A stretch of 64,000 nt of DNA from assembly GCF_009662475.1 (NCBI RefSeq), contig NZ_CP045571.1, positions 3,036,501 through 3,100,500 of the forward strand, in the 5' to 3' direction. The notes beneath the pieces were generated by a model. That model saw only the letters and a program-made list of their open reading frames with translations, made no database searches and was not told the origin of the DNA. The DNA comes from Acidithiobacillus thiooxidans ATCC 19377. GTDB lineage: Bacteria; Pseudomonadota; Gammaproteobacteria; Acidithiobacillales; Acidithiobacillaceae. This document shows positions 1 through 64,000 of this stretch, in pieces (the stretch's first letter is position 1; the number at the start of each line of letters is the position of its first letter). Made by a program: the position numbers and the translations under genes.

Positions 1-1507
1 CCTGCTGCATGTAGGACAGGGTGTCATTCATCCAGCCCATATTCCATTTCATGGAAAAACCCAACCCGCCTACATAGGTAGGGCGGGAGACCATGGGCCA
101 GGAGGTCGATTCTTCGGCAATGGTCAAAATACCCGGATAGCGCTCATTGAGCACCACATTCATTTCCCGGAGAAAATCAATGGCTTCAAGGTTCTCCCTG
201 CCTCCATACTGGTTGGGAATCCATTCCCCCTCGTTTCGGGAATAATCCCGGTAAAGCAGGGAAGCAACCGCATCTACCCGCAGGCCATCAATATGAAAAC
301 TGTCCGCCCAATAGCAGGCATTAGCCAACAGAAAATTGCGCACTTCGTTGCGGCCAAAATTGAAAATATAAGTTCCCCAGTCACGGTGTTCACCTTCACG
401 GGGGTCTGCATATTCATATAAAGCGGTGCCATCAAAACGAGCCAGTCCCCAGTCATCCTTGGGGAAATGCCCCGGCACCCAATCCAGCAGCACGCCAATA
501 CCGGCCTGATGAAAAGCATCTATAAAGGCTCGAAAACCATCCGGGTTCCCGAAGCGGCTGGTCGGTGCATAATAACCGCTGACCTGATACCCCCAGGATT
601 CGTCCAGAGGATGCTCCATCACCGGCATCAGTTCGATATGGGTGTAACCCATGTTCTGCACATAGCGCAGCAGACGTTCGGCAAGCTCGGCATAGCCCAG
701 AAAGTCCCCTTTCTCGTCGCGCTGCCAGGATCCTAAATGCACTTCGTAAATATTCATGGGGGCATGCTGCCAGTCGGCCTGCGTCCGCGCAGTCATCCAG
801 TCCTGATCCTTCCAGACATGCTGACTATCCACTACCCGGGCTGCAGTACTTGGACGTCTTTCAAAAGCATTGGCATAAGGATCGGTTTTCACAAAAACCG
901 CGCCGGACTCCCGGTGGCGGAGCTCAAACTTGTAGATTTCACCCAATTCCAGTCCGGGAATGAACAATTCCCAGAGGCCACTCATTCCCCGGACCCGCAT
1001 CGGGTGATAACGACCATCCCAGTGATTAAAATCGCCAACGACACTGACCCGCTCCGCATTGGGTGCCCAAACGGTAAACAAAACGCCTTCGACACCTTCA
1101 TGATAACGACGATGGGCACCCAGATGTCGATAGGCTTCATATAATCGGCCTTCACTGAACAAATAAACTTCCAGATCGCCCAGTACCGGACTGAACACGT
1201 AGGGATCATAAGCTTCGTGTGTGCCCAGGGAATCCTGCCAGCGGTAACAATAGGGGGTGGGCAGGCTATCTCCGGTATGAATAAAAATCCCGTCGGGATG
1301 CTGCATGGTCATCAGCACCCATCCCTGCGGGGTTTGCAGCTCTACCTGAGCGGCCCCTGGCAGAAAAACGCGCTGCACAGCTTGATTGTCGTTACCGATC
1401 CGGTGCTGCCCCAACCAGGCGAAGGGATCGTGATGACGGGCCTCGCGAATGGCTATTTCATCATGATTCCAATCTTCGCCATGATTTTTTTTTGGTAATT
1501 TCGTCAC
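1..1507 (-). CDS. glgB: 1,4-alpha-glucan branching enzyme (3' end outside window)
   Basis: GlgB makes alpha-1,6 branches in glycogen. About 502 codons are visible, read leftward; the C-terminal part of the usual ~730 residues lies beyond the left edge. The N-terminus carries the HHDPFAWLG motif of the first GlgB domain, followed by a CBM48-like region ([22 protein letters not shown]) and the GH13 barrel. Both catalytic acids are present: the nucleophile Asp in [17 protein letters not shown] and the acid/base Glu in LTIAEES. The start is GTG at 1507, 6 nt after AGGAG; another GTG lies one codon upstream. It is divergent from glgC across ~195 bp, which presumably holds both promoters. No alternative identity is likely. 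Confidence 0.95.
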
Positions 1508-1702
1508 CACAATCTCCTTTTCATCATTGTGATTGAGGAGCCACTCCCACTAAGAGCATAACACATCGCCGGAAAAGACCATTGTCCCCTTTGAGTGCTT
1601 GCCGACATCCTCCAAGTTCAGTACCTTTAAACCGAAAGCACGGGGGAATCCTGTCTATACTCCAGGTCAGGTGTAATACCAGTGCCCGACAAGGAGAAGA
1701 GC

Positions 1703-3010
1703 ATGTCCGAAGAAAACCAGAGTGGCCCCAGCAATTCCCCGCGCTTTGTCAGTAACCTGACCAAAAATACCCTCGCCCTGGTCCTGGCGGGTGGTCGTGG
1801 TAGTCGCCTCGGACCATTGACCGACTGGCGCGCCAAGCCCGCCGTGCCTTTCGGGGGCAAATTCCGCATCGTTGATTTTTGTTTATCCAACTGCATGAAC
1901 TCCGGCATTCGCCGTATTGGTGTGCTGACCCAGTACAAAGCGCACAGCTTGATTCGTCACATTCAGCTGGGCTGGGGATTCCTGAGAGGCGAGTTCAGCG
2001 AGTTTATTGAAATCCTCCCTGCCCAACAGCGCATGAATACCGGCTGGTACAAGGGAACCGCAGACGCCATTTTTCAGAATATTGACATTTTGCGTGCCCA
2101 TCGACCGCGTTACGTGATTGTTCTCGCTGGTGACCATATTTACAAAATGGACTATGGTCAGATGCTCGCCGAGCATGTGCAAAGTCAGGCAGATATGAGC
2201 GTCGCCTGCATTGAGGTCCCTTTGGAAGAAGCCAAAGGTTTTGGGGTCATGACCGTCAACCACGAAGATCGGGTGACCGGTTTCACCGAAAAACCCAGCG
2301 ATCCCACACCCACACCCAACAACCCCGACCGTGCGCTTGCGAGCATGGGTATTTATGTTTTCAACACGGATTTTTTGTATGAACAGCTCATCCGCGATGC
2401 GGACAGTCGCGAGTCCAGCCATGATTTTGGCAACGATCTGATCCCCTACATGGTGTCACGCTATCGGGTCATGGCTCACCGCTTCCGTAACAGCTGTATT
2501 TCCAGCAATGAAGGCAAGGCCAGTCGTTGCTACTGGCGGGATGTCGGTACGGTTGACGCCTATTGGGCTGCCAACATTGATCTGGTGCATGTAACCCCGG
2601 ATCTGGATTTATACGACAGCCGCTGGCCCATCTGGACGTATCAGGAACAACTCCCGCCTGCCAAATTTGTCTTTGACGACGAAGGAAGACGTGGCATGGC
2701 CCTGGACAGTATTGTCTCGGGGGGTTGTATCATCAGTGGGGCTACGGTCCGTCGTTCTCTGCTGTTTTCCAATGTCCGGGTCAATGATGGCCACACCCTC
2801 ATCGAAGATTCGGTGATTTTGCCCAACGTGCGCATGGGCGAAGGGGCTCGCCTGCGTAAAGTCGTCGTCGACAAGGGTACTATCATCCCTGACGGCCTGG
2901 TGGTGGGCGAAGATCCTGCCGAAGACGCCCGCCGCTTTTATCGAACGCCCAATGGCGTCACCTTGATTACTCCGGAGTTACTAGGTCAGCAACTACATTT
3001 TGTGAGGTGA
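1703..3010 (+). CDS. glgC: Glucose-1-phosphate adenylyltransferase
   Basis: GlgC makes ADP-glucose from ATP and glucose-1-phosphate, the committed step of bacterial glycogen synthesis. The 435-residue length is typical. The nucleotidyltransferase signature GGRGSRL sits at residues 30-36, followed by KPAVPFGG. Further in are GFTEKPSDP and [12 protein letters not shown] of the sugar-phosphate site, and a C-terminal left-handed beta-helix region. The start is ATG 1703, 6 nt after AGGAG; an in-frame GTG at 1682 has no good ribosome site. It heads a rightward operon with two GH57 genes, glucokinase and murI, with gaps of 4 nt or less or small overlaps. No glgA is in the window. Confidence 0.96.
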
Positions 3011-3014
3011 CCTT

Positions 3015-4715
3015 ATGCCCCCCGCACGCGCACTTCATGTCATTTTCTGCTGGCATATGCACCAGCCCGATTATCGCAATGCAGATGGGCAATACGCATT
3101 GCCCTGGACTTACCTGCACGCCTGCAAAGATTATGCAGACATGATCGCGCATTATGAGGAAAACCCCATGGCTCGGGGTGTGTTCAACTGCGTGCCTATT
3201 CTGGTTGAGCAAATTGAAGATTACACCAGTCAATTTGAAAGCGGGCATTTTCGCGACCCTCTACTCATCGCCCTGTCCAGCCCTGATCTAAAAAGCCTGA
3301 ACAACGAGCAACGTCATCACCTCATGGAGCAATGTTTTCGTCTGGATCCGGAACATATGCTGAATCCCTTTCCCGGATACCGCCGGCTGCATGAAATCTA
3401 TACCATCATGCACAGTGATCCGGCGGAACTTTCTGACTATTTGTCCATTCAGTTTCTGGCCGATCTGCTGGTCTGGTATCACCTGGCCTGGACTGGTGAA
3501 ACGGTGCGACGCGGCAGCCCACTCATTCAGAAGTTGATGGACAAGGGACACGGTTTCACGCTCGCAGACCGGCAGGATTTACTGCACTTTCTCGGTGAGC
3601 TGATCGGCGGACTGATTCCCCGTTACCGCGCCCTGGCAGAAGCAGGACGTATCGAAATATCCACCACCCCCTACTACCACCCCATTGGCCCCCTGATGCT
3701 GGACTTTGCTGCCGCCCGGGAAGCCGTCCCTGACGCGCCATTGCCCGAATCCCCTGAGTACCCCGGCGGGGCCGAGCGTGCGCGCTGGCATATTAAACGC
3801 GCTCAGACTTATCATCCGCAACATTTCGGCATTGCCGCCCGGGGCATGTGGCCAGCAGAGGGGGGGGTGTCTGCCGCCTTCGTCAAAATGCTGGGTGAGG
3901 CTCAAGTGACCTGGACGGCTTCGGGAGAAGGCGTACTCACGCATAGCCTGTTGCGCAGCGATGACGATTCGGCACCACGCGGTCGGGCCGAATATTTATA
4001 CAAGGCTTATCGCCTCGAAAATCAGGGACCGGCGCTGTTTTTTCGGGATGACGCGCTCTCTGACACCATCGGTTTTGACTATAAAACCTGGTTTGGCCAC
4101 GATGCAGTCATCGATTTCGTGCATAAGCTCGAAGCCATCTGGCGCCAGACGGAAGATCAGGATCATCCCGTTGTCAGCATTATTCTTGATGGAGAAAATG
4201 CCTGGGAATACTACCCCTACAATGGCTACTATTTTCTTTCCGAGCTCTACCGGTCCCTTTCCAATCATCCCCATATCAAAATGTGTACCTTCAGCGACTA
4301 TGTCCAAGACCATCCGGAAGCCATCAAAAGCATTCCGGATCTTGCCGCCGGGAGTTGGGTCTATGGCAATTTCAGCACCTGGATTGGCGATGGAGCCAAA
4401 AACCGGGCCTGGGATATGCTCTGCACCGCCAAGCAGGATGTTGACCAGCATTTTGCCGGACTCACCCCCGAACTGCAGGAAGAAATCACTGAACAATTAG
4501 GTCGTTGTGAGGGCTCGGACTGGTTCTGGTGGTTCGGAGATTACAATCCTGCCGATTCGGTCAGGGATTTTGATCACCTGTTCAGGATGAACCTGCGCAA
4601 ACTTTATAACCTGATGCAAATTTCTCCTCCAGAAACTCTCAACGAACCCATCAGTCATGGTGGGGGACCCACCGAATCTGGAGGTACCATGCGCCGCACC
4701 CATATGGAAGGATAA
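3015..4715 (+). CDS. Glycoside hydrolase family 57 protein (alpha-amylase-like)
   Basis: This is a cytoplasmic GH57 enzyme expected to cut or rearrange alpha-glucans. It has 566 residues and no signal peptide. The N-terminal HMHQPDYR motif is the first conserved GH57 region. The probable nucleophile Glu is in GMWPAEGG near residue 280, and the probable acid/base Asp is in ILDGENAWEYY near residue 391. It starts 4 nt after glgC with a GAGGTGACC ribosome site and is followed 3 nt later by a second, different GH57 gene. Substrate preference (amylase, branching or transferase activity) cannot be read from the sequence. The setting implies glycogen or maltodextrin metabolism. Confidence 0.88.
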   Translation: MPPARALHVIFCWHMHQPDYRNADGQYALPWTYLHACKDYADMIAHYEENPMARGVFNCVPILVEQIEDYTSQFESGHFRDPLLIALSSPDLKSLNNEQRHHLMEQCFRLDPEHMLNPFPGYRRLHEIYTIMHSDPAELSDYLSIQFLADLLVWYHLAWTGETVRRGSPLIQKLMDKGHGFTLADRQDLLHFLGELIGGLIPRYRALAEAGRIEISTTPYYHPIGPLMLDFAAAREAVPDAPLPESPEYPGGAERARWHIKRAQTYHPQHFGIAARGMWPAEGGVSAAFVKMLGEAQVTWTASGEGVLTHSLLRSDDDSAPRGRAEYLYKAYRLENQGPALFFRDDALSDTIGFDYKTWFGHDAVIDFVHKLEAIWRQTEDQDHPVVSIILDGENAWEYYPYNGYYFLSELYRSLSNHPHIKMCTFSDYVQDHPEAIKSIPDLAAGSWVYGNFSTWIGDGAKNRAWDMLCTAKQDVDQHFAGLTPELQEEITEQLGRCEGSDWFWWFGDYNPADSVRDFDHLFRMNLRKLYNLMQISPPETLNEPISHGGGPTESGGTMRRTHMEG

Positions 4716-4718
4716 GCA

Positions 4719-6746
4719 ATGACCCACAGCACCCCCCTCCTCCTGGGCGTCCACACCCATCAGCCGGTTGGTAATTTTCCGCAGGTGATTGATGACGCCG
4801 TACTGCGCTGTTATCACCCCTTTCTTGAAGCCATGCATCGCTTTCCTGAATTTCCCTTTGCCATTCATATCAGCGGCTGGTTACTCCAATATATGGTGCA
4901 ACAGCACCCCAACACCATAAAACTGCTGCAGGAAATGGTCACCCGCCAGCAGGCGGAGCTGGTGGGCGCCGGGGACACCGAACCGGTGCTGGCGGCTATT
5001 CCCCATGCAGATCGCATCACCCAACTGGAAGCCATGGCCGACCGACTGGACAAAAATTTCGGACAGCGCCCGGTGGGTGCCTGGCTGACCGAGCGCGTTT
5101 GGGATCCCAGCGTGGTCCCCGCCCTGCAAGAGGCGGGAATTCAATATGTGATGGTGGATGATTATCACTTTCTCTGCGCTGGGGCCTCTACCGACCAACT
5201 CGGCAGTTTTCATCGCACCGAAGAAAATGGTCAGGCTATTGATGTTTTTCCTATTTCCGAAGCCTTGCGTTATCGCCTGCCTTTCTCGGAAGCCGCTGCT
5301 GCAGTCACTTATATCGAAGAAATATCCGCGCATAACCCTGGCAGCGCCGGGATTTATTTTGATGACATCGAAAAATTCGGGGTCTGGCCGGAGACTTATA
5401 GTTGGGTTTATGAAAAAGGCTGGCTGGAAAAGTTTCTGCAAGGCGTCCTGAATTCTCCACATATTCAACCCATGCGTTTCAAGGATTATCTGCACCAGCA
5501 TCGGCCACAGGGTATGATTTATCTGCCCACGGTGTCCTACAGTGAAATGAACGAATGGACACTGGCACCGGATGCTGCCCGCAACTACGCGGCTTTTCTG
5601 GAACAGGAAAAGGCTGCGGGCCGCCTGGACTTACGCAAGCCACTCATCCGTGGCGGGATATGGAAAAACTTTCTGACCCGTTATCCCGAGTCCAACTGGA
5701 TGCAAAAACGCATGCTGCAATTATCCCAGCGCTTTCATGCTTTGCCCAAGCGTCAGCAAAGTAAGCAGATGCGTGCGGATTTACATGAAACCCAAGCCAA
5801 TGATGCCTATTGGCACGGGCTGTTTGGCGGCATTTATCTGCCGCACCTGCGCCGGGCGGTGTACCAGGCCATGGTACGACTGGAAGCGCAGCTCGATAAA
5901 ATCCAGGAACGTCCGGGTTTACAGTTCATTGACGTGGATATGGATGGTCATGAAGAGCTGTATTATCACAATGACCATCAACAGCTAATCATTCGCCCGA
6001 CGCCCTCCGGCGCCGTGGCCGAGTGGGATTGTTACAAACTGCATCACAATCTTGGGGATACCCTGGCGCGACGCGACGAGGCCTACTACGACAAAATTCG
6101 TCACGGGGCAGTGGATCATGCGACTCCCAGTGAAGGCATTGCTTCCGCCCATGACCGCATCAGCTTCAAAACAGAAATTACGGCAGAAGATCTGCTTGCC
6201 GACACCGCCCCCTGTCACAGTTTTCAGGAGTGGCTGGATAATGTCGCAGTCACATATCCGGAAAACAGCATCGTTCAGGATACTCCCCACTTTACGGGCG
6301 GTGTCGCTGACAGCTGGGCAGTCAGTAAAGCCTACAGCCTCACCCATAAAGGACTGATAGTGCATTTCCGGATAGAATCACCAGCTTCCCAACAAAATGT
6401 GGAGTCTCACCATTTTCAGACTCGGCTATTTCTGGCCATGCCCAGTTGTGATGGGCCGGCGGGACAGTTTTTTGCGGATGAGCAATCCCAGGGTGGCTTC
6501 GGACTTCCCATCCAGGGTGAAAAAACCCGACAAATAGTGCTGGAAGATGCCGTAATGGGCGGTAAAATCACCCTCCATTGCAACCCGCCTGCGCGCTGGG
6601 AGGCTGCGCCCCATATGACCGTTTCCCAATCCGAAGCGGGCTTTGAAAAAATCATGCAGGCCCTGCAACTGGATTTTTACTGGGACCTGACGGCTGGCAA
6701 GACGCAACATATTGAGATACTGACGGAGATCATCGCCGATGACTGA
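4719..6746 (+). CDS. GH57 4-alpha-glucanotransferase-like protein with C-terminal DUF1925/DUF1926-type region
   Basis: This 675-residue GH57 protein resembles archaeal 4-alpha-glucanotransferases, which move maltooligosaccharide units between glucan chains. HTHQPVGNF opens the barrel. The probable nucleophile is Glu ~125 in WLTERVWDP, and the probable acid/base is Asp ~215 in YFDDIEKFGVWP. Both positions nearly coincide with Glu123 and Asp214 of the characterised Thermococcus enzyme. The C-terminal ~300 residues are beta-rich and fit the DUF1925/DUF1926 extension of this subgroup. Its stop overlaps the start of the glucokinase gene by 8 nt, which suggests translational coupling. Pairing with another GH57 gene and with glgBC points to glycogen remodelling. 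Hydrolytic amylase activity is an alternative. Confidence 0.88.
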   Translation: MTHSTPLLLGVHTHQPVGNFPQVIDDAVLRCYHPFLEAMHRFPEFPFAIHISGWLLQYMVQQHPNTIKLLQEMVTRQQAELVGAGDTEPVLAAIPHADRITQLEAMADRLDKNFGQRPVGAWLTERVWDPSVVPALQEAGIQYVMVDDYHFLCAGASTDQLGSFHRTEENGQAIDVFPISEALRYRLPFSEAAAAVTYIEEISAHNPGSAGIYFDDIEKFGVWPETYSWVYEKGWLEKFLQGVLNSPHIQPMRFKDYLHQHRPQGMIYLPTVSYSEMNEWTLAPDAARNYAAFLEQEKAAGRLDLRKPLIRGGIWKNFLTRYPESNWMQKRMLQLSQRFHALPKRQQSKQMRADLHETQANDAYWHGLFGGIYLPHLRRAVYQAMVRLEAQLDKIQERPGLQFIDVDMDGHEELYYHNDHQQLIIRPTPSGAVAEWDCYKLHHNLGDTLARRDEAYYDKIRHGAVDHATPSEGIASAHDRISFKTEITAEDLLADTAPCHSFQEWLDNVAVTYPENSIVQDTPHFTGGVADSWAVSKAYSLTHKGLIVHFRIESPASQQNVESHHFQTRLFLAMPSCDGPAGQFFADEQSQGGFGLPIQGEKTRQIVLEDAVMGGKITLHCNPPARWEAAPHMTVSQSEAGFEKIMQALQLDFYWDLTAGKTQHIEILTEIIADD

Positions 6747-7683
6747 GCAGCTGACCATTGGAGTTGATGTCGGTGGCACCAATTTACGTTTTGGGGTTTT
6801 CCGGGGCAATGATTGTCTGGACAGTATTCGCCATGAAGTCGATCTGCACGCCAAATGCGCTGCGGCAGCCGATTCAGAAAGCGCTGCCCAACTGTTTACA
6901 GATTTGCTCGAAGCGGGTATCGCCCAGCTTCGCCATCAACACCCGGAAATTGTTCGAGTCGGGGTGGCTGTGCCCGGATTTGTGAATGCCAAAGGCGTGT
7001 TGCTGCAATCCCCCAACATTCCGCAACTCATCAACTTTGATTTGCAAAGCGCCGTTCAGAACGCCTGCCAACTACCCGTACTCATCGAAAATGATGCTAA
7101 TGCTGCCGGATATGGCGAATTCTGGGAAGAAAAACAGGAAAATCCCGAATTGCGCGATCTCTTGTATATCGGCCTGGGTACCGGCGTCGGTGGTGGATGG
7201 GTCCATGACGACCGCCCCTGGCGCGGTGAACATGGAACCGCCATGGAGATAGGGCACCTCATCGTGGTCCCCGGCGGAAGACGCTGCGGCTGTGGTAATC
7301 AGGGTTGCCTGGAACAATATGCCTCGGCACGCGGAATCCAGTCCAGTTACGTGGAACTGACCGGCACAGCACCGGATACTGCCGTTATTGCCCAGATGGC
7401 CTGCGATGGACGCCCCGAAGCCAGTCAAACCTTTCAGATGGCCGGTGATTATCTGGGACAAGCCTTGGCCAGCATTTTGAAGGTTGCCGATGTCCGGGTC
7501 ATTCGGGTGGGTGGCGGGGTTAGTGCAGCCTGGGATTGTTTTGCACCAGCACTCATGCAACGCCTGGACGCCGATCTGATTCCCGCGCTACGCGGCGAGG
7601 TGGAAGTCAAACGCGGTAATGATGATGATCTCGCCGGAATGCGCGGGGTCGCCCTGCTGGCCGATCAGGAACTCAGCCAATAA
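6739..7683 (+). CDS. ROK-family glucokinase
   Basis: This kinase is expected to phosphorylate the glucose released from glycogen, forming glucose-6-phosphate. The phosphate-binding loop DVGGTNLRFG is at residues ~10-19, the sugar-site Asn/Asp region is ENDANAAGYGE, and the GLGTGVGGG loop follows. The zinc-binding ROK signature CGCGNQGCLEQY lies near residues 184-195. The 314-residue length is typical, and there is no N-terminal DNA-binding domain, so it is an enzyme and not a ROK repressor. It overlaps the GH57 gene by 8 nt and ends 3 nt before murI. Specificity for glucose is inferred from the operon. Confidence 0.9.
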   Translation: MTEQLTIGVDVGGTNLRFGVFRGNDCLDSIRHEVDLHAKCAAAADSESAAQLFTDLLEAGIAQLRHQHPEIVRVGVAVPGFVNAKGVLLQSPNIPQLINFDLQSAVQNACQLPVLIENDANAAGYGEFWEEKQENPELRDLLYIGLGTGVGGGWVHDDRPWRGEHGTAMEIGHLIVVPGGRRCGCGNQGCLEQYASARGIQSSYVELTGTAPDTAVIAQMACDGRPEASQTFQMAGDYLGQALASILKVADVRVIRVGGGVSAAWDCFAPALMQRLDADLIPALRGEVEVKRGNDDDLAGMRGVALLADQELSQ

Positions 7684-7686
7684 CTA

Positions 7687-8472
7687 ATGCGTATCGGAGT
7701 TTTTGATTCTGGACTGGGTGGTCTCAGCACCCTGCTCTCCTGCCTGCGTTATTTGCCGAATGCCCATTTTTTGTTTTATGGCGATAGTGCTCATAGTCCC
7801 TATGGCGACAAAACCGCCGGCGAAGTACAACAATGGACGGAAGATGCTTACGCCTGGTTTGTCCGGCAGGGCGTAGATGCCGTGGTACTGGCTTGCAACA
7901 CGGCTACCAGCGCGGCAGCCCTACCTCTGCGGGAATATGCGGACGTGCCCATCATTGGTATTGAACCCGCCATCAAAAAAGCGCTGATGCTTTATCCCGA
8001 AGGCAGGATTCTCCTTCTGGCCACAGCCATGACCGTCACTGGTGAAAAACTGCGTAATCTCTTGACGCAATTACCAAATGCCGAACAACGCGTGCAGCCT
8101 CTTGCTTGCCCGGGTCTGGCAGAACGCATTGAATCCCAGAGCAATGACTGGCAGCAGCAAGTCCAGGAGTATCTGCACAATCATGTTCTGCCTTTTTACT
8201 CGACAGACACCCAAGTCATTGTGCTGGGCTGCACCCATTACTGCTGGATCAGCAACTGGCCATCAGAACTGAACGGACGGAATATTTCCACCCTGGATGG
8301 AAATGATGGCGTGGCGCGGCAATTATGTCGCAGGCTCGACATACAGAGCCTCCCGGACACGCCACCGGACTTGCCCGCTGAAGCATCCATTGATTTTTAT
8401 TTTACCGCCGCCGCTGCTGAAAAGACGCAAGTTGCCCGTCGCCTGCTGCGCGCTCACGGGGTCAAAACCTAG
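7687..8472 (+). CDS. murI: Glutamate racemase
   Basis: MurI converts L-glutamate to D-glutamate for peptidoglycan. It has 261 residues. The N-terminal IGVFDSGLGGLS motif is diagnostic, and the two catalytic cysteines are in ACNTA (~residue 73) and GCTHY (~residue 182). It is the last gene of the glycogen operon and starts 3 nt after glucokinase. Its stop codon overlaps, by 4 nt, the stop codon of the convergent small-protein gene, so no terminator fits between them. Confidence 0.95.
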   Translation: MRIGVFDSGLGGLSTLLSCLRYLPNAHFLFYGDSAHSPYGDKTAGEVQQWTEDAYAWFVRQGVDAVVLACNTATSAAALPLREYADVPIIGIEPAIKKALMLYPEGRILLLATAMTVTGEKLRNLLTQLPNAEQRVQPLACPGLAERIESQSNDWQQQVQEYLHNHVLPFYSTDTQVIVLGCTHYCWISNWPSELNGRNISTLDGNDGVARQLCRRLDIQSLPDTPPDLPAEASIDFYFTAAAAEKTQVARRLLRAHGVKT

Positions 8473-8801
8473 TCCATCTGGACCCCATGATCCGTCAACT
8501 TCACGCCATATTTTTTGGCCTGAGCCTCACCCTGGGCATAAGCCAGATTAGCCAGTTCCTCAGCATGTTTGGCCTTAACCACGGCTTCATCATATTTACC
8601 GGCTTTGTCTGCCGCTTCGGCTTCCTTATAAACTTTCGGAGTGGAAAGCCACAAATAATGTACGGCTGAAGTTTTTGCCATGGCCGTCTTGGCCGCCGCC
8701 AGCGCCTGCTGCGCGTCTGTAGCGGTAACCGTCGCCGCCGTCGCAAAACCCGCCATCGTCAGGGTGCCTGCTGCCATCACACTCATCAATACACGCTTCA
8801 T
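8469..8801 (-). CDS. Small secreted helical protein, SoxXA-binding-protein (SoxK)-like
   Basis: A 110-residue precursor with a clear signal peptide (MKRVLMSVMAAGTLTMAGFATAA, cleavage near residue 22). The mature part is Ala/Lys-rich and predicted all-helical: an N-terminal run of DAQQALAAAKTAMAKT, then a Trp residue, then KAGKYDEAVVKAKHAEELA. This layout resembles the small SoxXA-binding proteins (SoxK/SAXB) of sulfur oxidisers, which help SoxXA load thiosulfate onto SoxYZ. The match is by pattern only, and no sox gene is in the window. It has a strong GGGAGG ribosome site and is convergent with murI. Other small periplasmic helical proteins (DUF4398-like) are an alternative. Confidence 0.45.
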   Translation of the reverse strand: MKRVLMSVMAAGTLTMAGFATAATVTATDAQQALAAAKTAMAKTSAVHYLWLSTPKVYKEAEAADKAGKYDEAVVKAKHAEELANLAYAQGEAQAKKYGVKLTDHGVQMD

Positions 8802-9025
8802 AAATGCACCTCCCTCTACAAACCTTGTTCAGAATGAAACAACCGACCGGACATTACTCCAATCCGCAATCCAGCAAAATTTGTTCCTTCCCAGTAACCA
8901 CCTGAAAAAACAAATCCCTCAGTATTAATCCGGCAATCTGCTCATGTTGAAATGGCCAATTTGGGCCAGAAGACCCAGTGCCCATGCGGACCATACCGGA
9001 CCATTTGATTCCATCAGCAGCACCT

Positions 9026-10354
9026 CTATATAAGTAGAGGCACAGCCAGCGCCAGGGCATGAATCAAGACACCCACCAGACCACCGACCAGGGTTCCGTT
9101 CACCCGAATATATTGCAAATCGGTCCCCACTCCTTCTTCCAGCAGGCGGATCATGTCTTTTTCGGGCCAATCCTGAATGGTTTTTTCAATATGCTGCGCC
9201 AAACCATCACGCATGGCCGGGGCTAAACGGCGGGCACTGTTTTCCAGATAATCATTGATGGCCTCCCGCAAGACTGCCTGCTCCGCCAAAAATGTCCCCA
9301 ACTGTCCGGCCAAAACCTGAATCTGTTCTTGCAGGCGGGAATCAGGGCTGCCCAGATCATGGTCCAGCCAGGCGCGCAGATCGCGCAACAAACCATCTGC
9401 ATACTCCTGCACTGCCGGATGGGAAATCAGGCCATTTTGCCAACGCCGGATACGCTCCTGAAACCCGGCGTCTGTCCGCAGCCGCACAATCGCATCAGCC
9501 ATCCAGCGATCAAAAGCCAGACGGCGCGGATGCTCGGGATCGTCCTCGATTTCCTGCAAAAGTTGATGCGCGGCCTTTACCAGATTTCGCGCGAGATTAT
9601 CACTCAGGGTGGCAGGGTCCATGAGCGCACTCATCCAGGAGAACAAGGTGGGATAGGCGCGTTTCAGAATGGCTGCTATTTGCTCAGCCAGCAGCCCCTG
9701 CGTTTCTTCCCCATCCAGCCACTCGCGCAGGCGCTGAATACCATCTTCCAGAAGGGCCTGATGACGGTGGTCTTCCGTCAGTAATGCCAGAATATTTCCC
9801 ATCCAGCGCGCCCCATCCACGCGCTGCAGCTGGCGACCCAGCGCGCTTCTCAGGGCAACACGCAATTCCTGATCATCAGTCAGCGCCAGGGCTTTTTGCA
9901 GCAACGTCGTCAATTGCCGGGCCAGCAGATGACTGCTTTCCGGCTGGATCAGCCACTGCGCCAGCCAGGTGGCGGGATCGGCGCGGCGCAGCAGGCGGAC
10001 AATGGCTTCGCTTTCCAGAAAATGATCACGAATGAACGTGGCCAGACGCTTCGCCAGACGCGCCTTGTTTCTCGGCAAAATGGCCGTATGGGGAATGGGC
10101 AGACCCAGCGGATGACGAAACAGGGCCACCACCGCAAACCAGTCCGCCAGCCCGCCCACCATGGCGGCCTCGGAAAATGCCCCGGTCCAGGCCCAGACGC
10201 CCGAAAATCCCTGACTGGCCGAAAATAAGAACAACAGCAACGCCAGCAACAGTAAAAACAAAGCCCAGCGGCGCATCACCTGCAATTTTTGCAGGCGTTC
10301 TCCTGGCCGGGGATTCAGAAGTGTTTTTGGTGGTTCATTATTATCGGCAATCAT
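9026..10354 (-). CDS. DUF445 inner-membrane protein
   Basis: A 442-residue protein of the DUF445 (YjiN-like) family, whose function is unknown. The N-terminal quarter holds a membrane helix (RWALFLLLLALLLFLFS) and the conserved GGLADWFAVVALFRHPLGLPIPHTAI segment, the family hallmark. A long helical, charged domain follows. The C-terminus holds the second conserved Gly-rich membrane helix (LVGGLVGVLIHALALAVPLLI). The start was set at ATG 10354; an in-frame TTG at 10411 exists, and neither has a clear ribosome site. A 6-bp hairpin (CCTCTA/TAGAGG, 9023-9040) straddles the stop but has no T-run. Confidence 0.85.
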   Translation of the reverse strand: MIADNNEPPKTLLNPRPGERLQKLQVMRRWALFLLLLALLLFLFSASQGFSGVWAWTGAFSEAAMVGGLADWFAVVALFRHPLGLPIPHTAILPRNKARLAKRLATFIRDHFLESEAIVRLLRRADPATWLAQWLIQPESSHLLARQLTTLLQKALALTDDQELRVALRSALGRQLQRVDGARWMGNILALLTEDHRHQALLEDGIQRLREWLDGEETQGLLAEQIAAILKRAYPTLFSWMSALMDPATLSDNLARNLVKAAHQLLQEIEDDPEHPRRLAFDRWMADAIVRLRTDAGFQERIRRWQNGLISHPAVQEYADGLLRDLRAWLDHDLGSPDSRLQEQIQVLAGQLGTFLAEQAVLREAINDYLENSARRLAPAMRDGLAQHIEKTIQDWPEKDMIRLLEEGVGTDLQYIRVNGTLVGGLVGVLIHALALAVPLLI

Positions 10355-10439
10355 GTGAGCGAGTTTAGCACGGAGACTTGCACTCTGTAGAAATCGCCAT
10401 TTAATATGCAAACATAACTATTGGCAGGGAGTATGGATC

Positions 10440-10628
10440 ATGCGTCTTATTCTGGCGATTTTTTTACCTTTTCTGGTGTTTTTCACCATTGGCCGGCCTC
10501 TCGCAGGCATCATCTGCCTGCTTCTGCAAATCACCGTACTGGGCTGGATACCGGCGGCTATCTGGGCGGTTTACGCCTTAAGCCAGTACAAGACCGATCA
10601 GAAAATCCAGAAAGCGCTGGGACGTTAA
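10440..10628 (+). CDS. YqaE/Pmp3-type small membrane protein
   Basis: A 62-residue hydrophobic peptide with two membrane helices (LILAIFLPFLVFFTIG and IICLLLQITVLGWIPAAIWAVYAL), ending in a short charged tail. Order and spacing fit the Pmp3/YqaE stress-peptide family, linked to membrane potential and salt or acid stress. It has a good AGGGAG ribosome site 8 nt before ATG. It stands alone between the divergent DUF445 gene and the broken fic gene. Confidence 0.8.
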   Translation: MRLILAIFLPFLVFFTIGRPLAGIICLLLQITVLGWIPAAIWAVYALSQYKTDQKIQKALGR

Positions 10629-11281
10629 AGGCCCTTATTAAGCCGATATCGGTTAACCAAGATAAGACTTCCTGCTCAAGTTGGCATTCGGTCAGCGTTC
10701 GTCTTCCTTAATGACGCGGATCAATGCCAGATTGATGTAGTAGTTGCTTCGTCCTGCCTTGACCTTTTCGACAAAACCCGCTTCGGCCAGATCGTCGAGG
10801 TATTTTGTTGCAGTCAGACGTGAAACCTGAAGATCGCGCTCCAAAAAGGCAATCTTGGTGTAAGGATGCTGGAACAGACTATTGATCAAGTCTTGGCTGT
10901 AGAAGCGAAACTGATTCCGGATTCGCTGCTTATAGTCCATCAGGGCGAGGCTGATCGCTTTAATCATTTTGATGGCCTGTTCTGCGGTCTGTTCCACAGC
11001 ATCCAGCATGTACATAACCCATTCTTCCCAGGCTTCATCATCCCGAACGGTCTGAAGCAGGCGATAGTACTCCCCTTTGTTCCGAACGATGTAGTTGCTG
11101 AGATAAAGCAACGGGATGTCCAGCAACTCAGCCTTGACCAGATAAAGCACGTTGATGACGCGCCCGGTTCGACCGTTGCCATCGTAAAACGGGTGGATAC
11201 TCTCGAACTGATGATGAATCAGAGCCATCTTGATCAACGGGTCAACGTTGAACAGAGCATCGTCATTGATAAATCGCTCTA

Positions 11282-11406
11282 GCAGCCTGTCGGATTATTC
11301 GCGTAACCCACTGATTTTATTGCATCTGCCATTTTCTGGAAATTTATTTAAACGCTCAGTAATCAATGCGTTACGTTTCTTCAAAACCGAAAGTCCGACA
11401 GGCTGC
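11282..11406. mobile_element. 125-bp MITE-like element with perfect terminal inverted repeats and TA flanks
   Basis: CTAGCAGCCTGTCGGA at 11279-11294 is repeated exactly inverted as TCCGACAGGCTGCTAG at 11394-11409 (16/16, including CTAG). Inside, CGTAAC and GTTACG extend the symmetry, so the whole element can fold into a hairpin. It has no coding capacity. The flanking TA on each side suggests a TA-targeting transposase. Its right TA (11407-11408) is also the left TA of the neighbouring IS630-family element. No autonomous partner with these ends is in the window. Confidence 0.75.
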
Positions 11407-11408
11407 TA

Positions 11409-12573
11409 GTGTAGTGTTGCATTCTTGGTGAACCTTAAGGTTAATGATGATAAAATAGCTCCATGTTGAGGGTATGAATGGAGTCGAGCCTTGCGAGTTG
11501 CGCCCACAGTCACTTTAACCAGCGAAGAGCGGTCCGAGTTGTCCCGTATAGTCGCCTCCCGATTAAGCAGTGTCCGCTTGTCATTACGGGCACGGATGAT
11601 ATTGCTGGCGGCAGAGGGCTTGCAGAACAAAGAAATTGCGGAGCGCCTGGGGGTGGATCGCCTGCAAGTCGCACGTTGGCGCAAGCGTTATCTGGAACAC
11701 CGCTTGTCGGGCATTGAACGCGATTTACCGCGCGGCGCCCCTCCGGTGAAAGTGGATGTGGCCCGTCTGGTAGAATTGACCACGCAGAGTAAGCCGGAAG
11801 CGATGACGCATTGGAGTACGCGTAGGATGGCGGCAGAACTGGGTGTCAGTGCCGCCAGTGTGTCACGGCATTGGCGCAAGCATGGCCTCAAGCCTCATCT
11901 GCTGCGTGGTTTCAAGGTGTCACGTGACCCGCATTTTGTGGAAAAGCTGGAAGATATTGTGGGGTTGTATATGTCTCCCCCGGAGCATGCCTTGGTGCTC
12001 TGCGTGGATGAAAAAAGTCAGGTACAGGCCCTGGACCGGACCCAACCGGGACTCCCCCTCAAAAAGGGCCGCGCAGAAACGATGACCCACGACTACAAAC
12101 GTAATGGCACTACGACCTTGTTTGCCGCCCTCAACGTGCTGGATGGTCAGGTCATCGGACAGTGTCAACAGCGCCATACCCATGTGGAATGGCTGAAGTT
12201 CCTGAAGAAAATTGATCGGCAGACGCCCAGGGACAAGGCTCTGCATCTGATTGCCGACAACTATGCGACCCATAAACACCCGGTAGTACAGGCGTGGCTC
12301 GACAAGCACCCGCGTATTCACATGCACTTCACGCCCACTTCGGCATCCTGGCTCAACATGGTCGAGCGTTTCTTTCGGGATATCACGACCCAGCGGTTAC
12401 GTCGTGGGGTGTTCACCAGTGTGCCTGAACTCATCCAGGCCATTGAGGGGTACATCGACCACCACAACACCCATCCCAAACCTTTCATCTGGACCAAAAC
12501 CGCCCGCGACATCCTGCAAAAAGTCATTCGCGCCAACAGCCATTTAAGCAGCAAACAGAATGCAACACTACAC
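11409..12573 (+). mobile_element. Complete IS630-family insertion sequence with TA target duplication
   Basis: The ends are matching inverted repeats, GTGTAGTGTTGCATTCT on the left (11409-11425) and its complement on the right (12557-12573). TA lies directly outside each end (11407-11408 and 12574-12575), the target duplication expected for IS630/Tc1-type elements. The 1165-bp element holds one full-length transposase gene. It sits inside the fic gene, pointing opposite to it. Confidence 0.92.
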
Positions 12574-12576
12574 TAG
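11491..12576 (+). CDS. IS630-family transposase
   Basis: A 361-residue DDE transposase. The N-terminal helix-turn-helix (LQNKEIAERLGVDRLQVARW) is followed by a second one (AAELGVSAASVSRHWRKHGL). The catalytic triad is visible as Asp in LCVDEKSQVQALDR, Asp in LIADNYATHKH and Glu in SWLNMVERFF. The start is TTG 11491, with GGAG about 7 nt upstream; no in-frame ATG exists after the preceding stop. The stop TAG is made of the TA target duplication plus the next base, so translation terminates just outside the element. It appears intact. Confidence 0.92.
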   Translation: MRVAPTVTLTSEERSELSRIVASRLSSVRLSLRARMILLAAEGLQNKEIAERLGVDRLQVARWRKRYLEHRLSGIERDLPRGAPPVKVDVARLVELTTQSKPEAMTHWSTRRMAAELGVSAASVSRHWRKHGLKPHLLRGFKVSRDPHFVEKLEDIVGLYMSPPEHALVLCVDEKSQVQALDRTQPGLPLKKGRAETMTHDYKRNGTTTLFAALNVLDGQVIGQCQQRHTHVEWLKFLKKIDRQTPRDKALHLIADNYATHKHPVVQAWLDKHPRIHMHFTPTSASWLNMVERFFRDITTQRLRRGVFTSVPELIQAIEGYIDHHNTHPKPFIWTKTARDILQKVIRANSHLSSKQNATLH

Positions 12577-12872
12577 CTTCTTCAGAATAGGAGCAGTTTC
12601 GAACCGTACCGGATCGAGCTGATGCAGCGGCTCAAGTATCATGGTTGCTCCCGAATAGATGGAATGGCGAAACATGCAAAGAAAAACAACTCGACCTATA
12701 CACATCGCGAGAAATATGCATAGGAAAACCCATTCTTATATACACGTCAAGCTTAGTCGGAATAAGATCTGTCTACCGGGTTGGCATTGTGTAGCCCGCT
12801 TCGCGCACATTAAAAATCCCAGAAAGTACAAGACGTTCCGGGATTATGTTTACAATTTATGTTTGGTGAATC

Positions 12873-13352
12873 CTAAAAAGGAATATCGTCATCAAAATCT
12901 TCCATCGGCGGGGGTGGGGTATCCTGTTTGCGCCCACTGCTGGCCGGGGCTGAAGAAGCACCCGTCAAATGACCGCCGCCATGATCTTCTTCGTCAAAAC
13001 TGGCTGCACCACCACCGCCCCCGCGTGGACCCACCAATTGCAGCCGGTCACCGATAATTTCAGTGGTGTAGCGCTCCTGACCTTCCTTGTCGGTCCACTT
13101 GCGGGTCTGCAATCGGCCTTCCACATAAGCCATACTGCCCTTGCGCAGGTATTCGCCAGCAATTTCGGCTGTACGTCCAAATAGCACGATACGATGCCAT
13201 TCGGTGCGTTCCTGTTTATTCCCTTCGCGATCCTTGAAATTTTCAGAGGTGGCAATACTGAAATTGGCGATAGCAGCACCACTGGGCTGATAGCGCATCT
13301 CCGGGTCCCGGCCCAGATGTCCTAATAATATGACCTTGTTCACTCCCGCCAT
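12873..13352 (-). CDS. ssb: Single-stranded DNA-binding protein
   Basis: SSB coats single-stranded DNA during replication, repair and recombination. The OB-fold occupies residues 1-110 ([52 protein letters not shown]). A Gly/Ser/Pro-rich linker follows, then the acidic protein-interaction tail DFDDDIPF. The 159-residue length is normal. It has a GGAG ribosome site. It is divergent from uvrA, the arrangement also found in enterics. Confidence 0.96.
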
Positions 13353-13374
13353 TGTCAGATCTCCTTGAGTACAA

Positions 13375-13390
13375 GGGGACGGCCGTCCCC
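13375..13390. promoter_or_regulatory. 16-bp perfect palindrome between ssb and uvrA
   Basis: GGGGACGGCCGTCCCC reads the same on both strands. It lies in the 102-bp divergent promoter region, just upstream of a possible -10 (TATACT, 13399-13404) for uvrA, where a -35 element would be. This suggests an operator. It does not match the enterobacterial LexA box (CTG-N10-CAG). The binding protein is unknown. Confidence 0.45.
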
Positions 13391-13454
13391 GAAAGCTCTA
13401 TACTAACCCATCCAGAGAAAAACTCATTCCTGAACCCAAAAAGGCTACGGCTAC

Positions 13455-16256
13455 ATGGAACATATCCAGATCCGGGGCGCACGTACCCATAATCTCAAAA
13501 ACATCTCATTGACCCTGCCCAGGGACCGCCTCATTGTCATCACCGGCTTATCCGGTTCGGGCAAATCCTCACTGGCTTTTGACACGCTCTATGCCGAAGG
13601 TCAGCGCCGCTATGTGGAGAGTCTTTCGGCCTATGCCCGGCAGTTTCTGTCGCTGATGGGCAAGCCTGATGTGGATGCCATTGAAGGGCTATCGCCCGCC
13701 ATTTCCATTGAACAGAAATCCACTTCCCATAATCCCCGCTCTACCGTCGGCACCATCACGGAAATCCATGACTATCTGCGTCTGCTGTATGCCCGCACTG
13801 GCACGCCCTGGTGTTGCGGAGCACCCATTCAGAGCCAGACCATCAGCCAGATGGTAGATCAATTACTGGCCCTGCCTGAAGGCGAAAAACTGATGATTCT
13901 CGCCCCCATGGTGCGTGATCGCAAAGGCAGTCATGAAGAGGTGATCAGCGCGCTGCGGGCCAGAGGCCTGATTCGTGCCCGGGTAGATGGGGAAATGCTC
14001 GAACTGGATGAAATTTCGACCCTGGACAAAAAACGCAAACATCGCGTTGAGGCCGTCATTGACCGCCTGGTGTTGCGCGAGGACAGTGGGCCGCGTCTGG
14101 CGGAATCCCTGGAAACCGCCCTGAGCCTCGCCGATGACCAGGCCATCGCCGTGTTGATGGGGCCTCAACATCAGGAAGAACGCCTGTTCTCCGCCCACCA
14201 TGCCTGTCCCAGTTGTGGACGTTCCTTTCCGGCCCTCGAACCCCGGCTGTTTTCTTTCAACAATCCGGCAGGGGCCTGCCCACGTTGTGACGGCCTGGGA
14301 GAAATTACCTTTTTTGATCCGGACCTGATTATTCCTGATCCGGGTGCCAGCCTCAGCGCCGGGGCCATCGCCGCCTGGACCAAGCGCCACAAGGAACATT
14401 ACACCCCCTTGTTGAAGGCGCTGGCCGCTCATTTTCACTTTTCCCTGGAGTCTTCCTGGGAAGACCTGCCTTTTGAGGTGCGTGAGCAAATTCTGCACGG
14501 TTCCGACGAACGTATTACCGTGCAGCAAGGTTCACGGACGCATCAGATTCATTTTGAGGGAGTCATTCCCGGACTGGAACGGCGCCTGCGCGAATCCCAG
14601 TCCAATCTGGCGCGGGAAGAAATCATGCGTTACATGGGCCGCCTGCGCTGTCCGTCCTGTCACGGCAGCCGTCTGCGTGAAGAAGCCCGTATGGTCAAGG
14701 TGGGGCCTCTGGCCCTTCAGGAAGTGTCAGCGCTGCCCATTCGCGAATCCCTGCAACACTTTGCGCATTTGCAACTGGAGGGCCAGGAAGCCATCATCGC
14801 CGAGAGAATCCTGAAGGAAATCAGTAGCCGCCTGAAATTTCTGGTAGATGTGGGTCTGGCCTATCTGAGTCTGGATCGTTCCGCAGAAACCCTTTCCGGT
14901 GGCGAAGCCCAGCGCATTCGCCTGGCCTCCCAGATTGGTGCCGGTCTGGTGGGGGTCATGTATGTTCTGGATGAACCCTCCATCGGCTTGCACCAGCGTG
15001 ACAATGATCGTTTGATCGGCACCCTCAAACATCTGCGTGACCTGGGGAATACCGTCATTGTTGTAGAGCACGACGAAGATGCCATCCGCGCTGCAGATCA
15101 TGTAGTGGATATGGGCCCCGGTGCCGGTACCCACGGAGGTGAAGTCATCGCTCAGGGTACTCCCGAAGAGATTCGCGCCAATCCGGACTCCCTCACTGGT
15201 CGTTACCTGACTGGTGATTTGTGCATTGCCATTCCCGAACGCCGCCGTCACGACCAGCAACGCTGGCTGGAAGTCATCGGTGCGACAGGCAACAACCTGA
15301 AATCAGTCGATGCAAAAATTCCCATCGGCCTGTTTACCTGCATCACCGGCGTCAGCGGCTCGGGCAAATCCACGCTGATCAATGACACCTTGTATCCCGC
15401 CTGCGCGCGGGTTCTGATGGGCAGCACGCAGAGTCCGGCTGCGCATCAGCAACTGCGTGGCCTGGAAGCCCTGGACAAGGTCATAGCCATTGATCAAAGT
15501 CCCATCGGCCGGACCCCCCGGAGTAATCCGGCCACCTATACCGGACTGTTCACCCCGATTCGCGAGCTTTTTGCCGCCACCAGCGAGGCCCGGGCCAGAG
15601 GTTACAATCCGGGGCGCTTCAGTTTTAACGTCAAGGGCGGCCGTTGTGAAGCCTGTGAGGGCGACGGCGTCATTCGCGTTGAAATGCATTTTCTGCCGGA
15701 CATTTACGTATCCTGCGACGTTTGTGCCGGAAAACGCTACAAGCGGGAAACCCTGGATGTGCATTACAAGGGCAAAAATATTCACGAAATTCTCGAAATG
15801 ACGGTGGAAGATGCCCGCCAGTTTTTTGATCCGGTACCAGCCATTGCCCGTAAATTGCAAACACTGCTCGATGTAGGGCTGGGTTATCTGCGCCTCGGCC
15901 AGTCCGCCACCACACTTTCCGGTGGCGAAGCCCAGCGGGTAAAGCTCTCCCGGGAATTATCCCGACGGGATACCGGACGCACCCTATACATTCTTGATGA
16001 ACCTACCACCGGCCTGCATTTTCATGATATCGCCCTGCTCCTGGTGGTCCTGCAGAAGCTCGCCGATGCGGGCAATACCATTGTGGTCATTGAACATAAT
16101 CTGGATGTCATCAAAACCGCCGACTGGATTATCGACCTGGGTCCCGAGGGTGGCTCCGGAGGCGGGCAAATCATCGCCACGGGCAGCCCTGACGAAGTCG
16201 CCCGCAATCCGGTTTCACACACCGGTCACTATCTGGCGCGACATTTATCCCGATAA
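13455..16256 (+). CDS. uvrA: Excinuclease ABC subunit A
   Basis: UvrA recognises DNA damage and loads UvrB in nucleotide excision repair. The 933-residue protein has two ABC ATPase modules: Walker [21 protein letters not shown] near residue 31 and [18 protein letters not shown] near residue 633, with signature motifs [16 protein letters not shown] and [16 protein letters not shown]. Zinc modules are CPSC...CPRC and CEAC...CDVC. All expected elements are intact. It is divergent from ssb. Confidence 0.97.
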
Positions 16257-16297
16257 ATTGCACAATAGTCCTGTAAACATGACCTGGAGCCGTGAAT

Positions 16298-16852
16298 ATG
16301 TCCGTTCTCCCCGAACGCCGTGAACAAATCCGCAGTGCCCACGCCGCCCTGATCCTGCAGGTAGTTGCAGCCTGCCAGAACCCCCGGTTGCGCGGCGCTG
16401 TCGACGACCACCTGCGCGTCGCCGCTGCGAATGGTTGGGGAGAGCTGGTAACCGTCATTCAACAGATTATGGCTGGCAAGCGTGAACTGGGTTTACTGCA
16501 GGGACTGGATGAAGAAGACAGTGTCATCGTCGAATCCATTTTGATGGGTCTGCAAAATCCCGAAACTCTTCCCAAAAGTACGGGGCAGGCCGACCCGGGA
16601 CTGGCGGCCCCGGGGCTGGCCAGTGTCATCCTTGCCGCCCGCCGGGGCGACCCCCAGGCCGTCGCCTGGTTGGGGCAAATGGCCAGTCAAATGCAAAAAG
16701 CCGGGGGCGACATGGCCCGTATGGGGGCCGCTCTCGGCCCCTTGTCCCGAGGTTTGGATGATCGCCGCAAGCTGGAAAAAGGCATGGGACCATTGGGTCG
16801 CAGCCTGCTTCAGGGGGTACTGGACGAACTCGCCAAAGCCGAATTGCAATAA
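16298..16852 (+). CDS. Conserved hypothetical protein
   Basis: A 184-residue protein, mostly helical, not recognised. It has no signal peptide, membrane helix or cysteine pair of known meaning. The C-terminal half is rich in Gly, Ala, Met and Gln (LASVILAARRGDPQAVAWLG, then a Met/Gln-rich helix). The ATG at 16298 has GGAG 8 nt upstream; a GTG two codons earlier is too close to that site. It lies 41 bp after uvrA and may share its transcript. Confidence 0.6.
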   Translation: MSVLPERREQIRSAHAALILQVVAACQNPRLRGAVDDHLRVAAANGWGELVTVIQQIMAGKRELGLLQGLDEEDSVIVESILMGLQNPETLPKSTGQADPGLAAPGLASVILAARRGDPQAVAWLGQMASQMQKAGGDMARMGAALGPLSRGLDDRRKLEKGMGPLGRSLLQGVLDELAKAELQ

Positions 16853-16937
16853 GGTCCATTCCACCCGAAAAGCTTGAAATGTTGCTTTATCGCCCCTATT
16901 TCCCGAGTCAACGTCTTTTTATTTTCAGGAGTATTGC

Positions 16938-17807
16938 ATGGCCACTGGTGAACACATCCTCGAAGTCAACTTAGGTAATTTTCAGGAAGCCGTTATTGAG
17001 CTTTCCCAAAAGGCCCTGGTCCTCGTGGATTTCTGGGCACCCTGGTGTGGACCATGTCGCGCCCTGGGTCCTGTCCTCGAAAAGCTGGCGGAGGAAATGC
17101 AGGGTGCTTTTGTTCTGGCCAAAATCAATTCTGATGAAAACCCGGAACTTTCCCGGGAATATCAGGTGCGCGGAATTCCCGCCGTCAAGGCTTTCAAAAA
17201 CGGTAAAGTAGTAGACGAGTTTACCGGCGCTCTCCCGGAGTCTGCCATCCGCCAGTTTCTTGAAAAACATTTACCCAAGCCCGGCGATGATCTGCGCGCC
17301 GAGGCCATGGCCGCCATGGCCCAGGGCAAAACCGATGAAGCCCAGTCACTTCTGGAAGAGTCACTGCAGACGAATCCCCAAAACGATCAGGCACGTTTGG
17401 CACTGGCCCATCTTGCCATACAACAGGGACGCCATGCGGATGCCCAGGCACAAATTGATGCCATGTCCCCTCTGTTTCAGATGGAAATCGAGGTCGAGGG
17501 CCTGAAAGCATTACTGGAATTTACGGATACAGCGCGCAAAGCTCCCCCCATTACCACGCTGGAGACAACTATTGCCCATGAAAAAGGCGATGCACGCGCT
17601 CTGGCCATGTATCAGCGGGCGCTGGTTCTGCTTTTGCAGGGCCAGGAAGCCGCCGCTTTGGATCAACTGATTGAAATGGTGGAAAGACACAAAAGTTACG
17701 ACGATGGACTCGCCCGCAAAACCATTCTGAAGATTTTTGCCCTGCACAGCAATCAGGGGCCACTGGTTGAGCAATACCGCACCAAATTATCCCGCGCTTT
17801 GTATTAA
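16938..17807 (+). CDS. cnoX: Thioredoxin-TPR protein, CnoX (YbbN)-like
   Basis: A 289-residue fusion of a thioredoxin domain (residues 1-~110, active site WCGPC, cis-Pro in RGIPAVKAF) with C-terminal TPR-like helices. CnoX/YbbN proteins are holdases that protect substrates from oxidative or chlorine stress and hand them to chaperones. Unlike the E. coli protein (SxxC), this one keeps both active-site cysteines, so it may also act as a reductase. ATG follows an AGGAG site. The next gene is a periplasmic HtrA protease about 100 bp away, a plausible protein-quality pair. Confidence 0.85.
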   Translation: MATGEHILEVNLGNFQEAVIELSQKALVLVDFWAPWCGPCRALGPVLEKLAEEMQGAFVLAKINSDENPELSREYQVRGIPAVKAFKNGKVVDEFTGALPESAIRQFLEKHLPKPGDDLRAEAMAAMAQGKTDEAQSLLEESLQTNPQNDQARLALAHLAIQQGRHADAQAQIDAMSPLFQMEIEVEGLKALLEFTDTARKAPPITTLETTIAHEKGDARALAMYQRALVLLLQGQEAAALDQLIEMVERHKSYDDGLARKTILKIFALHSNQGPLVEQYRTKLSRALY

Positions 17808-17906
17808 GTGCTATGGTAGACATCAGGCAGGAACTAGATGCTTTATTACCGAGTCTAAACGCAAATGCGTCAATGCTGCAGAACCAAAACTCCAAAGGAG
17901 AGTCCT

Positions 17907-19427
17907 ATGGCGAATAGTCGCCCGAAAACCCTGTTGAAACGCCCGAAACTACTGATTACTGCTGTTGTCGCTGCGTGCTTTGGTTTTACCCTGGGCGCCA
18001 CCGAATGGGCACAGGCCGATGCCACCCCTACGTCGCCCGCCTTATCCATCCACACCAACACCGCACCCCAACAGGCGCTGGTTGCCCTCCCGGACTTTAC
18101 CCCCATTATTGATCGCTATGGTCCGGCAGTGGTGAACATCAGCAGCACCACCAACAAAGTCATCCACCAACAGCACAACCCGTTTCCGCCAAATTCTCCT
18201 TTTTACCAGTTTTTTCAGCACTTCGGCGCACCCGGACAAGCCGGTCCCAGCCATCAGCAGCACGAAAAAATCCAATCTCTGGGGTCTGGATTTATCATCA
18301 GCCCGGATGGTTACATTGTCACCGCCGGTCACGTAGTACGGGGTGCCAATCATATTGTCGTCACGCTGACCAATCATCATGCCTATCCCGCCAAACTGAT
18401 CGGACTTTCAGTACGCTACGACACCGCCCTGCTGAAAATTGATGCCAAGGATCTTCCCACTGTCCCTATCGGCAATTCTGATCATCTGAAAGTCGGACAG
18501 TGGTTGCTGGCTGTAGGTGCGCCCTTCGGTTTTTACAATACCGTCACCCAGGGGGTGGTCAGCGCCATGAACCGGCCGTTGCCTGATGACGAATACATCC
18601 CTTTCATCCAGAGCGACGTGCCCATTAATCCCGGCAACTCCGGTGGTCCGCTCTTTAACATGAAGGGCCAGGTAATCGGCATCAATGATCAGATATACAC
18701 CAACAGCGGCGGATATATGGGATTGTCATTCTCCATCCCCATCAATACCGTCATGCGTGTGGTGCAGGACTTCAAGGATCATAAACCCATTCAGTTCGGG
18801 TATCTGGGTGTCGAAGTGCAGGATGTCACCCCGCAAATGGCCCAGGCCCTGCATCTTCAGGAACCGGTAGGCGCCCTCGTGGCTTCGGTGATGCCGGGCA
18901 GCCCCGCTGCCAAGGCCGGCATTCAGCCCGGTGATGTCATTGTGACTTATGACAGCAAACCGGTTTACAACGTCGGGCAACTGCCGCCCATGGTCGGCAA
19001 CACGGTTCCCGGCACCCATGCCAGCGTAGGTATCCTCCATCATGGTGTCGCGGAAACCAAAAATGTCCTGGTCACCGCCCTGCCGAAAAACATGGACGAG
19101 CAGTCCAGCAGTACCCAACCGGCAGCGCCTGCAAAGACTGTGAAAATCAGCCGGATGGATATTCATGTTCAAAATCTGACTCCAGATATTGAAAAACAAC
19201 TGGATGTCCACCATGGTGTGGTGGTGGTAGGTGTCAGTGAAGGCCCTGCCGCCGAAGCAGGCCTGATGCCCGGAATGATCATTCAGCAGATCAATCAGCA
19301 GGATGTCCAAAATGTCAGCGAGCTGGCGCACATTGTCGCCGGGTTACCAAAAGACCAACCCATTCCCATGTTGGTCCGTCAGGGTAAAGCGAGCATCTAT
19401 GTGGTCATTACCCTGTCGAAAAAATAA
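17907..19427 (+). CDS. HtrA/Deg-family periplasmic serine protease
   Basis: A 506-residue exported protease. The N-terminal signal or anchor is KLLITAVVAACFGFTLGATEWAQA. The trypsin-like domain has the catalytic triad His in TAGHVV (~139), Asp in RYDTALLKID (~171) and Ser in NPGNSGGPLF (~244). Two PDZ domains follow (~290-390 and ~415-500), separated by a Gln/Ser/Ala linker. The start ATG follows AAGGAG; an in-frame start at 17865 would precede the signal sequence. The domain plan fits DegP/DegQ-type envelope quality control. A short His/Gln/Pro-rich insert is in the loop before the active site. Confidence 0.93.
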   Translation: MANSRPKTLLKRPKLLITAVVAACFGFTLGATEWAQADATPTSPALSIHTNTAPQQALVALPDFTPIIDRYGPAVVNISSTTNKVIHQQHNPFPPNSPFYQFFQHFGAPGQAGPSHQQHEKIQSLGSGFIISPDGYIVTAGHVVRGANHIVVTLTNHHAYPAKLIGLSVRYDTALLKIDAKDLPTVPIGNSDHLKVGQWLLAVGAPFGFYNTVTQGVVSAMNRPLPDDEYIPFIQSDVPINPGNSGGPLFNMKGQVIGINDQIYTNSGGYMGLSFSIPINTVMRVVQDFKDHKPIQFGYLGVEVQDVTPQMAQALHLQEPVGALVASVMPGSPAAKAGIQPGDVIVTYDSKPVYNVGQLPPMVGNTVPGTHASVGILHHGVAETKNVLVTALPKNMDEQSSSTQPAAPAKTVKISRMDIHVQNLTPDIEKQLDVHHGVVVVGVSEGPAAEAGLMPGMIIQQINQQDVQNVSELAHIVAGLPKDQPIPMLVRQGKASIYVVITLSKK

Positions 19428-19432
19428 TCTGT

Positions 19433-19459
19433 TCGAGCGCTACAGGACGTTGCGCTCGA
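19433..19459 (-). terminator. Possible terminator hairpin at the convergent gene ends
   Basis: TCGAGCGC (19433-19440) and GCGCTCGA (19452-19459) form a perfect 8-bp stem with an 11-nt loop. On the minus strand it is followed 8 nt later by a TTATTTTTT tract, so it could end the leftward gene. It overlaps the last codons of that gene and lies 12 nt beyond the htrA-like stop region. Confidence 0.4.
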
Positions 19460-20813
19460 CAATCACTTCTGAATAGGGATCCCCCATTGCCACGCAGGCG
19501 CTTTGTCGTCCCCAGAAACCAGCCTTTGAACGATTCACCTGATAATAAAATTCCAGGCTCAGATCGGGTTTGGCGGTAATATCGGCACTGTACAGCAGGT
19601 TCATCAAGGAAGCGCCGATACCCGTCAGCAAATAATCCACGGGATGATCTGCCCTGCCAAAACTCCGCAGATAACCCAGAGATTCATAGGGATACCAGGC
19701 CCTCAGCACCAGACGTTCGTTGGGCACCAGTTCATGAATTCGCCAGACACCCCAGCCGAGAGCATTAATACAGGCGACAATACCCGCCAGCCAATCCTCA
19801 CGACAGCGTAATTGCGGGACCACCAGTTGATACCAGGGATCCGAGCGCATAATGCCACCCATCGTATTGAAACCACAGATATGACCGGCTTCAATAAGCA
19901 GGGTATCAGCGAGATCCATACCCTGTAATCCCGCAAATTTTTCCTTGTAATAAAACAGGGCGGGATATTCATACCAGAGCATTTCATCGAGAAGAGGATG
20001 CGTCGCCAGGGCATTAACCAGCGCCGTTTCAAAGCGAAAAGACACCAAATTGTAATAGTCCGCATAATGACGTGTCAGACAAACGCCAAATTCCCGTATC
20101 AGTCCATGTTCATCGCCCTGAAGCGGCATACCGCTGACTGCCGCGATAATATCCGCTTCATCCACATGCAGACCAACCGTGCGTTCAGGGATATCCGCCG
20201 CTTCTGAAGGTAATCGTACCTCCGCAATGGCCTGCGTACCCACAATATTTCCGTCCGGATTGGCAATATGGATTTGACTCATCCATAGTTCTGTTTGTTC
20301 GTCCCCACGGCTGAGAGACTGATCACCAAGACGATTTCCCAAATGACCGGCAAATGGTGCCTCATAAACTGCAGATAAGGCACCAATAGCAAATCCCAGG
20401 TCAAAATGTTCTCCTGCCCAGCGTCTTTTCCCATAATTCAGACGCAGGGCAAAACCGTAATGGGAATTTTTTTCGATAATCTGAAAAGCATTTTCGGGAT
20501 TTTCAGGCAAGTGAAAAGAGGCCAGAGGCAAATCACCGAATCCACAAAATCGGTAAACAGCTTCTGCATACGCCAGCCGATCTTCCACTGACCAGTCCGG
20601 ACAGGATTTAAAATGTTGCTGCAGTTGCCGGAAGCTGACCTCAGCCGCCGATTGCTTGAGAATAGGATCACGCTGAATGTAGTGACAATCTTCGACCACC
20701 AACTGCAAAAAGCGATTGTAATGATTACAGTGAAAAATCACCGGCTCATTATCAATGGTGACTATGCCGGTGTTGGGGTCACGCTGGGGACGGATGGAAG
20801 GAAGCTGCATCAT
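19440..20813 (-). CDS. Conserved hypothetical protein, possible V4R-like C-terminal domain
   Basis: A 457-residue soluble protein without signal peptide, not firmly recognised. The C-terminal ~170 residues (AGHICGFNTMGGIMRSDPW..., GWGVWRIHELVPNERLVLRAWYPYES, ...CVAMGDPYSEVIVER) faintly recall V4R small-molecule-binding domains, which end with a conserved Cys/Gly pattern. The N-terminal half has many aromatic residues and the segment HYGFALRLNYGKRRW. It is monocistronic and convergent with the HtrA gene. Function unknown; the V4R suggestion is weak. Confidence 0.6.
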   Translation of the reverse strand: MMQLPSIRPQRDPNTGIVTIDNEPVIFHCNHYNRFLQLVVEDCHYIQRDPILKQSAAEVSFRQLQQHFKSCPDWSVEDRLAYAEAVYRFCGFGDLPLASFHLPENPENAFQIIEKNSHYGFALRLNYGKRRWAGEHFDLGFAIGALSAVYEAPFAGHLGNRLGDQSLSRGDEQTELWMSQIHIANPDGNIVGTQAIAEVRLPSEAADIPERTVGLHVDEADIIAAVSGMPLQGDEHGLIREFGVCLTRHYADYYNLVSFRFETALVNALATHPLLDEMLWYEYPALFYYKEKFAGLQGMDLADTLLIEAGHICGFNTMGGIMRSDPWYQLVVPQLRCREDWLAGIVACINALGWGVWRIHELVPNERLVLRAWYPYESLGYLRSFGRADHPVDYLLTGIGASLMNLLYSADITAKPDLSLEFYYQVNRSKAGFWGRQSACVAMGDPYSEVIVERNVL

Positions 20814-20900
20814 ATTCTGCCACGCTCGATGGTCGTAAGCCTGACTTTACAGATAGTCGAAACGCGCCAGGCTGCAAGTCCAAATTAGCGAAAAATAATC

Positions 20901-21812
20901 CTATGCGCGGGGATGATGCTTTTCGTGCAAGGCTTTGAGACGTGCCTGGGCGACATGGGTGTAAATTTCGGTAGTACCCAGATTCGCATGCCCCAGCATC
21001 AACTGAACGCTGCGCAAATCAGCACCATGATTGAGCAGATGGGTGGCAAAAGCATGGCGCAAACTATGGGGTGAAACCGACTGTTCAATACCGGCGACCT
21101 TTGCATAAGCTTCTATATTCTGCCAGAAACGCTGCCGCGTCATCGCCGCCCCGCGAGCTGTCACAAATACGGCTGCAGAAATACGCTCACCCAGAATCCG
21201 GGGGCGGGCATTTTGCAAATAAGCCGCTATTCGCTCAGCCGCCATTTCCCCCATGGGCACCAGCCGTTCCTTGCGGCCTTTGCCAAAAACCATCACCAGA
21301 TCCGCACTTAGATCCAGTTGCCGCATTTCCAGATTGACCAGCTCGGAAACCCGCAAGCCGCAGGCATATATCAACTCCAGCATCGCCGCGTCGCGCAACC
21401 CCAGCGGCCGGGTCTGATCGGGCGCGGCCAGGAGGGCTTCAATTTGTGTTTCACTCAACACATGGGGCAAATAGCGGGCAAGACGAGGACTTTGCAAATT
21501 CTGGCTGGGGTTGTGGGTTACCCAACTCTCACGCAGCGCATAACCATAAAAACGGCGGATGCTGGACAGCATCCTGGCTACCGAACGCATTGCTGCGCCG
21601 GATTGCAGCTTTTGTCCAAGAATACGCGCCAGCATCCCGGCATCTGCACTCAATAAATCCGCGTCCTGCTCTGCCAGTGCTGAGCAAAGCTGGAGCAGAT
21701 CCTGCCGATAGGCAGCCAGGGTGTTTTCGCCCAGATTTTTTTCGAGCCAGAGCGCATCCAGAAAGACATCAATACGCTGACGATCCTCAGACGGGGGTGA
21801 TGCCATCGTCAT
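20901..21812 (-). CDS. xerD: Site-specific tyrosine recombinase XerD
   Basis: XerD acts with XerC at dif to resolve chromosome dimers. It has 303 residues. The N-terminal SAM-like domain includes FLDALWLEKNLGENTLAAYRQDL, closely matching XerD. Catalytic residues are Arg in GLRVSEL, Lys in FGKGRKERLVP, HxxR at His249-Arg252 (HSLRHAFATH), His275 (LGHANLGTT) and Tyr284 (IYTHV). It lies 12 nt after the preceding unknown gene and probably shares its transcript. Confidence 0.93.
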   Translation of the reverse strand: MTMASPPSEDRQRIDVFLDALWLEKNLGENTLAAYRQDLLQLCSALAEQDADLLSADAGMLARILGQKLQSGAAMRSVARMLSSIRRFYGYALRESWVTHNPSQNLQSPRLARYLPHVLSETQIEALLAAPDQTRPLGLRDAAMLELIYACGLRVSELVNLEMRQLDLSADLVMVFGKGRKERLVPMGEMAAERIAAYLQNARPRILGERISAAVFVTARGAAMTRQRFWQNIEAYAKVAGIEQSVSPHSLRHAFATHLLNHGADLRSVQLMLGHANLGTTEIYTHVAQARLKALHEKHHPRA

Positions 21813-21824
21813 GAGGCGGTTTAC

Positions 21825-23030
21825 TTAATCGAAATAAAAACGCAATACGACCAAAGGGTGAATCCATGCCAATGGTCCTCCTGTGACCTGTCCGGCGCGC
21901 TGCGCGGTTCGCCAGATCGGCCAGAAACCCGTGGGATTCCCTTGGGCTACCGCCCGTTCGGCCAATTGTAGCCACCAATCAGCAGACGTTCCGGAAGCGG
22001 CGGCATAAAGTGCTCCCTGCCAGGTAAAATGCGCAGGGACAGGTTCGGACAACGCCCTATCCCGATAAGCAGCGAGAGTACTGAAATCCGGCCAATCCTC
22101 ACGGCGCTGCCAACCGGCAAAGCCAAAAGTGCAGGCGGCAGCACTGAACAACACCTTACGAGCCTGGCGCAAACTGCGATGGGGCAAGGTCAGCAGAGTT
22201 CCCAGCCAGACGTATAAACGCATCAGCGCCTGGGGATCATGACGATGATCCCCCTCAATAATCATCAGGGTTACCGTCAGAAACAACTGCCGAATGGCAT
22301 CCAGAGGCTGGTCGCCCAAAGCCCGGATCCGCCCCATGAAGGCGGGCAGATCACGCTCGCGCAGGGCATGCAGCAAGGGCTTATCCACTTCAGGATCGCG
22401 GCTCGCCCGCCCTTCCGGCACGACCACCGCAACACCGGGAGCCTGCTGCCAATGGCTATGCAGCAAAGCCAAAGCCCCCAAAGCAAAAGACCGGGCAGGC
22501 AGCCCGGCTGCCGCGTCATGCCATTCCCCAAACAGAATACTACGAAGGCCTTGCGCATGGCTGTCATCCGCCAGCCGCTGGGCCAGCCGATTTAGCACCA
22601 CACGCCGGGCATTTTCGTCATCGGCCATGCTCTGCAGCAAAGGCACCAGATGCTCCAGATCAGCTTCTTCCACCGCTTTGGACAGAAGATCGACTTCCAT
22701 ATCCAGCGGCATGGGTGCACTGGCTTCCAGCTTGAGCAAATCCGGCAAAGGAGCGGCAGTCAATAACGCGCGTTTCTCTTCCTGGATACCTACCGCAGCG
22801 GCCAATATCTCGACAGGAAGCTGCCCAGCAGCGGCCCAGATGGACTGACTATCCACCACCACCTGCAAGCCCTCCGTATTGTCCGCTGCACTCCACCAGT
22901 ACGGCAGGATATCCTCCTGCCAGGCCGAATGAAGCAACAACTGCTGAGCCGGGTCGGCCCACAGGGCGGCCCGCCCATCAACAGACGCAGAACGCCAGCG
23001 TTCCAGGATTTCCCTGGACGCCGGCGTCAT
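21825..23030 (-). CDS. Conserved hypothetical protein
   Basis: A 401-residue, Trp/Ala/Leu-rich helical protein, not recognised. It shows no signal peptide; the last 20 residues are aromatic and hydrophobic (GGPLAWIHPLVVLRFYFD). Helical repeats (EEADLEHLVPLLQSMADDE, NARRVVLNRLAQRLADD) suggest an alpha-solenoid fold. ATG 23030 was chosen; an in-frame TTG at 23045 is possible. It lies 54 bp after rplS and 12 bp before xerD, so it links the ribosomal operon to xerD. Confidence 0.65.
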   Translation of the reverse strand: MTPASREILERWRSASVDGRAALWADPAQQLLLHSAWQEDILPYWWSAADNTEGLQVVVDSQSIWAAAGQLPVEILAAAVGIQEEKRALLTAAPLPDLLKLEASAPMPLDMEVDLLSKAVEEADLEHLVPLLQSMADDENARRVVLNRLAQRLADDSHAQGLRSILFGEWHDAAAGLPARSFALGALALLHSHWQQAPGVAVVVPEGRASRDPEVDKPLLHALRERDLPAFMGRIRALGDQPLDAIRQLFLTVTLMIIEGDHRHDPQALMRLYVWLGTLLTLPHRSLRQARKVLFSAAACTFGFAGWQRREDWPDFSTLAAYRDRALSEPVPAHFTWQGALYAAASGTSADWWLQLAERAVAQGNPTGFWPIWRTAQRAGQVTGGPLAWIHPLVVLRFYFD

Positions 23031-23084
23031 GATCAGATTATCCAAAGCGAACCCGGCCTTCGCCAGGAAGCGCAGCAGAAATCA

Positions 23085-23429
23085 TCAGCCCAGTTTTTCT
23101 TTGATGCGGGCAGCCTTACCAGACAGGTTACGCAGGTAGTAAAGCTTGGCACGACGCACATCACCGCGACGCTTGACTTCCACCTTGGTGACCAGCGGTG
23201 AATAAGAGGGGAAAACACGTTCCACACCCTCACCATTAGAGATTTTCCGCACCGTGAAGGCAGAATGCAGGCCACGATTGCGACGGGCAATGCAGATTCC
23301 TTCAAAAATCTGGATACGTTCGCGGTCGCCTTCCTTCACCTTGACATGCACGGCAACCGTATCGCCTGCGCCAAAAGCCGGAAGTTCCGACTGAACCTGT
23401 TCTTTGTTGATTTCATCAATGATGTTCAC
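23085..23429 (-). CDS. rplS: 50S ribosomal protein L19
   Basis: L19 lies at the 30S-50S interface. The protein is 114 residues, the family length. It begins [11 protein letters not shown] and contains [32 protein letters not shown] and the C-terminal [19 protein letters not shown]. The start is GTG at 23429, 8 nt after AAGGAG. Last gene of the ffh-rpsP-rimM-trmD-rplS order. Confidence 0.97.
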
Positions 23430-23451
23430 AGCCCTGCTCCTTCGCCTAGTA

Positions 23452-24195
23452 TTACTGCACTTCGCCGTCCTGACGGCGATAATCATCCAATAACTTCTGC
23501 TCACGCGCACTCAAAACGCGCTGCGCCAACAAATCCGGACGCCGCTCAGCCGTACGCCCCAATGACTGTTGCAGGCGCCAACTACGAATCCGGGCATGAT
23601 CTCCCGAAAGCAAAACTTCCGGAACCCTTACGTCCCCCACCACTTCCGGGCGCGTAAAATGTGGACAGTCCAGCAAGCCGTTATCCGCAAAACTATCTTC
23701 GGCTGCCGAGTCCGCATGTCCCAACAAACCCGGTAACTGCCGGGCCACCGCTTCAATCAATACCAAGGCAGGCAACTCCCCACCTGCCAGTACATAATCG
23801 CCAATGGACCATTCTGCATCCACCGCCGCCAGCACCCGCTCGTCAATGCCTTCATAGCGGCCTGCCAGCAAAATCAATCCGTCTGCACCGGCAAAGCCCT
23901 GCACGGCTCCCTGCTGCAGACGCTGCCCCTGGGGGGACAGGTAAATCACCGGCGCCCCAGGGTTTGCTTCGCGTGCCGCAGCAATGGCTGCCAACAACGG
24001 GGGCGCCATCATCAACATTCCCGGACCACCACCAAAAGGTCGGTCATCCACGCGGCGATACGCATTATCGCTAAAATCGCGAGGGTTCCAGGCATGTATC
24101 TGGATCAGCCCACGCGCCTGGGCCCGCCCCAGTACCCCCTCGCGCAGATAACCGTGAATCAGCTCTGGAAAAATAGTGATGACATCAAAACGCAT
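23452..24195 (-). CDS. trmD: tRNA (guanine-N1-)-methyltransferase
   Basis: TrmD methylates G37 of tRNAs such as tRNA-Pro and tRNA-Leu, preventing +1 frameshifts. The 247-residue protein starts [13 protein letters not shown]. It has the knot-forming SAM-binding elements [27 protein letters not shown] and [23 protein letters not shown] 24195 shares one base with the rimM stop (TGATG); GTG 24198 is an alternative start. Confidence 0.96.
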
Positions 24196-24710
24196 CACCA
24201 GTCCGCTTGCCAGTCCACGGTAATCAGTCCGGCACTCTGGTCCACCCCAGCTGCACTTGTATCTGACCAGGGAATCAGCAATTCCCCGCCTTTTTCATCG
24301 TCCAGTACCATAACGTCATTCGCACCGGTTTCGAGAAAAGCCGTCACTTTTCCCAAAAGCAGGCCTTCCTGATTCAGCACCCGCATGCCAATCAAGTCAC
24401 GCCAGTAATATTCACCGGGCTCCAGATCCGGTAAAAACTTCCGCGCAATTCTGATCTCCAGACCAATGAGGGCACGGGCCTGTTCCCGGTCACTGACTTC
24501 CGCCAGCTTGGCAACCACACCCTCACCCTGCATACGTCCCTCTTCCAACACATAAGGCCGTAGTTCAGAACCCAAAAACCAGGGTGAGTAGTCGAGAATG
24601 GCATCACGCAGATCCGTAAAAGAGAACACTTTTACCATTCCACGCACACCGTAGATGCCGGAAATTTTTCCCAGCACCACCCATTCTTCAGACTCAGGCG
24701 GCAGCGACAC
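24195..24710 (-). CDS. rimM: Ribosome maturation factor RimM
   Basis: RimM helps assemble the 30S head, binding S19. It has 171 residues. The N-terminal beta-barrel motif [20 protein letters not shown] and the C-terminal PRC-barrel with [16 protein letters not shown] and [17 protein letters not shown] are diagnostic. The likely start is GTG 24710, inside the 3' end of rpsP (17-nt overlap). Confidence 0.95.
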
Positions 24711-24954
24711 CCGTCTTACTCACGCCTTCTTTCTTGAAAAAGCCGGCTACTGTATCGGAAGGCTGCGCACCCTGGCTGAGCCAGTAAGCGGCGCGCTCTT
24801 TGTCGATGCGCAATTCGGCCGTAGCGCCAATGGGATTGTAAAAACCCAGGCGCTCAATGAAACGGCCATCGCGCCGGTTACGACTATCCGTCACCACGAT
24901 GTGATAAAAAGGCCGCTTTTTGGCGCCGCCCCGGGCCATACGAATAACTACCAT
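24694..24954 (-). CDS. rpsP: 30S ribosomal protein S16
   Basis: S16 is an early 30S assembly protein. The 86-residue sequence contains [35 protein letters not shown] and the C-terminal [15 protein letters not shown] lies 5 nt before the ATG. A small stem (CTCCC/GGGAG) sits in the 5' leader between ffh and rpsP. Confidence 0.97.
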
Positions 24955-25023
24955 GTGTTCTCCTTAACCATGTCCTCTCCCACTGGACGGGAGAAAGGCG
25001 CGTATCGTAACTAAAAACAAGCT

Positions 25024-26400
25024 CTAACGGAAGGGTAAACCGCCCTTTAACATCGATTTGGGATTCATCCCCAATAAACGGCTGAGTCCACGTCCCCCTT
25101 TTCCCATTTTTTTGAACATTTTCTGCATCATCTCAAACTGCTTGAGCAGCTTGTTGACCTCCGTTACGGTGGTTCCAGCGCCTGCAGCGATGCGGCGACG
25201 GCGCGAAGCCTTGATGATTTCCGGATGCCGACGTTCGCCGGGCGTCATGGAATTGATAATGGCCTCCAGACGACGCATGGGTTTACCGTCCTGCATGGCC
25301 GCCTGTGCCTCGGCGGGGAGCTCACCCATACCCGGCAATTTATCCATAATGCTCGACATGCCACCCATTTTTTCCAGCTGCCGGAGTTGCTGACGAAAAT
25401 CCTCCAGATCAAAACCTTTCCCGCTGCGCAGCTTCTCGGTCATTTTCTGCGCTTGCTCAACATCGACATCCTGTTGAACCTGCTCAACCAAGCTGACAAT
25501 ATCGCCCATGCCCAAAATACGCGAAGCCAGTCGATCCGGATAAAAAGGTTCCAGACCCTTGCGGATTTTTTCGCCAATACCCATAAACTTGATGGGCTTG
25601 CCGGTAATGGCCCGCACCGACAAGGCGGCCCCACCACGCGCGTCACCGTCAGCCTTGGTCAAAATGACACCGGTCAGCGGCAAGGCATCATTAAAAGCCT
25701 TGGCCGTGTTGACCGCATCCTGACCTGTCATGGCGTCCACCACAAACAGCAACTCCACCGGCTGGACGGCAGCGGTCAAAGCCTGAGCTTCCGCCATCAT
25801 GGCGTCATCCACATGCAGGCGTCCGGCGGTATCGACAATCAACACGTCAAATACCCCGCGCTGCGCTGCCTCTAAAGCATCTTTGGCAATCTGCACCGGC
25901 TGCTGTTCTGGACGGGACGGAAATACTTCAACTTCAATATCCTTGCCCAGATGCGCCAACTGCTCCATGGCAGCAGGCCGATAGACGTCGGTACTCACCA
26001 TCATGACCCGCTTTTTTTCTTTTTCCTTGAGCCACAAAGCGAGCTTGGCACTGGTCGTGGTTTTACCGGAACCCTGCAACCCGGCCAAAAGAATCACTGC
26101 TGGAGGTCGGGCACTCAAATCCAGCCGGTCATTGTGCTCGCCCATGAGCTTGACCAGCTCATCATTGACAATCTTGATAAACACCTGCCCCGGCGACAGG
26201 CTTTTCACCACTTCCTCCCCCAGCGCCGATTCGCGCACCTTGTTGATGAAGTCTTTCACCACCGGCAGCGCCACATCGGCTTCCAGCAAGGCCAAACGCA
26301 CTTCACGCAGGGCGTCACGAATATTGTCTTCGCTCAAACGCCCCTGGCCACGCAGGTTTTTAAAAGTCTGGGTGAGTTTTTGGGTCAGATTGTCAAACAT
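25024..26400 (-). CDS. ffh: Signal recognition particle protein Ffh
   Basis: Ffh binds 4.5S RNA and targets nascent membrane proteins to FtsY. It has 458 residues. The N domain is followed by the GTPase G domain (GLQGSGKTTTSAKLA, DTAGRLHVDDAMM, TKADGDARGG) and the Met-rich M domain (MGGMSSIMDKLPGMG, RRRIAAGAGTTVTEVNKLLKQFEMMQKM). The protein is complete. First gene of the ribosomal operon. Confidence 0.97.
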   Translation of the reverse strand: MFDNLTQKLTQTFKNLRGQGRLSEDNIRDALREVRLALLEADVALPVVKDFINKVRESALGEEVVKSLSPGQVFIKIVNDELVKLMGEHNDRLDLSARPPAVILLAGLQGSGKTTTSAKLALWLKEKEKKRVMMVSTDVYRPAAMEQLAHLGKDIEVEVFPSRPEQQPVQIAKDALEAAQRGVFDVLIVDTAGRLHVDDAMMAEAQALTAAVQPVELLFVVDAMTGQDAVNTAKAFNDALPLTGVILTKADGDARGGAALSVRAITGKPIKFMGIGEKIRKGLEPFYPDRLASRILGMGDIVSLVEQVQQDVDVEQAQKMTEKLRSGKGFDLEDFRQQLRQLEKMGGMSSIMDKLPGMGELPAEAQAAMQDGKPMRRLEAIINSMTPGERRHPEIIKASRRRRIAAGAGTTVTEVNKLLKQFEMMQKMFKKMGKGGRGLSRLLGMNPKSMLKGGLPFR

Positions 26401-26441
26401 GGGTCCCCCTCATATCAGGGGTGGATTTTGGACTGTATGGC

Positions 26442-26798
26442 TCAGTCGTGCAATGGCGGACGCCATTCCAGCCGCTGGCCGGGTTCAACGCCATAAAACC
26501 TAATGCCGCCAGCGGCTACTTCCAGGGTCATTACTGCAGCACGGCAAAATCGCCAACGCCAGGGGGGCAAATCGCTATGACAAGCAGTAACCCGCCTGTT
26601 CTGGTCCAGAAAAATCACGTCCATGGGGAAAACCATGCCTATGCTGTGAATACTGCCTACGTGCATCAATAGCAGTCCTGCGTCAGCATTGAGATGACTT
26701 TTCCCTAACAGCCCACGCAGACGATCTCCAAAATGACTGGCGCAAGACACTTCTGTCCATAAAATGTCTTCTCCCCGAGAGATACAGCCTACTGACAT
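26442..26798 (-). CDS. DUF192 family protein
   Basis: A 118-residue protein with the DUF192 fold: DRLRGLLGKSHLNADAGLLLM, then SIGMVFPMDVIFLDQNRRV, the hallmark region around Met-Asp-Val-Ile-Phe. DUF192 proteins are usually secreted; this one shows no obvious signal peptide. Its ATG shares one base with the tadC stop (TGATG), so translation is coupled to tadC. DUF192 genes do recur near tad loci, so a role in pilus assembly is possible but unproven. ffh follows 41 bp downstream. Confidence 0.85.
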   Translation of the reverse strand: MSVGCISRGEDILWTEVSCASHFGDRLRGLLGKSHLNADAGLLLMHVGSIHSIGMVFPMDVIFLDQNRRVTACHSDLPPWRWRFCRAAVMTLEVAAGGIRFYGVEPGQRLEWRPPLHD

Positions 26799-27679
26799 CA
26801 ATATCCGCCCTCCTGTAAAAATTTCATGTAAATCACAAAAGCCAGCATCAGGAAGGTAATCGGAAAAATAAAAACCACCAGCGGCGCCAAAAGCTTGACT
26901 GGTGCTTCAAGAGCCAATTTTTCTGCCCGCAAAAAACGCTCTTCCCGTCGCTGTTCTGCTTGAGCACGCAATACTGGTCCCAGATCTCCGCCACGCTCCT
27001 CTGATTGAACCAACGCACTGACCAGACTGCGTACTTCCGTCAACGATACGCGCTCTCCAAAGCGTCGAAACACATCCATTTTTGCCGTACCGGATCGCAA
27101 CTCCCGAATCATGATCGCGAACTCGTTGTGCAGCGGGCCTGCAGGCCCCTTATCAACAGCCACCTGCATCGCACTGGTTAAATTAAGCCCTCCCTCAATC
27201 ATAAGGGTGATGAAATCCAGGTAAACCGGTAACTCTTTTAGAATAAGACGCCCACGCCGCTTGGCCTGTTCAACCAACCAGATGTCAGGATAAAAGCTCG
27301 CAAACAACATAGTCAAAAATAACAGCCAAACATTGAACAACCCTGAAACCCGATATAACAACACACAAAAAATCAAGGGTACCGTCGTACTCAGAACTTT
27401 CAGTGCAACAAACTCTCTGGAACTCAGCAAGTAGTGCATACCCGCTCTTTGTAACCGTTGATGTACCGGTAACAGCAAACGATCGGGAATGAAAATAACC
27501 AATGTTGAACGAACAAATTGAACTATGGGCCAAAGCAGCCTCAACCCTTTGGGTAAAGGATCCATGTAGTCCCTGGGCGAGGGCTCCATCTGGCGTGCCA
27601 GATAACCCAAGCCATAAATTGCAACAGCAATAGACAACCCTATCAGTACGGCAATTAACCATATTGTTAGCTTTGTCAT
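26798..27679 (-). CDS. tadC: Tad pilus inner-membrane platform protein TadC
   Basis: TadC, with TadB, forms the inner-membrane platform on which the TadA ATPase acts. It has 293 residues. It opens with a membrane helix (IWLIAVLIGLSIAVAIYGLGYLA). The T2SS-F domain (LPVYLDFITLMIEGGLNLTSAMQ, LVSALVQSEERGGDLGPVLRAQAEQRREERFLRAEKLA) follows, and a C-terminal helix pair closes the protein. It overlaps tadB by 4 nt (ATGA). Confidence 0.93.
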   Translation of the reverse strand: MTKLTIWLIAVLIGLSIAVAIYGLGYLARQMEPSPRDYMDPLPKGLRLLWPIVQFVRSTLVIFIPDRLLLPVHQRLQRAGMHYLLSSREFVALKVLSTTVPLIFCVLLYRVSGLFNVWLLFLTMLFASFYPDIWLVEQAKRRGRLILKELPVYLDFITLMIEGGLNLTSAMQVAVDKGPAGPLHNEFAIMIRELRSGTAKMDVFRRFGERVSLTEVRSLVSALVQSEERGGDLGPVLRAQAEQRREERFLRAEKLALEAPVKLLAPLVVFIFPITFLMLAFVIYMKFLQEGGY

Positions 27680-28527
27680 ACTTCAATACTCACAATTTTC
27701 CGTATCCAAAAATAACCCAAAAACTCACAAAGAATGGCAACGGCCAATACTGCCCATCCCTGGGTCGTACTAAATAATGCACCCATAGCTTGCGGCTCGA
27801 TTTGCAAGAGGGCCAAAATAATCAATGCAGGAAGCGCCGTCATGACGATCCCCTGAAGACGGCCCTGCGCAGTCAATGCTTTTATTTTCTGTTCCATCAT
27901 CAGTCGCTTGCGAATAGTTTCTCCCAGTCGTGCCACTGTATCTGCAAGGCTGCCTCCGACTTCCCGACTAATTCGCAATGCGGAAGCGACCAGTTGTACA
28001 TCTGGACTAGGTATACGTTCCGCCAGATGATCAATCGCATCTTCAAAAGCAGCTCCAAGACGCTGTTCTCGCACCACCAAACCCAACTCCTGACTGATGG
28101 GCGGACTGAGATCACGAGATAGCCCCTCCATAGCCTGTTGCAAATTAGCACCAGAACGCAGTCCACTGGCCAACATCATCAGCGCATCTGGCAACTGCGC
28201 ATGCAGTCGGTCCAAGCGTCGCTTCTGCAGCCAACGCATAATCAGGCGCGGCAGAAGCAGGATCAAAAAGGCAGCCCCGGCAGCGACCACAACTGACCCC
28301 GATGCCCACCACGTCAGAACAGGCAGAACAGCCAGCAACATAAGATTCAATTTCCAGAGCAACACGGGGTCCGCAAAAATGAAAAGACTTTTCAACCCCA
28401 TTTGACTGTCCCGAGCGAAGCGGTTTTGTCCTCTATACAGAAGCTGACGGGCAGCAAATGATAGCAGCAGAGTCAGGCCCAGAACGGCCATAAAGACTAG
28501 AAAAGCAAATGCTTCATGTCGCAACAC
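27676..28527 (-). CDS. tadB: Tad pilus inner-membrane platform protein TadB
   Basis: A 283-residue T2SS-F domain protein. It has an N-terminal membrane helix, two central helices (LLAVLPVLTWWASGSVVVAAGAAFL), then LDRLHAQLPDALMMLASGLRSGANLQQAMEGL and SREVGGSLADTVARLGETIRKRLMM, then C-terminal helices. The start is probably GTG 28527 with GGGAGA just upstream; TTG 28542 would add five residues. It is divergent from the regulator gene, and leads the leftward tadB-tadC-DUF192 unit. Confidence 0.92.
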   Translation of the reverse strand: MLRHEAFAFLVFMAVLGLTLLLSFAARQLLYRGQNRFARDSQMGLKSLFIFADPVLLWKLNLMLLAVLPVLTWWASGSVVVAAGAAFLILLLPRLIMRWLQKRRLDRLHAQLPDALMMLASGLRSGANLQQAMEGLSRDLSPPISQELGLVVREQRLGAAFEDAIDHLAERIPSPDVQLVASALRISREVGGSLADTVARLGETIRKRLMMEQKIKALTAQGRLQGIVMTALPALIILALLQIEPQAMGALFSTTQGWAVLAVAILCEFLGYFWIRKIVSIEV

Positions 28528-28578
28528 GTCTCTCCCACTCAAAAAAGAAGCTCAGACAAATCGTAAAACAATAAACAT

Positions 28579-28594
28579 TGTAATCAGCATTACA
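28579..28594. promoter_or_regulatory. Inverted repeat, candidate operator for the divergent Tad units
   Basis: TGTAAT-cagc-ATTACA is a perfect 6-bp inverted repeat with a 4-nt centre. It lies ~50 bp upstream of tadB in the intergenic region beside a LuxR-type regulator gene. Size and form suit a dimeric HTH regulator. The link to that regulator is inference. Confidence 0.35.
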
Positions 28595-28774
28595 TTTTCA
28601 GCCATAACACACAGCTGCTTTACAGAATCATTTAATCATAAGCTAAAAATTCTAAAAAGATGTTCAATAATCATAATAAATATATTATAACTACATGTTT
28701 TTTATCTATATATAAACTGATAAACAAAAATTATAAAACCATGAAAGAGGTCTTTATCCATTTGATATATGATA

Positions 28775-28802
28775 TTGACATTATGAAAAATAACAGTATT
28801 AT
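28775..28802 (+). promoter_or_regulatory. Sigma-70 promoter for the LuxR-type regulator
   Basis: A perfect -35 TTGACA (28775-28780), a 16-bp spacer and a -10 TATTAT (28797-28802) place transcription start about 43 nt before the regulator ATG at 28853, which has an AGGGAG ribosome site. Confidence 0.65.
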
Positions 28803-28852
28803 TTTTGAAAATATTATAGATGTATCAACTTCCGTAATGGAGGGAGCGAACG

Positions 28853-29560
28853 ATGTGGTTAAAACTATTGGCCCAGACAAAACTTCAGGGCACAGATGCA
28901 ACGCTTTTGAACAACAATTTACAGCTATCCCCGACACAGATGGCCCAACATTGGCGTGATCTAGGCTGGCTGCGACAGATAAAAACCTACCGTATTCATC
29001 GACAAAGCAAGAGCTGGCAAACACATTGCTGGTGGCGCTACCCTGCGGGGCGCTGGCCCACCCCACCACGGGAACTGATCGTTCGGGCGCAAAGGGAAGC
29101 CACGGGGAACACCCCAACTCCGCACACAGTCATGACCTCACTGGAAATCGCGTCAAGCTTCGTCTGCAATGACACTCCCATGCAGATCATACTGTTTCAT
29201 CTCGACACACAAAGAATACTAACTGCTGTAGAAATGCAAAAAATTCAGGCAGGGCTAACCTTCCTGCACAGCAGATTAGAAATAGAATACCCTTTTCATC
29301 CTGAACTAAACCCAACAGATTTACGTATTGCACAATTACTGGTTAATGGTATTGGTCAAAGCCAAATTGCACTGCAACTTGGACAGAGTGAAAGCACCAT
29401 ACGTTCCCGGATAGCCGCACTATGCCGACGCCATGGGGTGCCAAACAGGCGCATGCTCCTCGCGCGCCTCCTAAGGACCATTGGCAGTAAAAAACAAATC
29501 GCCACGTTGCCTTTCGGGGCCACTTCTGACTGGAGTGAACAGCATGCGTCACAGATTTAA
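28853..29560 (+). CDS. LuxR-type helix-turn-helix regulator of the Tad locus
   Basis: A 235-residue protein whose C-terminal ~65 residues form a LuxR/GerE-type DNA-binding domain (LNPTDLRIAQLLVNGIGQSQIALQLG, then SESTIRSRIAALCRRHGV). The N-terminal part is not a receiver domain: it lacks the phospho-Asp pattern and is Trp-rich (WLRQIKTYRIHRQSKSWQTH), so the input signal is unknown. Its 3' end overlaps the start of the DUF4892-OmpA gene by 17 nt. Position between divergent pilus operons makes it the likely local regulator; this is inference. Confidence 0.75.
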   Translation: MWLKLLAQTKLQGTDATLLNNNLQLSPTQMAQHWRDLGWLRQIKTYRIHRQSKSWQTHCWWRYPAGRWPTPPRELIVRAQREATGNTPTPHTVMTSLEIASSFVCNDTPMQIILFHLDTQRILTAVEMQKIQAGLTFLHSRLEIEYPFHPELNPTDLRIAQLLVNGIGQSQIALQLGQSESTIRSRIAALCRRHGVPNRRMLLARLLRTIGSKKQIATLPFGATSDWSEQHASQI

Positions 29561-30509
29561 TATTTTCTTCTTTCTGACATTATCTTTAGCAGGATCAACA
29601 TCTATCCTTGCAGAAAATGGTCAAGATCTCCCCTTTCTGGGGCGATACCCCGGAAGCGTAGTGGATAATTATCGCAGTGCTCATTACGATGAAATAACAA
29701 TTCCACTGGGACCATTAGGTAAAAATGCTCTAACCCGTTCTGAAACACTGGAGGGCCAAATCACCTATATCAAATATCAGGTTCCCAGAGATCGCTCGCC
29801 ATTAGAAGTGATTCGCAACTATCAACAAGCTTTGCAGCATGCAGGGTTCCACATTTTATGGCAGTGCGCCAATCATAATTGCAGAACCAATGGAGATGCA
29901 TCCATTAATACATCTCTCTGGCGAAACGCGCCGACAGGCTATACAGGAGGCGTGGAAAATTTTCTTTTTGATGACGGGCGCATGTTAACAGCAGAACATC
30001 GAGCTGCTGATGGAGTACGTACTTTAGTTTTCATCAACGACAACACCCTGTTCGGTCACTCCCAGGATGCTTCAGCATATGCAATACAGACGCAGCCTAT
30101 GCAAAACGGGATGGTGTCCAGTTCGTCTGACCCTCTGACTAGCGAGAACATGCTCTATGAACTGAATAATAAAGGGCAATTTTCTTTGCATTTACCTTTT
30201 GACTTCAATCGCTCAACCCTCAGGACAGATGCCCAACCCTCCTTGAAGGCATTGAGTGATCTGCTAAAGAAGCATCCACAGTTACATGTACGAATTGAGG
30301 GACACACAGATCAGGCAGGTGCAGAAAGCTACAATCAAAAGTTATCTGTCACTCGGGCGGTAGCTGTTAAAAACGCCTTAATTGCCGAAGGCATTGATCC
30401 CCGGCGCCTTGAAACAACAGGCTATGGATCAAGCAGACCCTTAGTTAGCAACGATACTGAGGCAAATAGAGCCATCAACAGACGCGTAGAAATTATTAAA
30501 ATGGCATAA
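29544..30509 (+). CDS. DUF4892-OmpA family outer-membrane protein
   Basis: A 321-residue secreted protein. The signal peptide is MRHRFNIFFFLTLSLAGSTSILA. The N-terminal part (FLGRYPGSVV, YDEITIPLGPLGKNALTRSETLEGQ, IRNYQQALQHAGFHILWQCAN) matches the DUF4892 pattern. The C-terminal OmpA-like peptidoglycan-binding domain has VRIEGHTDQAG and RAVAVKNALIAEGIDPRRLETTGYG. ATG 29544 has GGAG 8 nt upstream; a longer frame from 29481 would spoil the signal peptide. It probably anchors the pilus secretin to the cell wall, as other OmpA-like proteins of tad loci are thought to do. Confidence 0.85.
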   Translation: MRHRFNIFFFLTLSLAGSTSILAENGQDLPFLGRYPGSVVDNYRSAHYDEITIPLGPLGKNALTRSETLEGQITYIKYQVPRDRSPLEVIRNYQQALQHAGFHILWQCANHNCRTNGDASINTSLWRNAPTGYTGGVENFLFDDGRMLTAEHRAADGVRTLVFINDNTLFGHSQDASAYAIQTQPMQNGMVSSSSDPLTSENMLYELNNKGQFSLHLPFDFNRSTLRTDAQPSLKALSDLLKKHPQLHVRIEGHTDQAGAESYNQKLSVTRAVAVKNALIAEGIDPRRLETTGYGSSRPLVSNDTEANRAINRRVEIIKMA

Positions 30510-31138
30510 TCGTAACTTGATTCTATCGTACCGAGCAGGATCCTTTCACAAGCCGGGAATCCTTATTTCGTTCTCAGCCATCAACCACATCCAGAGGATG
30601 TAAGTTTGCAAACCGACTCTTAAGTTGCACTCATGCTATTACTCCAGCAGCTCAGAAGTATTTGCTGCAAAATTTAGCTTCACTTAAACCGAGCGATCCA
30701 GCACCCTGAAATTTCTTCCACACATATCCTCGCCCACTACTATGTGATAAAAATCTGCGAGCACATGGTTAGCCGCAGTTGCAGCTGCGTCCATAAATAA
30801 ACTGATACACCATTGTAACAAAAACGAGTATCAATCTGCCACACGTCACACTATAACTCAACAACAAAAGTTACCATATTTAAACTATACAATAACGTTA
30901 TTTGTCATAAATTTAATACAAAACATCAGAAAAAAACTATAAAATAATATTTATACTATAAAAAGTAATAATTGTTAAAAAAATTAAATCATAAACCATA
31001 ATTACAAAAAAATATTTATTCAATATTTACAAATAATTAAAAAATAAAATGCGTGACTATTGACCATATTGTCCATGTTTTTATAGTGTGCTTAAATAAT
31101 ACAACACCAATCAATTAACCGGCCATTATGGAGGATTC
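30510..31138. other. 629-bp AT-rich leader region upstream of the first pilin gene
   Basis: No gene is seen here. Positions ~30840-31060 are extremely AT-rich with A- and T-tracts, suggesting curved DNA or a silencer-bound region. The first 300 bp are closer to average composition and include an imperfect palindrome CGCAGTTGCAGCTGCG near 30775. A sigma-70 promoter for the pilin lies at the right end (31060-31087). Confidence 0.55.
31060..31087 (+). promoter_or_regulatory. Sigma-70 promoter of the flp pilin gene
   Basis: TTGACC (31060-31065), a 16-bp spacer and TATAGT (31082-31087) predict transcription from about 31094, giving a ~45-nt leader. The pilin ATG at 31139 has a GGAGG site 4-5 nt upstream. 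The strong signals fit a highly expressed major pilin. Confidence 0.6.
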
Positions 31139-31417
31139 ATGAAACATTATTTATCCACGTCAAACCAGCAAAAAGAGTGCGGTCAAGGAATGACAGAATA
31201 TCTTATCATCGTTGCCCTCATAGCCATAACTGGAATTGCAGTATTTTCCTATTTTGGGCAGACGTTACGCCATCAAATGGCGGGTATTTCCCAGGAACTA
31301 TCGGGTAAAAGTGGAGGAACCGAAATCACTGCAGCGCAAGGCACTGCGGGGCAAGCAACAGGCAATGCCGCCATTCAGAAAAATATGAGCGATTACAAAT
31401 CTGACTTAGGAAAATAA
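31139..31417 (+). CDS. flp: Flp-type pilin (92 residues)
   Basis: The leader MKHYLSTSNQQKECG is followed by QGMTEYLIIVALIAITGIAV. Cleavage after Gly would put Glu at +5 and Tyr at +6, the Flp pilin signature, followed by the single hydrophobic helix. The C-terminal ~50 residues are polar, Gly/Ala/Gln-rich and longer than in typical Flp1. It is the first gene after a strong promoter, so it is probably the major pilin. No prepilin peptidase gene is in the window. Confidence 0.87.
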   Translation: MKHYLSTSNQQKECGQGMTEYLIIVALIAITGIAVFSYFGQTLRHQMAGISQELSGKSGGTEITAAQGTAGQATGNAAIQKNMSDYKSDLGK

Positions 31418-31513
31418 CTTTTCTTAATTTATAATTTTTATTCATTCCAATTGACAAATAATTTCACACGCACCTATCCGGATCATCAACTTCATATAAA
31501 TATGGAATTTATC

Positions 31514-33112
31514 ATGCGTTCAACGTCTATAAATATGATATTTACTGCGAAAAAAATCGCAGAATCCGGACAGGCAGCGTTATTTTCTGTTGCTTTAATT
31601 CCAGTCATACTGTTAGCAGTGTTGTTTGTTTTTAATACCGGACAGCAAACAGCTGTCAAACTTAAAACCCAGAATGCGGCTGACGCGGCAGCATTTTCAG
31701 CCATGCAAATGGAAGCGCGCGAACTAAATTTTATTGCTTACACCAATCGTGCTATGGTGGCAAATCAAGTAGCTATTGGTCAGACAATCAGTCTTGTTTC
31801 CTGGGGAAGATACATAAATAGTCTGGGTGTTAATATCCGGAATGTTGGAAATTTTGCCCAGATCATTCCAGGTGTAGGCTCAATCATAGCCACCATTACC
31901 AATGCCATTGCACAAAGCACCAACGTGCTGAATCAAAGCATCGAAACTGCAAGCAACGTCTTACTACCCGCATTGGATTTAGCCGATTCGGCTTTGAGTG
32001 GTTCGCAAGAAGCCTATCATCTTGCTAACGGTGTTTTCGATCCAGGAGGAGGCAACAATCATCCCGGTGGAGCAATGACAGCAGTTGCTGAACAGGTGGT
32101 TAAACTGAATGATGCCAACGGTCAATTAAACACAATTATTATGGCCACCAACCTAAGTAGTTATTTCAAAAATCGTGGGAATCTCCTTCAGCGTTGGGGC
32201 GGTGACAAAGAGCAGGCTCAAAACCGCATGGCCTCTATGATCAATGCCTCACGAGATGGTTTTACATCCACCCGGAATAATCTGCCTACACCTCTTCTCC
32301 CTGTTAAATCGGGAAATCTGTATGTTACCGGCTGGGAATTTCGTCGCGCTGGAGGCTCGGAGATAGCCAAAACTTCAGAAGGAAAGTTTGTCTGGTCCGG
32401 TATGGACACATTGTCATTACATGTTTGGGCCAGAAAAGGAATAATTTTGGGTGGCAAAAAATGGATTGAAATCCCATTAGGTTATGGAGCATCACAAACC
32501 GGTAATGGTAGTAATTTCTCCTATCCTGGTCAATATCTGGAAAAAAGTTCTACTCCCCAAACAGTTTTTCCATCTACAGTACGTACAGTCAACTTACCAG
32601 CCTATCAGGATTCCCGTTCGCAAAATGCTCAAGGGTCCAATATTGCTGCTTTCAAAAATCCCGGAGAGCAAGATAGCACGGGGGCATCCATGCGCTCGGT
32701 CGGCGGCGATGCAACACGTTTTTCTGCTGGTGGAATCAGTCGCTACTGGGATTTTAATCGGAATAGCCCACAACTTAAGGACGCGAATGGAGATCCAGCT
32801 GATGTAATGCCTTCTTATGTTGTAGTTGTGGAGCATGATCGCCAAAACGTACGGGATGCCAGCAACGCTTTGGGCATCAAGCAGTCCGCTCAGGATAAAA
32901 CAAACATTTCACTGGCACAGGACAATCCAGGCAAGCACATACGCTCCATGGCCAAAGCTCAAGCATTTTTCCGACGGCCTGCATCATTATGGCAACGCGC
33001 TGATGCCTATGACGAGCGCGCCAATCTTTTTAGCCCGTTCTGGGAAGCCCGACTAGTGGATTTGAATGCACGCGAAAGATCGCTGTATGCGACTTTGCTT
33101 GGCTTGCAATAA
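31514..33112 (+). CDS. TadG-like pilus assembly protein
   Basis: A 532-residue protein with an N-terminal membrane helix (AALFSVALIPVILLAVLFVFNTGQ), followed directly by LKTQNAADAAAFSAMQMEARELNFIAYTNRAMVANQ, the family pattern of TadE/TadG-like proteins. The large rest is exported and rich in Asn/Ser/Gly. ATG 31514 is preceded by GGA 8 nt upstream; ATG 31502 and a TTG at 31451 are in frame. Its stop lies 2 nt before the next gene. A role as a minor pseudopilin is inferred from the family. Confidence 0.75.
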   Translation: MRSTSINMIFTAKKIAESGQAALFSVALIPVILLAVLFVFNTGQQTAVKLKTQNAADAAAFSAMQMEARELNFIAYTNRAMVANQVAIGQTISLVSWGRYINSLGVNIRNVGNFAQIIPGVGSIIATITNAIAQSTNVLNQSIETASNVLLPALDLADSALSGSQEAYHLANGVFDPGGGNNHPGGAMTAVAEQVVKLNDANGQLNTIIMATNLSSYFKNRGNLLQRWGGDKEQAQNRMASMINASRDGFTSTRNNLPTPLLPVKSGNLYVTGWEFRRAGGSEIAKTSEGKFVWSGMDTLSLHVWARKGIILGGKKWIEIPLGYGASQTGNGSNFSYPGQYLEKSSTPQTVFPSTVRTVNLPAYQDSRSQNAQGSNIAAFKNPGEQDSTGASMRSVGGDATRFSAGGISRYWDFNRNSPQLKDANGDPADVMPSYVVVVEHDRQNVRDASNALGIKQSAQDKTNISLAQDNPGKHIRSMAKAQAFFRRPASLWQRADAYDERANLFSPFWEARLVDLNARERSLYATLLGLQ

Positions 33113-33671
33113 ACATGATGCTTCTCATGCTGAAAAAAATTCCTGTTAAAAAAAAATTATTTGGGGATAGCTCGCATAGTGCAGAACATGGGCAGTCACT
33201 CACCGAATTCGTCGTGCTTGCGGCTTTTGCAATAATTCCTCTATTTTTCCTTGCCATTTACACTGGCAAATGGAGTTTTACACAATTGCGAAGTATCGAG
33301 GCGGCGCGTTATGTAGCTTGGGAGAGAATAGTGTGGAGAAAGTCTCCTCCTCCAGGGCGGGAATGGTCCGCCATCAAAAATGACAGCGAGCTACGAAACG
33401 AGGCCGCAATACGTTTTTTTGGTCCTCACGGCATAGGGCTCGCATCTATCAACTCCGGCAATAGTAATACCGTAAACCCAATACTAACCCGACATGATGG
33501 CCAGCCACTACTCCGTAATTTGGCAGACATAAGCATTTCGACACATGAAGAAAATATCGCCGATGGAGTGTCTATGAAATTTTTGGGAACGCTCATGAAA
33601 ATCTCCAAAATCCCATTGCAGATGACTGGGCCCACAGTGGCAAACATCAGTGTGCCAGTAAGAGGTTTACC

Positions 33672-34973
33672 GGCTCTTCGTCAGATCGAGTGGGTAGGGT
33701 TTACAATGCAGCGGAGCAGTTGTGTCCCGAATAGGAGTTAGCTGATGGTCCCAGAAGAGCTGTTTTCTCTCGCGTTAGGGTTGGTACCGCCGTGGTTGGT
33801 GGACGATGTGACCTTCCAAGTGGAGGAGAAGCGCCTGGATCTGCACATCAACTTTCCCAAGGGCAGTCGCTTTGCTTGCCCCGTCTGTGGTGAGGAGTGT
33901 CCGGTACATGACACCCGTGAACATACTTGGCGGCACATGGATTTCTTTCAGCATGAAGCCTATCTCCACGCCCGCGTACCCCGTGTGATGTGCCCGGAAC
34001 ATGGGGTGCATCAGATCCCTGTTCCCTGGGCGCGGGAAGGCTCGCGTTTCACCCTGCTCTTTGAAGCGCTGATCATGACCCTGGTGCGGGAGATGCCGGT
34101 ATTGACAGTAGCCCGCCTGATCGGCGAGACCGACACGCTCCTGTGGCGGGTGATTGACCACTATGTGCCCGAAGCCCGTACCAGAGTGGATATGGCCCAT
34201 GTCCATGCCGTCGGCGTCGATGAAACCAGCAGTCGGCGCGGCCATGACTACATCACGCTCTTCGTAGATCTGGAAGCTAGGCGACTGCTGTTTGCCACCC
34301 CCGGTAAGGACGTCTCCACTTTTGCGCGATTTGCCACAGACCTTGAAGCCCATGGGGGCAGCGCAGAAGCTGTCACGGACGTCAGCATGGACTTGTCTCC
34401 CGCCTTCCAGAAAGGGGCTAAAGAGCATCTTCCCAACGCCCAGGTGACCTTTGATCGTTTCCACCTCATGAAGCTCGTCAACGAGGCCGTGGACGCGGTA
34501 CGCAGGAGCGAAGCATTTACCCAGCCAGACCTCAAAAAGACCCGCTGGCTCTGGCTCAAGAATGAACGGAAACTCAAGGTGAAGCAGAAAGAAAAGCTGC
34601 AGGCATTACTCAAAGACCAGAACCTCAAGACGGCGCAGGCCTACCAATTCCGCCTGACCTTTCAGGACATCTTCACGATCAAGAATCGCCATCAGGGTGC
34701 TACCCTCTTGAAAGCCTGGTTGGAAAACGCCAAGACCAGCGATCTGCCGCCTATCGTCAAGGTTGCCTACACCATCATGAATCATTGGGATGGTGTGCTC
34801 CACTGGTTTGAGAGCCAGATCACCAATGGAATTCTGGAAGGTTTTAACAGCCTCATTCAATCCGCCAAGGCGAAAGCTCGGGGTTACCGTACCCACAAGA
34901 ACTTTATCAATATGGCCTACCTGATCTTGGGTAAGCTGGATCTCAGGCTACCCACTTGAAATGACGAGGAACC
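33672..34973 (+). mobile_element. Complete ISL3-family insertion sequence
   Basis: A 1302-bp element. The left end GGCTCTTCGTCAGATCGAGT and the complement of the right end GGTTCCTCGTCATTTCAAGT form imperfect inverted repeats of the ISL3 type, continuing with GGGTAG on both sides. An exact 8-bp target duplication GGTTTACC flanks it (33664-33671 and 34974-34981). One intact transposase gene fills it. The clean ends and intact gene suggest a recent insertion. Confidence 0.93.
33745..34959 (+). CDS. ISL3-family transposase
   Basis: A 404-residue DDE transposase. The N-terminal zinc-ribbon has CPVCGEECPVHD and, ~35 residues on, MCPEHG. The catalytic domain includes VHAVGVDETSSRRGHDYITLFVD, VTDVSMDLSPAF (Asp) and the C-terminal SQITNGILEGFNSLIQ (Glu), followed by KAKARGYRTHKNFINMAYL. 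Complete, with no frameshift. Confidence 0.93.
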   Translation: MVPEELFSLALGLVPPWLVDDVTFQVEEKRLDLHINFPKGSRFACPVCGEECPVHDTREHTWRHMDFFQHEAYLHARVPRVMCPEHGVHQIPVPWAREGSRFTLLFEALIMTLVREMPVLTVARLIGETDTLLWRVIDHYVPEARTRVDMAHVHAVGVDETSSRRGHDYITLFVDLEARRLLFATPGKDVSTFARFATDLEAHGGSAEAVTDVSMDLSPAFQKGAKEHLPNAQVTFDRFHLMKLVNEAVDAVRRSEAFTQPDLKKTRWLWLKNERKLKVKQKEKLQALLKDQNLKTAQAYQFRLTFQDIFTIKNRHQGATLLKAWLENAKTSDLPPIVKVAYTIMNHWDGVLHWFESQITNGILEGFNSLIQSAKAKARGYRTHKNFINMAYLILGKLDLRLPT

Positions 34974-35263
34974 GGTTTACCCTCTTACGTCTACCTGCCA
35001 GGCAGCACCTTCTCAGATGGTATGCGATTTAACGCACAAGCAGCGGTTTTGACGGACGCATGGACAGCTAATGGTCCTGAAGAAGAAATCAGAATCGTTA
35101 AAACTCTCCTGCCCAGCGCCTATCTCGACAATGGTCTGATCAACACTGTAAAGACTATGGGAGGCGTACTGTTTCCTGAACTCAACCAGCTGGGCTACGG
35201 GCATGTAGATCCAGAAGTTCAGTATGGAGATCGCCTGCAACCTTATCCTGGAGATGGAAGGTC

Positions 35264-35935
35264 ATGAGAAAAAATCAACTTCTTCTTCTCTGTATGTTCT
35301 GCCTGGGTAACACAGGCGTTTGGGCGGGAGAAAATCCCCTCTTACTACCAACACCTGAAAATACTGTGACAGAGCCTTTAGCGGGCCGCCTCAAAATCAA
35401 TGGCGTGGATATTCATGCTACACAATTTCATGTCAATGCGGAGGAAGAGCGGCTGCGTTCCCATTTTGTCGAAGCCTGCGCCCAACTAAGAGGATCATAT
35501 ACCGAAAATAATCTTCGTGGTGAGCATATTCAGGGTTGTATAACTCCCCCATATTCGCTCACTAGCCAGTGGCATATGGAAGGGAATACTGCCTACGGGA
35601 CACTCTCCAGCCTACGCATGGACCAGAGGACAGAGCGTGATCCTCTGCCAGATGATTTGCCTCTCCCTGCGAATGCCGAGATATTGCAGGACATTGATAG
35701 TCACGATCATGGGATACACGGACGAGTTTTGCATATACATGTGAACATACCTGCATCTGATTTACGTACGCTCCTGGAAAAAGCACTTCTGGCACGACAA
35801 TGGCGTGGAAGCCCGGCAATGCAGGGGCAGATATCCGTTATTTCCATGAATAAGGACAACCGCCACCTCGATATGGTTATTGGTGCCGATGGAGTTGGTG
35901 AAAGTCGTGTCATTGTTGTGCTGGATCAACGGTAG
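35264..35935 (+). CDS. Secreted protein of the Tad locus, function unknown
   Basis: A 223-residue precursor with signal peptide MRKNQLLLLCMFCLGNTGVWA. The rest has no family I recognise. Two cysteines (EACAQLRG and IQGCITPP) could form a disulfide. The end is beta-rich (GRVLHIHVNIPASDL, HLDMVIGADGVGESRVIVVL). Its ATG overlaps the end of the split tadE gene (ATGA), so translation coupling is probably lost in this strain. Location implies an envelope role in pilus assembly. Confidence 0.7.
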   Translation: MRKNQLLLLCMFCLGNTGVWAGENPLLLPTPENTVTEPLAGRLKINGVDIHATQFHVNAEEERLRSHFVEACAQLRGSYTENNLRGEHIQGCITPPYSLTSQWHMEGNTAYGTLSSLRMDQRTERDPLPDDLPLPANAEILQDIDSHDHGIHGRVLHIHVNIPASDLRTLLEKALLARQWRGSPAMQGQISVISMNKDNRHLDMVIGADGVGESRVIVVLDQR

Positions 35936-35944
35936 AGACCGCCG

Positions 35945-36112
35945 ATGAATGAAAAAGGTCAGTCCAGCATTGAGTATGCCATCGTCGCCATATTTGCGCT
36001 CGGCTTACTGTTTGTGGGTGCACCCAGTCCCATCGTGCAACTGATGGATGCATTGCGGAAATTTTCCAGCGATTTTGGCTGGGCTGCAGCTATCGCCACT
36101 CTGCCTTTTTGA
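35945..36112 (+). CDS. Second, very short Flp-type pilin (55 residues)
   Basis: The protein starts MNEKGQSSIEYAIVAIFALG. Cleavage after Gly5 would leave Gln-Ser-Ser-Ile-Glu-Tyr, with Glu +5 and Tyr +6 exactly as in Flp pilins, then one hydrophobic helix and a short tail ending in LPF. The mature form would be 50 residues, closer to classical Flp1 than the first pilin. It lies 9 nt after the preceding gene and 9 nt before cpaB, so it is within the operon. Its ribosome site is weak. It may be a minor or tip pilin. Confidence 0.78.
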   Translation: MNEKGQSSIEYAIVAIFALGLLFVGAPSPIVQLMDALRKFSSDFGWAAAIATLPF

Positions 36113-36121
36113 GGATAACTC

Positions 36122-37183
36122 GTGTCGACTCAAAACATCCCTGAACCATCCGCCACCCCCCCATTACTGCAAAAGAAAAAGCGTGCCCTAAGTGGCTGGA
36201 TCATTTTGGCATTTGCCATCACAGCGGGTTTTGCCGCAGCAGTGCTTGCTATTCACACACTGGATGCTCAGGAAACTGCGCTGAAAAAACGCCTTCTAAG
36301 TGAATTAACTCCCAAGAAGGAAAGTACCGTATCAGTAGTTGTCCCAATAGAAAATCTACCCGCTGGTACTGTCCTTACCTTAGCCAAGGTAGCACGTCGC
36401 TTTATCCCGGCCGACAACGCTCCTGCAGGCGCAGTTCTGGATACAGATTTCGATAAGATCGCCTTGAAAAGGCTGCTCTTTCAGGCAGAAAAAGGAAAGC
36501 CAATTACACTGTCGATGATTAACGCGACAGAGAGTCCAGCGGACGTTCTTGACGATCAACACGTTGCATTGACCATTTCAGTAAATTCCGAAAATTCTCT
36601 GGATAAAATGCTGCGTCCAGGGGATCGCATCGATTTATTGTGGATCACTTCATCAAACATCTCTCATAACGCCGCCCTGAATAGCCTACAAACAATAAGT
36701 TCCACATCAGAGGGCTTTCTAGTGCGATTTTTAGGGCAGAATTTAAAAATAATTGCCACTGGGAGAGAACTTTCCCAAAACAATATTGACAATTCTTCAC
36801 AGGGATACAACACCATTACCCTTGAAGTGACTCCTTTACAAGCACAAGAAATTTTGGTTGCTCAAAAAAGCGGGGAAATCAGAATGGATTTACGTGGTAA
36901 TGAAAAAAATTCAACATGGCCAAAGCGTAGTGTTTCCTTGCATGACATCATTGGTTATCCACCTATTCCTCCTGCAGGAGTGGAATATATAGCGGGTGGA
37001 ACAACCTCGAACGGCCCAGCTGACATCACTAAAATATCCACTTCTGGACAGAAAAATGATGGAACGATTGAATCTAACCCGTCTTTCGAAGAGCACCACG
37101 ATCAGGAGCACAGTGTCTCCCCTGCTGAACAAAAAATCCAATATTTACCGTTTTCCTATATTCCTCCTTTACCTCAGTCCTGA
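36122..37183 (+). CDS. cpaB: Flp pilus assembly protein CpaB/RcpC
   Basis: A 353-residue protein with an N-terminal membrane helix (WIILAFAITAGFAAAVLAI), then a SAF-like domain (VVVPIENLPAGTVLTLAKVARRFIPAD) and LRPGDRIDLLWITS, the RcpC/CpaB core. CpaB works at the periplasmic face of the secretin. The C-terminal ~100 residues are Ser/Thr/Pro-rich and end in YIPPLPQS. The start is GTG 36122 with GAGGAT upstream. Confidence 0.9.
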   Translation: MSTQNIPEPSATPPLLQKKKRALSGWIILAFAITAGFAAAVLAIHTLDAQETALKKRLLSELTPKKESTVSVVVPIENLPAGTVLTLAKVARRFIPADNAPAGAVLDTDFDKIALKRLLFQAEKGKPITLSMINATESPADVLDDQHVALTISVNSENSLDKMLRPGDRIDLLWITSSNISHNAALNSLQTISSTSEGFLVRFLGQNLKIIATGRELSQNNIDNSSQGYNTITLEVTPLQAQEILVAQKSGEIRMDLRGNEKNSTWPKRSVSLHDIIGYPPIPPAGVEYIAGGTTSNGPADITKISTSGQKNDGTIESNPSFEEHHDQEHSVSPAEQKIQYLPFSYIPPLPQS

Positions 37184-37199
37184 CAGGAAATAGCCTCTG

Positions 37200-38549
37200 A
37201 TGAAACCCGTTACCAATATTTTCACTGCGGCCATCTTATATATATCAACATTATCCGTAGCCACAGCAGATCCTCTTCTTAATCGATCAGAAAACATTTC
37301 GATGTATTCTGGTCAGGTCAAAATCATTCCGACCAGCACGATCAGAAGAGTCGCGGTTGGTAACGGTAAAATATTGAGCGTGACACTTGTAGATAACAAG
37401 GAATTATTACTCCTTGCAGAGGGTACTGGAGAAACCAATTTGCATTTATGGTACAAAAACGGAACAGAAAGTGCTGCTCGGGTAGTAATCGCTCCCAAAG
37501 ATATTGGACATGCTGCGGACGAAATTTCAAGCTTGCTGACCGCCAGCCCCAACACTCAGGTCAGGATTGTCGGCGACAAAATCATCATAGATGGAAAAAA
37601 CCTTTCTGAAGAAACTCTGTCTCGCATTGAAAAACTCAAAGCAGTTTACCCAAACGTGGTAAATCTCGCCGAAAAAGAACCCCTGCGAATGGAAAAAGTT
37701 GTTCTTCTGGATGTGCGGATACTTAAGATGAAAACAGATTTTTTCCGCAGTCTCGGGGTTAATTGGAATCAATCCATAGCCGGACCACAAGCTGGAATTG
37801 TGGGTGATTTTACTTCTAATCCCTATTTCCGCATGGGAGTTCCAACCAGTAATGGTACAGGTGGGCCTTTAGCGAACTTCTCATTTCCTAATTCCGGAAT
37901 CACTGATTTACCGCTAAAAGTGGCCCCATTTGCAAGTAACTTTGGCATCATAGCTTCCGTGGCTTCACGCATCAATTATGCGCTTCAAAATGGTGAAGCT
38001 TATGAGATTGCCAATCCAAAATTAAGCGCCAAAAGCGGCAGCAAGGAACCCGCTGAATTTCTTGCTGGCGGACAAATACCCATCCCACTGGCCATAGGCT
38101 TTGGTCAGACCTCAGTTATCTTTAAGGACTTCGGAATTCGACTGAAATTTTCACCCGTTGCCGATGATCGCCATAATGTGGGTCTCAAAATATTTACGGA
38201 AGTGAGCAACATTGACCCTTCACTGACGGTTGGCGGCGTGCCAGGATTTTTTACCAATCGCAGTCAAACAGAAATCAACCTGAAAGATGGTGAAACACTG
38301 GTAATGTCAGGATTGGTTGATCATAATCTTGCCAAAAATAGTAGCAAAATTCCCGGATTTGGAAACATACCAATTATTGGTTACCTTTTTAAGTCCGATG
38401 ATTTCAGGGATAACGAATCCGAATTAGTTTTTCTAATTACCCCCACCGTGATCACAGCAGATTCACGCGAGAATATTGATGCTGATTCTCAGGCAAAATA
38501 TCTCGAAAATATGTACCAACACAGATCAGATAAAGGACTTATTCGTTAG
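37200..38549 (+). CDS. cpaC: Flp pilus secretin CpaC/RcpA
   Basis: A 449-residue outer-membrane secretin through which the pilus exits. A signal peptide (IFTAAILYISTLSVATA) is followed by the N-terminal pilus-secretin domain (VAVGNGKILSVTLVDNKELLLLAEG), BON-like repeats, and the C-terminal secretin domain ending GFGNIPIIGYLFKSDDFRD and ESELVFLITPTVI. It lies 16 nt after cpaB and 11 nt before tadA. Confidence 0.93.
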   Translation: MKPVTNIFTAAILYISTLSVATADPLLNRSENISMYSGQVKIIPTSTIRRVAVGNGKILSVTLVDNKELLLLAEGTGETNLHLWYKNGTESAARVVIAPKDIGHAADEISSLLTASPNTQVRIVGDKIIIDGKNLSEETLSRIEKLKAVYPNVVNLAEKEPLRMEKVVLLDVRILKMKTDFFRSLGVNWNQSIAGPQAGIVGDFTSNPYFRMGVPTSNGTGGPLANFSFPNSGITDLPLKVAPFASNFGIIASVASRINYALQNGEAYEIANPKLSAKSGSKEPAEFLAGGQIPIPLAIGFGQTSVIFKDFGIRLKFSPVADDRHNVGLKIFTEVSNIDPSLTVGGVPGFFTNRSQTEINLKDGETLVMSGLVDHNLAKNSSKIPGFGNIPIIGYLFKSDDFRDNESELVFLITPTVITADSRENIDADSQAKYLENMYQHRSDKGLIR

Positions 38550-38560
38550 GAGAGAAGATC

Positions 38561-40330
38561 ATGTTTCTGATCCGCGCATCACATCCCAAAACAGGAACCC
38601 AAATTATTGCACCCAGCGATGGGGTATGTCTCATGGGAAAGGCTGAGTATGCTCAATTACGTCTGGAAGGCTGGAACATTGGCAAAGAACATGCACGCGC
38701 TTACTTCGAGCACGGCGGAGTATATGTTGAAGGGCTCAGCAATTTCGCCACGATCATGGTCAATGGTGAACGCATGCGCGCCTATGGGCCAGTGGGTGCA
38801 CAAGACGAAGTTGTTATCGCCGGATACTGTCTGCAGATCTTGCCCCGCTTTGACGACGAAATCTTAGAAGTCGACAAAGCCAATTCCGCAACGGCTCTTT
38901 TAAGTAATAAAATACCTTGTTCCATTGATATTCCATCCGATGCTGACTCACTTCTTACTCCTCGACAATTAACAACCATGGCATTGGACATTTCCAAAAA
39001 TGATCAGATAGCTCGCCCTGTATACGACGCTCACTGGCTCAGCATGGTTCGGGAAGTACATGAATCAGTCCGTAGTCAGATGGATTTACGACGCATTGAT
39101 CTCAGCACGCTTTCTACTGAAGAACTGCGCCGCATGGTGGGTGAACTAGTGCGCGAAATCGTCTGGCGCATGAATCTATCAGCGGACATTGATCGACAAC
39201 GACTTGCCAAAGAAGTGCTGGATGAAGCCATTGGCCTGGGCCCACTGGAAGACTTTCTCGCTGATGAAAGCATTACTGAAATCATGGTAAACCGCTTTGA
39301 CGAAATATTTATTGAACGGCAAGGAAAGCTACTGGCAGCGCCTGCCCTGTTCAGTAGTGAAATAGCCGTTCGTCATATTATTGATCGAATTGTTGCGCCT
39401 ATCGGTAGACGCATTGATGAAAGCTCACCGTTAGTGGACGCGCGCCTTGCCGATGGCTCCCGTGTCAATGCTGTTATCCCGCCTTTATCCCTCAAAGGTG
39501 CCTGCATCACCATCCGCAAATTTTCCAAAAAACGTCTGCAGATGGAGAACATAATGGCTTATGAATCCATCGCACCCGATATGGCGCAATTTGTTCAGGT
39601 TTGTGTCCAGCAGCGTAAGAACATGATTATTTCCGGAGGAACAGGATCGGGTAAAACCACCCTGCTGAACGTACTTTCCAACTATATTCCCGAGCACGAG
39701 CGCATTGTCACTATTGAAGATGCTGCAGAATTGCGTCTCTACCAGCCAAACCTCGTTTCTCTTGAAGCCCGACCTGCCAATATGGAAGGAAAAGGACAAA
39801 TACCAATTCGGGAACTGGTACGTAATGCCTTGCGTATGCGGCCCGATCGAATCGTTGTCGGTGAATGTCGCGGTGGTGAAGCACTGGACATGCTGCAAGC
39901 CATGAATACAGGGCATGATGGCTCTCTTACTACGGCTCACGCCAACAGCCCCCGCGATATGCTCTCCCGTCTGGAAGTCATGGTACTGATGGCAGGCATG
40001 GATCTACCACTCACCGCTATCCGGGAACAAATTGCTTCAGCAGTAGATGTCATCCTACAAATCACCCGTTTCTCCTGCGGCTCTCGCAAGGTCACCAGCA
40101 TCTGCGAGGTAACCGGGACCGAGAGCGGAACCATCCAGCTGCAAGAGTTATTCACTTTCAAACAACAGGGTTACGACAGTGAAGGCAGAGTGCGTGGTGC
40201 ATTCAGGGCGACAGGAGCTATACCAGAATTTTATGAAGTAATGCGCGAGCGGGGATTACCTATTGATCTCGGAATTTTCCAGACACCTGAACCACAACGT
40301 GGATTGGGAGCAGAACATTATGTTGCCTAG
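38561..40330 (+). CDS. tadA: Pilus ATPase TadA/CpaF with an N-terminal FHA domain
   Basis: TadA powers Flp pilus assembly. The 589-residue protein is longer than standard CpaF. Residues ~1-95 look like an FHA phosphothreonine-binding domain ([53 protein letters not shown]). The T2SS-E ATPase follows: [16 protein letters not shown], the Asp-box and Walker [14 protein letters not shown] near residue 362. Walker B/His box residues lie in [21 protein letters not shown] and [16 protein letters not shown]. It overlaps the next gene by 11 nt. Confidence 0.93.
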
Positions 40331-41219
40331 TTTTTATTTGTTTGATCGGACGGGTCCCACAGTAGTCGAGCAGATTGTCGCTATACCCCTTAGCGAAAGT
40401 GGGGTCAGTGCCGTAGAGTTTGCCATCACCCTGCCAACTCTACTGCTGGCCCTGCTCGGCACTTTTCAAGGAGCCCTTCTTTATCAGGCTCGCGCGCAAT
40501 TTGAAGTGGCCAGTCAGGAGGCTGTGCGCGCAGGAACGCTGCACGGTGCGAACACTGAAGCAATCCGTGAAGCCCTGGCCCGTGGTCTGACACCTCTGTA
40601 TACCCACGGTCAAAATCTGGAAGCGCTGGCTAGAGGCTACGCCGCCGCCAAAACCGCTGCAGCACAAGCCAATATCCAAATACTCAGCCCCACTCGAGAA
40701 GCCTTTGACGATTTTGCTGAACTGACCCGTGACGGGTCCGGGACTCCGGTTCATGCGATTCCTGTAGATCATCTTGCTTACCGGCAGACACGCATCGGCG
40801 TCAACAGCAAAATGTCCATACAGGATGCGACTCTTCTGAAAGTACAAATTACTACTGTACAGCCGCTCGTTATACCCTTCATAGATCAAGTTGGGCGTGG
40901 CCTCTATGCCTTGAAACAAGAAATGGGCTTACCCAGCATTTTTGGTCTGAAGTTAAGTCCGGTAATGGGTATTAATGGCCAAATGGGCTGGGGAATCCCT
41001 TTGCAGACAGACACTGTGATGCGCATGCAAAGCCCTGTACTTGTGGCGGGGCTATCTAGTCAAAACCAGCTTGTGCAACACCCAGCGGCGGAAAGTGTAC
41101 CCGGTTCCACCCCACCTGCTTCGAACATGGAGCCACTTCCTACTTCTCCCAACGATCTCGCCACTATTTCTGACGATAAAGCGCCGATGTCCGATCACAT
41201 TTGTAATGCAGGTACCTGA
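40320..41219 (+). CDS. TadE-like pseudopilin
   Basis: A 299-residue protein with the TadE motif: SESGVSAVEFAITLPTLLLALLGTFQGALL, where a conserved Glu precedes a single helix, followed by an exported domain. ATG 40320 lies inside the end of tadA, with GGGAG about 10 nt upstream; a longer frame from 40263 has no signal. The C-terminus is Ser/Pro-rich. Its stop shares one base with the next start (TGATG). Confidence 0.82.
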   Translation: MLPSFYLFDRTGPTVVEQIVAIPLSESGVSAVEFAITLPTLLLALLGTFQGALLYQARAQFEVASQEAVRAGTLHGANTEAIREALARGLTPLYTHGQNLEALARGYAAAKTAAAQANIQILSPTREAFDDFAELTRDGSGTPVHAIPVDHLAYRQTRIGVNSKMSIQDATLLKVQITTVQPLVIPFIDQVGRGLYALKQEMGLPSIFGLKLSPVMGINGQMGWGIPLQTDTVMRMQSPVLVAGLSSQNQLVQHPAAESVPGSTPPASNMEPLPTSPNDLATISDDKAPMSDHICNAGT

Positions 41220-41368
41220 TGCCACGCGTAATTCACAGAAAAATCATGTTGAGTCAATCCATTAGGTTTGTTCAAAAATGCCTACAGTCCTGCCTACTTC
41301 TAACGTCCATTGCGACTCGCGCCACCCCGGAGAATGAAAGAGAATGGGAGCGGGTGGCGGCGGATTGA
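41219..41368 (+). pseudogene. Truncated 5' end of the next Tad-locus gene
   Basis: A frame of 49 codons starts at ATG 41219, overlapping the tadE stop as TGATG. It begins MPRVIHRKIMLSQSIRFVQK and then has a short hydrophobic segment ending TSIATRA, which looks like a signal peptide. The remaining residues run into IS110-type sequence and stop at 41368. This looks like the start of a secreted pilus protein whose remainder was lost when the IS arrived. The original identity cannot be told. Confidence 0.5.
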
Positions 41369-41553
41369 GATCGCACGAAATTTTGGTGACTTGATCCCGT
41401 TTCTAACGTGACCCGCCGGGCCGACTCGTACCCCGGATTGCCTCCATGAGAGCGCACATTAATAGGACCGCCTGTGGCTTGCTGCAGGCAGGTTGATTCG
41501 GCATCGGCATCCGTCGCCCCCCACGTTTTCAGTATAGATGGAGAGGAAAGCCA
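41320..41553 (+). ncRNA. Candidate bridge-RNA region of the IS110 remnant
   Basis: IS110-family elements of the IS621 type make a structured bridge RNA from the non-coding segment beside the transposase gene. Here 230 bp without a gene lie directly upstream of the transposase start, with a strong hairpin at the left and smaller ones inside (for example CCTG...CAGG near 41470-41490). No expression signal is certain, and the partner enzyme is deleted. This is a positional inference. Confidence 0.25.
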
Positions 41554-42093
41554 ATGGAACTGAAACCCATTTTTCAACGTGTGATTGGCCTGGATATTCA
41601 TCAGGCACAAGTGACTGTTAAACAGCATGCACTGGCGTTGCTGCAGACCTTGCCGGGGGTGGATACTACAGGTGCTGCCTTATTGCTGGTGGAAATCGGG
41701 GACGATATGAAGGTCTTCGGGAGTGCCGATCGCCTGGCGTCGTGGGCCGGTCTGTGCCCGGGCAACAACGAATCGGCCGGTAAGCGCAAAAGTGGTCGCA
41801 CCCGGAAAGGGAATCCTTACGTGCGCCGCGTCTTGTGCGAATGCGCCCATGCCGCCAGTCGCACCCAATGCGCTCTGCCCACCAAATTCCAGAACCTGGT
41901 CGTGCGCCGAGGTCATAAACGATCCATTATCGCCTTGGCCCACAAAATGCTGCGCATCATCTACTTCATGCTCTCTCGCGGCACATATTACCGGGACGCC
42001 GCCACCGATTATGAAGCCTTGAGCGTACAACGTAATGCCGCACGCTGGATTAAAAAGCTGATCAAGTTCGGATTCCTGCCCGATCCGGCATAA
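41554..42093 (+). pseudogene. IS110-family transposase with large in-frame internal deletion
   Basis: The frame gives 179 residues; full-length relatives have about 350-400. The first 22 (MELKPIFQRVIGLDIHQAQV) carry the first Asp of the RuvC-like DEDD domain. The sequence then jumps to LLQTLPGVDTTGAALLLVEIG, the start of the C-terminal Transposase_20 domain, which is complete to the end (CPGNNESAGKRKSGRTRKGN, YVRRVLCECAHAASRT). The other acidic residues of the RuvC domain are gone, so recombination activity is not expected. AGAGGAAA precedes the ATG. Confidence 0.8.
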
Positions 42094-42335
42094 CCGCTTT
42101 CAGATCCCGTCAAATGGTCCTCACAGGCCAGGGACTTCTGTGCCCGTAATCCCATCTCTTTCACAGTAACCTGCATAATCACAGTAGATGCTTGAGCGAG
42201 CCAGTACTCCACATCCTTTCTTTCCGTCAGTGAAAGCGGGGGCTGAGTAGAAGATTACTTACCTGATTATCAAAGAGAAAATATTCATAATTTTAGGCTT
42301 ATTAAATAAGAAGAAGCATAGCTTGACCCCTGATT

Positions 42336-43037
42336 CTAATTTGCAGCAGAGATAGAGTTAATTATAAATTTCCATCCCGCGATGGATTTCACGCGGTTAT
42401 GGTCTTCCAGTGCCTCCAGACTGTCAAAGGCCCGGTTGTGAAAATACTTTTCGCGGAGATCGTCCCAGAGGTGCTCTTGGGGATTCAGCTCTGGCGAATA
42501 GGGCGGCAAAAAAAGTAAACGCAGATTCTCTGCTAACTGGAGATGGTGACTTTTGTGCCAACCAGCTCCATCCATAATCATGGGGATATTTTCATCGGGA
42601 TAACGTAGGCCACCTCATTGAGGAAAATCTGCATGCATTTGCTGCTCTCTTCGGGCAACACCAGCGAATCCATACGTTCGTCCTGAGGGGGTACGGCCGC
42701 ATAGGCATACGTGTATTGGTAGATCAGCATCGCTTTGACTTCGGGACGCAAGGGTTTTTTGGCCCAACAATAGCGGGTATCGCTGATCTGCCTAAAGCGC
42801 GCTTCGTCCTGGTACATGACGCGCTGAGGGCGGGCAGTCGGAAACATCGTGAAGGCTTCGGCTATGGCTTCGGGCAGTTTTTTTCCAGACTTCCCGACGT
42901 TCCTTGTCGCCTTGTGGATGATAAGTATCCGGGGCCAGCTTCTGCCAGCCATGACGGGCCAGTATGCGATAAATTGTGGACAGTGCCATAGATTTCCCCA
43001 CTTTTTCCTCAATCACCGGCTTGAGCTGTGGGATCAC
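42336..43037 (-). pseudogene. IS630-family transposase remnant with two frameshifts
   Basis: Read leftward, the pieces are LSTIYRILARHGWQKLAPDTYHPQ, then (new frame) RVMYQDEARFRQISDTRYCW with the first catalytic Asp, then (another frame) MIMDGAGWHKSHHL and FLPPYSPELNPQEHLWDD with the other catalytic residues. The first shift falls in a run of seven A where six would keep frame (near 42890 on the plus strand). The second is near 42605. The N-terminal helix-turn-helix is missing upstream of 43037. It is a different lineage from the intact IS630-family element at 11.4 kb. Confidence 0.8.
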
Positions 43038-43058
43038 AACGATACTGTTTCAGGCCTG

Positions 43059-43460
43059 TCAGGCAGTCCTGACCTCGTTGAGCAGATCGGGATGACGATC
43101 CAACAGCTTGAATAGTTTGACCAGGGCCAGCGGCGGCTTGGTTTTGCCATTTTCGTAGCGCGAGAAGGCATTGATGCCGCCGCCGAAGATTTCAGCAGCT
43201 TCACGCTGATCAAGATCGAGTTTCTTGCGCACATCCGCGATGAAGCCCGGATCGACGATGGCCGCGTTCACCTGCTTGGAGAAGGCACGCATCTCGCGCA
43301 TGACGCGGTTCGATTCTGCTGCGTCCAAAACCGACTCGGCGCAGGCCGGGCAGAAGTCGCCCGTTACCGTTGCAATGACGGTGGTTTCACCTTTGTAGGT
43401 ATAAGGCAGGTCGCGGGTGTCATGGATCAGTTCAGCCGCGCCGCAAACAGGACATTTCAT
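43059..43460 (-). CDS. mqsA: MqsA antitoxin and autorepressor
   Basis: A 133-residue antitoxin very like E. coli MqsA. The N-terminal zinc domain has MKCPVCG and FCPACAES, with LPYTYKGETTV between them. The C-terminal HTH contains FIADVRKKLDLDQREAAEIFGGGINAFSRYENG. MqsA neutralises MqsR and represses the operon. ATG 43460 is 8 nt after AGGAG; an ATG at 43466 is too close to that site. It lies 2 nt after mqsR. Confidence 0.94.
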   Translation of the reverse strand: MKCPVCGAAELIHDTRDLPYTYKGETTVIATVTGDFCPACAESVLDAAESNRVMREMRAFSKQVNAAIVDPGFIADVRKKLDLDQREAAEIFGGGINAFSRYENGKTKPPLALVKLFKLLDRHPDLLNEVRTA

Positions 43461-43462
43461 GG

Positions 43463-43759
43463 TCATAGCTCCTTAAAAGACACGATCAGTACGTCATCAA
43501 TGACCGTCAGCTTCAGGTACACGTCGCCCACCTGTGTGCCTGGGCGGTACACATCCTGCCATACCGTATGATCGGCATGGGTGGTCATGCTCTTGTAAAA
43601 ATCCGTCGGCGTTAGTGTCATCAATACGTCCAGCATATCGGAGAAGACCAACCCCAACTCATTTGCGCCAGTACGCGCTGCATGCGTAGTGCGTACTCTG
43701 CCGGTCTTTGCCAAGGCTTTGACGACCGAAAGCTTGCAATGAGGAACTTGTTTCTCCAT
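43463..43759 (-). CDS. mqsR: MqsR mRNA interferase toxin
   Basis: A 98-residue RelE-fold RNase. E. coli MqsR cuts mRNA at GC-containing sites. Family matches are MEKQVPHCKLS at the start, GRVRTTHAARTGANELGL, DFYKSMTTHADHTVWQDVYRP and the C-terminal VIDDVLIVSFKE. Toxin-first order, as in E. coli, and the pair lies among IS remnants, suggesting acquisition by transfer. It appears intact. Confidence 0.94.
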   Translation of the reverse strand: MEKQVPHCKLSVVKALAKTGRVRTTHAARTGANELGLVFSDMLDVLMTLTPTDFYKSMTTHADHTVWQDVYRPGTQVGDVYLKLTVIDDVLIVSFKEL

Positions 43760-43770
43760 GAAAGAACTCT

Positions 43771-43801
43771 AACCAAGTTGGTTTATTTTGGCAAGTTGGT
43801 T
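43771..43801. promoter_or_regulatory. mqsRA operator region with two CAAGTTGGTT copies
   Basis: AACCAAGTTGGTT (43771-43783) is a perfect 6-bp inverted repeat around one G. CAAGTTGGTT recurs at 43792-43801, 18 bp further on. Both lie within 45 bp upstream of mqsR. E. coli MqsA binds palindromes of the AACCT-N-AGGTT kind in the same place, so these are probable autorepression sites. Confidence 0.65.
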
Positions 43802-43895
43802 AGCACGGGATTGCCTTCCATGGCACGCGATTATTTCTTACTGTTATCGGTGTTTGACCCAACACTACTGTCTCAAATCTGGAGCCACTATAGTT

Positions 43896-44834
43896 TCACT
43901 GGAATAATTCAGGCAATGATTGCGCTGAGTACACCTGCACCGCCATCTGCAAATCCTCCCAGGCCTTGCGCTTTTCCAGAGGACTGCGGAGTAAATAGGC
44001 CGGGTGGTAGGTAACAATCAATGGAATATTCTGGTAACGATGGGTTTGCCCGCGTAACTGGCCGATAGGTGTGGTGACCTGCAGCAGACTCTGGGCAGCA
44101 AAGCGCCCCAGGGCAACGATGATTCGGGGCTGGAGCAGGGCAATCTGACGCTGCAAAAAAGGCAGGCAGGACTGTACCTCTGGACCCAGAGGATCACGAT
44201 TGTTGGGGGGGCGGCATTTGAGCACATTGGCAATATAGACATCCTGCTGCCGGGTCAGGCCCATGGCTTTCAGCATGTTATCCAGCAACTGCCCGCCGCG
44301 ACCGACAAAAGCTTCGCCGCGCCGGTCTTCTTCGGCACCCGGTGCTTCTCCTACAAAAAGCCAGGAACCTCTGGGGTTACCGGCTCCGAAAACCGCATGC
44401 TGGCGGGTTTCGCCCAACGAACAAGCCCGACAGTTATGCACCATGATTTGCAAATCACGCCAGTCACTCGCGCTGATCTGCTGCAGTCTTTGCGGTTCGG
44501 CAGATTCGGCGGGTGCAGGCAGATCAGACAATGTCGCCGCCGCTTCCGGTTCAGCCGGGATTTTTGGCTGCAGTTCCGGGGCTACTGGCTGCGGTACGCC
44601 TGCTACTGTGGGTGGGGCACTGAGAATGCCTGCAGCTGCGCGCAAGGTACGGATACCCTCCGGGGCCTTCAGAGAGCTTGCTGTGGATTCCGGGATTTCT
44701 GCTTTGGTCTCTGCTTGCACCGGGGCAGATGCTGCTTGATTCTTTGCCAGGGGCAGAACAGGGCTCTCCCCTGGCACCGCCAAACCCAGGAGTTTCAGAA
44801 ACCGCCGCTGCTCTGCATTAAAAATCTCTGACAT
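43896..44834 (-). CDS. Family 4-type uracil-DNA glycosylase
   Basis: A 312-residue protein. Residues ~1-120 form an Ala/Pro/Glu-rich low-complexity arm. The catalytic domain follows: CRACSLGETRQHAVFGAG, LFVGEAPGAEEDRRGEAFVGRGG and NVLKCRPPNNRDP, the spacing of 4Fe-4S family 4 UDGs, with VALGRFAAQSLL and VTYHPAYLLRSP near the end. It removes uracil formed by cytosine deamination, useful at acidic pH or heat. The long N-terminal arm is common in such beta/gammaproteobacterial fusions. Confidence 0.92.
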   Translation of the reverse strand: MSEIFNAEQRRFLKLLGLAVPGESPVLPLAKNQAASAPVQAETKAEIPESTASSLKAPEGIRTLRAAAGILSAPPTVAGVPQPVAPELQPKIPAEPEAAATLSDLPAPAESAEPQRLQQISASDWRDLQIMVHNCRACSLGETRQHAVFGAGNPRGSWLFVGEAPGAEEDRRGEAFVGRGGQLLDNMLKAMGLTRQQDVYIANVLKCRPPNNRDPLGPEVQSCLPFLQRQIALLQPRIIVALGRFAAQSLLQVTTPIGQLRGQTHRYQNIPLIVTYHPAYLLRSPLEKRKAWEDLQMAVQVYSAQSLPELFQ

Positions 44835-44997
44835 GAGCTTATGCTAAGGGTCGGACGCTGTGCTGGCAAATACAATGGCTGGCCCATATCATGCGGGCAT
44901 ATTCCACTTCATGATGATAATCAGTATGATAATAAAACCAGCGGCATAAAATCATCCTCTAATCGCTGGACCACTCATTTTGCAAGGGAGCGTTATT

Positions 44998-45348
44998 ATG
45001 GAAACAAGCAGTCTGGTAACCAGCAGCAACAAGGAAGATCGCAACATCATGGCATTAATCCAGGCCGGGGGTATTTTATTCGGTTTTTTACCGGCGCTGA
45101 TTGTGTACCTGATCAAGAAGGATGGCGACAATCAATGGCTCATCACCGAGAGCAAAGAAGCCCTGAATTTTCAGATCACCATTCTCCTCGCATATATTGT
45201 CGCCAGCGTGCTCAGCGCCTTACTCATCGGGATTTTCATTTTTCCCCTGGTTTTTCTCTTCAATCTGGTTTTTTGCATTATCGCTGCCCTGAAATCGAGT
45301 AGAGGTGAAGGCTACCGTTATCCCCTGACCCTGCGTCTGCTGAGCTAA
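44998..45348 (+). CDS. DUF4870 small membrane protein
   Basis: A 116-residue protein with three membrane helices (MALIQAGGILFGFLPALIVYLI, FQITILLAYIVASVLSALLI, IFIFPLVFLFNLVFCIIAAL) and the central NQWLITESKEALNFQIT motif of DUF4870 (Tic20-like) proteins of unknown function. ATG 44998 has GGGAG upstream. It stands alone before the uup gene. Confidence 0.85.
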   Translation: METSSLVTSSNKEDRNIMALIQAGGILFGFLPALIVYLIKKDGDNQWLITESKEALNFQITILLAYIVASVLSALLIGIFIFPLVFLFNLVFCIIAALKSSRGEGYRYPLTLRLLS

Positions 45349-45441
45349 ACCAACATCCTTCCGCAATGACGGCTTGCGCCGCCAGAGCCCGCCCCGTACC
45401 CTATCTTCCTTCTGAATGAAAACACATGGGAGATTGGGGCT

Positions 45442-47301
45442 ATGTCTATTCTGCGGCTGGAAGCGGGGCAGGTGGAGTGGGGAGGCCGCGCCTTACTGGA
45501 CCATGCGGATCTGAATCTTGAAGCCGGTGAACGCATTGGTCTGATTGGCCGTAATGGCGAAGGTAAATCGACCCTGCTGCAAGCACTTGCCGGTCATTGC
45601 AGGCTGGATGCCGGAAATCTTTGGGTAGCGCCGGGACTTAGCCGTAGTTATCTGGCCCAGGAGCCCGAACTGGCCGCAGATCACGATCTGCTCACCGCTA
45701 TCAAATCCGGACACCCCGCCTGGCGGCAGCTGCAAAATGCCGAGGCGGGAGACGCGCAGGCCCATGCCCTGGCGGACCATCATGATGCCTGGCAAATCGA
45801 CTATAAAGCGGAAGCCCTGCGCGATAGCCTGGGCCTGCCAGCGGAAGGTGTGGTTTCTGCTTTGTCCGGCGGGCAGCGCAAGCGCGTAGCCATTGCTGCT
45901 GCACTGGTTTCCGAACCGGATATTCTGTTTTTTGACGAGCCCACCAACCACCTTGATTTACCGGCCATTCTTGCCCTAGAACAGTCCCTGCTGCGCTATC
46001 GCGGCACCCTGGTATTCATCACCCATGACCGGCGCTTTCTGGACCGCCTGGCTACCCGTATTGTCGAACTGGATCGCGGCATTTTACGCAGCTTTCCGGG
46101 CAGCTTTGCCGAATATCAGGCACGCAAAGCGGAAGTACTGGCGGCCGAGGCTGCGGCAGATAATCGTCTGGAAGGGCAACTCGCCGAGGAAGAAGCCTGG
46201 TTGCGTCAGGGGGTAAAGGCGCGCGCCAAACGCAACCAGGGCCGGTTGCGTCGTCTGGAAAGCCTGCGCGAGGAGCGCGCCAGCCGTCGTCAGCAGCAGG
46301 GGCAGGCGAGCCTGCAGATCAGCACGGCGGAACGCTCCGGGGCCTTGATTGCGGAACTGGATCAGGTGTCCTTCCACTATGAAGAGCGCCCCATCATCCG
46401 GAATTTTTCAACACGCATTGAGCGGGGCGACCGGGTCGGTATTATCGGCCCCAACGGAGCCGGTAAAACCACTTTGTTGCGCCTGATTCTCGGTGAACTG
46501 GAAGCCCAGCAAGGCCAGATCCGGCGCGGTACCAAACAGGAAGTCGCCTATTTTGATCAGATGCGGGCGACGCTTGATCCGGAAAGCCGGGTAGTGGATG
46601 CCATTGCAGATGGTAACGATTTCATTGAGATCAATGGGGAGCGGCGCCACGTTCTGGGATATTTGCAGGACTTCCTGTTCCCGCCCAGTCGCGCCCGGGG
46701 ACTGATCAAGGCGCTGTCGGGCGGCGAACGGGCGCGCCTGCTACTGGCCCGCTTGTTTGCCCGCCCCGCCAATATTCTGGTGCTCGACGAACCGACCAAT
46801 GACCTGGATCTGGAAACCCTTGAAGTGCTGGAAGAGCGTCTCCAGAATTATACGGGCACCCTGTTTCTGGTTTCTCATGACCGGGACTTTCTTGACAACG
46901 TAGTCACCCAGGTCATTGCCTTCGGTGAAAACGGCCAGCTTACCCAGAATGCCGGCGGCTATGAAGACTGGTTACGCTGGCAGACAGAAATCCAGCGAGC
47001 TGCCAGCAAGAATGCCGAAAGCTCTACGGGCAAAACATCCGGCAAGCGGGAAAACAGCAAAAAAACTACGCTCAGTTACAAGGAAAGTCAGGAGTTGGTT
47101 GCTTTACCTGCCCAAATAGAAGCTATGGAGCAGGAACAGGAAAACGTGGCAGCGACTCTGGCTTTACCGGGAACCTACCAGAACCCGGAAAAACTGAAAG
47201 CGCTCCAACTGCAGTCAGAGCAACTCGCAAAAAAGTTGCAGCAGACTTATTCACGCTGGGAGCACCTGGAAGCCAAAGCCGCTGCCAGCAGCAACGCTTA
47301 A
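45442..47301 (+). CDS. uup: ABC-F family ATPase, Uup-like
   Basis: A soluble 619-residue protein with two ABC modules and no membrane part. Module 1 has GLIGRNGEGKSTLLQALAG, LSGGQRKRVAIAAAL and DEPTNHLDLP; module 2 has GIIGPNGAGKTTLLRLI, LSGGERARLLLARL and DEPTNDLDLE. The linker between them is long and charged. The C-terminus has the coiled-coil DNA-binding domain typical of Uup (LSYKESQELVALPAQIEAME). Uup acts on ribosomes and branched DNA intermediates. Confidence 0.92.
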   Translation: MSILRLEAGQVEWGGRALLDHADLNLEAGERIGLIGRNGEGKSTLLQALAGHCRLDAGNLWVAPGLSRSYLAQEPELAADHDLLTAIKSGHPAWRQLQNAEAGDAQAHALADHHDAWQIDYKAEALRDSLGLPAEGVVSALSGGQRKRVAIAAALVSEPDILFFDEPTNHLDLPAILALEQSLLRYRGTLVFITHDRRFLDRLATRIVELDRGILRSFPGSFAEYQARKAEVLAAEAAADNRLEGQLAEEEAWLRQGVKARAKRNQGRLRRLESLREERASRRQQQGQASLQISTAERSGALIAELDQVSFHYEERPIIRNFSTRIERGDRVGIIGPNGAGKTTLLRLILGELEAQQGQIRRGTKQEVAYFDQMRATLDPESRVVDAIADGNDFIEINGERRHVLGYLQDFLFPPSRARGLIKALSGGERARLLLARLFARPANILVLDEPTNDLDLETLEVLEERLQNYTGTLFLVSHDRDFLDNVVTQVIAFGENGQLTQNAGGYEDWLRWQTEIQRAASKNAESSTGKTSGKRENSKKTTLSYKESQELVALPAQIEAMEQEQENVAATLALPGTYQNPEKLKALQLQSEQLAKKLQQTYSRWEHLEAKAAASSNA

Positions 47302-47305
47302 CCCT

Positions 47306-47496
47306 AAAACGGCAGTTGCCGTGGGTGCTTTGCAGCGACTTTTGTTTCGAGCCGTTGTTGTTCTTGGCGAAGTCCTGCGCCCGTCAGGAGAGCTGTTTGA
47401 GCCCGTAGGGCGAGTTCTCTCCTGACAGCAGGATGAGCCTTAGAACAACAGGCAAGGAACAATGGAGCAAAAAGCATCCACGGCAACTGCCGTTTT
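47306..47496. repeat. 191-bp inverted-repeat element after uup
   Basis: The arms at 47306-47331 and 47471-47496 match in 25 of 26 positions (each begins AAAACGGCAGTTGCCG when read inward). Each arm is itself palindromic (ACGGCA-N2-TGCCGT). A second inner stem, GTCAGGAGAG...CTCTCCTGAC, closes the middle. It has no coding frame. It may be a MITE-like repeat also serving as a two-way terminator between the convergent uup and envelope genes. Confidence 0.75.
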
Positions 47497-47516
47497 CAGG
47501 TTAACTGGAAATGATT

Positions 47517-47792
47517 TCATTTGCGCAGAAAAAAGTGCAGGACGATTCCATCCACGACAGCCGGGATCAGGGTAGCAATCACCCCGACGGTCATACTGAT
47601 CCAGGGGCCGGGGGGATTCAGGGGGTCCGGCAAAATACCGGGCCAGTGCCAGGGAAGACCCATCAATGTGTAAGCCAACATCAATCCGGGAATCAATAAA
47701 AGACCATCCAGTGCCAGCAACAACAAAACTGCCAGAAGCACCAGAACAACGGCGATAGCGCCTTGCAGCAGGGCCTTCAGAGCCGCAGTCAT
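47517..47792 (-). CDS. Small membrane protein, function unknown
   Basis: A 91-residue protein with two long hydrophobic stretches (GAIAVVLVLLAVLLLLALDGLLLIPGLMLAYTL and WISMTVGVIATLIPAVVDGIVL) and a Pro/Trp-rich loop between them. No family recognised. ATG 47792 was chosen; GTG 47810 would overlap the preceding gene. Last gene of a leftward operon with a penicillin-binding protein and an O-antigen ligase-like gene. Confidence 0.6.
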   Translation of the reverse strand: MTAALKALLQGAIAVVLVLLAVLLLLALDGLLLIPGLMLAYTLMGLPWHWPGILPDPLNPPGPWISMTVGVIATLIPAVVDGIVLHFFLRK

Positions 47793-47802
47793 GGGGTCTG
47801 CT

Positions 47803-48114
47803 TTAACCACGGTACACCCAGAGTTTGATGTCCTGACGCGGGATAGTCACCACCGTGCCCTGCCGAAAGTAGAGGGTCGCATCAGACCAGAAAGCAGGAT
47901 TGGTAAAACGCGGGGTTACTCGATAGGCGCCCGGCCAATCCGGTGCGGCTACGGCTCGGTGTCCGGCCACAATAATATTTCGGGCACCGGCGGCATTCAC
48001 ATAAATATGGGCTACCGGGATGCGCGAAACAGCGGCCAAGGCGAGAACACCCAGCAACAAGCCTGCAATACCCAGCGCCAAAATGCTGGCCACCCATTTA
48101 TCGGTTCGACTCAA
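47803..48114 (-). CDS. Small membrane-anchored periplasmic protein, function unknown
   Basis: A 103-residue protein with one N-terminal membrane helix (VASILALGIAGLLLGVLALAAV) and a ~70-residue beta-rich periplasmic part with several Trp and Pro. Not recognised. Its TTG start overlaps the PBP stop by 4 nt (TTGA) and has GGAGG upstream, so it is coupled to the PBP and may assist it. Confidence 0.6.
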   Translation of the reverse strand: MSRTDKWVASILALGIAGLLLGVLALAAVSRIPVAHIYVNAAGARNIIVAGHRAVAAPDWPGAYRVTPRFTNPAFWSDATLYFRQGTVVTIPRQDIKLWVYRG

Positions 48115-49865
48115 TTTCCGCCTCCTTCTGCCCAGATTTCCGCCTGGGTAGCAGTAATGCCTTTATTCTTGGAAGCACAAGCCTTGCCACCACACCAGCG
48201 TGGAGAAATATTCAATTCTTGCAGCGCATGGCGCATGGTAACCCGAAACACCGGTGCCGATTCAACGCCGCCGAAGTTCCAGTACCGCGTGCTGCCGCGC
48301 ATGGTCACGGCCATGACCAGTTTTGGAGCAAAGCCGGGGGCAAATCCCACGAAGGTCGCATTGGTCTTGTTTTTTTGAAACCCGTCCTTACCATTGGCCA
48401 TATTGGCGGTTCCGGTTTTGCCAGCCACCGCATAACCGGGAATGGCAGCCAAAATGCCGGTCCCGTTGGCTGCACACACACCCTCAAGCCAGTGGCGCAA
48501 ATGTGCGGCAATATTTGCCGGCATGATGCGCTGTTTTTGCACCGGCTGGCCCGCTATCAGGGTCGGTGCCACATGATAACCACCGTTGGCAATGGCGGCA
48601 TAACCTTCGGCGAGCTGCAGGGTCGTCACCGAAACGCCATAACCCAGCGCAATGGTGGCATGGCGGGCTTTATCCCAGGTCTGAGGCTGTGGTAGGACGC
48701 CGCCAGTAGCGCCGGCAAAGCCCAGATCCGGTTCCTTCCCGAAACCCGCAGCCCGATACATGTCATAAATGGCTTGGGCAGGCGTCCGCAGCGCAATTTT
48801 AGCCGCCCCGATGTCACTGGAATATTTAAGAATATGTGCCACATTCAATTCATGATGCACCACATCATCACGAATGCAAAACCCACCGACCGGCAAACAG
48901 TGCGAAACATTAAAGCTTTGGTCCGGCTGGATACTGCCGGTTTTCAGTGCTGCTGCCACCATAAAGGGTTTCATCACAGAACCCGGTTCAAAAGCCTGAT
49001 GCACGGCGTTGTTGACGTAATCGGCAGGATTGCCGCAACCACTTCGGGAGTTGGGGTTGCAGGAGGGTACGCTGGCCATGGCTAGAATCTGTCCATTTTC
49101 GACGTTCATGACCACTGCAGAGCCTTCTGTTGCCCCAAAGTGCTTCTGGGCAGCCAGCAGGGTCATGTATGCCCAGTACTGAATCTGGGGATTAATGGTC
49201 AAATGCAGATCATGACCGGGTATGGGTGCATGACGGGCACCCAGCACCCGCAGTACTTCACCTTGCCCGTCAACCAATACTTTTTCCGTGCCGGAATGGC
49301 CCGCCAGCCATTGGTCATAGCCCCTTTCCAGACCGGCAGCACCATGGTGATCCAGATGTACCAAGCCCAGCAGCGGCGTAGTTACAGCGCCTAGTGGATA
49401 GTAAGTGCGACTGGTTGCCTGCACGTAAATTCCCGGTACATGGAGGGCGTTCAAAGCCTTGCCCATCTGCGGCTCGCCCTGACGCAAAATATAGGCAAAC
49501 CCGGAACCACCGGATTGCACACGTTCCGCTAACACCTGTGGGCTTAAATTCAAGGCAGCAGCGACCTTATCCCAATCCTTCCGGTATTGATTAAAAATTC
49601 GCGGGTCTGTCCAGATGGTGACAGCAGGGACATTGACTGCCAGTGCCGTACCATTACCGGCATAAATCACGCCGCGATCAGCAGGAAGAGGACGATCCTG
49701 CATATAACGCATGCGCCCCTGATCACGCAGGGTGTGATCCTGCCACCATTGCAAATCCGTGTCCCGGGTCAGCACAACGACAAAACCGACGAGGATGATC
49801 GCCAGAATGAGTACAGCCCGCCAACGGGGCAAAATGCGATTCGACTTTGGGCGTTCTGCAGTCAT
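48111..49865 (-). CDS. Class B penicillin-binding protein (FtsI/PBP2-type transpeptidase)
   Basis: A 584-residue inner-membrane transpeptidase. The N-terminal anchor is WRAVLILAIILVGFVVVL. A PBP dimerisation domain (RPLPADRGVIYAGNGTALA) precedes the transpeptidase: active-site serine in EPGSVMKPF (~residue 297), second motif SSD in KYSSDIGAAK, and KTG in AGKTGTAN (~483). The second motif has Asp where FtsI usually has Asn. It overlaps the O-antigen ligase-like gene by 4 nt, and is not in a division cluster, so it may be a specialised paralogue. Confidence 0.88.
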   Translation of the reverse strand: MTAERPKSNRILPRWRAVLILAIILVGFVVVLTRDTDLQWWQDHTLRDQGRMRYMQDRPLPADRGVIYAGNGTALAVNVPAVTIWTDPRIFNQYRKDWDKVAAALNLSPQVLAERVQSGGSGFAYILRQGEPQMGKALNALHVPGIYVQATSRTYYPLGAVTTPLLGLVHLDHHGAAGLERGYDQWLAGHSGTEKVLVDGQGEVLRVLGARHAPIPGHDLHLTINPQIQYWAYMTLLAAQKHFGATEGSAVVMNVENGQILAMASVPSCNPNSRSGCGNPADYVNNAVHQAFEPGSVMKPFMVAAALKTGSIQPDQSFNVSHCLPVGGFCIRDDVVHHELNVAHILKYSSDIGAAKIALRTPAQAIYDMYRAAGFGKEPDLGFAGATGGVLPQPQTWDKARHATIALGYGVSVTTLQLAEGYAAIANGGYHVAPTLIAGQPVQKQRIMPANIAAHLRHWLEGVCAANGTGILAAIPGYAVAGKTGTANMANGKDGFQKNKTNATFVGFAPGFAPKLVMAVTMRGSTRYWNFGGVESAPVFRVTMRHALQELNISPRWCGGKACASKNKGITATQAEIWAEGGGN

Positions 49866-51952
49866 CTATCCCCGGAATGCAGTTCGGCCTGACGATGAAT
49901 GGACTGCAACCACGAAACGGCAGGCTCATAAGCCGGGTTTTCATGCAAAAGACGCAGCAGAGTTTTTTCCGCACCCGTTTTTTCATCTGCACGCCATTGC
50001 ATCAGCGCAATATCCAGCAAAAGTTCCGAACGGGGATAAGGGAAAAGCGGTCGCGCTAATCCTGCCCGCAAAAAGGTCAAACCGCCTTTTACATCGCCCT
50101 GATCGGCATAAGCCAGTTGGGCAATCTGGTTACGGAGACTGATGCTTTCAGGATCAATAGCTAGGCCTCGACGCCAGGCCAGCAGCGTCTGGCGTTGTCT
50201 TTGTGTGGCATCCAGACCCAGTAATTTCCCCTGAGTAAGATAGAGTGTTCCAATAGAATTGAGCACGCCGGATTGTTGGGGAATTCCTATCAGGCTTTGT
50301 TGATATTGATGCAATGCCGCCTGGACCAAAGAACGACGACTTGCGCTGTTCATCCGGGTATCGCGTTCCGCCAATGTCAGATAAGTATTGGCAAGGTAAA
50401 CGTGGGGTTGGGTTGCCAAGGGACGCAATGAAGTCAACGTGTCTGCGACCTTCAACAGTAACGTAGTGCGTTGCCGGGGATTTTTGATAACAGAATTCAG
50501 CCAGGTATTATCACTGAGAAAAGCATAAGTCGCCGCATCTGCCAGTAAATTCCAGGAGGCGACGACTATGCCCAGTAACAAAACAATCTGAGCTATGAAC
50601 CCATGATTGATGCCAATTTTTGGCAGCAAGGGTTGGGTATTTTCGGAAGTGCCATAAATCCGCCAGGCACGCGCCATGAAAAGCCCTGCCAGTACACTCA
50701 GAGGCAGATTATAAAAAATGAAATTCCCCAAAGCGTGACCGGTGATGGCAAACACACCCAACACCAAGCCGAGCGCTGTCAGACGCTGTTCATCACTAAT
50801 CTGCAGGGCTTTCCCCGCCCGATATAAAAGACGATACATGGCGTACATCAAAATCCCGGCAAAACTCAGCAGGAAGCCCAGATTGATCAGTCCACCCTCG
50901 GCCAGATACTCCAGATAGTCGTTGTGTGCATAAGTACCTGCTGATGCCAGTTCGCCTGGCAGCCGGTAAGCCGGATAATTCAAAAAGTAGCTGCCGATCC
51001 CGGTACCCAACCAGGGATGACTGAGATACATATGCCAGGTCGCAATCCACATTAGCTTGCGCGATACCGTAGTAATATTGCTGGTAATGTATCCGGGGGA
51101 AAGGTGCCCGATCAGATCATAACCATGCGCGTAGTCCATCAGTAAAAAGGCTATGATGACTAAAGCCGCAACGACAAGAAAACGCGACCGTGCTGCAGGC
51201 TGACGCCATAATCCCCAGACCGCAAAAGGCATGGTGCAGACCCAGGCCAGAAGCCCTCCCCGACTGCTGGTCGAGAAAAATGCCAGGAGCAATACCGCCA
51301 AGGTCAAAAGATAGAAAAAAGCCTCCAGATGAACACCACCGCGCAGAAAGGACACCTGGCGTCGGCCATCTTTGACAAAATACAAGGCAAGAACAGGGAA
51401 AAAAAGCAAATTCAGCCAGGCTGCAAAACTGTTAGTATCCAGCAAGGGGCCAAAAGGCCGTAAATTGGCCAGAATAATATTGGTGGCCATCCCCTGATAA
51501 TATTGCCAGAGTGCCATGGCACTCAAAATCCAGGCGCTGATTAAAATCCCGCGCCAGAACCAGACCCAGAATTGTTCAGCCACTGGCTCCGGGATCATGA
51601 TGGCTACCATAAAGGTCAACGGCAGCGCACCCAGCACCCAAAAGTAAAACCAGCTGCTGTAGGGAGATCCGCTCCAGAACAAGGTCAAACCAAACCAGAC
51701 AAACCATAACAACATGAATATGGGCAGAAAACCGCGTGGCCAGATCAAGCCGACGCGCAGGCATGGCCACCAGACGATAGCCCCCCAGATCATCAAAACA
51801 ATACTTCCAGCAGCGAGCAACGGAATCAGCTGACCGTTGTAATACCAGGAAAGGCCGTAAATCACCAAGGCCAAAACGGCGTATAAACCCGCCCGGAATG
51901 AAATCACTTGCCCGGAGGTTTTCGTCCCCGAGGAATAACTGCTGATAGTCAA
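49862..51952 (-). CDS. O-antigen ligase/polymerase-like membrane protein (Wzy_C) with C-terminal repeat region
   Basis: A 696-residue polytopic protein. About twelve membrane helices fill residues 1-~470. The large periplasmic loop region carries TSSRGGLLAWVCTMPF, then GTGIGSYFLNYPAYRLPG and YAHNDYLEYLAEGGLINLGFLLSFAG, the Wzy_C/ligase signature. The soluble C-terminus has TPR-like helices. It could polymerise or attach glycan, or glycosylate pilin (PglL-type). The start is TTG 51952, overlapping the upstream stop (TTGA), with GGGAG 7 nt upstream. Confidence 0.8.
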   Translation of the reverse strand: MTISSYSSGTKTSGQVISFRAGLYAVLALVIYGLSWYYNGQLIPLLAAGSIVLMIWGAIVWWPCLRVGLIWPRGFLPIFMLLWFVWFGLTLFWSGSPYSSWFYFWVLGALPLTFMVAIMIPEPVAEQFWVWFWRGILISAWILSAMALWQYYQGMATNIILANLRPFGPLLDTNSFAAWLNLLFFPVLALYFVKDGRRQVSFLRGGVHLEAFFYLLTLAVLLLAFFSTSSRGGLLAWVCTMPFAVWGLWRQPAARSRFLVVAALVIIAFLLMDYAHGYDLIGHLSPGYITSNITTVSRKLMWIATWHMYLSHPWLGTGIGSYFLNYPAYRLPGELASAGTYAHNDYLEYLAEGGLINLGFLLSFAGILMYAMYRLLYRAGKALQISDEQRLTALGLVLGVFAITGHALGNFIFYNLPLSVLAGLFMARAWRIYGTSENTQPLLPKIGINHGFIAQIVLLLGIVVASWNLLADAATYAFLSDNTWLNSVIKNPRQRTTLLLKVADTLTSLRPLATQPHVYLANTYLTLAERDTRMNSASRRSLVQAALHQYQQSLIGIPQQSGVLNSIGTLYLTQGKLLGLDATQRQRQTLLAWRRGLAIDPESISLRNQIAQLAYADQGDVKGGLTFLRAGLARPLFPYPRSELLLDIALMQWRADEKTGAEKTLLRLLHENPAYEPAVSWLQSIHRQAELHSGDR

Positions 51953-52152
51953 TCCGGATCTCCCGCATGTAGGGTACAACGATAATGGCCTTTAGCACTT
52001 ATCATGGCGGAGTGGACGGATATATGGCGGCCGCAAACGGAGCAGCGAACCAGGGACTCCACTTCAGGATGTTTTTTGGGTATTCGCTGTTTTTGTCGCC
52101 AGAAATAAAACAACAGACCCAGAAACCCTGCCAGTAACAACCATTTAAACAT
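51949..52152 (-). CDS. PP0621-like small zinc-ribbon membrane protein
   Basis: A 67-residue protein: N-terminal membrane helix (FKWLLLAGFLGLLFYFW), a basic stretch, then VRCSVCGRHISVHSAMISAKGHYRC, a Cys-X2-Cys...Cys ribbon of the PP0621 family. The longer frame upstream runs back through a terminator and a tRNA, so ATG 52152 is the start, with AGGGAT upstream. It heads the overlapping ligase-PBP operon. Confidence 0.82.
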   Translation of the reverse strand: MFKWLLLAGFLGLLFYFWRQKQRIPKKHPEVESLVRCSVCGRHISVHSAMISAKGHYRCTLHAGDPD

Positions 52153-52208
52153 CCACAAAATCCCTGCCTGCTTCGAGCCGCAATTTTTTGGAACGCCATA
52201 AAAACACC

Positions 52209-52235
52209 AAAAAGGCCCGACGAAGCGGGCCTTTT
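52209..52235 (-). terminator. Rho-independent terminator after tRNA-Pro
   Basis: On the minus strand GGCCCG-CTTCGT-CGGGCC is followed directly by TTTTT, 8 nt after the tRNA CCA end. It separates tRNA-Pro from the downstream envelope operon. Confidence 0.85.
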
Positions 52236-52243
52236 CCACAATT

Positions 52244-52320
<77 letters not shown>

Positions 52321-52330
52321 ATGCTACTAC

Positions 52331-53299
52331 CTAAAAGTCACGCTGCACCGCGAACCCGGCCAGAAATGTCAAAGCTGACTTTTCCGGACCATCGGGAAAG
52401 CTGGATAAACAAGCAATGGCTTGTTCAGCCTTTTCTGCCGCGACGCGCAAAGTGTAATCAATAGCTTCTGTTCTGGCAATGATTTCCCAGACCGCTGCAA
52501 AATCGGCCGGGTTTTCGCCATCCAAAGCCGCACGTAAAATGGCCTGCTCAGACGGAGTAGCATGCTGCATGGCGTGAATGTAGGGTAAGGTCGCCTTGCC
52601 ATCAGCCAGATCATCTCCCCGGTTTTTACCCATTTTTTCGGCAGAGGTGGAATAATCCAGGGCATCATCCATCAACTGAAAAGCAATCCCGAGTAACGAA
52701 CCGTATTTTGCCAGTGCTGTTTCAGCCTGCTGATCCAGATGGTTGATCAAGGCACCAATACGCATGGCAGCCTCAAACAATTTGGCGGTTTTGGCTTCAA
52801 TGACCGAAAAATAAGACGCTACACTCAAATCCGGGTCGTGAGCGTTTTCCAGTTGTGCTACTTCTCCCTGGGCAATGACACTGGTTGCCTCGGCCATGGT
52901 CGCCAAAATACGCATATCTCCGTCTGCCACCATCATTTCAAAGGAGCGGGCATAGAGAAAATCACCCACCAAAACCGCCGCCGCATTGCCCCACAGCTGA
53001 TTGGCAGTGGCATTATTGCGGCGCAACTCAGATCCATCCACCACGTCATCATGCAAGAGCGTCGCCGTATGAATAAATTCCACCACTGCCGCCAGGGGAA
53101 TTGGTCGCGCGCTGTGTTCTCCACCCATGCGCGCGGCCAGGAGCAGGACGATAGGACGCAGTCGTTTTCCACCAGCGTTAATCAAATAGGTGCCCATCGC
53201 GGGGATGGTCGGCACTCCGGAACGCAGTTGCTCCTGAATCACCTGATTTACAGCCAACATATCCGACCGCACCAGTTGGTTAACCGACTCCAGATCCAT
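52331..53299 (-). CDS. ispB: Octaprenyl/polyprenyl diphosphate synthase
   Basis: A 322-residue trans-prenyltransferase making the ubiquinone side chain. The first Asp-rich motif is LLHDDVVDGSELRR and the second is QLMDDALDYS. GGKRLRPIVLLLAARM and the KTAKLFEAA motif are in the expected places. ATG 53299 was chosen over an upstream frame that lacks homology. Confidence 0.93.
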   Translation of the reverse strand: MDLESVNQLVRSDMLAVNQVIQEQLRSGVPTIPAMGTYLINAGGKRLRPIVLLLAARMGGEHSARPIPLAAVVEFIHTATLLHDDVVDGSELRRNNATANQLWGNAAAVLVGDFLYARSFEMMVADGDMRILATMAEATSVIAQGEVAQLENAHDPDLSVASYFSVIEAKTAKLFEAAMRIGALINHLDQQAETALAKYGSLLGIAFQLMDDALDYSTSAEKMGKNRGDDLADGKATLPYIHAMQHATPSEQAILRAALDGENPADFAAVWEIIARTEAIDYTLRVAAEKAEQAIACLSSFPDGPEKSALTFLAGFAVQRDF

Positions 53300-53423
53300 A
53301 CCTTGCTGCTCCCTGTTTATTGGCATCGGCACCACTTTACACCAGAAAGTGCCAAGCTTGCGGCCGCAGGGGATTGTGGTGAGGGCGACAATGGCTTGTC
53401 AAGCACGATTCCTGCCCAACGGC

Positions 53424-54362
53424 TCAGGCATCCGGGAGAGACTTGGGAATTTCCAGCTGTCGGGAACGGGCCAGCTGTCGCAATTCTTCAGGATCACCCT
53501 CCCACTCTGCCAGCACATCCCATAAGGGGTGCGGTCCAAGATCCTGACCCGCCCGCAACATCCGTTCTCGCAGCGTTTTCCCGCCACTACCTACCGTCAG
53601 GAAGAGCAAAATCAAAGCGTTGATGTATTCCTCAAGAAGATGCTGCTGGTGGGTAATACGCAGTAACTCGGCATAGAGCGGCAAACGCAGTGGCTCATGG
53701 GCAATCGCTCGCCACAATATGGCCATGCCATAATGCGGGTCACGATTGCGGGCAACCAGCGCAAGGGCCATTTCTGCGGTCATCGCGGCCTCACCGCCTT
53801 GTTCCTGCGGCATGGGAACAGTCATTCCCACCTTTTCGGCCAGCACCAGAAGTTCGAGATTGCCGGGATCCTGCTGCAAGCCGTGTTCCACCCGCTCCCG
53901 CCACCAGGTTTCATCCATGGGAACCTTGGCAGATTTTTCGCCCAGACTTTCCAGCAAATCCGCATAACTGTCCATATCAGCCATGGCAATATAGGTGTCC
54001 AGTAGCTGATTAATCACCCGGGATTCATGAGGATTCAGATCGACATACCAACGTAATACCGTTGCCGCCTGCGCATGATGCCCGTATTCCAGATAAATAT
54101 TCGCCTCATTGAGTAAGTCATCGATGCTGAGCGCTTCCTGCGTGGTCGCTGTCACTTTTTCAGCTTCAGGAATGGCTGTGACTTCACGCGGGGGAGCGGG
54201 AACAGTCTTGACTGGTAGAGCAGAGGAATCCCTGGAAAGATCTGGCGAAGCCGTCGCAGCGCGATTCTGCAAACGTCGCCGCCGGGCGCGCAAGCGAATA
54301 AACACTTCTACCAACAATAGCAGTACAACAACCACTTCCAGGAATATCATCAAGCCTTGCAT
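53424..54362 (-). CDS. Membrane-anchored TPR-like protein, FimV-like C-terminal segment
   Basis: A 312-residue protein with an N-terminal membrane helix (LMIFLEVVVVLLLLVEVFI), then a basic stretch and a Pro/Thr-rich linker. The segment around residues 80-140 (SIDDLLNEANIYLEYGHHAQAATVLRWYVDLNP) resembles the TPR-like C-terminus of FimV and similar envelope proteins. The rest is helical, with no enzyme motif. ATG 54362 follows GAGG. Its role is unknown; scaffold work in the inner membrane is likely. Confidence 0.6.
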   Translation of the reverse strand: MQGLMIFLEVVVVLLLLVEVFIRLRARRRRLQNRAATASPDLSRDSSALPVKTVPAPPREVTAIPEAEKVTATTQEALSIDDLLNEANIYLEYGHHAQAATVLRWYVDLNPHESRVINQLLDTYIAMADMDSYADLLESLGEKSAKVPMDETWWRERVEHGLQQDPGNLELLVLAEKVGMTVPMPQEQGGEAAMTAEMALALVARNRDPHYGMAILWRAIAHEPLRLPLYAELLRITHQQHLLEEYINALILLFLTVGSGGKTLRERMLRAGQDLGPHPLWDVLAEWEGDPEELRQLARSRQLEIPKSLPDA

Positions 54363-54457
54363 AAACACCTCAACCCCACGACCGTGCTTTCAAACATGCT
54401 CTTACCCCGCATGTTCCAGTGCAATTAGTCTAACGGCCAGAATTTGCAAGAATATTT

Positions 54458-55867
54458 TTAGTGATCTTCAATACCCAGTTCTTTCAGCTTGCGGGTCAGG
54501 GTATTACGTCCCCAACCCAATTTCTGGGCGGCATCCTGCTTGTGACCACGGGTATGCTGGAGTGCTGCTTCCAGCATACAACGCTCAAACTGGGGCTGAA
54601 TTTTATCGAGCAGGGATTCTTCTCCGCTGGCCAGGCGTTGGCGCACCAGTGTCCCCAGTTGCAGCCGCCAATCCTGGAGGATCGGTGCCTCTGTCAGTTC
54701 CGCTAGCGGCGCCGCTACGCTCATCTCCGGAGGCAAATCAGTGATCTGCACCTCACTGGTAGGAGCCATGACCGTAACCCAGCGACAAACATTCTCAAGT
54801 TGCCGGACATTGCCCGGCCAGTGCCATTCGGTGAAAGCCATTTCGGCAGCCGGGCTCAGCAGCTTGCGCTCGACATCCAGCTGATCTGCACTGCGACGCA
54901 GGAAATGCCGCGCCAGCCTCGGAATATCTTCGCGGCGCTCGCGCAGCGGCGGCAAGTGAATATGGATGACATTCAGACGATGGTAGAGATCTTCGCGAAA
55001 ACTGCCGTCGCGGACCTTGGCTTCCAGATTCTGGTGGGTGGCTGCAAGCACCCGCACATCAGCACGCAAAGGGGCATGCCCCCCCACCCGGTAAAAAGTA
55101 CCGTCCGAGAGTACCCGCAGCAGGCGGGTTTGCAAAGCAGCCGGCATATCTCCTATTTCATCCAGAAACAGGGTACCCCCGGAGGCTTGCTCAAAACGCC
55201 CCTGGCGGGTTTGTACCGCTCCGGTAAATGCGCCCTTTTCATGCCCGAACAGTTCGGATTCAAGCAGTTCGGCGGGAATAGCGGCGGTATTAATAGCAAT
55301 AAAAGGCCCTCTGGCTCGTGGACTGTGACGATGCAGGGCGCTGGCCACCAGCTCTTTACCGGCTCCTGATTCACCGGTAATAAGCACATTGATCTGTGAT
55401 CGGGACAAGCGTCCGATCGCTCGAAACACCTCCTGCATCGCTGGCGCTTCACCAATCATTTCCGCCGGGTCCGCATCCTCCGTCTGGCTACTGGCTGTCG
55501 GTTCTTCCTGACTGCCCAAAGCACGGCGAACCAGATTGATGGCCTCGTCCATATCAAAAGGTTTGGGTAAATACTCAAAAGCCCCACTTTGGAAAGCCGA
55601 AACGGCATTATCGAGGTCCGAATGGGCAGTCATGACAATAACCGGGAGCTTGGGCCAACGCGCCTGCACTTCCCTCAGAAAAGCCAGACCGTCCAGACCG
55701 GGCATGCGTAAGTCCGTGACAATGGCATTGGGTTGATCACGGCCAAGCGCCCGCAAGGCACTATCTGCATCGGCAAAACTCCGGGAAGGAATTTCCGCCT
55801 GGGCCAGAGCTTTTTCCAGTACCCAGCGAATAGACGGATCATCGTCAATAATCCAGACCTGTTTCAT
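54458..55867 (-). CDS. ntrC: Nitrogen regulation response regulator NtrC
   Basis: A 469-residue sigma-54 activator. The receiver domain has IIDDDPSIR and the phospho-Asp at ~52 in TDLRMPG. The AAA+ domain has Walker A GESGAGKE (~168), the sigma-54 contact GAFTGA and [10 protein letters not shown]. The C-terminal Fis-type HTH ([23 protein letters not shown]) matches the NtrC class. It overlaps ntrB by 4 nt. With NtrB it senses nitrogen state through PII. Confidence 0.95.
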
Positions 55868-56949
55868 TGCGGCTCCTCACGATGTTGGCCAAGAGGCAGG
55901 GAGACCGAAAAAATAGTTTCCCCCGGTCGGGAATGACAGTGCACAACGCCACCATGTCCGCGCACCAGACCCTGGGCAATAGCCAGACCCATACCCATGC
56001 CTGCCGCACGACTGGTCACCAGCGGCAGAAAAATGCGGGGCAAAAGGTCCTCAGGAATCCCGGGGCCGCTATCGACAACATCTACCCGCAGGGCGAGACG
56101 AAATTTCTGATGGAGCAAGGTGACATAGCGATCCACCCGGGTCCGAATCAGGATGGTGCCATGGCGATCCAGCGCCTGCTGGGCATTACGCAGCAAATTG
56201 AGGAAAACCTGTACCAGCTGCTCCTGATCCGCGTAAACTTCCGGAATGGAAAGGTCATAATCGAAACGCAACGCAATACCTGTGGGCAGCTCAGTCTGGA
56301 GGAGACGTCGCACATGCTCCAGCACCTGATGAATATTTACGCTGGCAAAAATCGGGCGACTGCGTGGTCCCTGTAAACGATCCACCAGATGATGCAGACG
56401 GTCAACTTCATGGAGTATGACCCGGGTATAATCCTTCAATTCAGGACGTTGCAATTCTCTCTCAAGAAGTTGGGTGGCGCCGCGCAATCCCCCCAGAGGA
56501 TTTTTGATTTCATGAGCCAGGCCGCGCAACATTTCCTGAGCTGCTCCGTAAATCCGATCCTGCATTTCTTCTTCTGCATGCCGTGCGGGTAGTTCCATCG
56601 GTCGCATTTCGATAATCAAATGACCATCGGCCAAAGGCGTCACCACCAGATCCACCACCGCATGGCTGCCATCATGGAGCTGCAATGGCAAGGCGCGACG
56701 CAGTATGGTCCCATTCAAATCGGTGGCATCGGCAAACAGCGCCGCAAAACGATCTTCTCCGACAATACTGCATAAGGCTGCAACGGTTTGGCCGCGTGCC
56801 TGATGCTGACTGATGCGCAGGAGATTTTCTGCCGCCGGATTCATGAAACGCAGCTTGCTTTGGGCGTCCAGAGTCATTACCGCTGACTCCAGGGCATCCA
56901 GTACTGCGTATTCCGTCAATGCTGTTTTTGTGATTTTGCGCTGCACCAT
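55864..56949 (-). CDS. ntrB: Nitrogen regulation histidine kinase NtrB
   Basis: A 361-residue soluble kinase: an N-terminal PAS domain (YAVLDALESAVMTLDAQSKL), the phospho-acceptor His (~147) in RGLAHEIKNPLGGLRGA, and an ATPase domain with NLLRNAQQAL, VDVVDSGPGIP and GMGMGLAIAQGLVRGHGG. Good GGAG site before the ATG. It is preceded by a possible sigma-54 promoter and an NtrC-like site, suggesting self-control. Confidence 0.95.
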   Translation of the reverse strand: MVQRKITKTALTEYAVLDALESAVMTLDAQSKLRFMNPAAENLLRISQHQARGQTVAALCSIVGEDRFAALFADATDLNGTILRRALPLQLHDGSHAVVDLVVTPLADGHLIIEMRPMELPARHAEEEMQDRIYGAAQEMLRGLAHEIKNPLGGLRGATQLLERELQRPELKDYTRVILHEVDRLHHLVDRLQGPRSRPIFASVNIHQVLEHVRRLLQTELPTGIALRFDYDLSIPEVYADQEQLVQVFLNLLRNAQQALDRHGTILIRTRVDRYVTLLHQKFRLALRVDVVDSGPGIPEDLLPRIFLPLVTSRAAGMGMGLAIAQGLVRGHGGVVHCHSRPGETIFSVSLPLGQHREEPQ

Positions 56950-57001
56950 GCAAGCTCCAAGTGGGTAACCGCCTCTGGAGGCGCCTTCATAAATTTAACC
57001 A

Positions 57002-57017
57002 AGCAAAAAGCACACCA
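57002..57017 (-). promoter_or_regulatory. Possible sigma-54 promoter for ntrBC
   Basis: On the minus strand TGGTGTG-N4-TTGCT has GG and GC exactly 10 nt apart, as sigma-54 needs; TGG and TTGCT match consensus, while the CAC of the -24 box does not. Start would be near 56991, 42 nt before ntrB. An NtrC-like site lies ~150 bp upstream of it. Confidence 0.5.
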
Positions 57018-57166
57018 AACCAGTCTCTGGCAGCCTGGAAATTGCCCTGCGTACGCATACAACCCTTCAGATGGGTACCAGCTCTAGTCAGTAACAGCGA
57101 AGTCTTCAATCAAAATGACCGCACATCATCCAGAGCAACGGACGCAACCCGGATAGTGCAACGACC

Positions 57167-57182
57167 GCACCATAATAGTGCA
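57167..57182. promoter_or_regulatory. NtrC-binding-like site between ntrB and the Anbu gene
   Basis: GCACCATAATAGTGCA; the reverse complement TGCACTATTATGGTGC closely matches the E. coli glnA enhancer TGCACTATATTGGTGCA. It is placed to act on ntrBC to the left and possibly on the Anbu gene to the right. Confidence 0.65.
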
Positions 57183-57296
57183 CAACCTCTGACCACCACA
57201 ACGCCGGTAAATCATGCTCATGGTGAACAGGCTTCCAAAACACCAAAATATCAGCGACTATAACTACACAATGCTGCATGCCTACAGGGATAATTC

Positions 57297-58046
57297 ATGA
57301 CTTACTGCCTCACTGCCCACGTTTCCGGGGGGCTGGTTTTCTGTTCTGATTCTCGCACCAATGCAGGCACGGACAATGTCAGTATTTACTCAAAAATGCA
57401 TAATTTTTGCTGGCCCGGTGATCGCTTTCTCTGTCTGCTTTCAGCCGGCAATCTGGCCACCACTCAGGGAGTCGTCAAACGCCTGCAGCAGGATATGGAC
57501 CAAAATGCCGAAATCCATCTGCTGAACCTTTCCAGCATGGCAGAAGCTGCAGATTACATTGGCCTGATTAACGCCGAAATCCAGCGTAATCAGGTCTGTC
57601 GTGATACGGCCAACACCAATTTTGAAGCCACTTTCATTTTGGGTGGTCAGATCGGCAGCGAAGTGCCTGTCACCTACATGATTTATCCTCAGGGAAACTA
57701 CATTCACGAATCAGCTGATCACCCCTTTTTACAAATCGGCGAAATCAAATATGGCAAACCCATACTCGACCGCGTGATCAAACCGGAACTGTCCCTGGAA
57801 GCCACCGCCCGCTGCGCGCTGGTTTCTATGAATTCCACCATGCGTAGCAATGTTACGGTCGGCCCGCCGGTTGAGTTACTCATCTATGAAACCAATTCAC
57901 TGCAGATGGGCCGCTATCTTTCGCTGACCGAAGAAGATCGTTTTTATCGGAATCTTGGTGAACGCTGGAGTCAGGGACTCTTGCAGGCATTGGACGGTCT
58001 TCCACCTTTTGACTGGGAAACTCCGACGGCTCTGCCGCCGCTATGA
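57297..58046 (+). CDS. Anbu-type proteasome-like peptidase
   Basis: A 249-residue Ntn-hydrolase of the bacterial proteasome-like (Anbu/COG3484) family. After Met removal, Thr1 (MTYCLTAHVSGG) would be the nucleophile. Asp17 in FCSDSRTNAG and Lys32 in SIYSKMHNF correspond to the catalytic Asp17 and Lys33 of HslV. FLCLLSAGNLATTQ and FEATFILGGQIGSE are family motifs. Homologues form open-ring assemblies and typically sit beside ATP-grasp, alpha-E and transglutaminase genes, as here. Substrate unknown. The gene has its own upstream region; AGGGAT precedes the ATG. Confidence 0.9.
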   Translation: MTYCLTAHVSGGLVFCSDSRTNAGTDNVSIYSKMHNFCWPGDRFLCLLSAGNLATTQGVVKRLQQDMDQNAEIHLLNLSSMAEAADYIGLINAEIQRNQVCRDTANTNFEATFILGGQIGSEVPVTYMIYPQGNYIHESADHPFLQIGEIKYGKPILDRVIKPELSLEATARCALVSMNSTMRSNVTVGPPVELLIYETNSLQMGRYLSLTEEDRFYRNLGERWSQGLLQALDGLPPFDWETPTALPPL

Positions 58047-58065
58047 AGGAAAAGCCAGTCGTAAC

Positions 58066-58101
58066 GCACCATATTGGTGCATATCGCACCAATATGGTAC
58101 A
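58066..58101. promoter_or_regulatory. Tandem NtrC-binding-like enhancer sites
   Basis: GCACCATATTGGTGCA (58066-58081) is an inverted repeat differing from the E. coli glnA NtrC site by a single internal base over these 16 bp. GCACCAATATGGTACA follows at 58086-58101, starting 20 bp later, about two helical turns, as cooperative NtrC dimers prefer. They lie 105-140 bp upstream of the sigma-54 promoter. Confidence 0.8.
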
Positions 58102-58205
58102 ATCGGTTCACCGACATTTTGGCAAGCCGCTTTAGATAAAGCCTTCGTGCAACCAAGCTACTGGAGCAAATTCCACTCATCTTTCATATAGGTAATCAAC
58201 CTGAC

Positions 58206-58221
58206 TGGCACGAGCTTTGCT
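58206..58221 (+). promoter_or_regulatory. Sigma-54 promoter of the ATP-grasp operon
   Basis: TGGCACG-AGCT-TTGCT matches the -24/-12 consensus at every defined position, with GG (58207-58208) and GC (58219-58220) 10 nt apart. The start would be near 58232, giving a ~75-nt leader to the ATG at 58308. Confidence 0.88.
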
Positions 58222-58307
58222 TCGTTATTTGAGTTGAACGCGATAATACCCAAGCAGCTTCAACACAGAAGCATGGGCGAGAATCTTGCGACGAGGAGAC
58301 AAAGCAG

Positions 58308-59771
58308 ATGGACTGGCTCAGAACCCATTATCAACAGCAGATTACCCATGACGAACTGGTGGATGAAAATGCCCGACCGCGCCGGGCGGCTGCCCCCCTG
58401 TTCAATTATCTGAACACTCTGGACAGCAGCGAGTTGCAGGCGCGTCGTCAGGCTGCAGATGCCTCCATTCTCGCCATGGGAATCACTTTTACCGTATATA
58501 GTGAAGCTGGCAATATTGATCGTGCCTGGCCCTTTGACATTATCCCGAGAATCCTTTCCAGCAGTGAATGGACGCGCATTGAAGAGGGACTCAAACAGCG
58601 CCTGCAGGCCCTCAACCTGTTCATTGATGACCTTTACAATGATCAACGTATTGTCGCTGATGGCGTTTTTCCGGCCGAAGTACTGGAGGGTTCGCGCAAT
58701 TTTCGGGATGCTTGTCGGGGCGTTCATCCCCCCTTCGGGGTCTGGGCACACATCTGCGGAAGTGATCTAGTGCGCGATGCCGACGGGACCATTTATGTGC
58801 TCGAAGATAATCTTCGCGTGCCCTCCGGCGTCTCTTACATGCTCGAAAACCGCCAGATCATGAAGCGGCTTTTCCCGGAATTATTCAAATCATCCATTAT
58901 CCGACCCGTGGACGACTACCCCAATCGCCTGTACGAGACCCTGGCGGCCTTGTCTCCGCGCCCGGAAGAAAAGCCCGTGCTCGCTGTACTTACCCCCGGC
59001 ATCTACAATTCCGCTTATTTCGAACATAGTTATTTAGCCCAGCAGATGGGCGCTTATCTTGCTGAAGGGCCGGATTTTTATGTCAGCAAGGAAGATATTG
59101 TTTATTTACGCACCATTTCCGGATTACAACGGGTCGATGTCATTTACCGCCGCATTGATGATGATTACCTGGACCCGGAAGTATTTTTTCCGGATTCCGT
59201 ACTTGGCATCCCCGGACTACTCCGCGCCTGGCGACGCGGGAATGTGGCCATTGCCAACGCACCCGGTGCCGGGGTAGCCGATGACAAGGTCGTCTACGCC
59301 TTTGTTCCGGAAATCATTCGCTACTATCTGGATGCCGAACCCATTATTCCCAATGTTCCGACTTATTTGTGCATGCGCGATGCAGATCGGGATTATGTCC
59401 TCAGCCATCTTGCCGAACTGGTGGTTAAACCGGCCAATGAGTCCGGTGGTTATGGCATGCTGATCGGCCCCCGCGCCAGTCAGGCTGAACGCGACCGTTT
59501 TGCCGAACTGATCCAAGCCAACCCGCGCAACTACATTGCCCAGCCAACCCTGAATATTTCCACCGCACCCACACTGGTAGATGATCATCTGGAGGCACGG
59601 CACCTCGACCTGCGTCCCTTTATTTTGCAGGCGGATAAATTGTATGTAACCACTGGGGGATTGACCCGGGTGGCGATGCAGCCCGGATCACTGGTAGTGA
59701 ATAGCTCCCAGGGTGGCGGCAGCAAAGACACCTGGATTGTTGATGAGGAGGCACCATGCTTTCCCGAGTAG
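58308..59771 (+). CDS. Circularly permuted ATP-grasp protein
   Basis: A 487-residue protein of the circularly permuted type-2 ATP-grasp family, thought to form amide bonds on peptides. Family segments are GITFTVYSEAGNIDRAWPFDIIPRI, the ATP-site acidic motif YVLEDNLRVPSGVSYMLENR, RVDVIYRRIDDDYLDPEVF and VVKPANESGGYGMLIGP. GAGGAG precedes the ATG. It overlaps the alpha-E gene by 16 nt and is the first gene after the sigma-54 promoter. Confidence 0.93.
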   Translation: MDWLRTHYQQQITHDELVDENARPRRAAAPLFNYLNTLDSSELQARRQAADASILAMGITFTVYSEAGNIDRAWPFDIIPRILSSSEWTRIEEGLKQRLQALNLFIDDLYNDQRIVADGVFPAEVLEGSRNFRDACRGVHPPFGVWAHICGSDLVRDADGTIYVLEDNLRVPSGVSYMLENRQIMKRLFPELFKSSIIRPVDDYPNRLYETLAALSPRPEEKPVLAVLTPGIYNSAYFEHSYLAQQMGAYLAEGPDFYVSKEDIVYLRTISGLQRVDVIYRRIDDDYLDPEVFFPDSVLGIPGLLRAWRRGNVAIANAPGAGVADDKVVYAFVPEIIRYYLDAEPIIPNVPTYLCMRDADRDYVLSHLAELVVKPANESGGYGMLIGPRASQAERDRFAELIQANPRNYIAQPTLNISTAPTLVDDHLEARHLDLRPFILQADKLYVTTGGLTRVAMQPGSLVVNSSQGGGSKDTWIVDEEAPCFPE

Positions 59772-60742
59772 CTGAAAATCTGTACTGGATGGCGCGCTAC
59801 CTGGAGCGCACGGAAGACGTAGCCCGTCTGATTAATGCCACCACCCTGATGCTGCTGGATCTGCCCCCTGGAGCTTATTTTGGCTGGGATATCCTGTTGC
59901 AGGTCACCGGTGATGCCACGCTTTATACAGAGCTTTATGGTGCCCCCGAAGAAAACCGCATCATGCGTTTTTTGATTGCCGACGAGCGCAATCCGAATTC
60001 GGTCATGGCTGCCATTCATCAGGCTCGGGAAAACTGCCGGACATTTCGTGACTTGCTGCCTGGCGAGTTCTGGGAGCGCCTCAACACTCTGTTTCTGTAC
60101 GTCCGCGATCAGGCCGTTTCCGGAGCAGATAGCCGCCATGCCCGTTACGCTTTTCTCAACGAAGTCATTGCCCGACGCCACGCCCTGGTAGGTTTGCTGA
60201 TCAGCAGCATGAGTCAGGATAACGTTTACCAGTTCATCAAGCTGGGACGCAATATGGAACGGGCGGATATGACCACGCGCATTGTCGATGTCACCAGCGC
60301 TGTGATTTTACCCCAGGATCAGGGCCTGCAGAAAACAGCGGGCAGCAGCTTGTGGATTGGGGTTCTGAAATCACTCAGTGCCTTTGAAATGTATCGTCGC
60401 CATATTTCCGTGCAAGTGCGCAGCAATCAGGTAGTAGACTATCTGCTCAAGGACGGCAAGTTCCCGCGCAGCATGAAATATTGCCTGGGAGAAATGGAAG
60501 TGGCATTAGCCTATCTGCCCAATGCCGGAACCCCTGCAGAAGCCGTTCGTAGGGCCCGACGGCGCCTCGATCAACTGAAATTGAGTGACCTCCGCCCGGA
60601 CCTGCTCCATGAATATCTGGATCAGGCCCAGAGAGATCTCGCCATGGTCCATCGGACCATTCAGGGTACTTATTTCGCCAGGGAAGATAGTGGTTCGGAA
60701 AATGCTCTGAATGGACTCCACTTGCAGGTTGCTCAAGCTTAA
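59756..60742 (+). CDS. Alpha-E domain protein
   Basis: A 328-residue all-helical protein of the alpha-E (DUF403) family, starting MLSRVAENLYWMARYLERTEDVARLINA, the family hallmark. Other matches are ARENCRTFRDLLPGEFWERLN and FIKLGRNMERADMTTRIVDV. It is always found with the ATP-grasp partner, sometimes fused to it. Its start lies inside the end of the ATP-grasp gene, so the two are translationally coupled. Biochemical role unproven. Confidence 0.93.
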   Translation: MLSRVAENLYWMARYLERTEDVARLINATTLMLLDLPPGAYFGWDILLQVTGDATLYTELYGAPEENRIMRFLIADERNPNSVMAAIHQARENCRTFRDLLPGEFWERLNTLFLYVRDQAVSGADSRHARYAFLNEVIARRHALVGLLISSMSQDNVYQFIKLGRNMERADMTTRIVDVTSAVILPQDQGLQKTAGSSLWIGVLKSLSAFEMYRRHISVQVRSNQVVDYLLKDGKFPRSMKYCLGEMEVALAYLPNAGTPAEAVRRARRRLDQLKLSDLRPDLLHEYLDQAQRDLAMVHRTIQGTYFAREDSGSENALNGLHLQVAQA

Positions 60743-60774
60743 GTCCCACAGCATTTCACCACCGAGGATAATTT

Positions 60775-63700
60775 ATGGGTATTCATGTCGTTCTGCGTCA
60801 TCAGACCGAGTATGACTTTGATCGTTTGGTGGAAATCCATCCTCACGTACTGCGTCTGCGGCCGGCGCCGCACTGTCGTACTCCGATTCTTGCGTATTCA
60901 CTGGAAGTCAGCCCCGAAAAACATTTCCTCAACTGGCAGCAGGATCCCTTCGGGAATTATCAGGCCCGTCTGGTTTTTCCTGAACGCGCCAAGTCCCTCA
61001 AATTCAGCATCGAAGTCATCGCCGATCTGAGCGTGATTGACCCTTTCGATTTTTTTATTGAAGAGCAGGCAGAACGCTGGCCGTTCCGTTACGAACCGGC
61101 ATTATATAAAGAGCTGGCTCCCTTCCTGGAAAAAGAAAAAGCCGGACGCCTACTGCAACAAATGTTGCTGGGTATCATGAAACGCAAACAGCGGACCATT
61201 GATTTTCTAGTCGGCATCAATCAGCAGTTACAAACTGCCATCGCTTACAACCTGCGCATGGAAGTCGGCGTCCAGACTCCTGAAGAAACCCTGAAAAAAG
61301 CCAGCGGTTCCTGTCGGGACAGCGCCTGGCTGCTGGTACAGCTTTTACGACATCTGGGTCTGGCTGCCCGCTTTGTTTCCGGATATCTGGTTCAGTTGGT
61401 GGCCGATCAGGCGCCCCTCGAAGGTCCCTCCGGCCCCGCCCAGGATTTCACTGACCTGCACGCCTGGGTGGAAGTGTACATCCCCGGAGCAGGCTGGATT
61501 GGTATGGATCCAACTTCCGGTCTGTTTGCCAGTGAAGGGCATATCCCCCTGGCCTGTACGCCGCACTACCAAAGTGCCGCGCCGATCAGCGGTGCCACCG
61601 GAAAATGTGAGGTTACCTTTCATTTTTCCAATCAGGTCACCCGCTTGCCGGAAACACCCCGGGTCACCAAACCCTATACCGAGAGCCAGTGGGAAGAAGT
61701 CATGGTGCTTGGACAGATTGTCGATGACCGCCTGCAGGCAGCAGATGTCCGCCTGACCATGGGCGGGGAGCCCACTTTTGTGGCTACGGAAGCTGTGGAT
61801 GATCCACAATGGAATCTGGAGGCACTGGGCAAACACAAACGCGAACGTGCTGAAATCCTTTCGGAACGCCTGCGCAAGCATTTTGCACAAGGGGCTTTAC
61901 GGCATACGGGTGAAGGCAAATGGTATCCGGGCGAACCCCTGCCCAGATGGGCCTTAGGCTTATACTGGCGCAAAGATGGCCTGCCGGTGTGGCAAAATCC
62001 GGCATTGCTGGCGGATCCACTTAAGGATTACAGCTGGAAACCGGAAGATCTCCATCATTTCGCCTGTCAGCTCTGCGAACAATTGCAGGTAGACAGCACC
62101 CGGCTCATTCCTGCCTACGAAGATGCCTGGCATGTCCTTCATCAAGAGGGCCGGGTTCCAGTCAACATTGACCTCAGTACCCATCGCCTTGATGACCCTC
62201 TGGAGCGGCAGGCCCTCATCGAAAAGCTTCAGGCCGGTCTGGACCACCCCGTGGGTTGGGTTCTGCCTTTGGCCTGGGAATGGAATCAACAATGCTGGTA
62301 CTCCGCGACCTGGGTATTTCGCAGCGGACGCCTGATTCTTATTCCCGGCGACTCAGCTCTGGGGATGCGTCTGCCCCTCGATAGCCTGCCGTGGATGGTC
62401 GACCCGCACAAAAAATGGCAACCGGAAACGGACCCCTTTGCGCCCTTACCGCCCTTACCAGATATGCATGCCAAGCCGACGCCGGGGAGCACCGCTAAAT
62501 CCCAAACAGCGAAAAGCCCAGCCAGCAACAAAGCCCCCAGCTGGGAGGAAATTCCCCACACAGCAGTCACCCTGGAAATTCGCCAAGGCTGTCTGTATTG
62601 CTTTTTCCCACCCCTGCAGGTGACTGAACATTATCTGCGACTACTCAGCGCCATTGAAGCCACTGCGGCTGCCCTGAAAATGCCGGTCGTCATTGAAGGT
62701 TACCCGCCGCCCAGTGATCCGCGCCTGGAAAAACTGCTGGTCACACCGGACCCCGGCGTTATTGAGGTGAACATTCACCCTTCTTCGAGCTGGCCGGAAA
62801 TGGTCGAAAAAACCACCCTGCTTTACGAAGAAGCCCATGCCTGCCGCCTGACCGCCGAAAAATTCATGCTGGATGGCCGCCACACCGGCACCGGCGGAGG
62901 CAATCACATGACGCTGGGCGGCGCTACCCCCGGCGACAGCCCTTTCCTGCGCCGTCCGGATTTGTTGCAAAGTCTCATTACCTATTGGCAGCATCATCCG
63001 GCTCTTTCCTATTTTTTCAGCGGGATGTTTATTGGCCCGACCAGCCAGTCACCCCGGGTGGACGAAGCCCGTCATGAAGCACTTTATGAACTGGAAATTG
63101 CCTTTACCCAGGTACCTCCAGGCAATGTCGTGCAACCCTGGCTGGTAGATCGCCTGTTTCGTAATCTTCTGGTCGACATTACCGGAAATACTCATCGCGC
63201 AGAAATCTGCATTGACAAACTCTACTCACCGACCGGTTCCGCCGGACGCCAAGGACTGGTAGAACTGCGTGCCTTTGAAATGCCGCCTCATGCGCGCATG
63301 AGCCTGGTCCAGCAGTTGCTGGTCCGCAGTCTGATTTTACGCTTTTGGGAAGATCCTTATCGTCATGCTCTGATTCGTTGGGGAACGACGCTTCATGATC
63401 GCTTCATGCTGCCCCACTATGTTTGGGAAGATTTGCGCGAGGTCTGTACGGACCTGCAAAACCACGGGATCCTCTTTCAACTGGAATGGCTGACACCCTT
63501 TTCAGAATTTCGCTTTCCAGAGCATGGTCATGTGCAGATTGGTGATGTACAAATAGAACTGCGTGCCGCCATTGAGCCCTGGCATGTTCTCGGTGAGGAA
63601 GTCACCGGAAGTGGCACCGCCCGCTACGTGGATTCGTCCATTGAACGCCTGCAGGTCAAGGTCACGGGCATGACTCCCGGACGACATATACTGGCCTGTA

Positions 63701-64000
63701 ATGGGCGGCGTGTCCCGCTGCAGACAACCCGAGCCCCGGATACCCAGGTGGCAGGGGTGCGTTATCGTGCCTGGCAGCCGCCATCTGCCCTGCACCCGAC
63801 CATTCCGGTGCATTCCCCACTGACATTTGATCTGATCGACACCTGGAATGGACGTAGCATCGGCGGCTGTACCTACCATGTCATGCATCCGGGTGGACGC
63901 AATTCGGAAGTATTCCCCGTCAACGCCTGGGAAGCCGAGGCGCGGCGCCAATCCCGCTTTACCACGACCGGTCACAGCCAACCCGAATCAACCCCTCCTA
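60775..64000 (+). CDS. Large transglutaminase-like/DUF2126 protein (3' end outside window)
   Basis: At least 1075 residues are visible. Residues 1-~90 form the bacterial transglutaminase N-terminal domain ([22 protein letters not shown]). The transglutaminase core has the triad Cys in [18 protein letters not shown] (~183), His in [12 protein letters not shown] (~226) and Asp in GMDPTSG (~243). From ~320 a DUF2126 region runs to the edge ([56 protein letters not shown]). A Pro/Lys/Ala linker lies near 560-590. It probably cleaves or cross-links peptide amide bonds made or used by the neighbours. GAGGAT precedes the ATG. Confidence 0.93.
   Translation, partial: [1075 protein letters not shown]

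Follow-up and report, generated by a model that had tools for sequence, protein, structure and literature searches.

The window, i.e. the whole 64-kb stretch of Acidithiobacillus thiooxidans ATCC 19377 DNA analysed here, ends in an operon whose first gene encodes a circularly permuted ATP-grasp protein, followed by an overlapping Alpha-E gene and by a transglutaminase-like/DUF2126 gene, the frame of which extends beyond the window end to L026:1665 (Table 1). The ATP-grasp protein was 100% identical to that of Acidithiobacillus sp. HP-2 and 99% identical to that of A. sulfurivorans, its nearest named relatives. An anbu gene of the same orientation lies upstream, 261 bp from the ATP-grasp gene, and all four families (Anbu, ATP-grasp, Alpha-E and transglutaminase) are thus together at the locus. 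The Anbu gene matched no Pfam family at E 0.001; its best solved relatives were Anbu-type proteins (E 2.7e-74 to 5.2e-55, including 5nyj/5nyf). On the opposite strand ntrB, starting approximately 1.1 kb upstream of the NtrC sites described below, is followed by ntrC. The ntrC product scored above the cut-off in two curated models, its C-terminal part aligned to the NtrC DNA-binding domain 1ntc (E 3.7e-18), and it carries the GAFTGA sequence, which has a role in touching sigma-54. The genome (3,415,726 bp, single contig) has a single copy of rpoN and 19 PF00158 matches, 14 of them strong including NtrC itself, i.e. 13 other strong matches to sigma-54 activators. The upstream Anbu gene and the nearby ntrBC genes were absent from the preliminary description of this DNA.

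Table 1. Genes and sequence elements around the ATP-grasp operon control region (window positions)
Feature	Position	Strand	Remarks
ntrC (sigma-54 activator)	54458-55867	-	TIGR01818, 776 bits (cut-off 558.6)
ntrB (nitrogen sensor kinase)	55864-56949	-	NF008293, 298 bits (cut-off 240)
Weak sigma-54-like box TGGTGTGCTTTTTGCT	57002-57017	-	52 bp before ntrB; 2-3 mismatches
Third NtrC site GCACCATAATAGTGC	57167-57181	+	Between ntrB and anbu; identical in 12/12 Acidithiobacillus
Anbu (proteasome-like Ntn-hydrolase) gene	57297-58046	+	Upstream of control region; PDB 5loy (Designed Anbu Protein), E 2.7e-74
NtrC site 1 GCACCATATTGGTGC	58066-58080	+	Perfect palindrome arms; GCAC invariant in 12 Acidithiobacillus sequences
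NtrC site 2 GCACCAATATGGTAC	58086-58100	+	One mismatch; GCAC invariant in 12 sequences
Sigma-54 -24/-12 box TGGCACGAGCTTTGCT	58206-58221	+	0 mismatches; TGGC and TTGC invariant in 12 sequences
Small stem-loop GCGAG-AAT-CTTGC	58277-58289	+	Predicted 5' leader, directly 5' of ATP-grasp ribosome-binding site
Circularly permuted ATP-grasp gene	58308-59771	+	First gene of operon; PF14403, E 1.1e-162
Alpha-E gene	59756-60742	+	PF04168, E 7.2e-84; overlaps ATP-grasp gene
Transglutaminase-like/DUF2126 gene	60775-63999	+	PF09899, PF08379, PF01841

The preliminary description had placed two NtrC-like sites 20 bp apart upstream of a TGGCACG-N4-TTGCT promoter before the ATP-grasp operon, and this arrangement was recovered: the palindromes have a centre-to-centre spacing of 20 bp and lie 105-140 bp upstream of the sigma-54 box, which, as had been claimed, departs at no defined base from the consensus used for scoring (TGGCACGN4TTGCW). 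The region has the features of its promoter class, namely GG and GC at fixed spacing in the -24/-12 box, NtrC palindromes approximately 100-200 bp upstream, and both NtrC and RpoN encoded in the genome. The Anbu gene lies outside the predicted sigma-54 transcription unit, upstream of it.

The TGGCACGAGCTTTGCT box was the sole sigma-54 match without mismatch in the window. Matches with up to 3 mismatches (134, compared with 127.9 +/- 11.8 in shuffled sequences) and loose NtrC-like matches (33 compared with 38.8 +/- 6.1) were not above chance, which leaves the near-perfect matches, read in their context, as the informative ones. Across the genome there were 6 perfect sigma-54 boxes, 44 boxes with at most 1 mismatch (16 for the reversed pattern), and 15 NtrC sites (AT-centred GCACCW5GGTGC, at most 1 mismatch) against 0 for the reversed pattern. 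The same NtrC search over 17 genomes of the genus returned 215 sites and 34 reversed ones, with a small margin in some single genomes (8 vs 4; 9 vs 7 in G283). The expectation of a perfect same-strand sigma-54 box within 150 bp was 0.00013 per NtrC site. Of the genomic NtrC sites outside the island described below, five were taken as chance occurrences: L141, L142, L145 and L146 fall within frames that match Pfam families (glycine decarboxylase, AIR-synthase-like, secretion F and cation efflux), and L006 within a frame that is TolB-like by eye; L144 is flanked by a topoisomerase gene and by a frame with no Pfam match, and L143 is at a frame end. The frame of a cytochrome bd oxidase subunit I is preceded by a perfect sigma-54 box whose start lies 67 bp upstream (L115; G000:C1:3141581).

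The preliminary description had proposed a scan of related genomes for the same sites, and in Acidithiobacillus this gave a clear outcome. In 12 aligned anbu-ATP-grasp intergenic stretches, with a mean column identity of 42%, mean identity was 0.858 in the NtrC arms and 0.931 in the sigma-54 box, compared with 0.417 in the linker. Invariance extended, beyond the motif cores marked in Table 1, to the start codon and to part of the ribosome-binding site. A. ferrivorans, ferruginosus, ferriphilus, ferrianus and clean429 retain site 2 and have a degraded site 1. The best sigma-54 match had at most 2 mismatches in 10 of the 11 Acidithiobacillus loci, and in these the best NtrC match up to 220 bp upstream of the box had at most 2 mismatches in 10/10 and at most 1 in 9/10; the reversed NtrC pattern had at least 3 mismatches in 10/10, and the downstream stretch reached 2 mismatches in 2/10. 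The eleventh locus (L039), which has a perfect NtrC palindrome but a box with 3 mismatches, was excluded from this count, and L075 and L077 (ATP-grasp protein identity 74-75%) were counted outside the Acidithiobacillus group. As the distance from the start of the nearest good NtrC site to the box varies from 68 to 202 bp between Acidithiobacillus loci, mere common descent of an unselected stretch seems an unlikely cause of this conservation.

Two other elements of the region were compared in the same 12 sequences. The GCACCATAATAGTGC site is identical in all of them, and a weak minus-strand box is present 47-52 bp before ntrB in 12/12, which suggests that ntrBC might be autoregulated. The small stem-loop in the predicted leader had 95% of cells paired, a value reached in 4 of 500 shuffles. 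In four relatives it reads GCGTG-N3-CACGC, with one pair swapped on both sides, from A-U to U-A. The number of changed pairs (1, compared with 1.0 in shuffles) points to what was probably a single event, and it would be weak evidence for the stem-loop. No Rfam match was obtained at E 1 for 56900-58400, stem-loop included.

The search was extended to other loci encoding the ATP-grasp family. PF14403 gave 110 matches from 79 genomes, of which 80 from 74 genomes formed the class-wide set after exclusion of the window's own match, two very long frames (G084 and G258) and 27 lower-scoring matches, mostly frames of approximately 860 residues or fragments, with one frame of 487 residues (G176). Within 300 bp upstream of the ATP-grasp gene, 52 of the nearest 80 loci had a box with at most 2 mismatches (2 with the reversed pattern, 9 on the opposite strand, 2.9 in shuffles), as did 31 of the 80 class-wide matches (0, 6 and 2.0, respectively). 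The rows of these sets are not independent, their start codons were script-chosen, and the nearest 80 are skewed to close relatives. The 28 nearest loci with no box within 2 mismatches, 9 of them from Marinobacter and 8 from Thioalkalivibrio, and the corresponding 49 class-wide loci were excluded from the NtrC count. An NtrC site with at most 1 mismatch and at most 220 bp upstream of the box, present in 9 of the 10 Acidithiobacillus loci (0 reversed), was found in 7 of the 42 other near loci having the box (0 reversed, shuffles 0.4) and in 8 of 31 class-wide loci having it (1 reversed, shuffles 0.6). Judged from these comparisons, both elements are conserved beyond background, clearly so in Acidithiobacillus, with the NtrC part patchy outside the genus.

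Gene order varies among the relatives, with anbu often divergent or downstream, and the box before the ATP-grasp gene persists in many of them. Many beta-proteobacterial loci have a near-perfect box approximately 44-52 bp before this gene and no visible NtrC site. A common activator palindrome was looked for in 33 mostly beta-proteobacterial loci (31 after removal of near-duplicates); exact 5-bp dyads were common to at most 2 loci, a number not above that in shuffles, in a crude test that was anchored on a distant 3-mismatch box in L041 and L067. Eight loci (L044, L047, L052, L058, L061, L063, L072 and L074) share the perfect box TGGCACGSTCCTTGCA, which lies 44-46 bp ahead of the ATP-grasp gene, have a divergent anbu in 8/8 cases and lack any NtrC match with 1 mismatch or fewer; they may be served by a different activator or by another kind of NtrC site. 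In a metagenome-assembled genome of a sister lineage (L077:2270-8372), an ammonium transporter gene and a porin relative directly precede anbu and the ATP-grasp operon; linkage to ammonium-uptake genes is thus retained with a different order.

The region 58066-58221 is, with a probability of roughly 0.93, an NtrC-activated sigma-54 promoter of the ATP-grasp/Alpha-E/transglutaminase-DUF2126 operon. When nitrogen is short, NtrB would phosphorylate NtrC, and phospho-NtrC would occupy the two palindromes next to each other, at a distance of two helical turns. The bound activator would then contact the sigma-54 polymerase at the -24/-12 box through DNA looping over approximately 105 bp, and transcription of the operon is predicted to start near 58232. 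We infer the binding, the looping, the start site and the nitrogen response in this organism from the DNA sequence. Within a starvation programme, the operon enzymes would most likely catalyse ligation of the peptide or amide type, with hydrolysis of peptides added by Anbu. A role of their products in storing, recycling or scavenging nitrogen, as suggested in the preliminary description, is a hypothesis. Control by nitrogen limitation is well supported, because the sites are kept amid diverged DNA, the same palindrome stands before amtB and before porin-glnK-amtB, and ntrBC is adjacent.

Three other explanations were weighed against an NtrC-activated promoter. The two palindromes begin 19 bp past the anbu stop codon and can pair with each other in the window (a 64-nt fold of -23.6 kcal/mol, z -4.9), as would be expected if they formed one RNA hairpin, a terminator or processing element, with an accidental likeness to NtrC sites. 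An intrinsic terminator, which would have a hairpin followed by a T-run and kept in relatives, was not supported for the tandem sites, since no terminator-like site was found on the plus strand at the palindromes. Cross-pairing reaches 14/15 in just 2 of the 12 sequences and 7-11/15 in the other 10, while the GCAC of each site is invariant, and the amtB promoter has the same palindrome with no second NtrC-like match, which together make the hairpin explanation extremely improbable. It is likewise very improbable, if slightly less so, that the promoter depends on sigma-54 and is driven by an activator other than NtrC, for example NtrX. The other PF00158 proteins encoded in the genome, and the many beta-proteobacterial loci that keep the box with no recognisable NtrC site, would be in line with such a regulator, but the tandem palindromes here are near-perfect and the same as those before amtB and porin-glnK-amtB, the ntrBC genes are adjacent, and an orthologous cluster was lowered in an ntrC mutant of B. 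cenocepacia (PMC5491218).

The third explanation, in which a sigma-70 promoter accounts for most operon transcription by read-through from anbu and the sigma-54 promoter is a minor addition, is unlikely, if less so than the other two. The anbu gene is on the same strand across the 261-bp gap, a sigma-70-like match lies directly before it (57265-57294; 4 such matches were found compared with 1.6 +/- 1.4 in shuffles), and no sigma-54 box for anbu was present within 3 mismatches in 11 of the 12 Acidithiobacillus sequences. In addition, the promoter fragment of P. putida PP_2685 (Anbu) was reported as constitutive (PMC8050072). Against read-through, the intergenic NtrC/sigma-54 sites are kept while the remainder diverges, and many relatives with anbu divergent or downstream still have the box before the ATP-grasp gene.

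Control by NtrC and sigma-54 was also compared with the literature. Anbu is reported to be up-regulated in nitrogen-limited P. putida, and according to the same sources neither a substrate nor a product has been established for Anbu and its ATP-grasp/Alpha-E/transglutaminase partners (PMC5666114, PMC6376114). The P. putida cluster PP_2685-2688 likewise comprises Anbu, transglutaminase and ATP-grasp genes and is induced with poor nitrogen (PMC8050072, PMC7801951). On nitrate compared with ammonium, PP_2685 (Anbu) and PP_2688 (ATP-grasp) were up by log2 4.44 and 3.99, and the PP_2688 promoter fragment rose 3.7-fold on nitrogen depletion, the glnK fragment, like that of PP_2685, being constitutive (PMC8050072). 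The cluster was assigned to NtrB/NtrC in PMC7801951, which cites Hervas 2009. That study differs from the picture here in that PP_2685 hardly responded in the wild type (1.12-fold) and in that PP_2686, PP_2687 and PP_2688 were still induced by nitrogen limitation in the rpoN mutant (14.16-, 16.02- and 19.61-fold), as were the urt genes (PMC7801951); such data suggest either that dependence on sigma-54 is not strict or that the mutant was incomplete. The cluster I35_5080-83 of B. cenocepacia H111, likewise with DUF404/407, DUF403 and transglutaminase genes, was among the common sigma-54 and NtrC targets and fell by log2 -8.2, -9.4, -9.4 and -6.0 in the ntrC mutant under nitrogen limitation, where a SpoVR-like gene was also down (log2 -3.0); it differs in that no Anbu is named, the word proteasome having 0 occurrences in the available text (PMC5491218). 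The link to nitrogen limitation drawn in the preliminary description is therefore upheld by conservation, by the amtB-type palindromes and by B. cenocepacia and P. putida, with the P. putida rpoN mutant as contrary evidence. It is not new, having been published for other bacteria (PMC5491218, PMC8050072, PMC7801951). No description of this control region was found among the titles and abstract openings listed on NtrC with Anbu or the operon's families, on Anbu and nitrogen, and on NtrC in Acidithiobacillus. One paper, concerning an inactive transglutaminase of vesicle formation, was set aside (PMC12096838).

The operon lies in a wider cluster of NtrC sites. Six of the 15 genomic sites are within 15 kb (genome 3093667-3108736): one in the ntrB/anbu intergenic stretch, two before the ATP-grasp gene, and one each before prkA, amtB and porin-glnK-amtB. 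Such clustering occurred in 0 of 200,000 random placements, with a window size that was chosen post hoc, and it was likewise not reached when each tandem pair was treated as a single site (5 of 13 in the island). In another complete Acidithiobacillus genome (G276), 4 of 11 NtrC sites were within 14 kb (17 of 200,000 placements, window size again post hoc). The sites before prkA, amtB and porin-glnK-amtB each have a 2-mismatch sigma-54-like box downstream. The 20-bp tandem recurs upstream of porin-glnK-amtB, with 2 mismatches in its first site, and upstream of a porin-like frame at 155576/155596 (likeness by eye). This porin-like gene (L028:3672-6158; G000:C1 near 155576) also has a 2-mismatch sigma-54-like box and seems to be split by a minus-strand frame resembling a transposase, both by eye.

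Compared with the glnK-amtB-type promoters of the same genome, which share the palindrome, the 20-bp tandem in the case of porin-glnK-amtB and a -24/-12-like box downstream, the promoter described here drives an operon of uncertain biochemistry and not ammonium uptake. The island also holds prkA, yeaH (DUF444) and spoVR, the same three genes as the E. coli starvation genes yeaG (prkA)-yeaH-spoVR; in the island, prkA is preceded by an NtrC site and a box. To our knowledge, the E. coli genes do not neighbour ntrBC or Anbu. Expression of yeaG in nitrogen starvation has been reported in E. coli (PMC4664914). Directly past the window end, the intergenic stretch between a minus-strand dCache gene and prkA (L026:2613-3214) contains a perfect sigma-54 box on the minus strand (L026:2683-2698), a 1-mismatch box on the plus strand (2771), an NtrC site (2991) and the 2-mismatch box before prkA (3100). 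One run of genes at L026:5319-12790 comprises amtB, yeaH (DUF444), spoVR, a BBP2-type porin gene, glnK and a second amtB. The porin-glnK gap is 26 bp with no box between, hinting that the porin might use the glnK-amtB promoter and serve nitrogen uptake.

The island is maintained across the genus. The ATP-grasp family was present in 17/17 genomes, with a full prkA on the same contig within 15 kb of its gene in 15/17 (G279 has no full prkA, and in G286 the two genes are on different contigs) and an ammonium transporter match on the same contig within 16 kb in 14/17 (on other contigs in G279, G285 and G286); ntrB and ntrC precede anbu in 11/11 Acidithiobacillus loci. Control of amtB by NtrB/NtrC had been predicted in A. 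ferrooxidans and A. thiooxidans in a paper whose available text has 0 occurrences of proteasome or transglutaminase (PMC2607301). A 2025 study of 43 Acidithiobacillia genomes stated that there are no nitrogen-metabolism genes near ntrBC, and ATP-grasp, proteasome, transglutaminase and amtB are absent from its main text as available (PMC12194929); the island disagrees with that statement. The new part of this work is the genus-wide conserved 15-kb nitrogen-starvation island, with explicit sites and their conservation.

A broader proposal joins two ideas: that the island would act as one NtrC-controlled unit (ntrBC, Anbu, the peptide-ligase operon, PrkA-YeaH-SpoVR, two ammonium transporters and PII), and that Anbu and the ATP-grasp system would be a starvation machine ligating and later breaking peptides to hold or recycle nitrogen, its original job being nitrogen homeostasis and not protein quality control. 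Taken together these are possible but doubtful. For the promoter itself, an NtrC/sigma-54 type kept in a genus that belongs to a class of bacteria of importance in bioleaching, and detectable in other proteobacteria, would indicate that the product of this system should be sought under nitrogen starvation.
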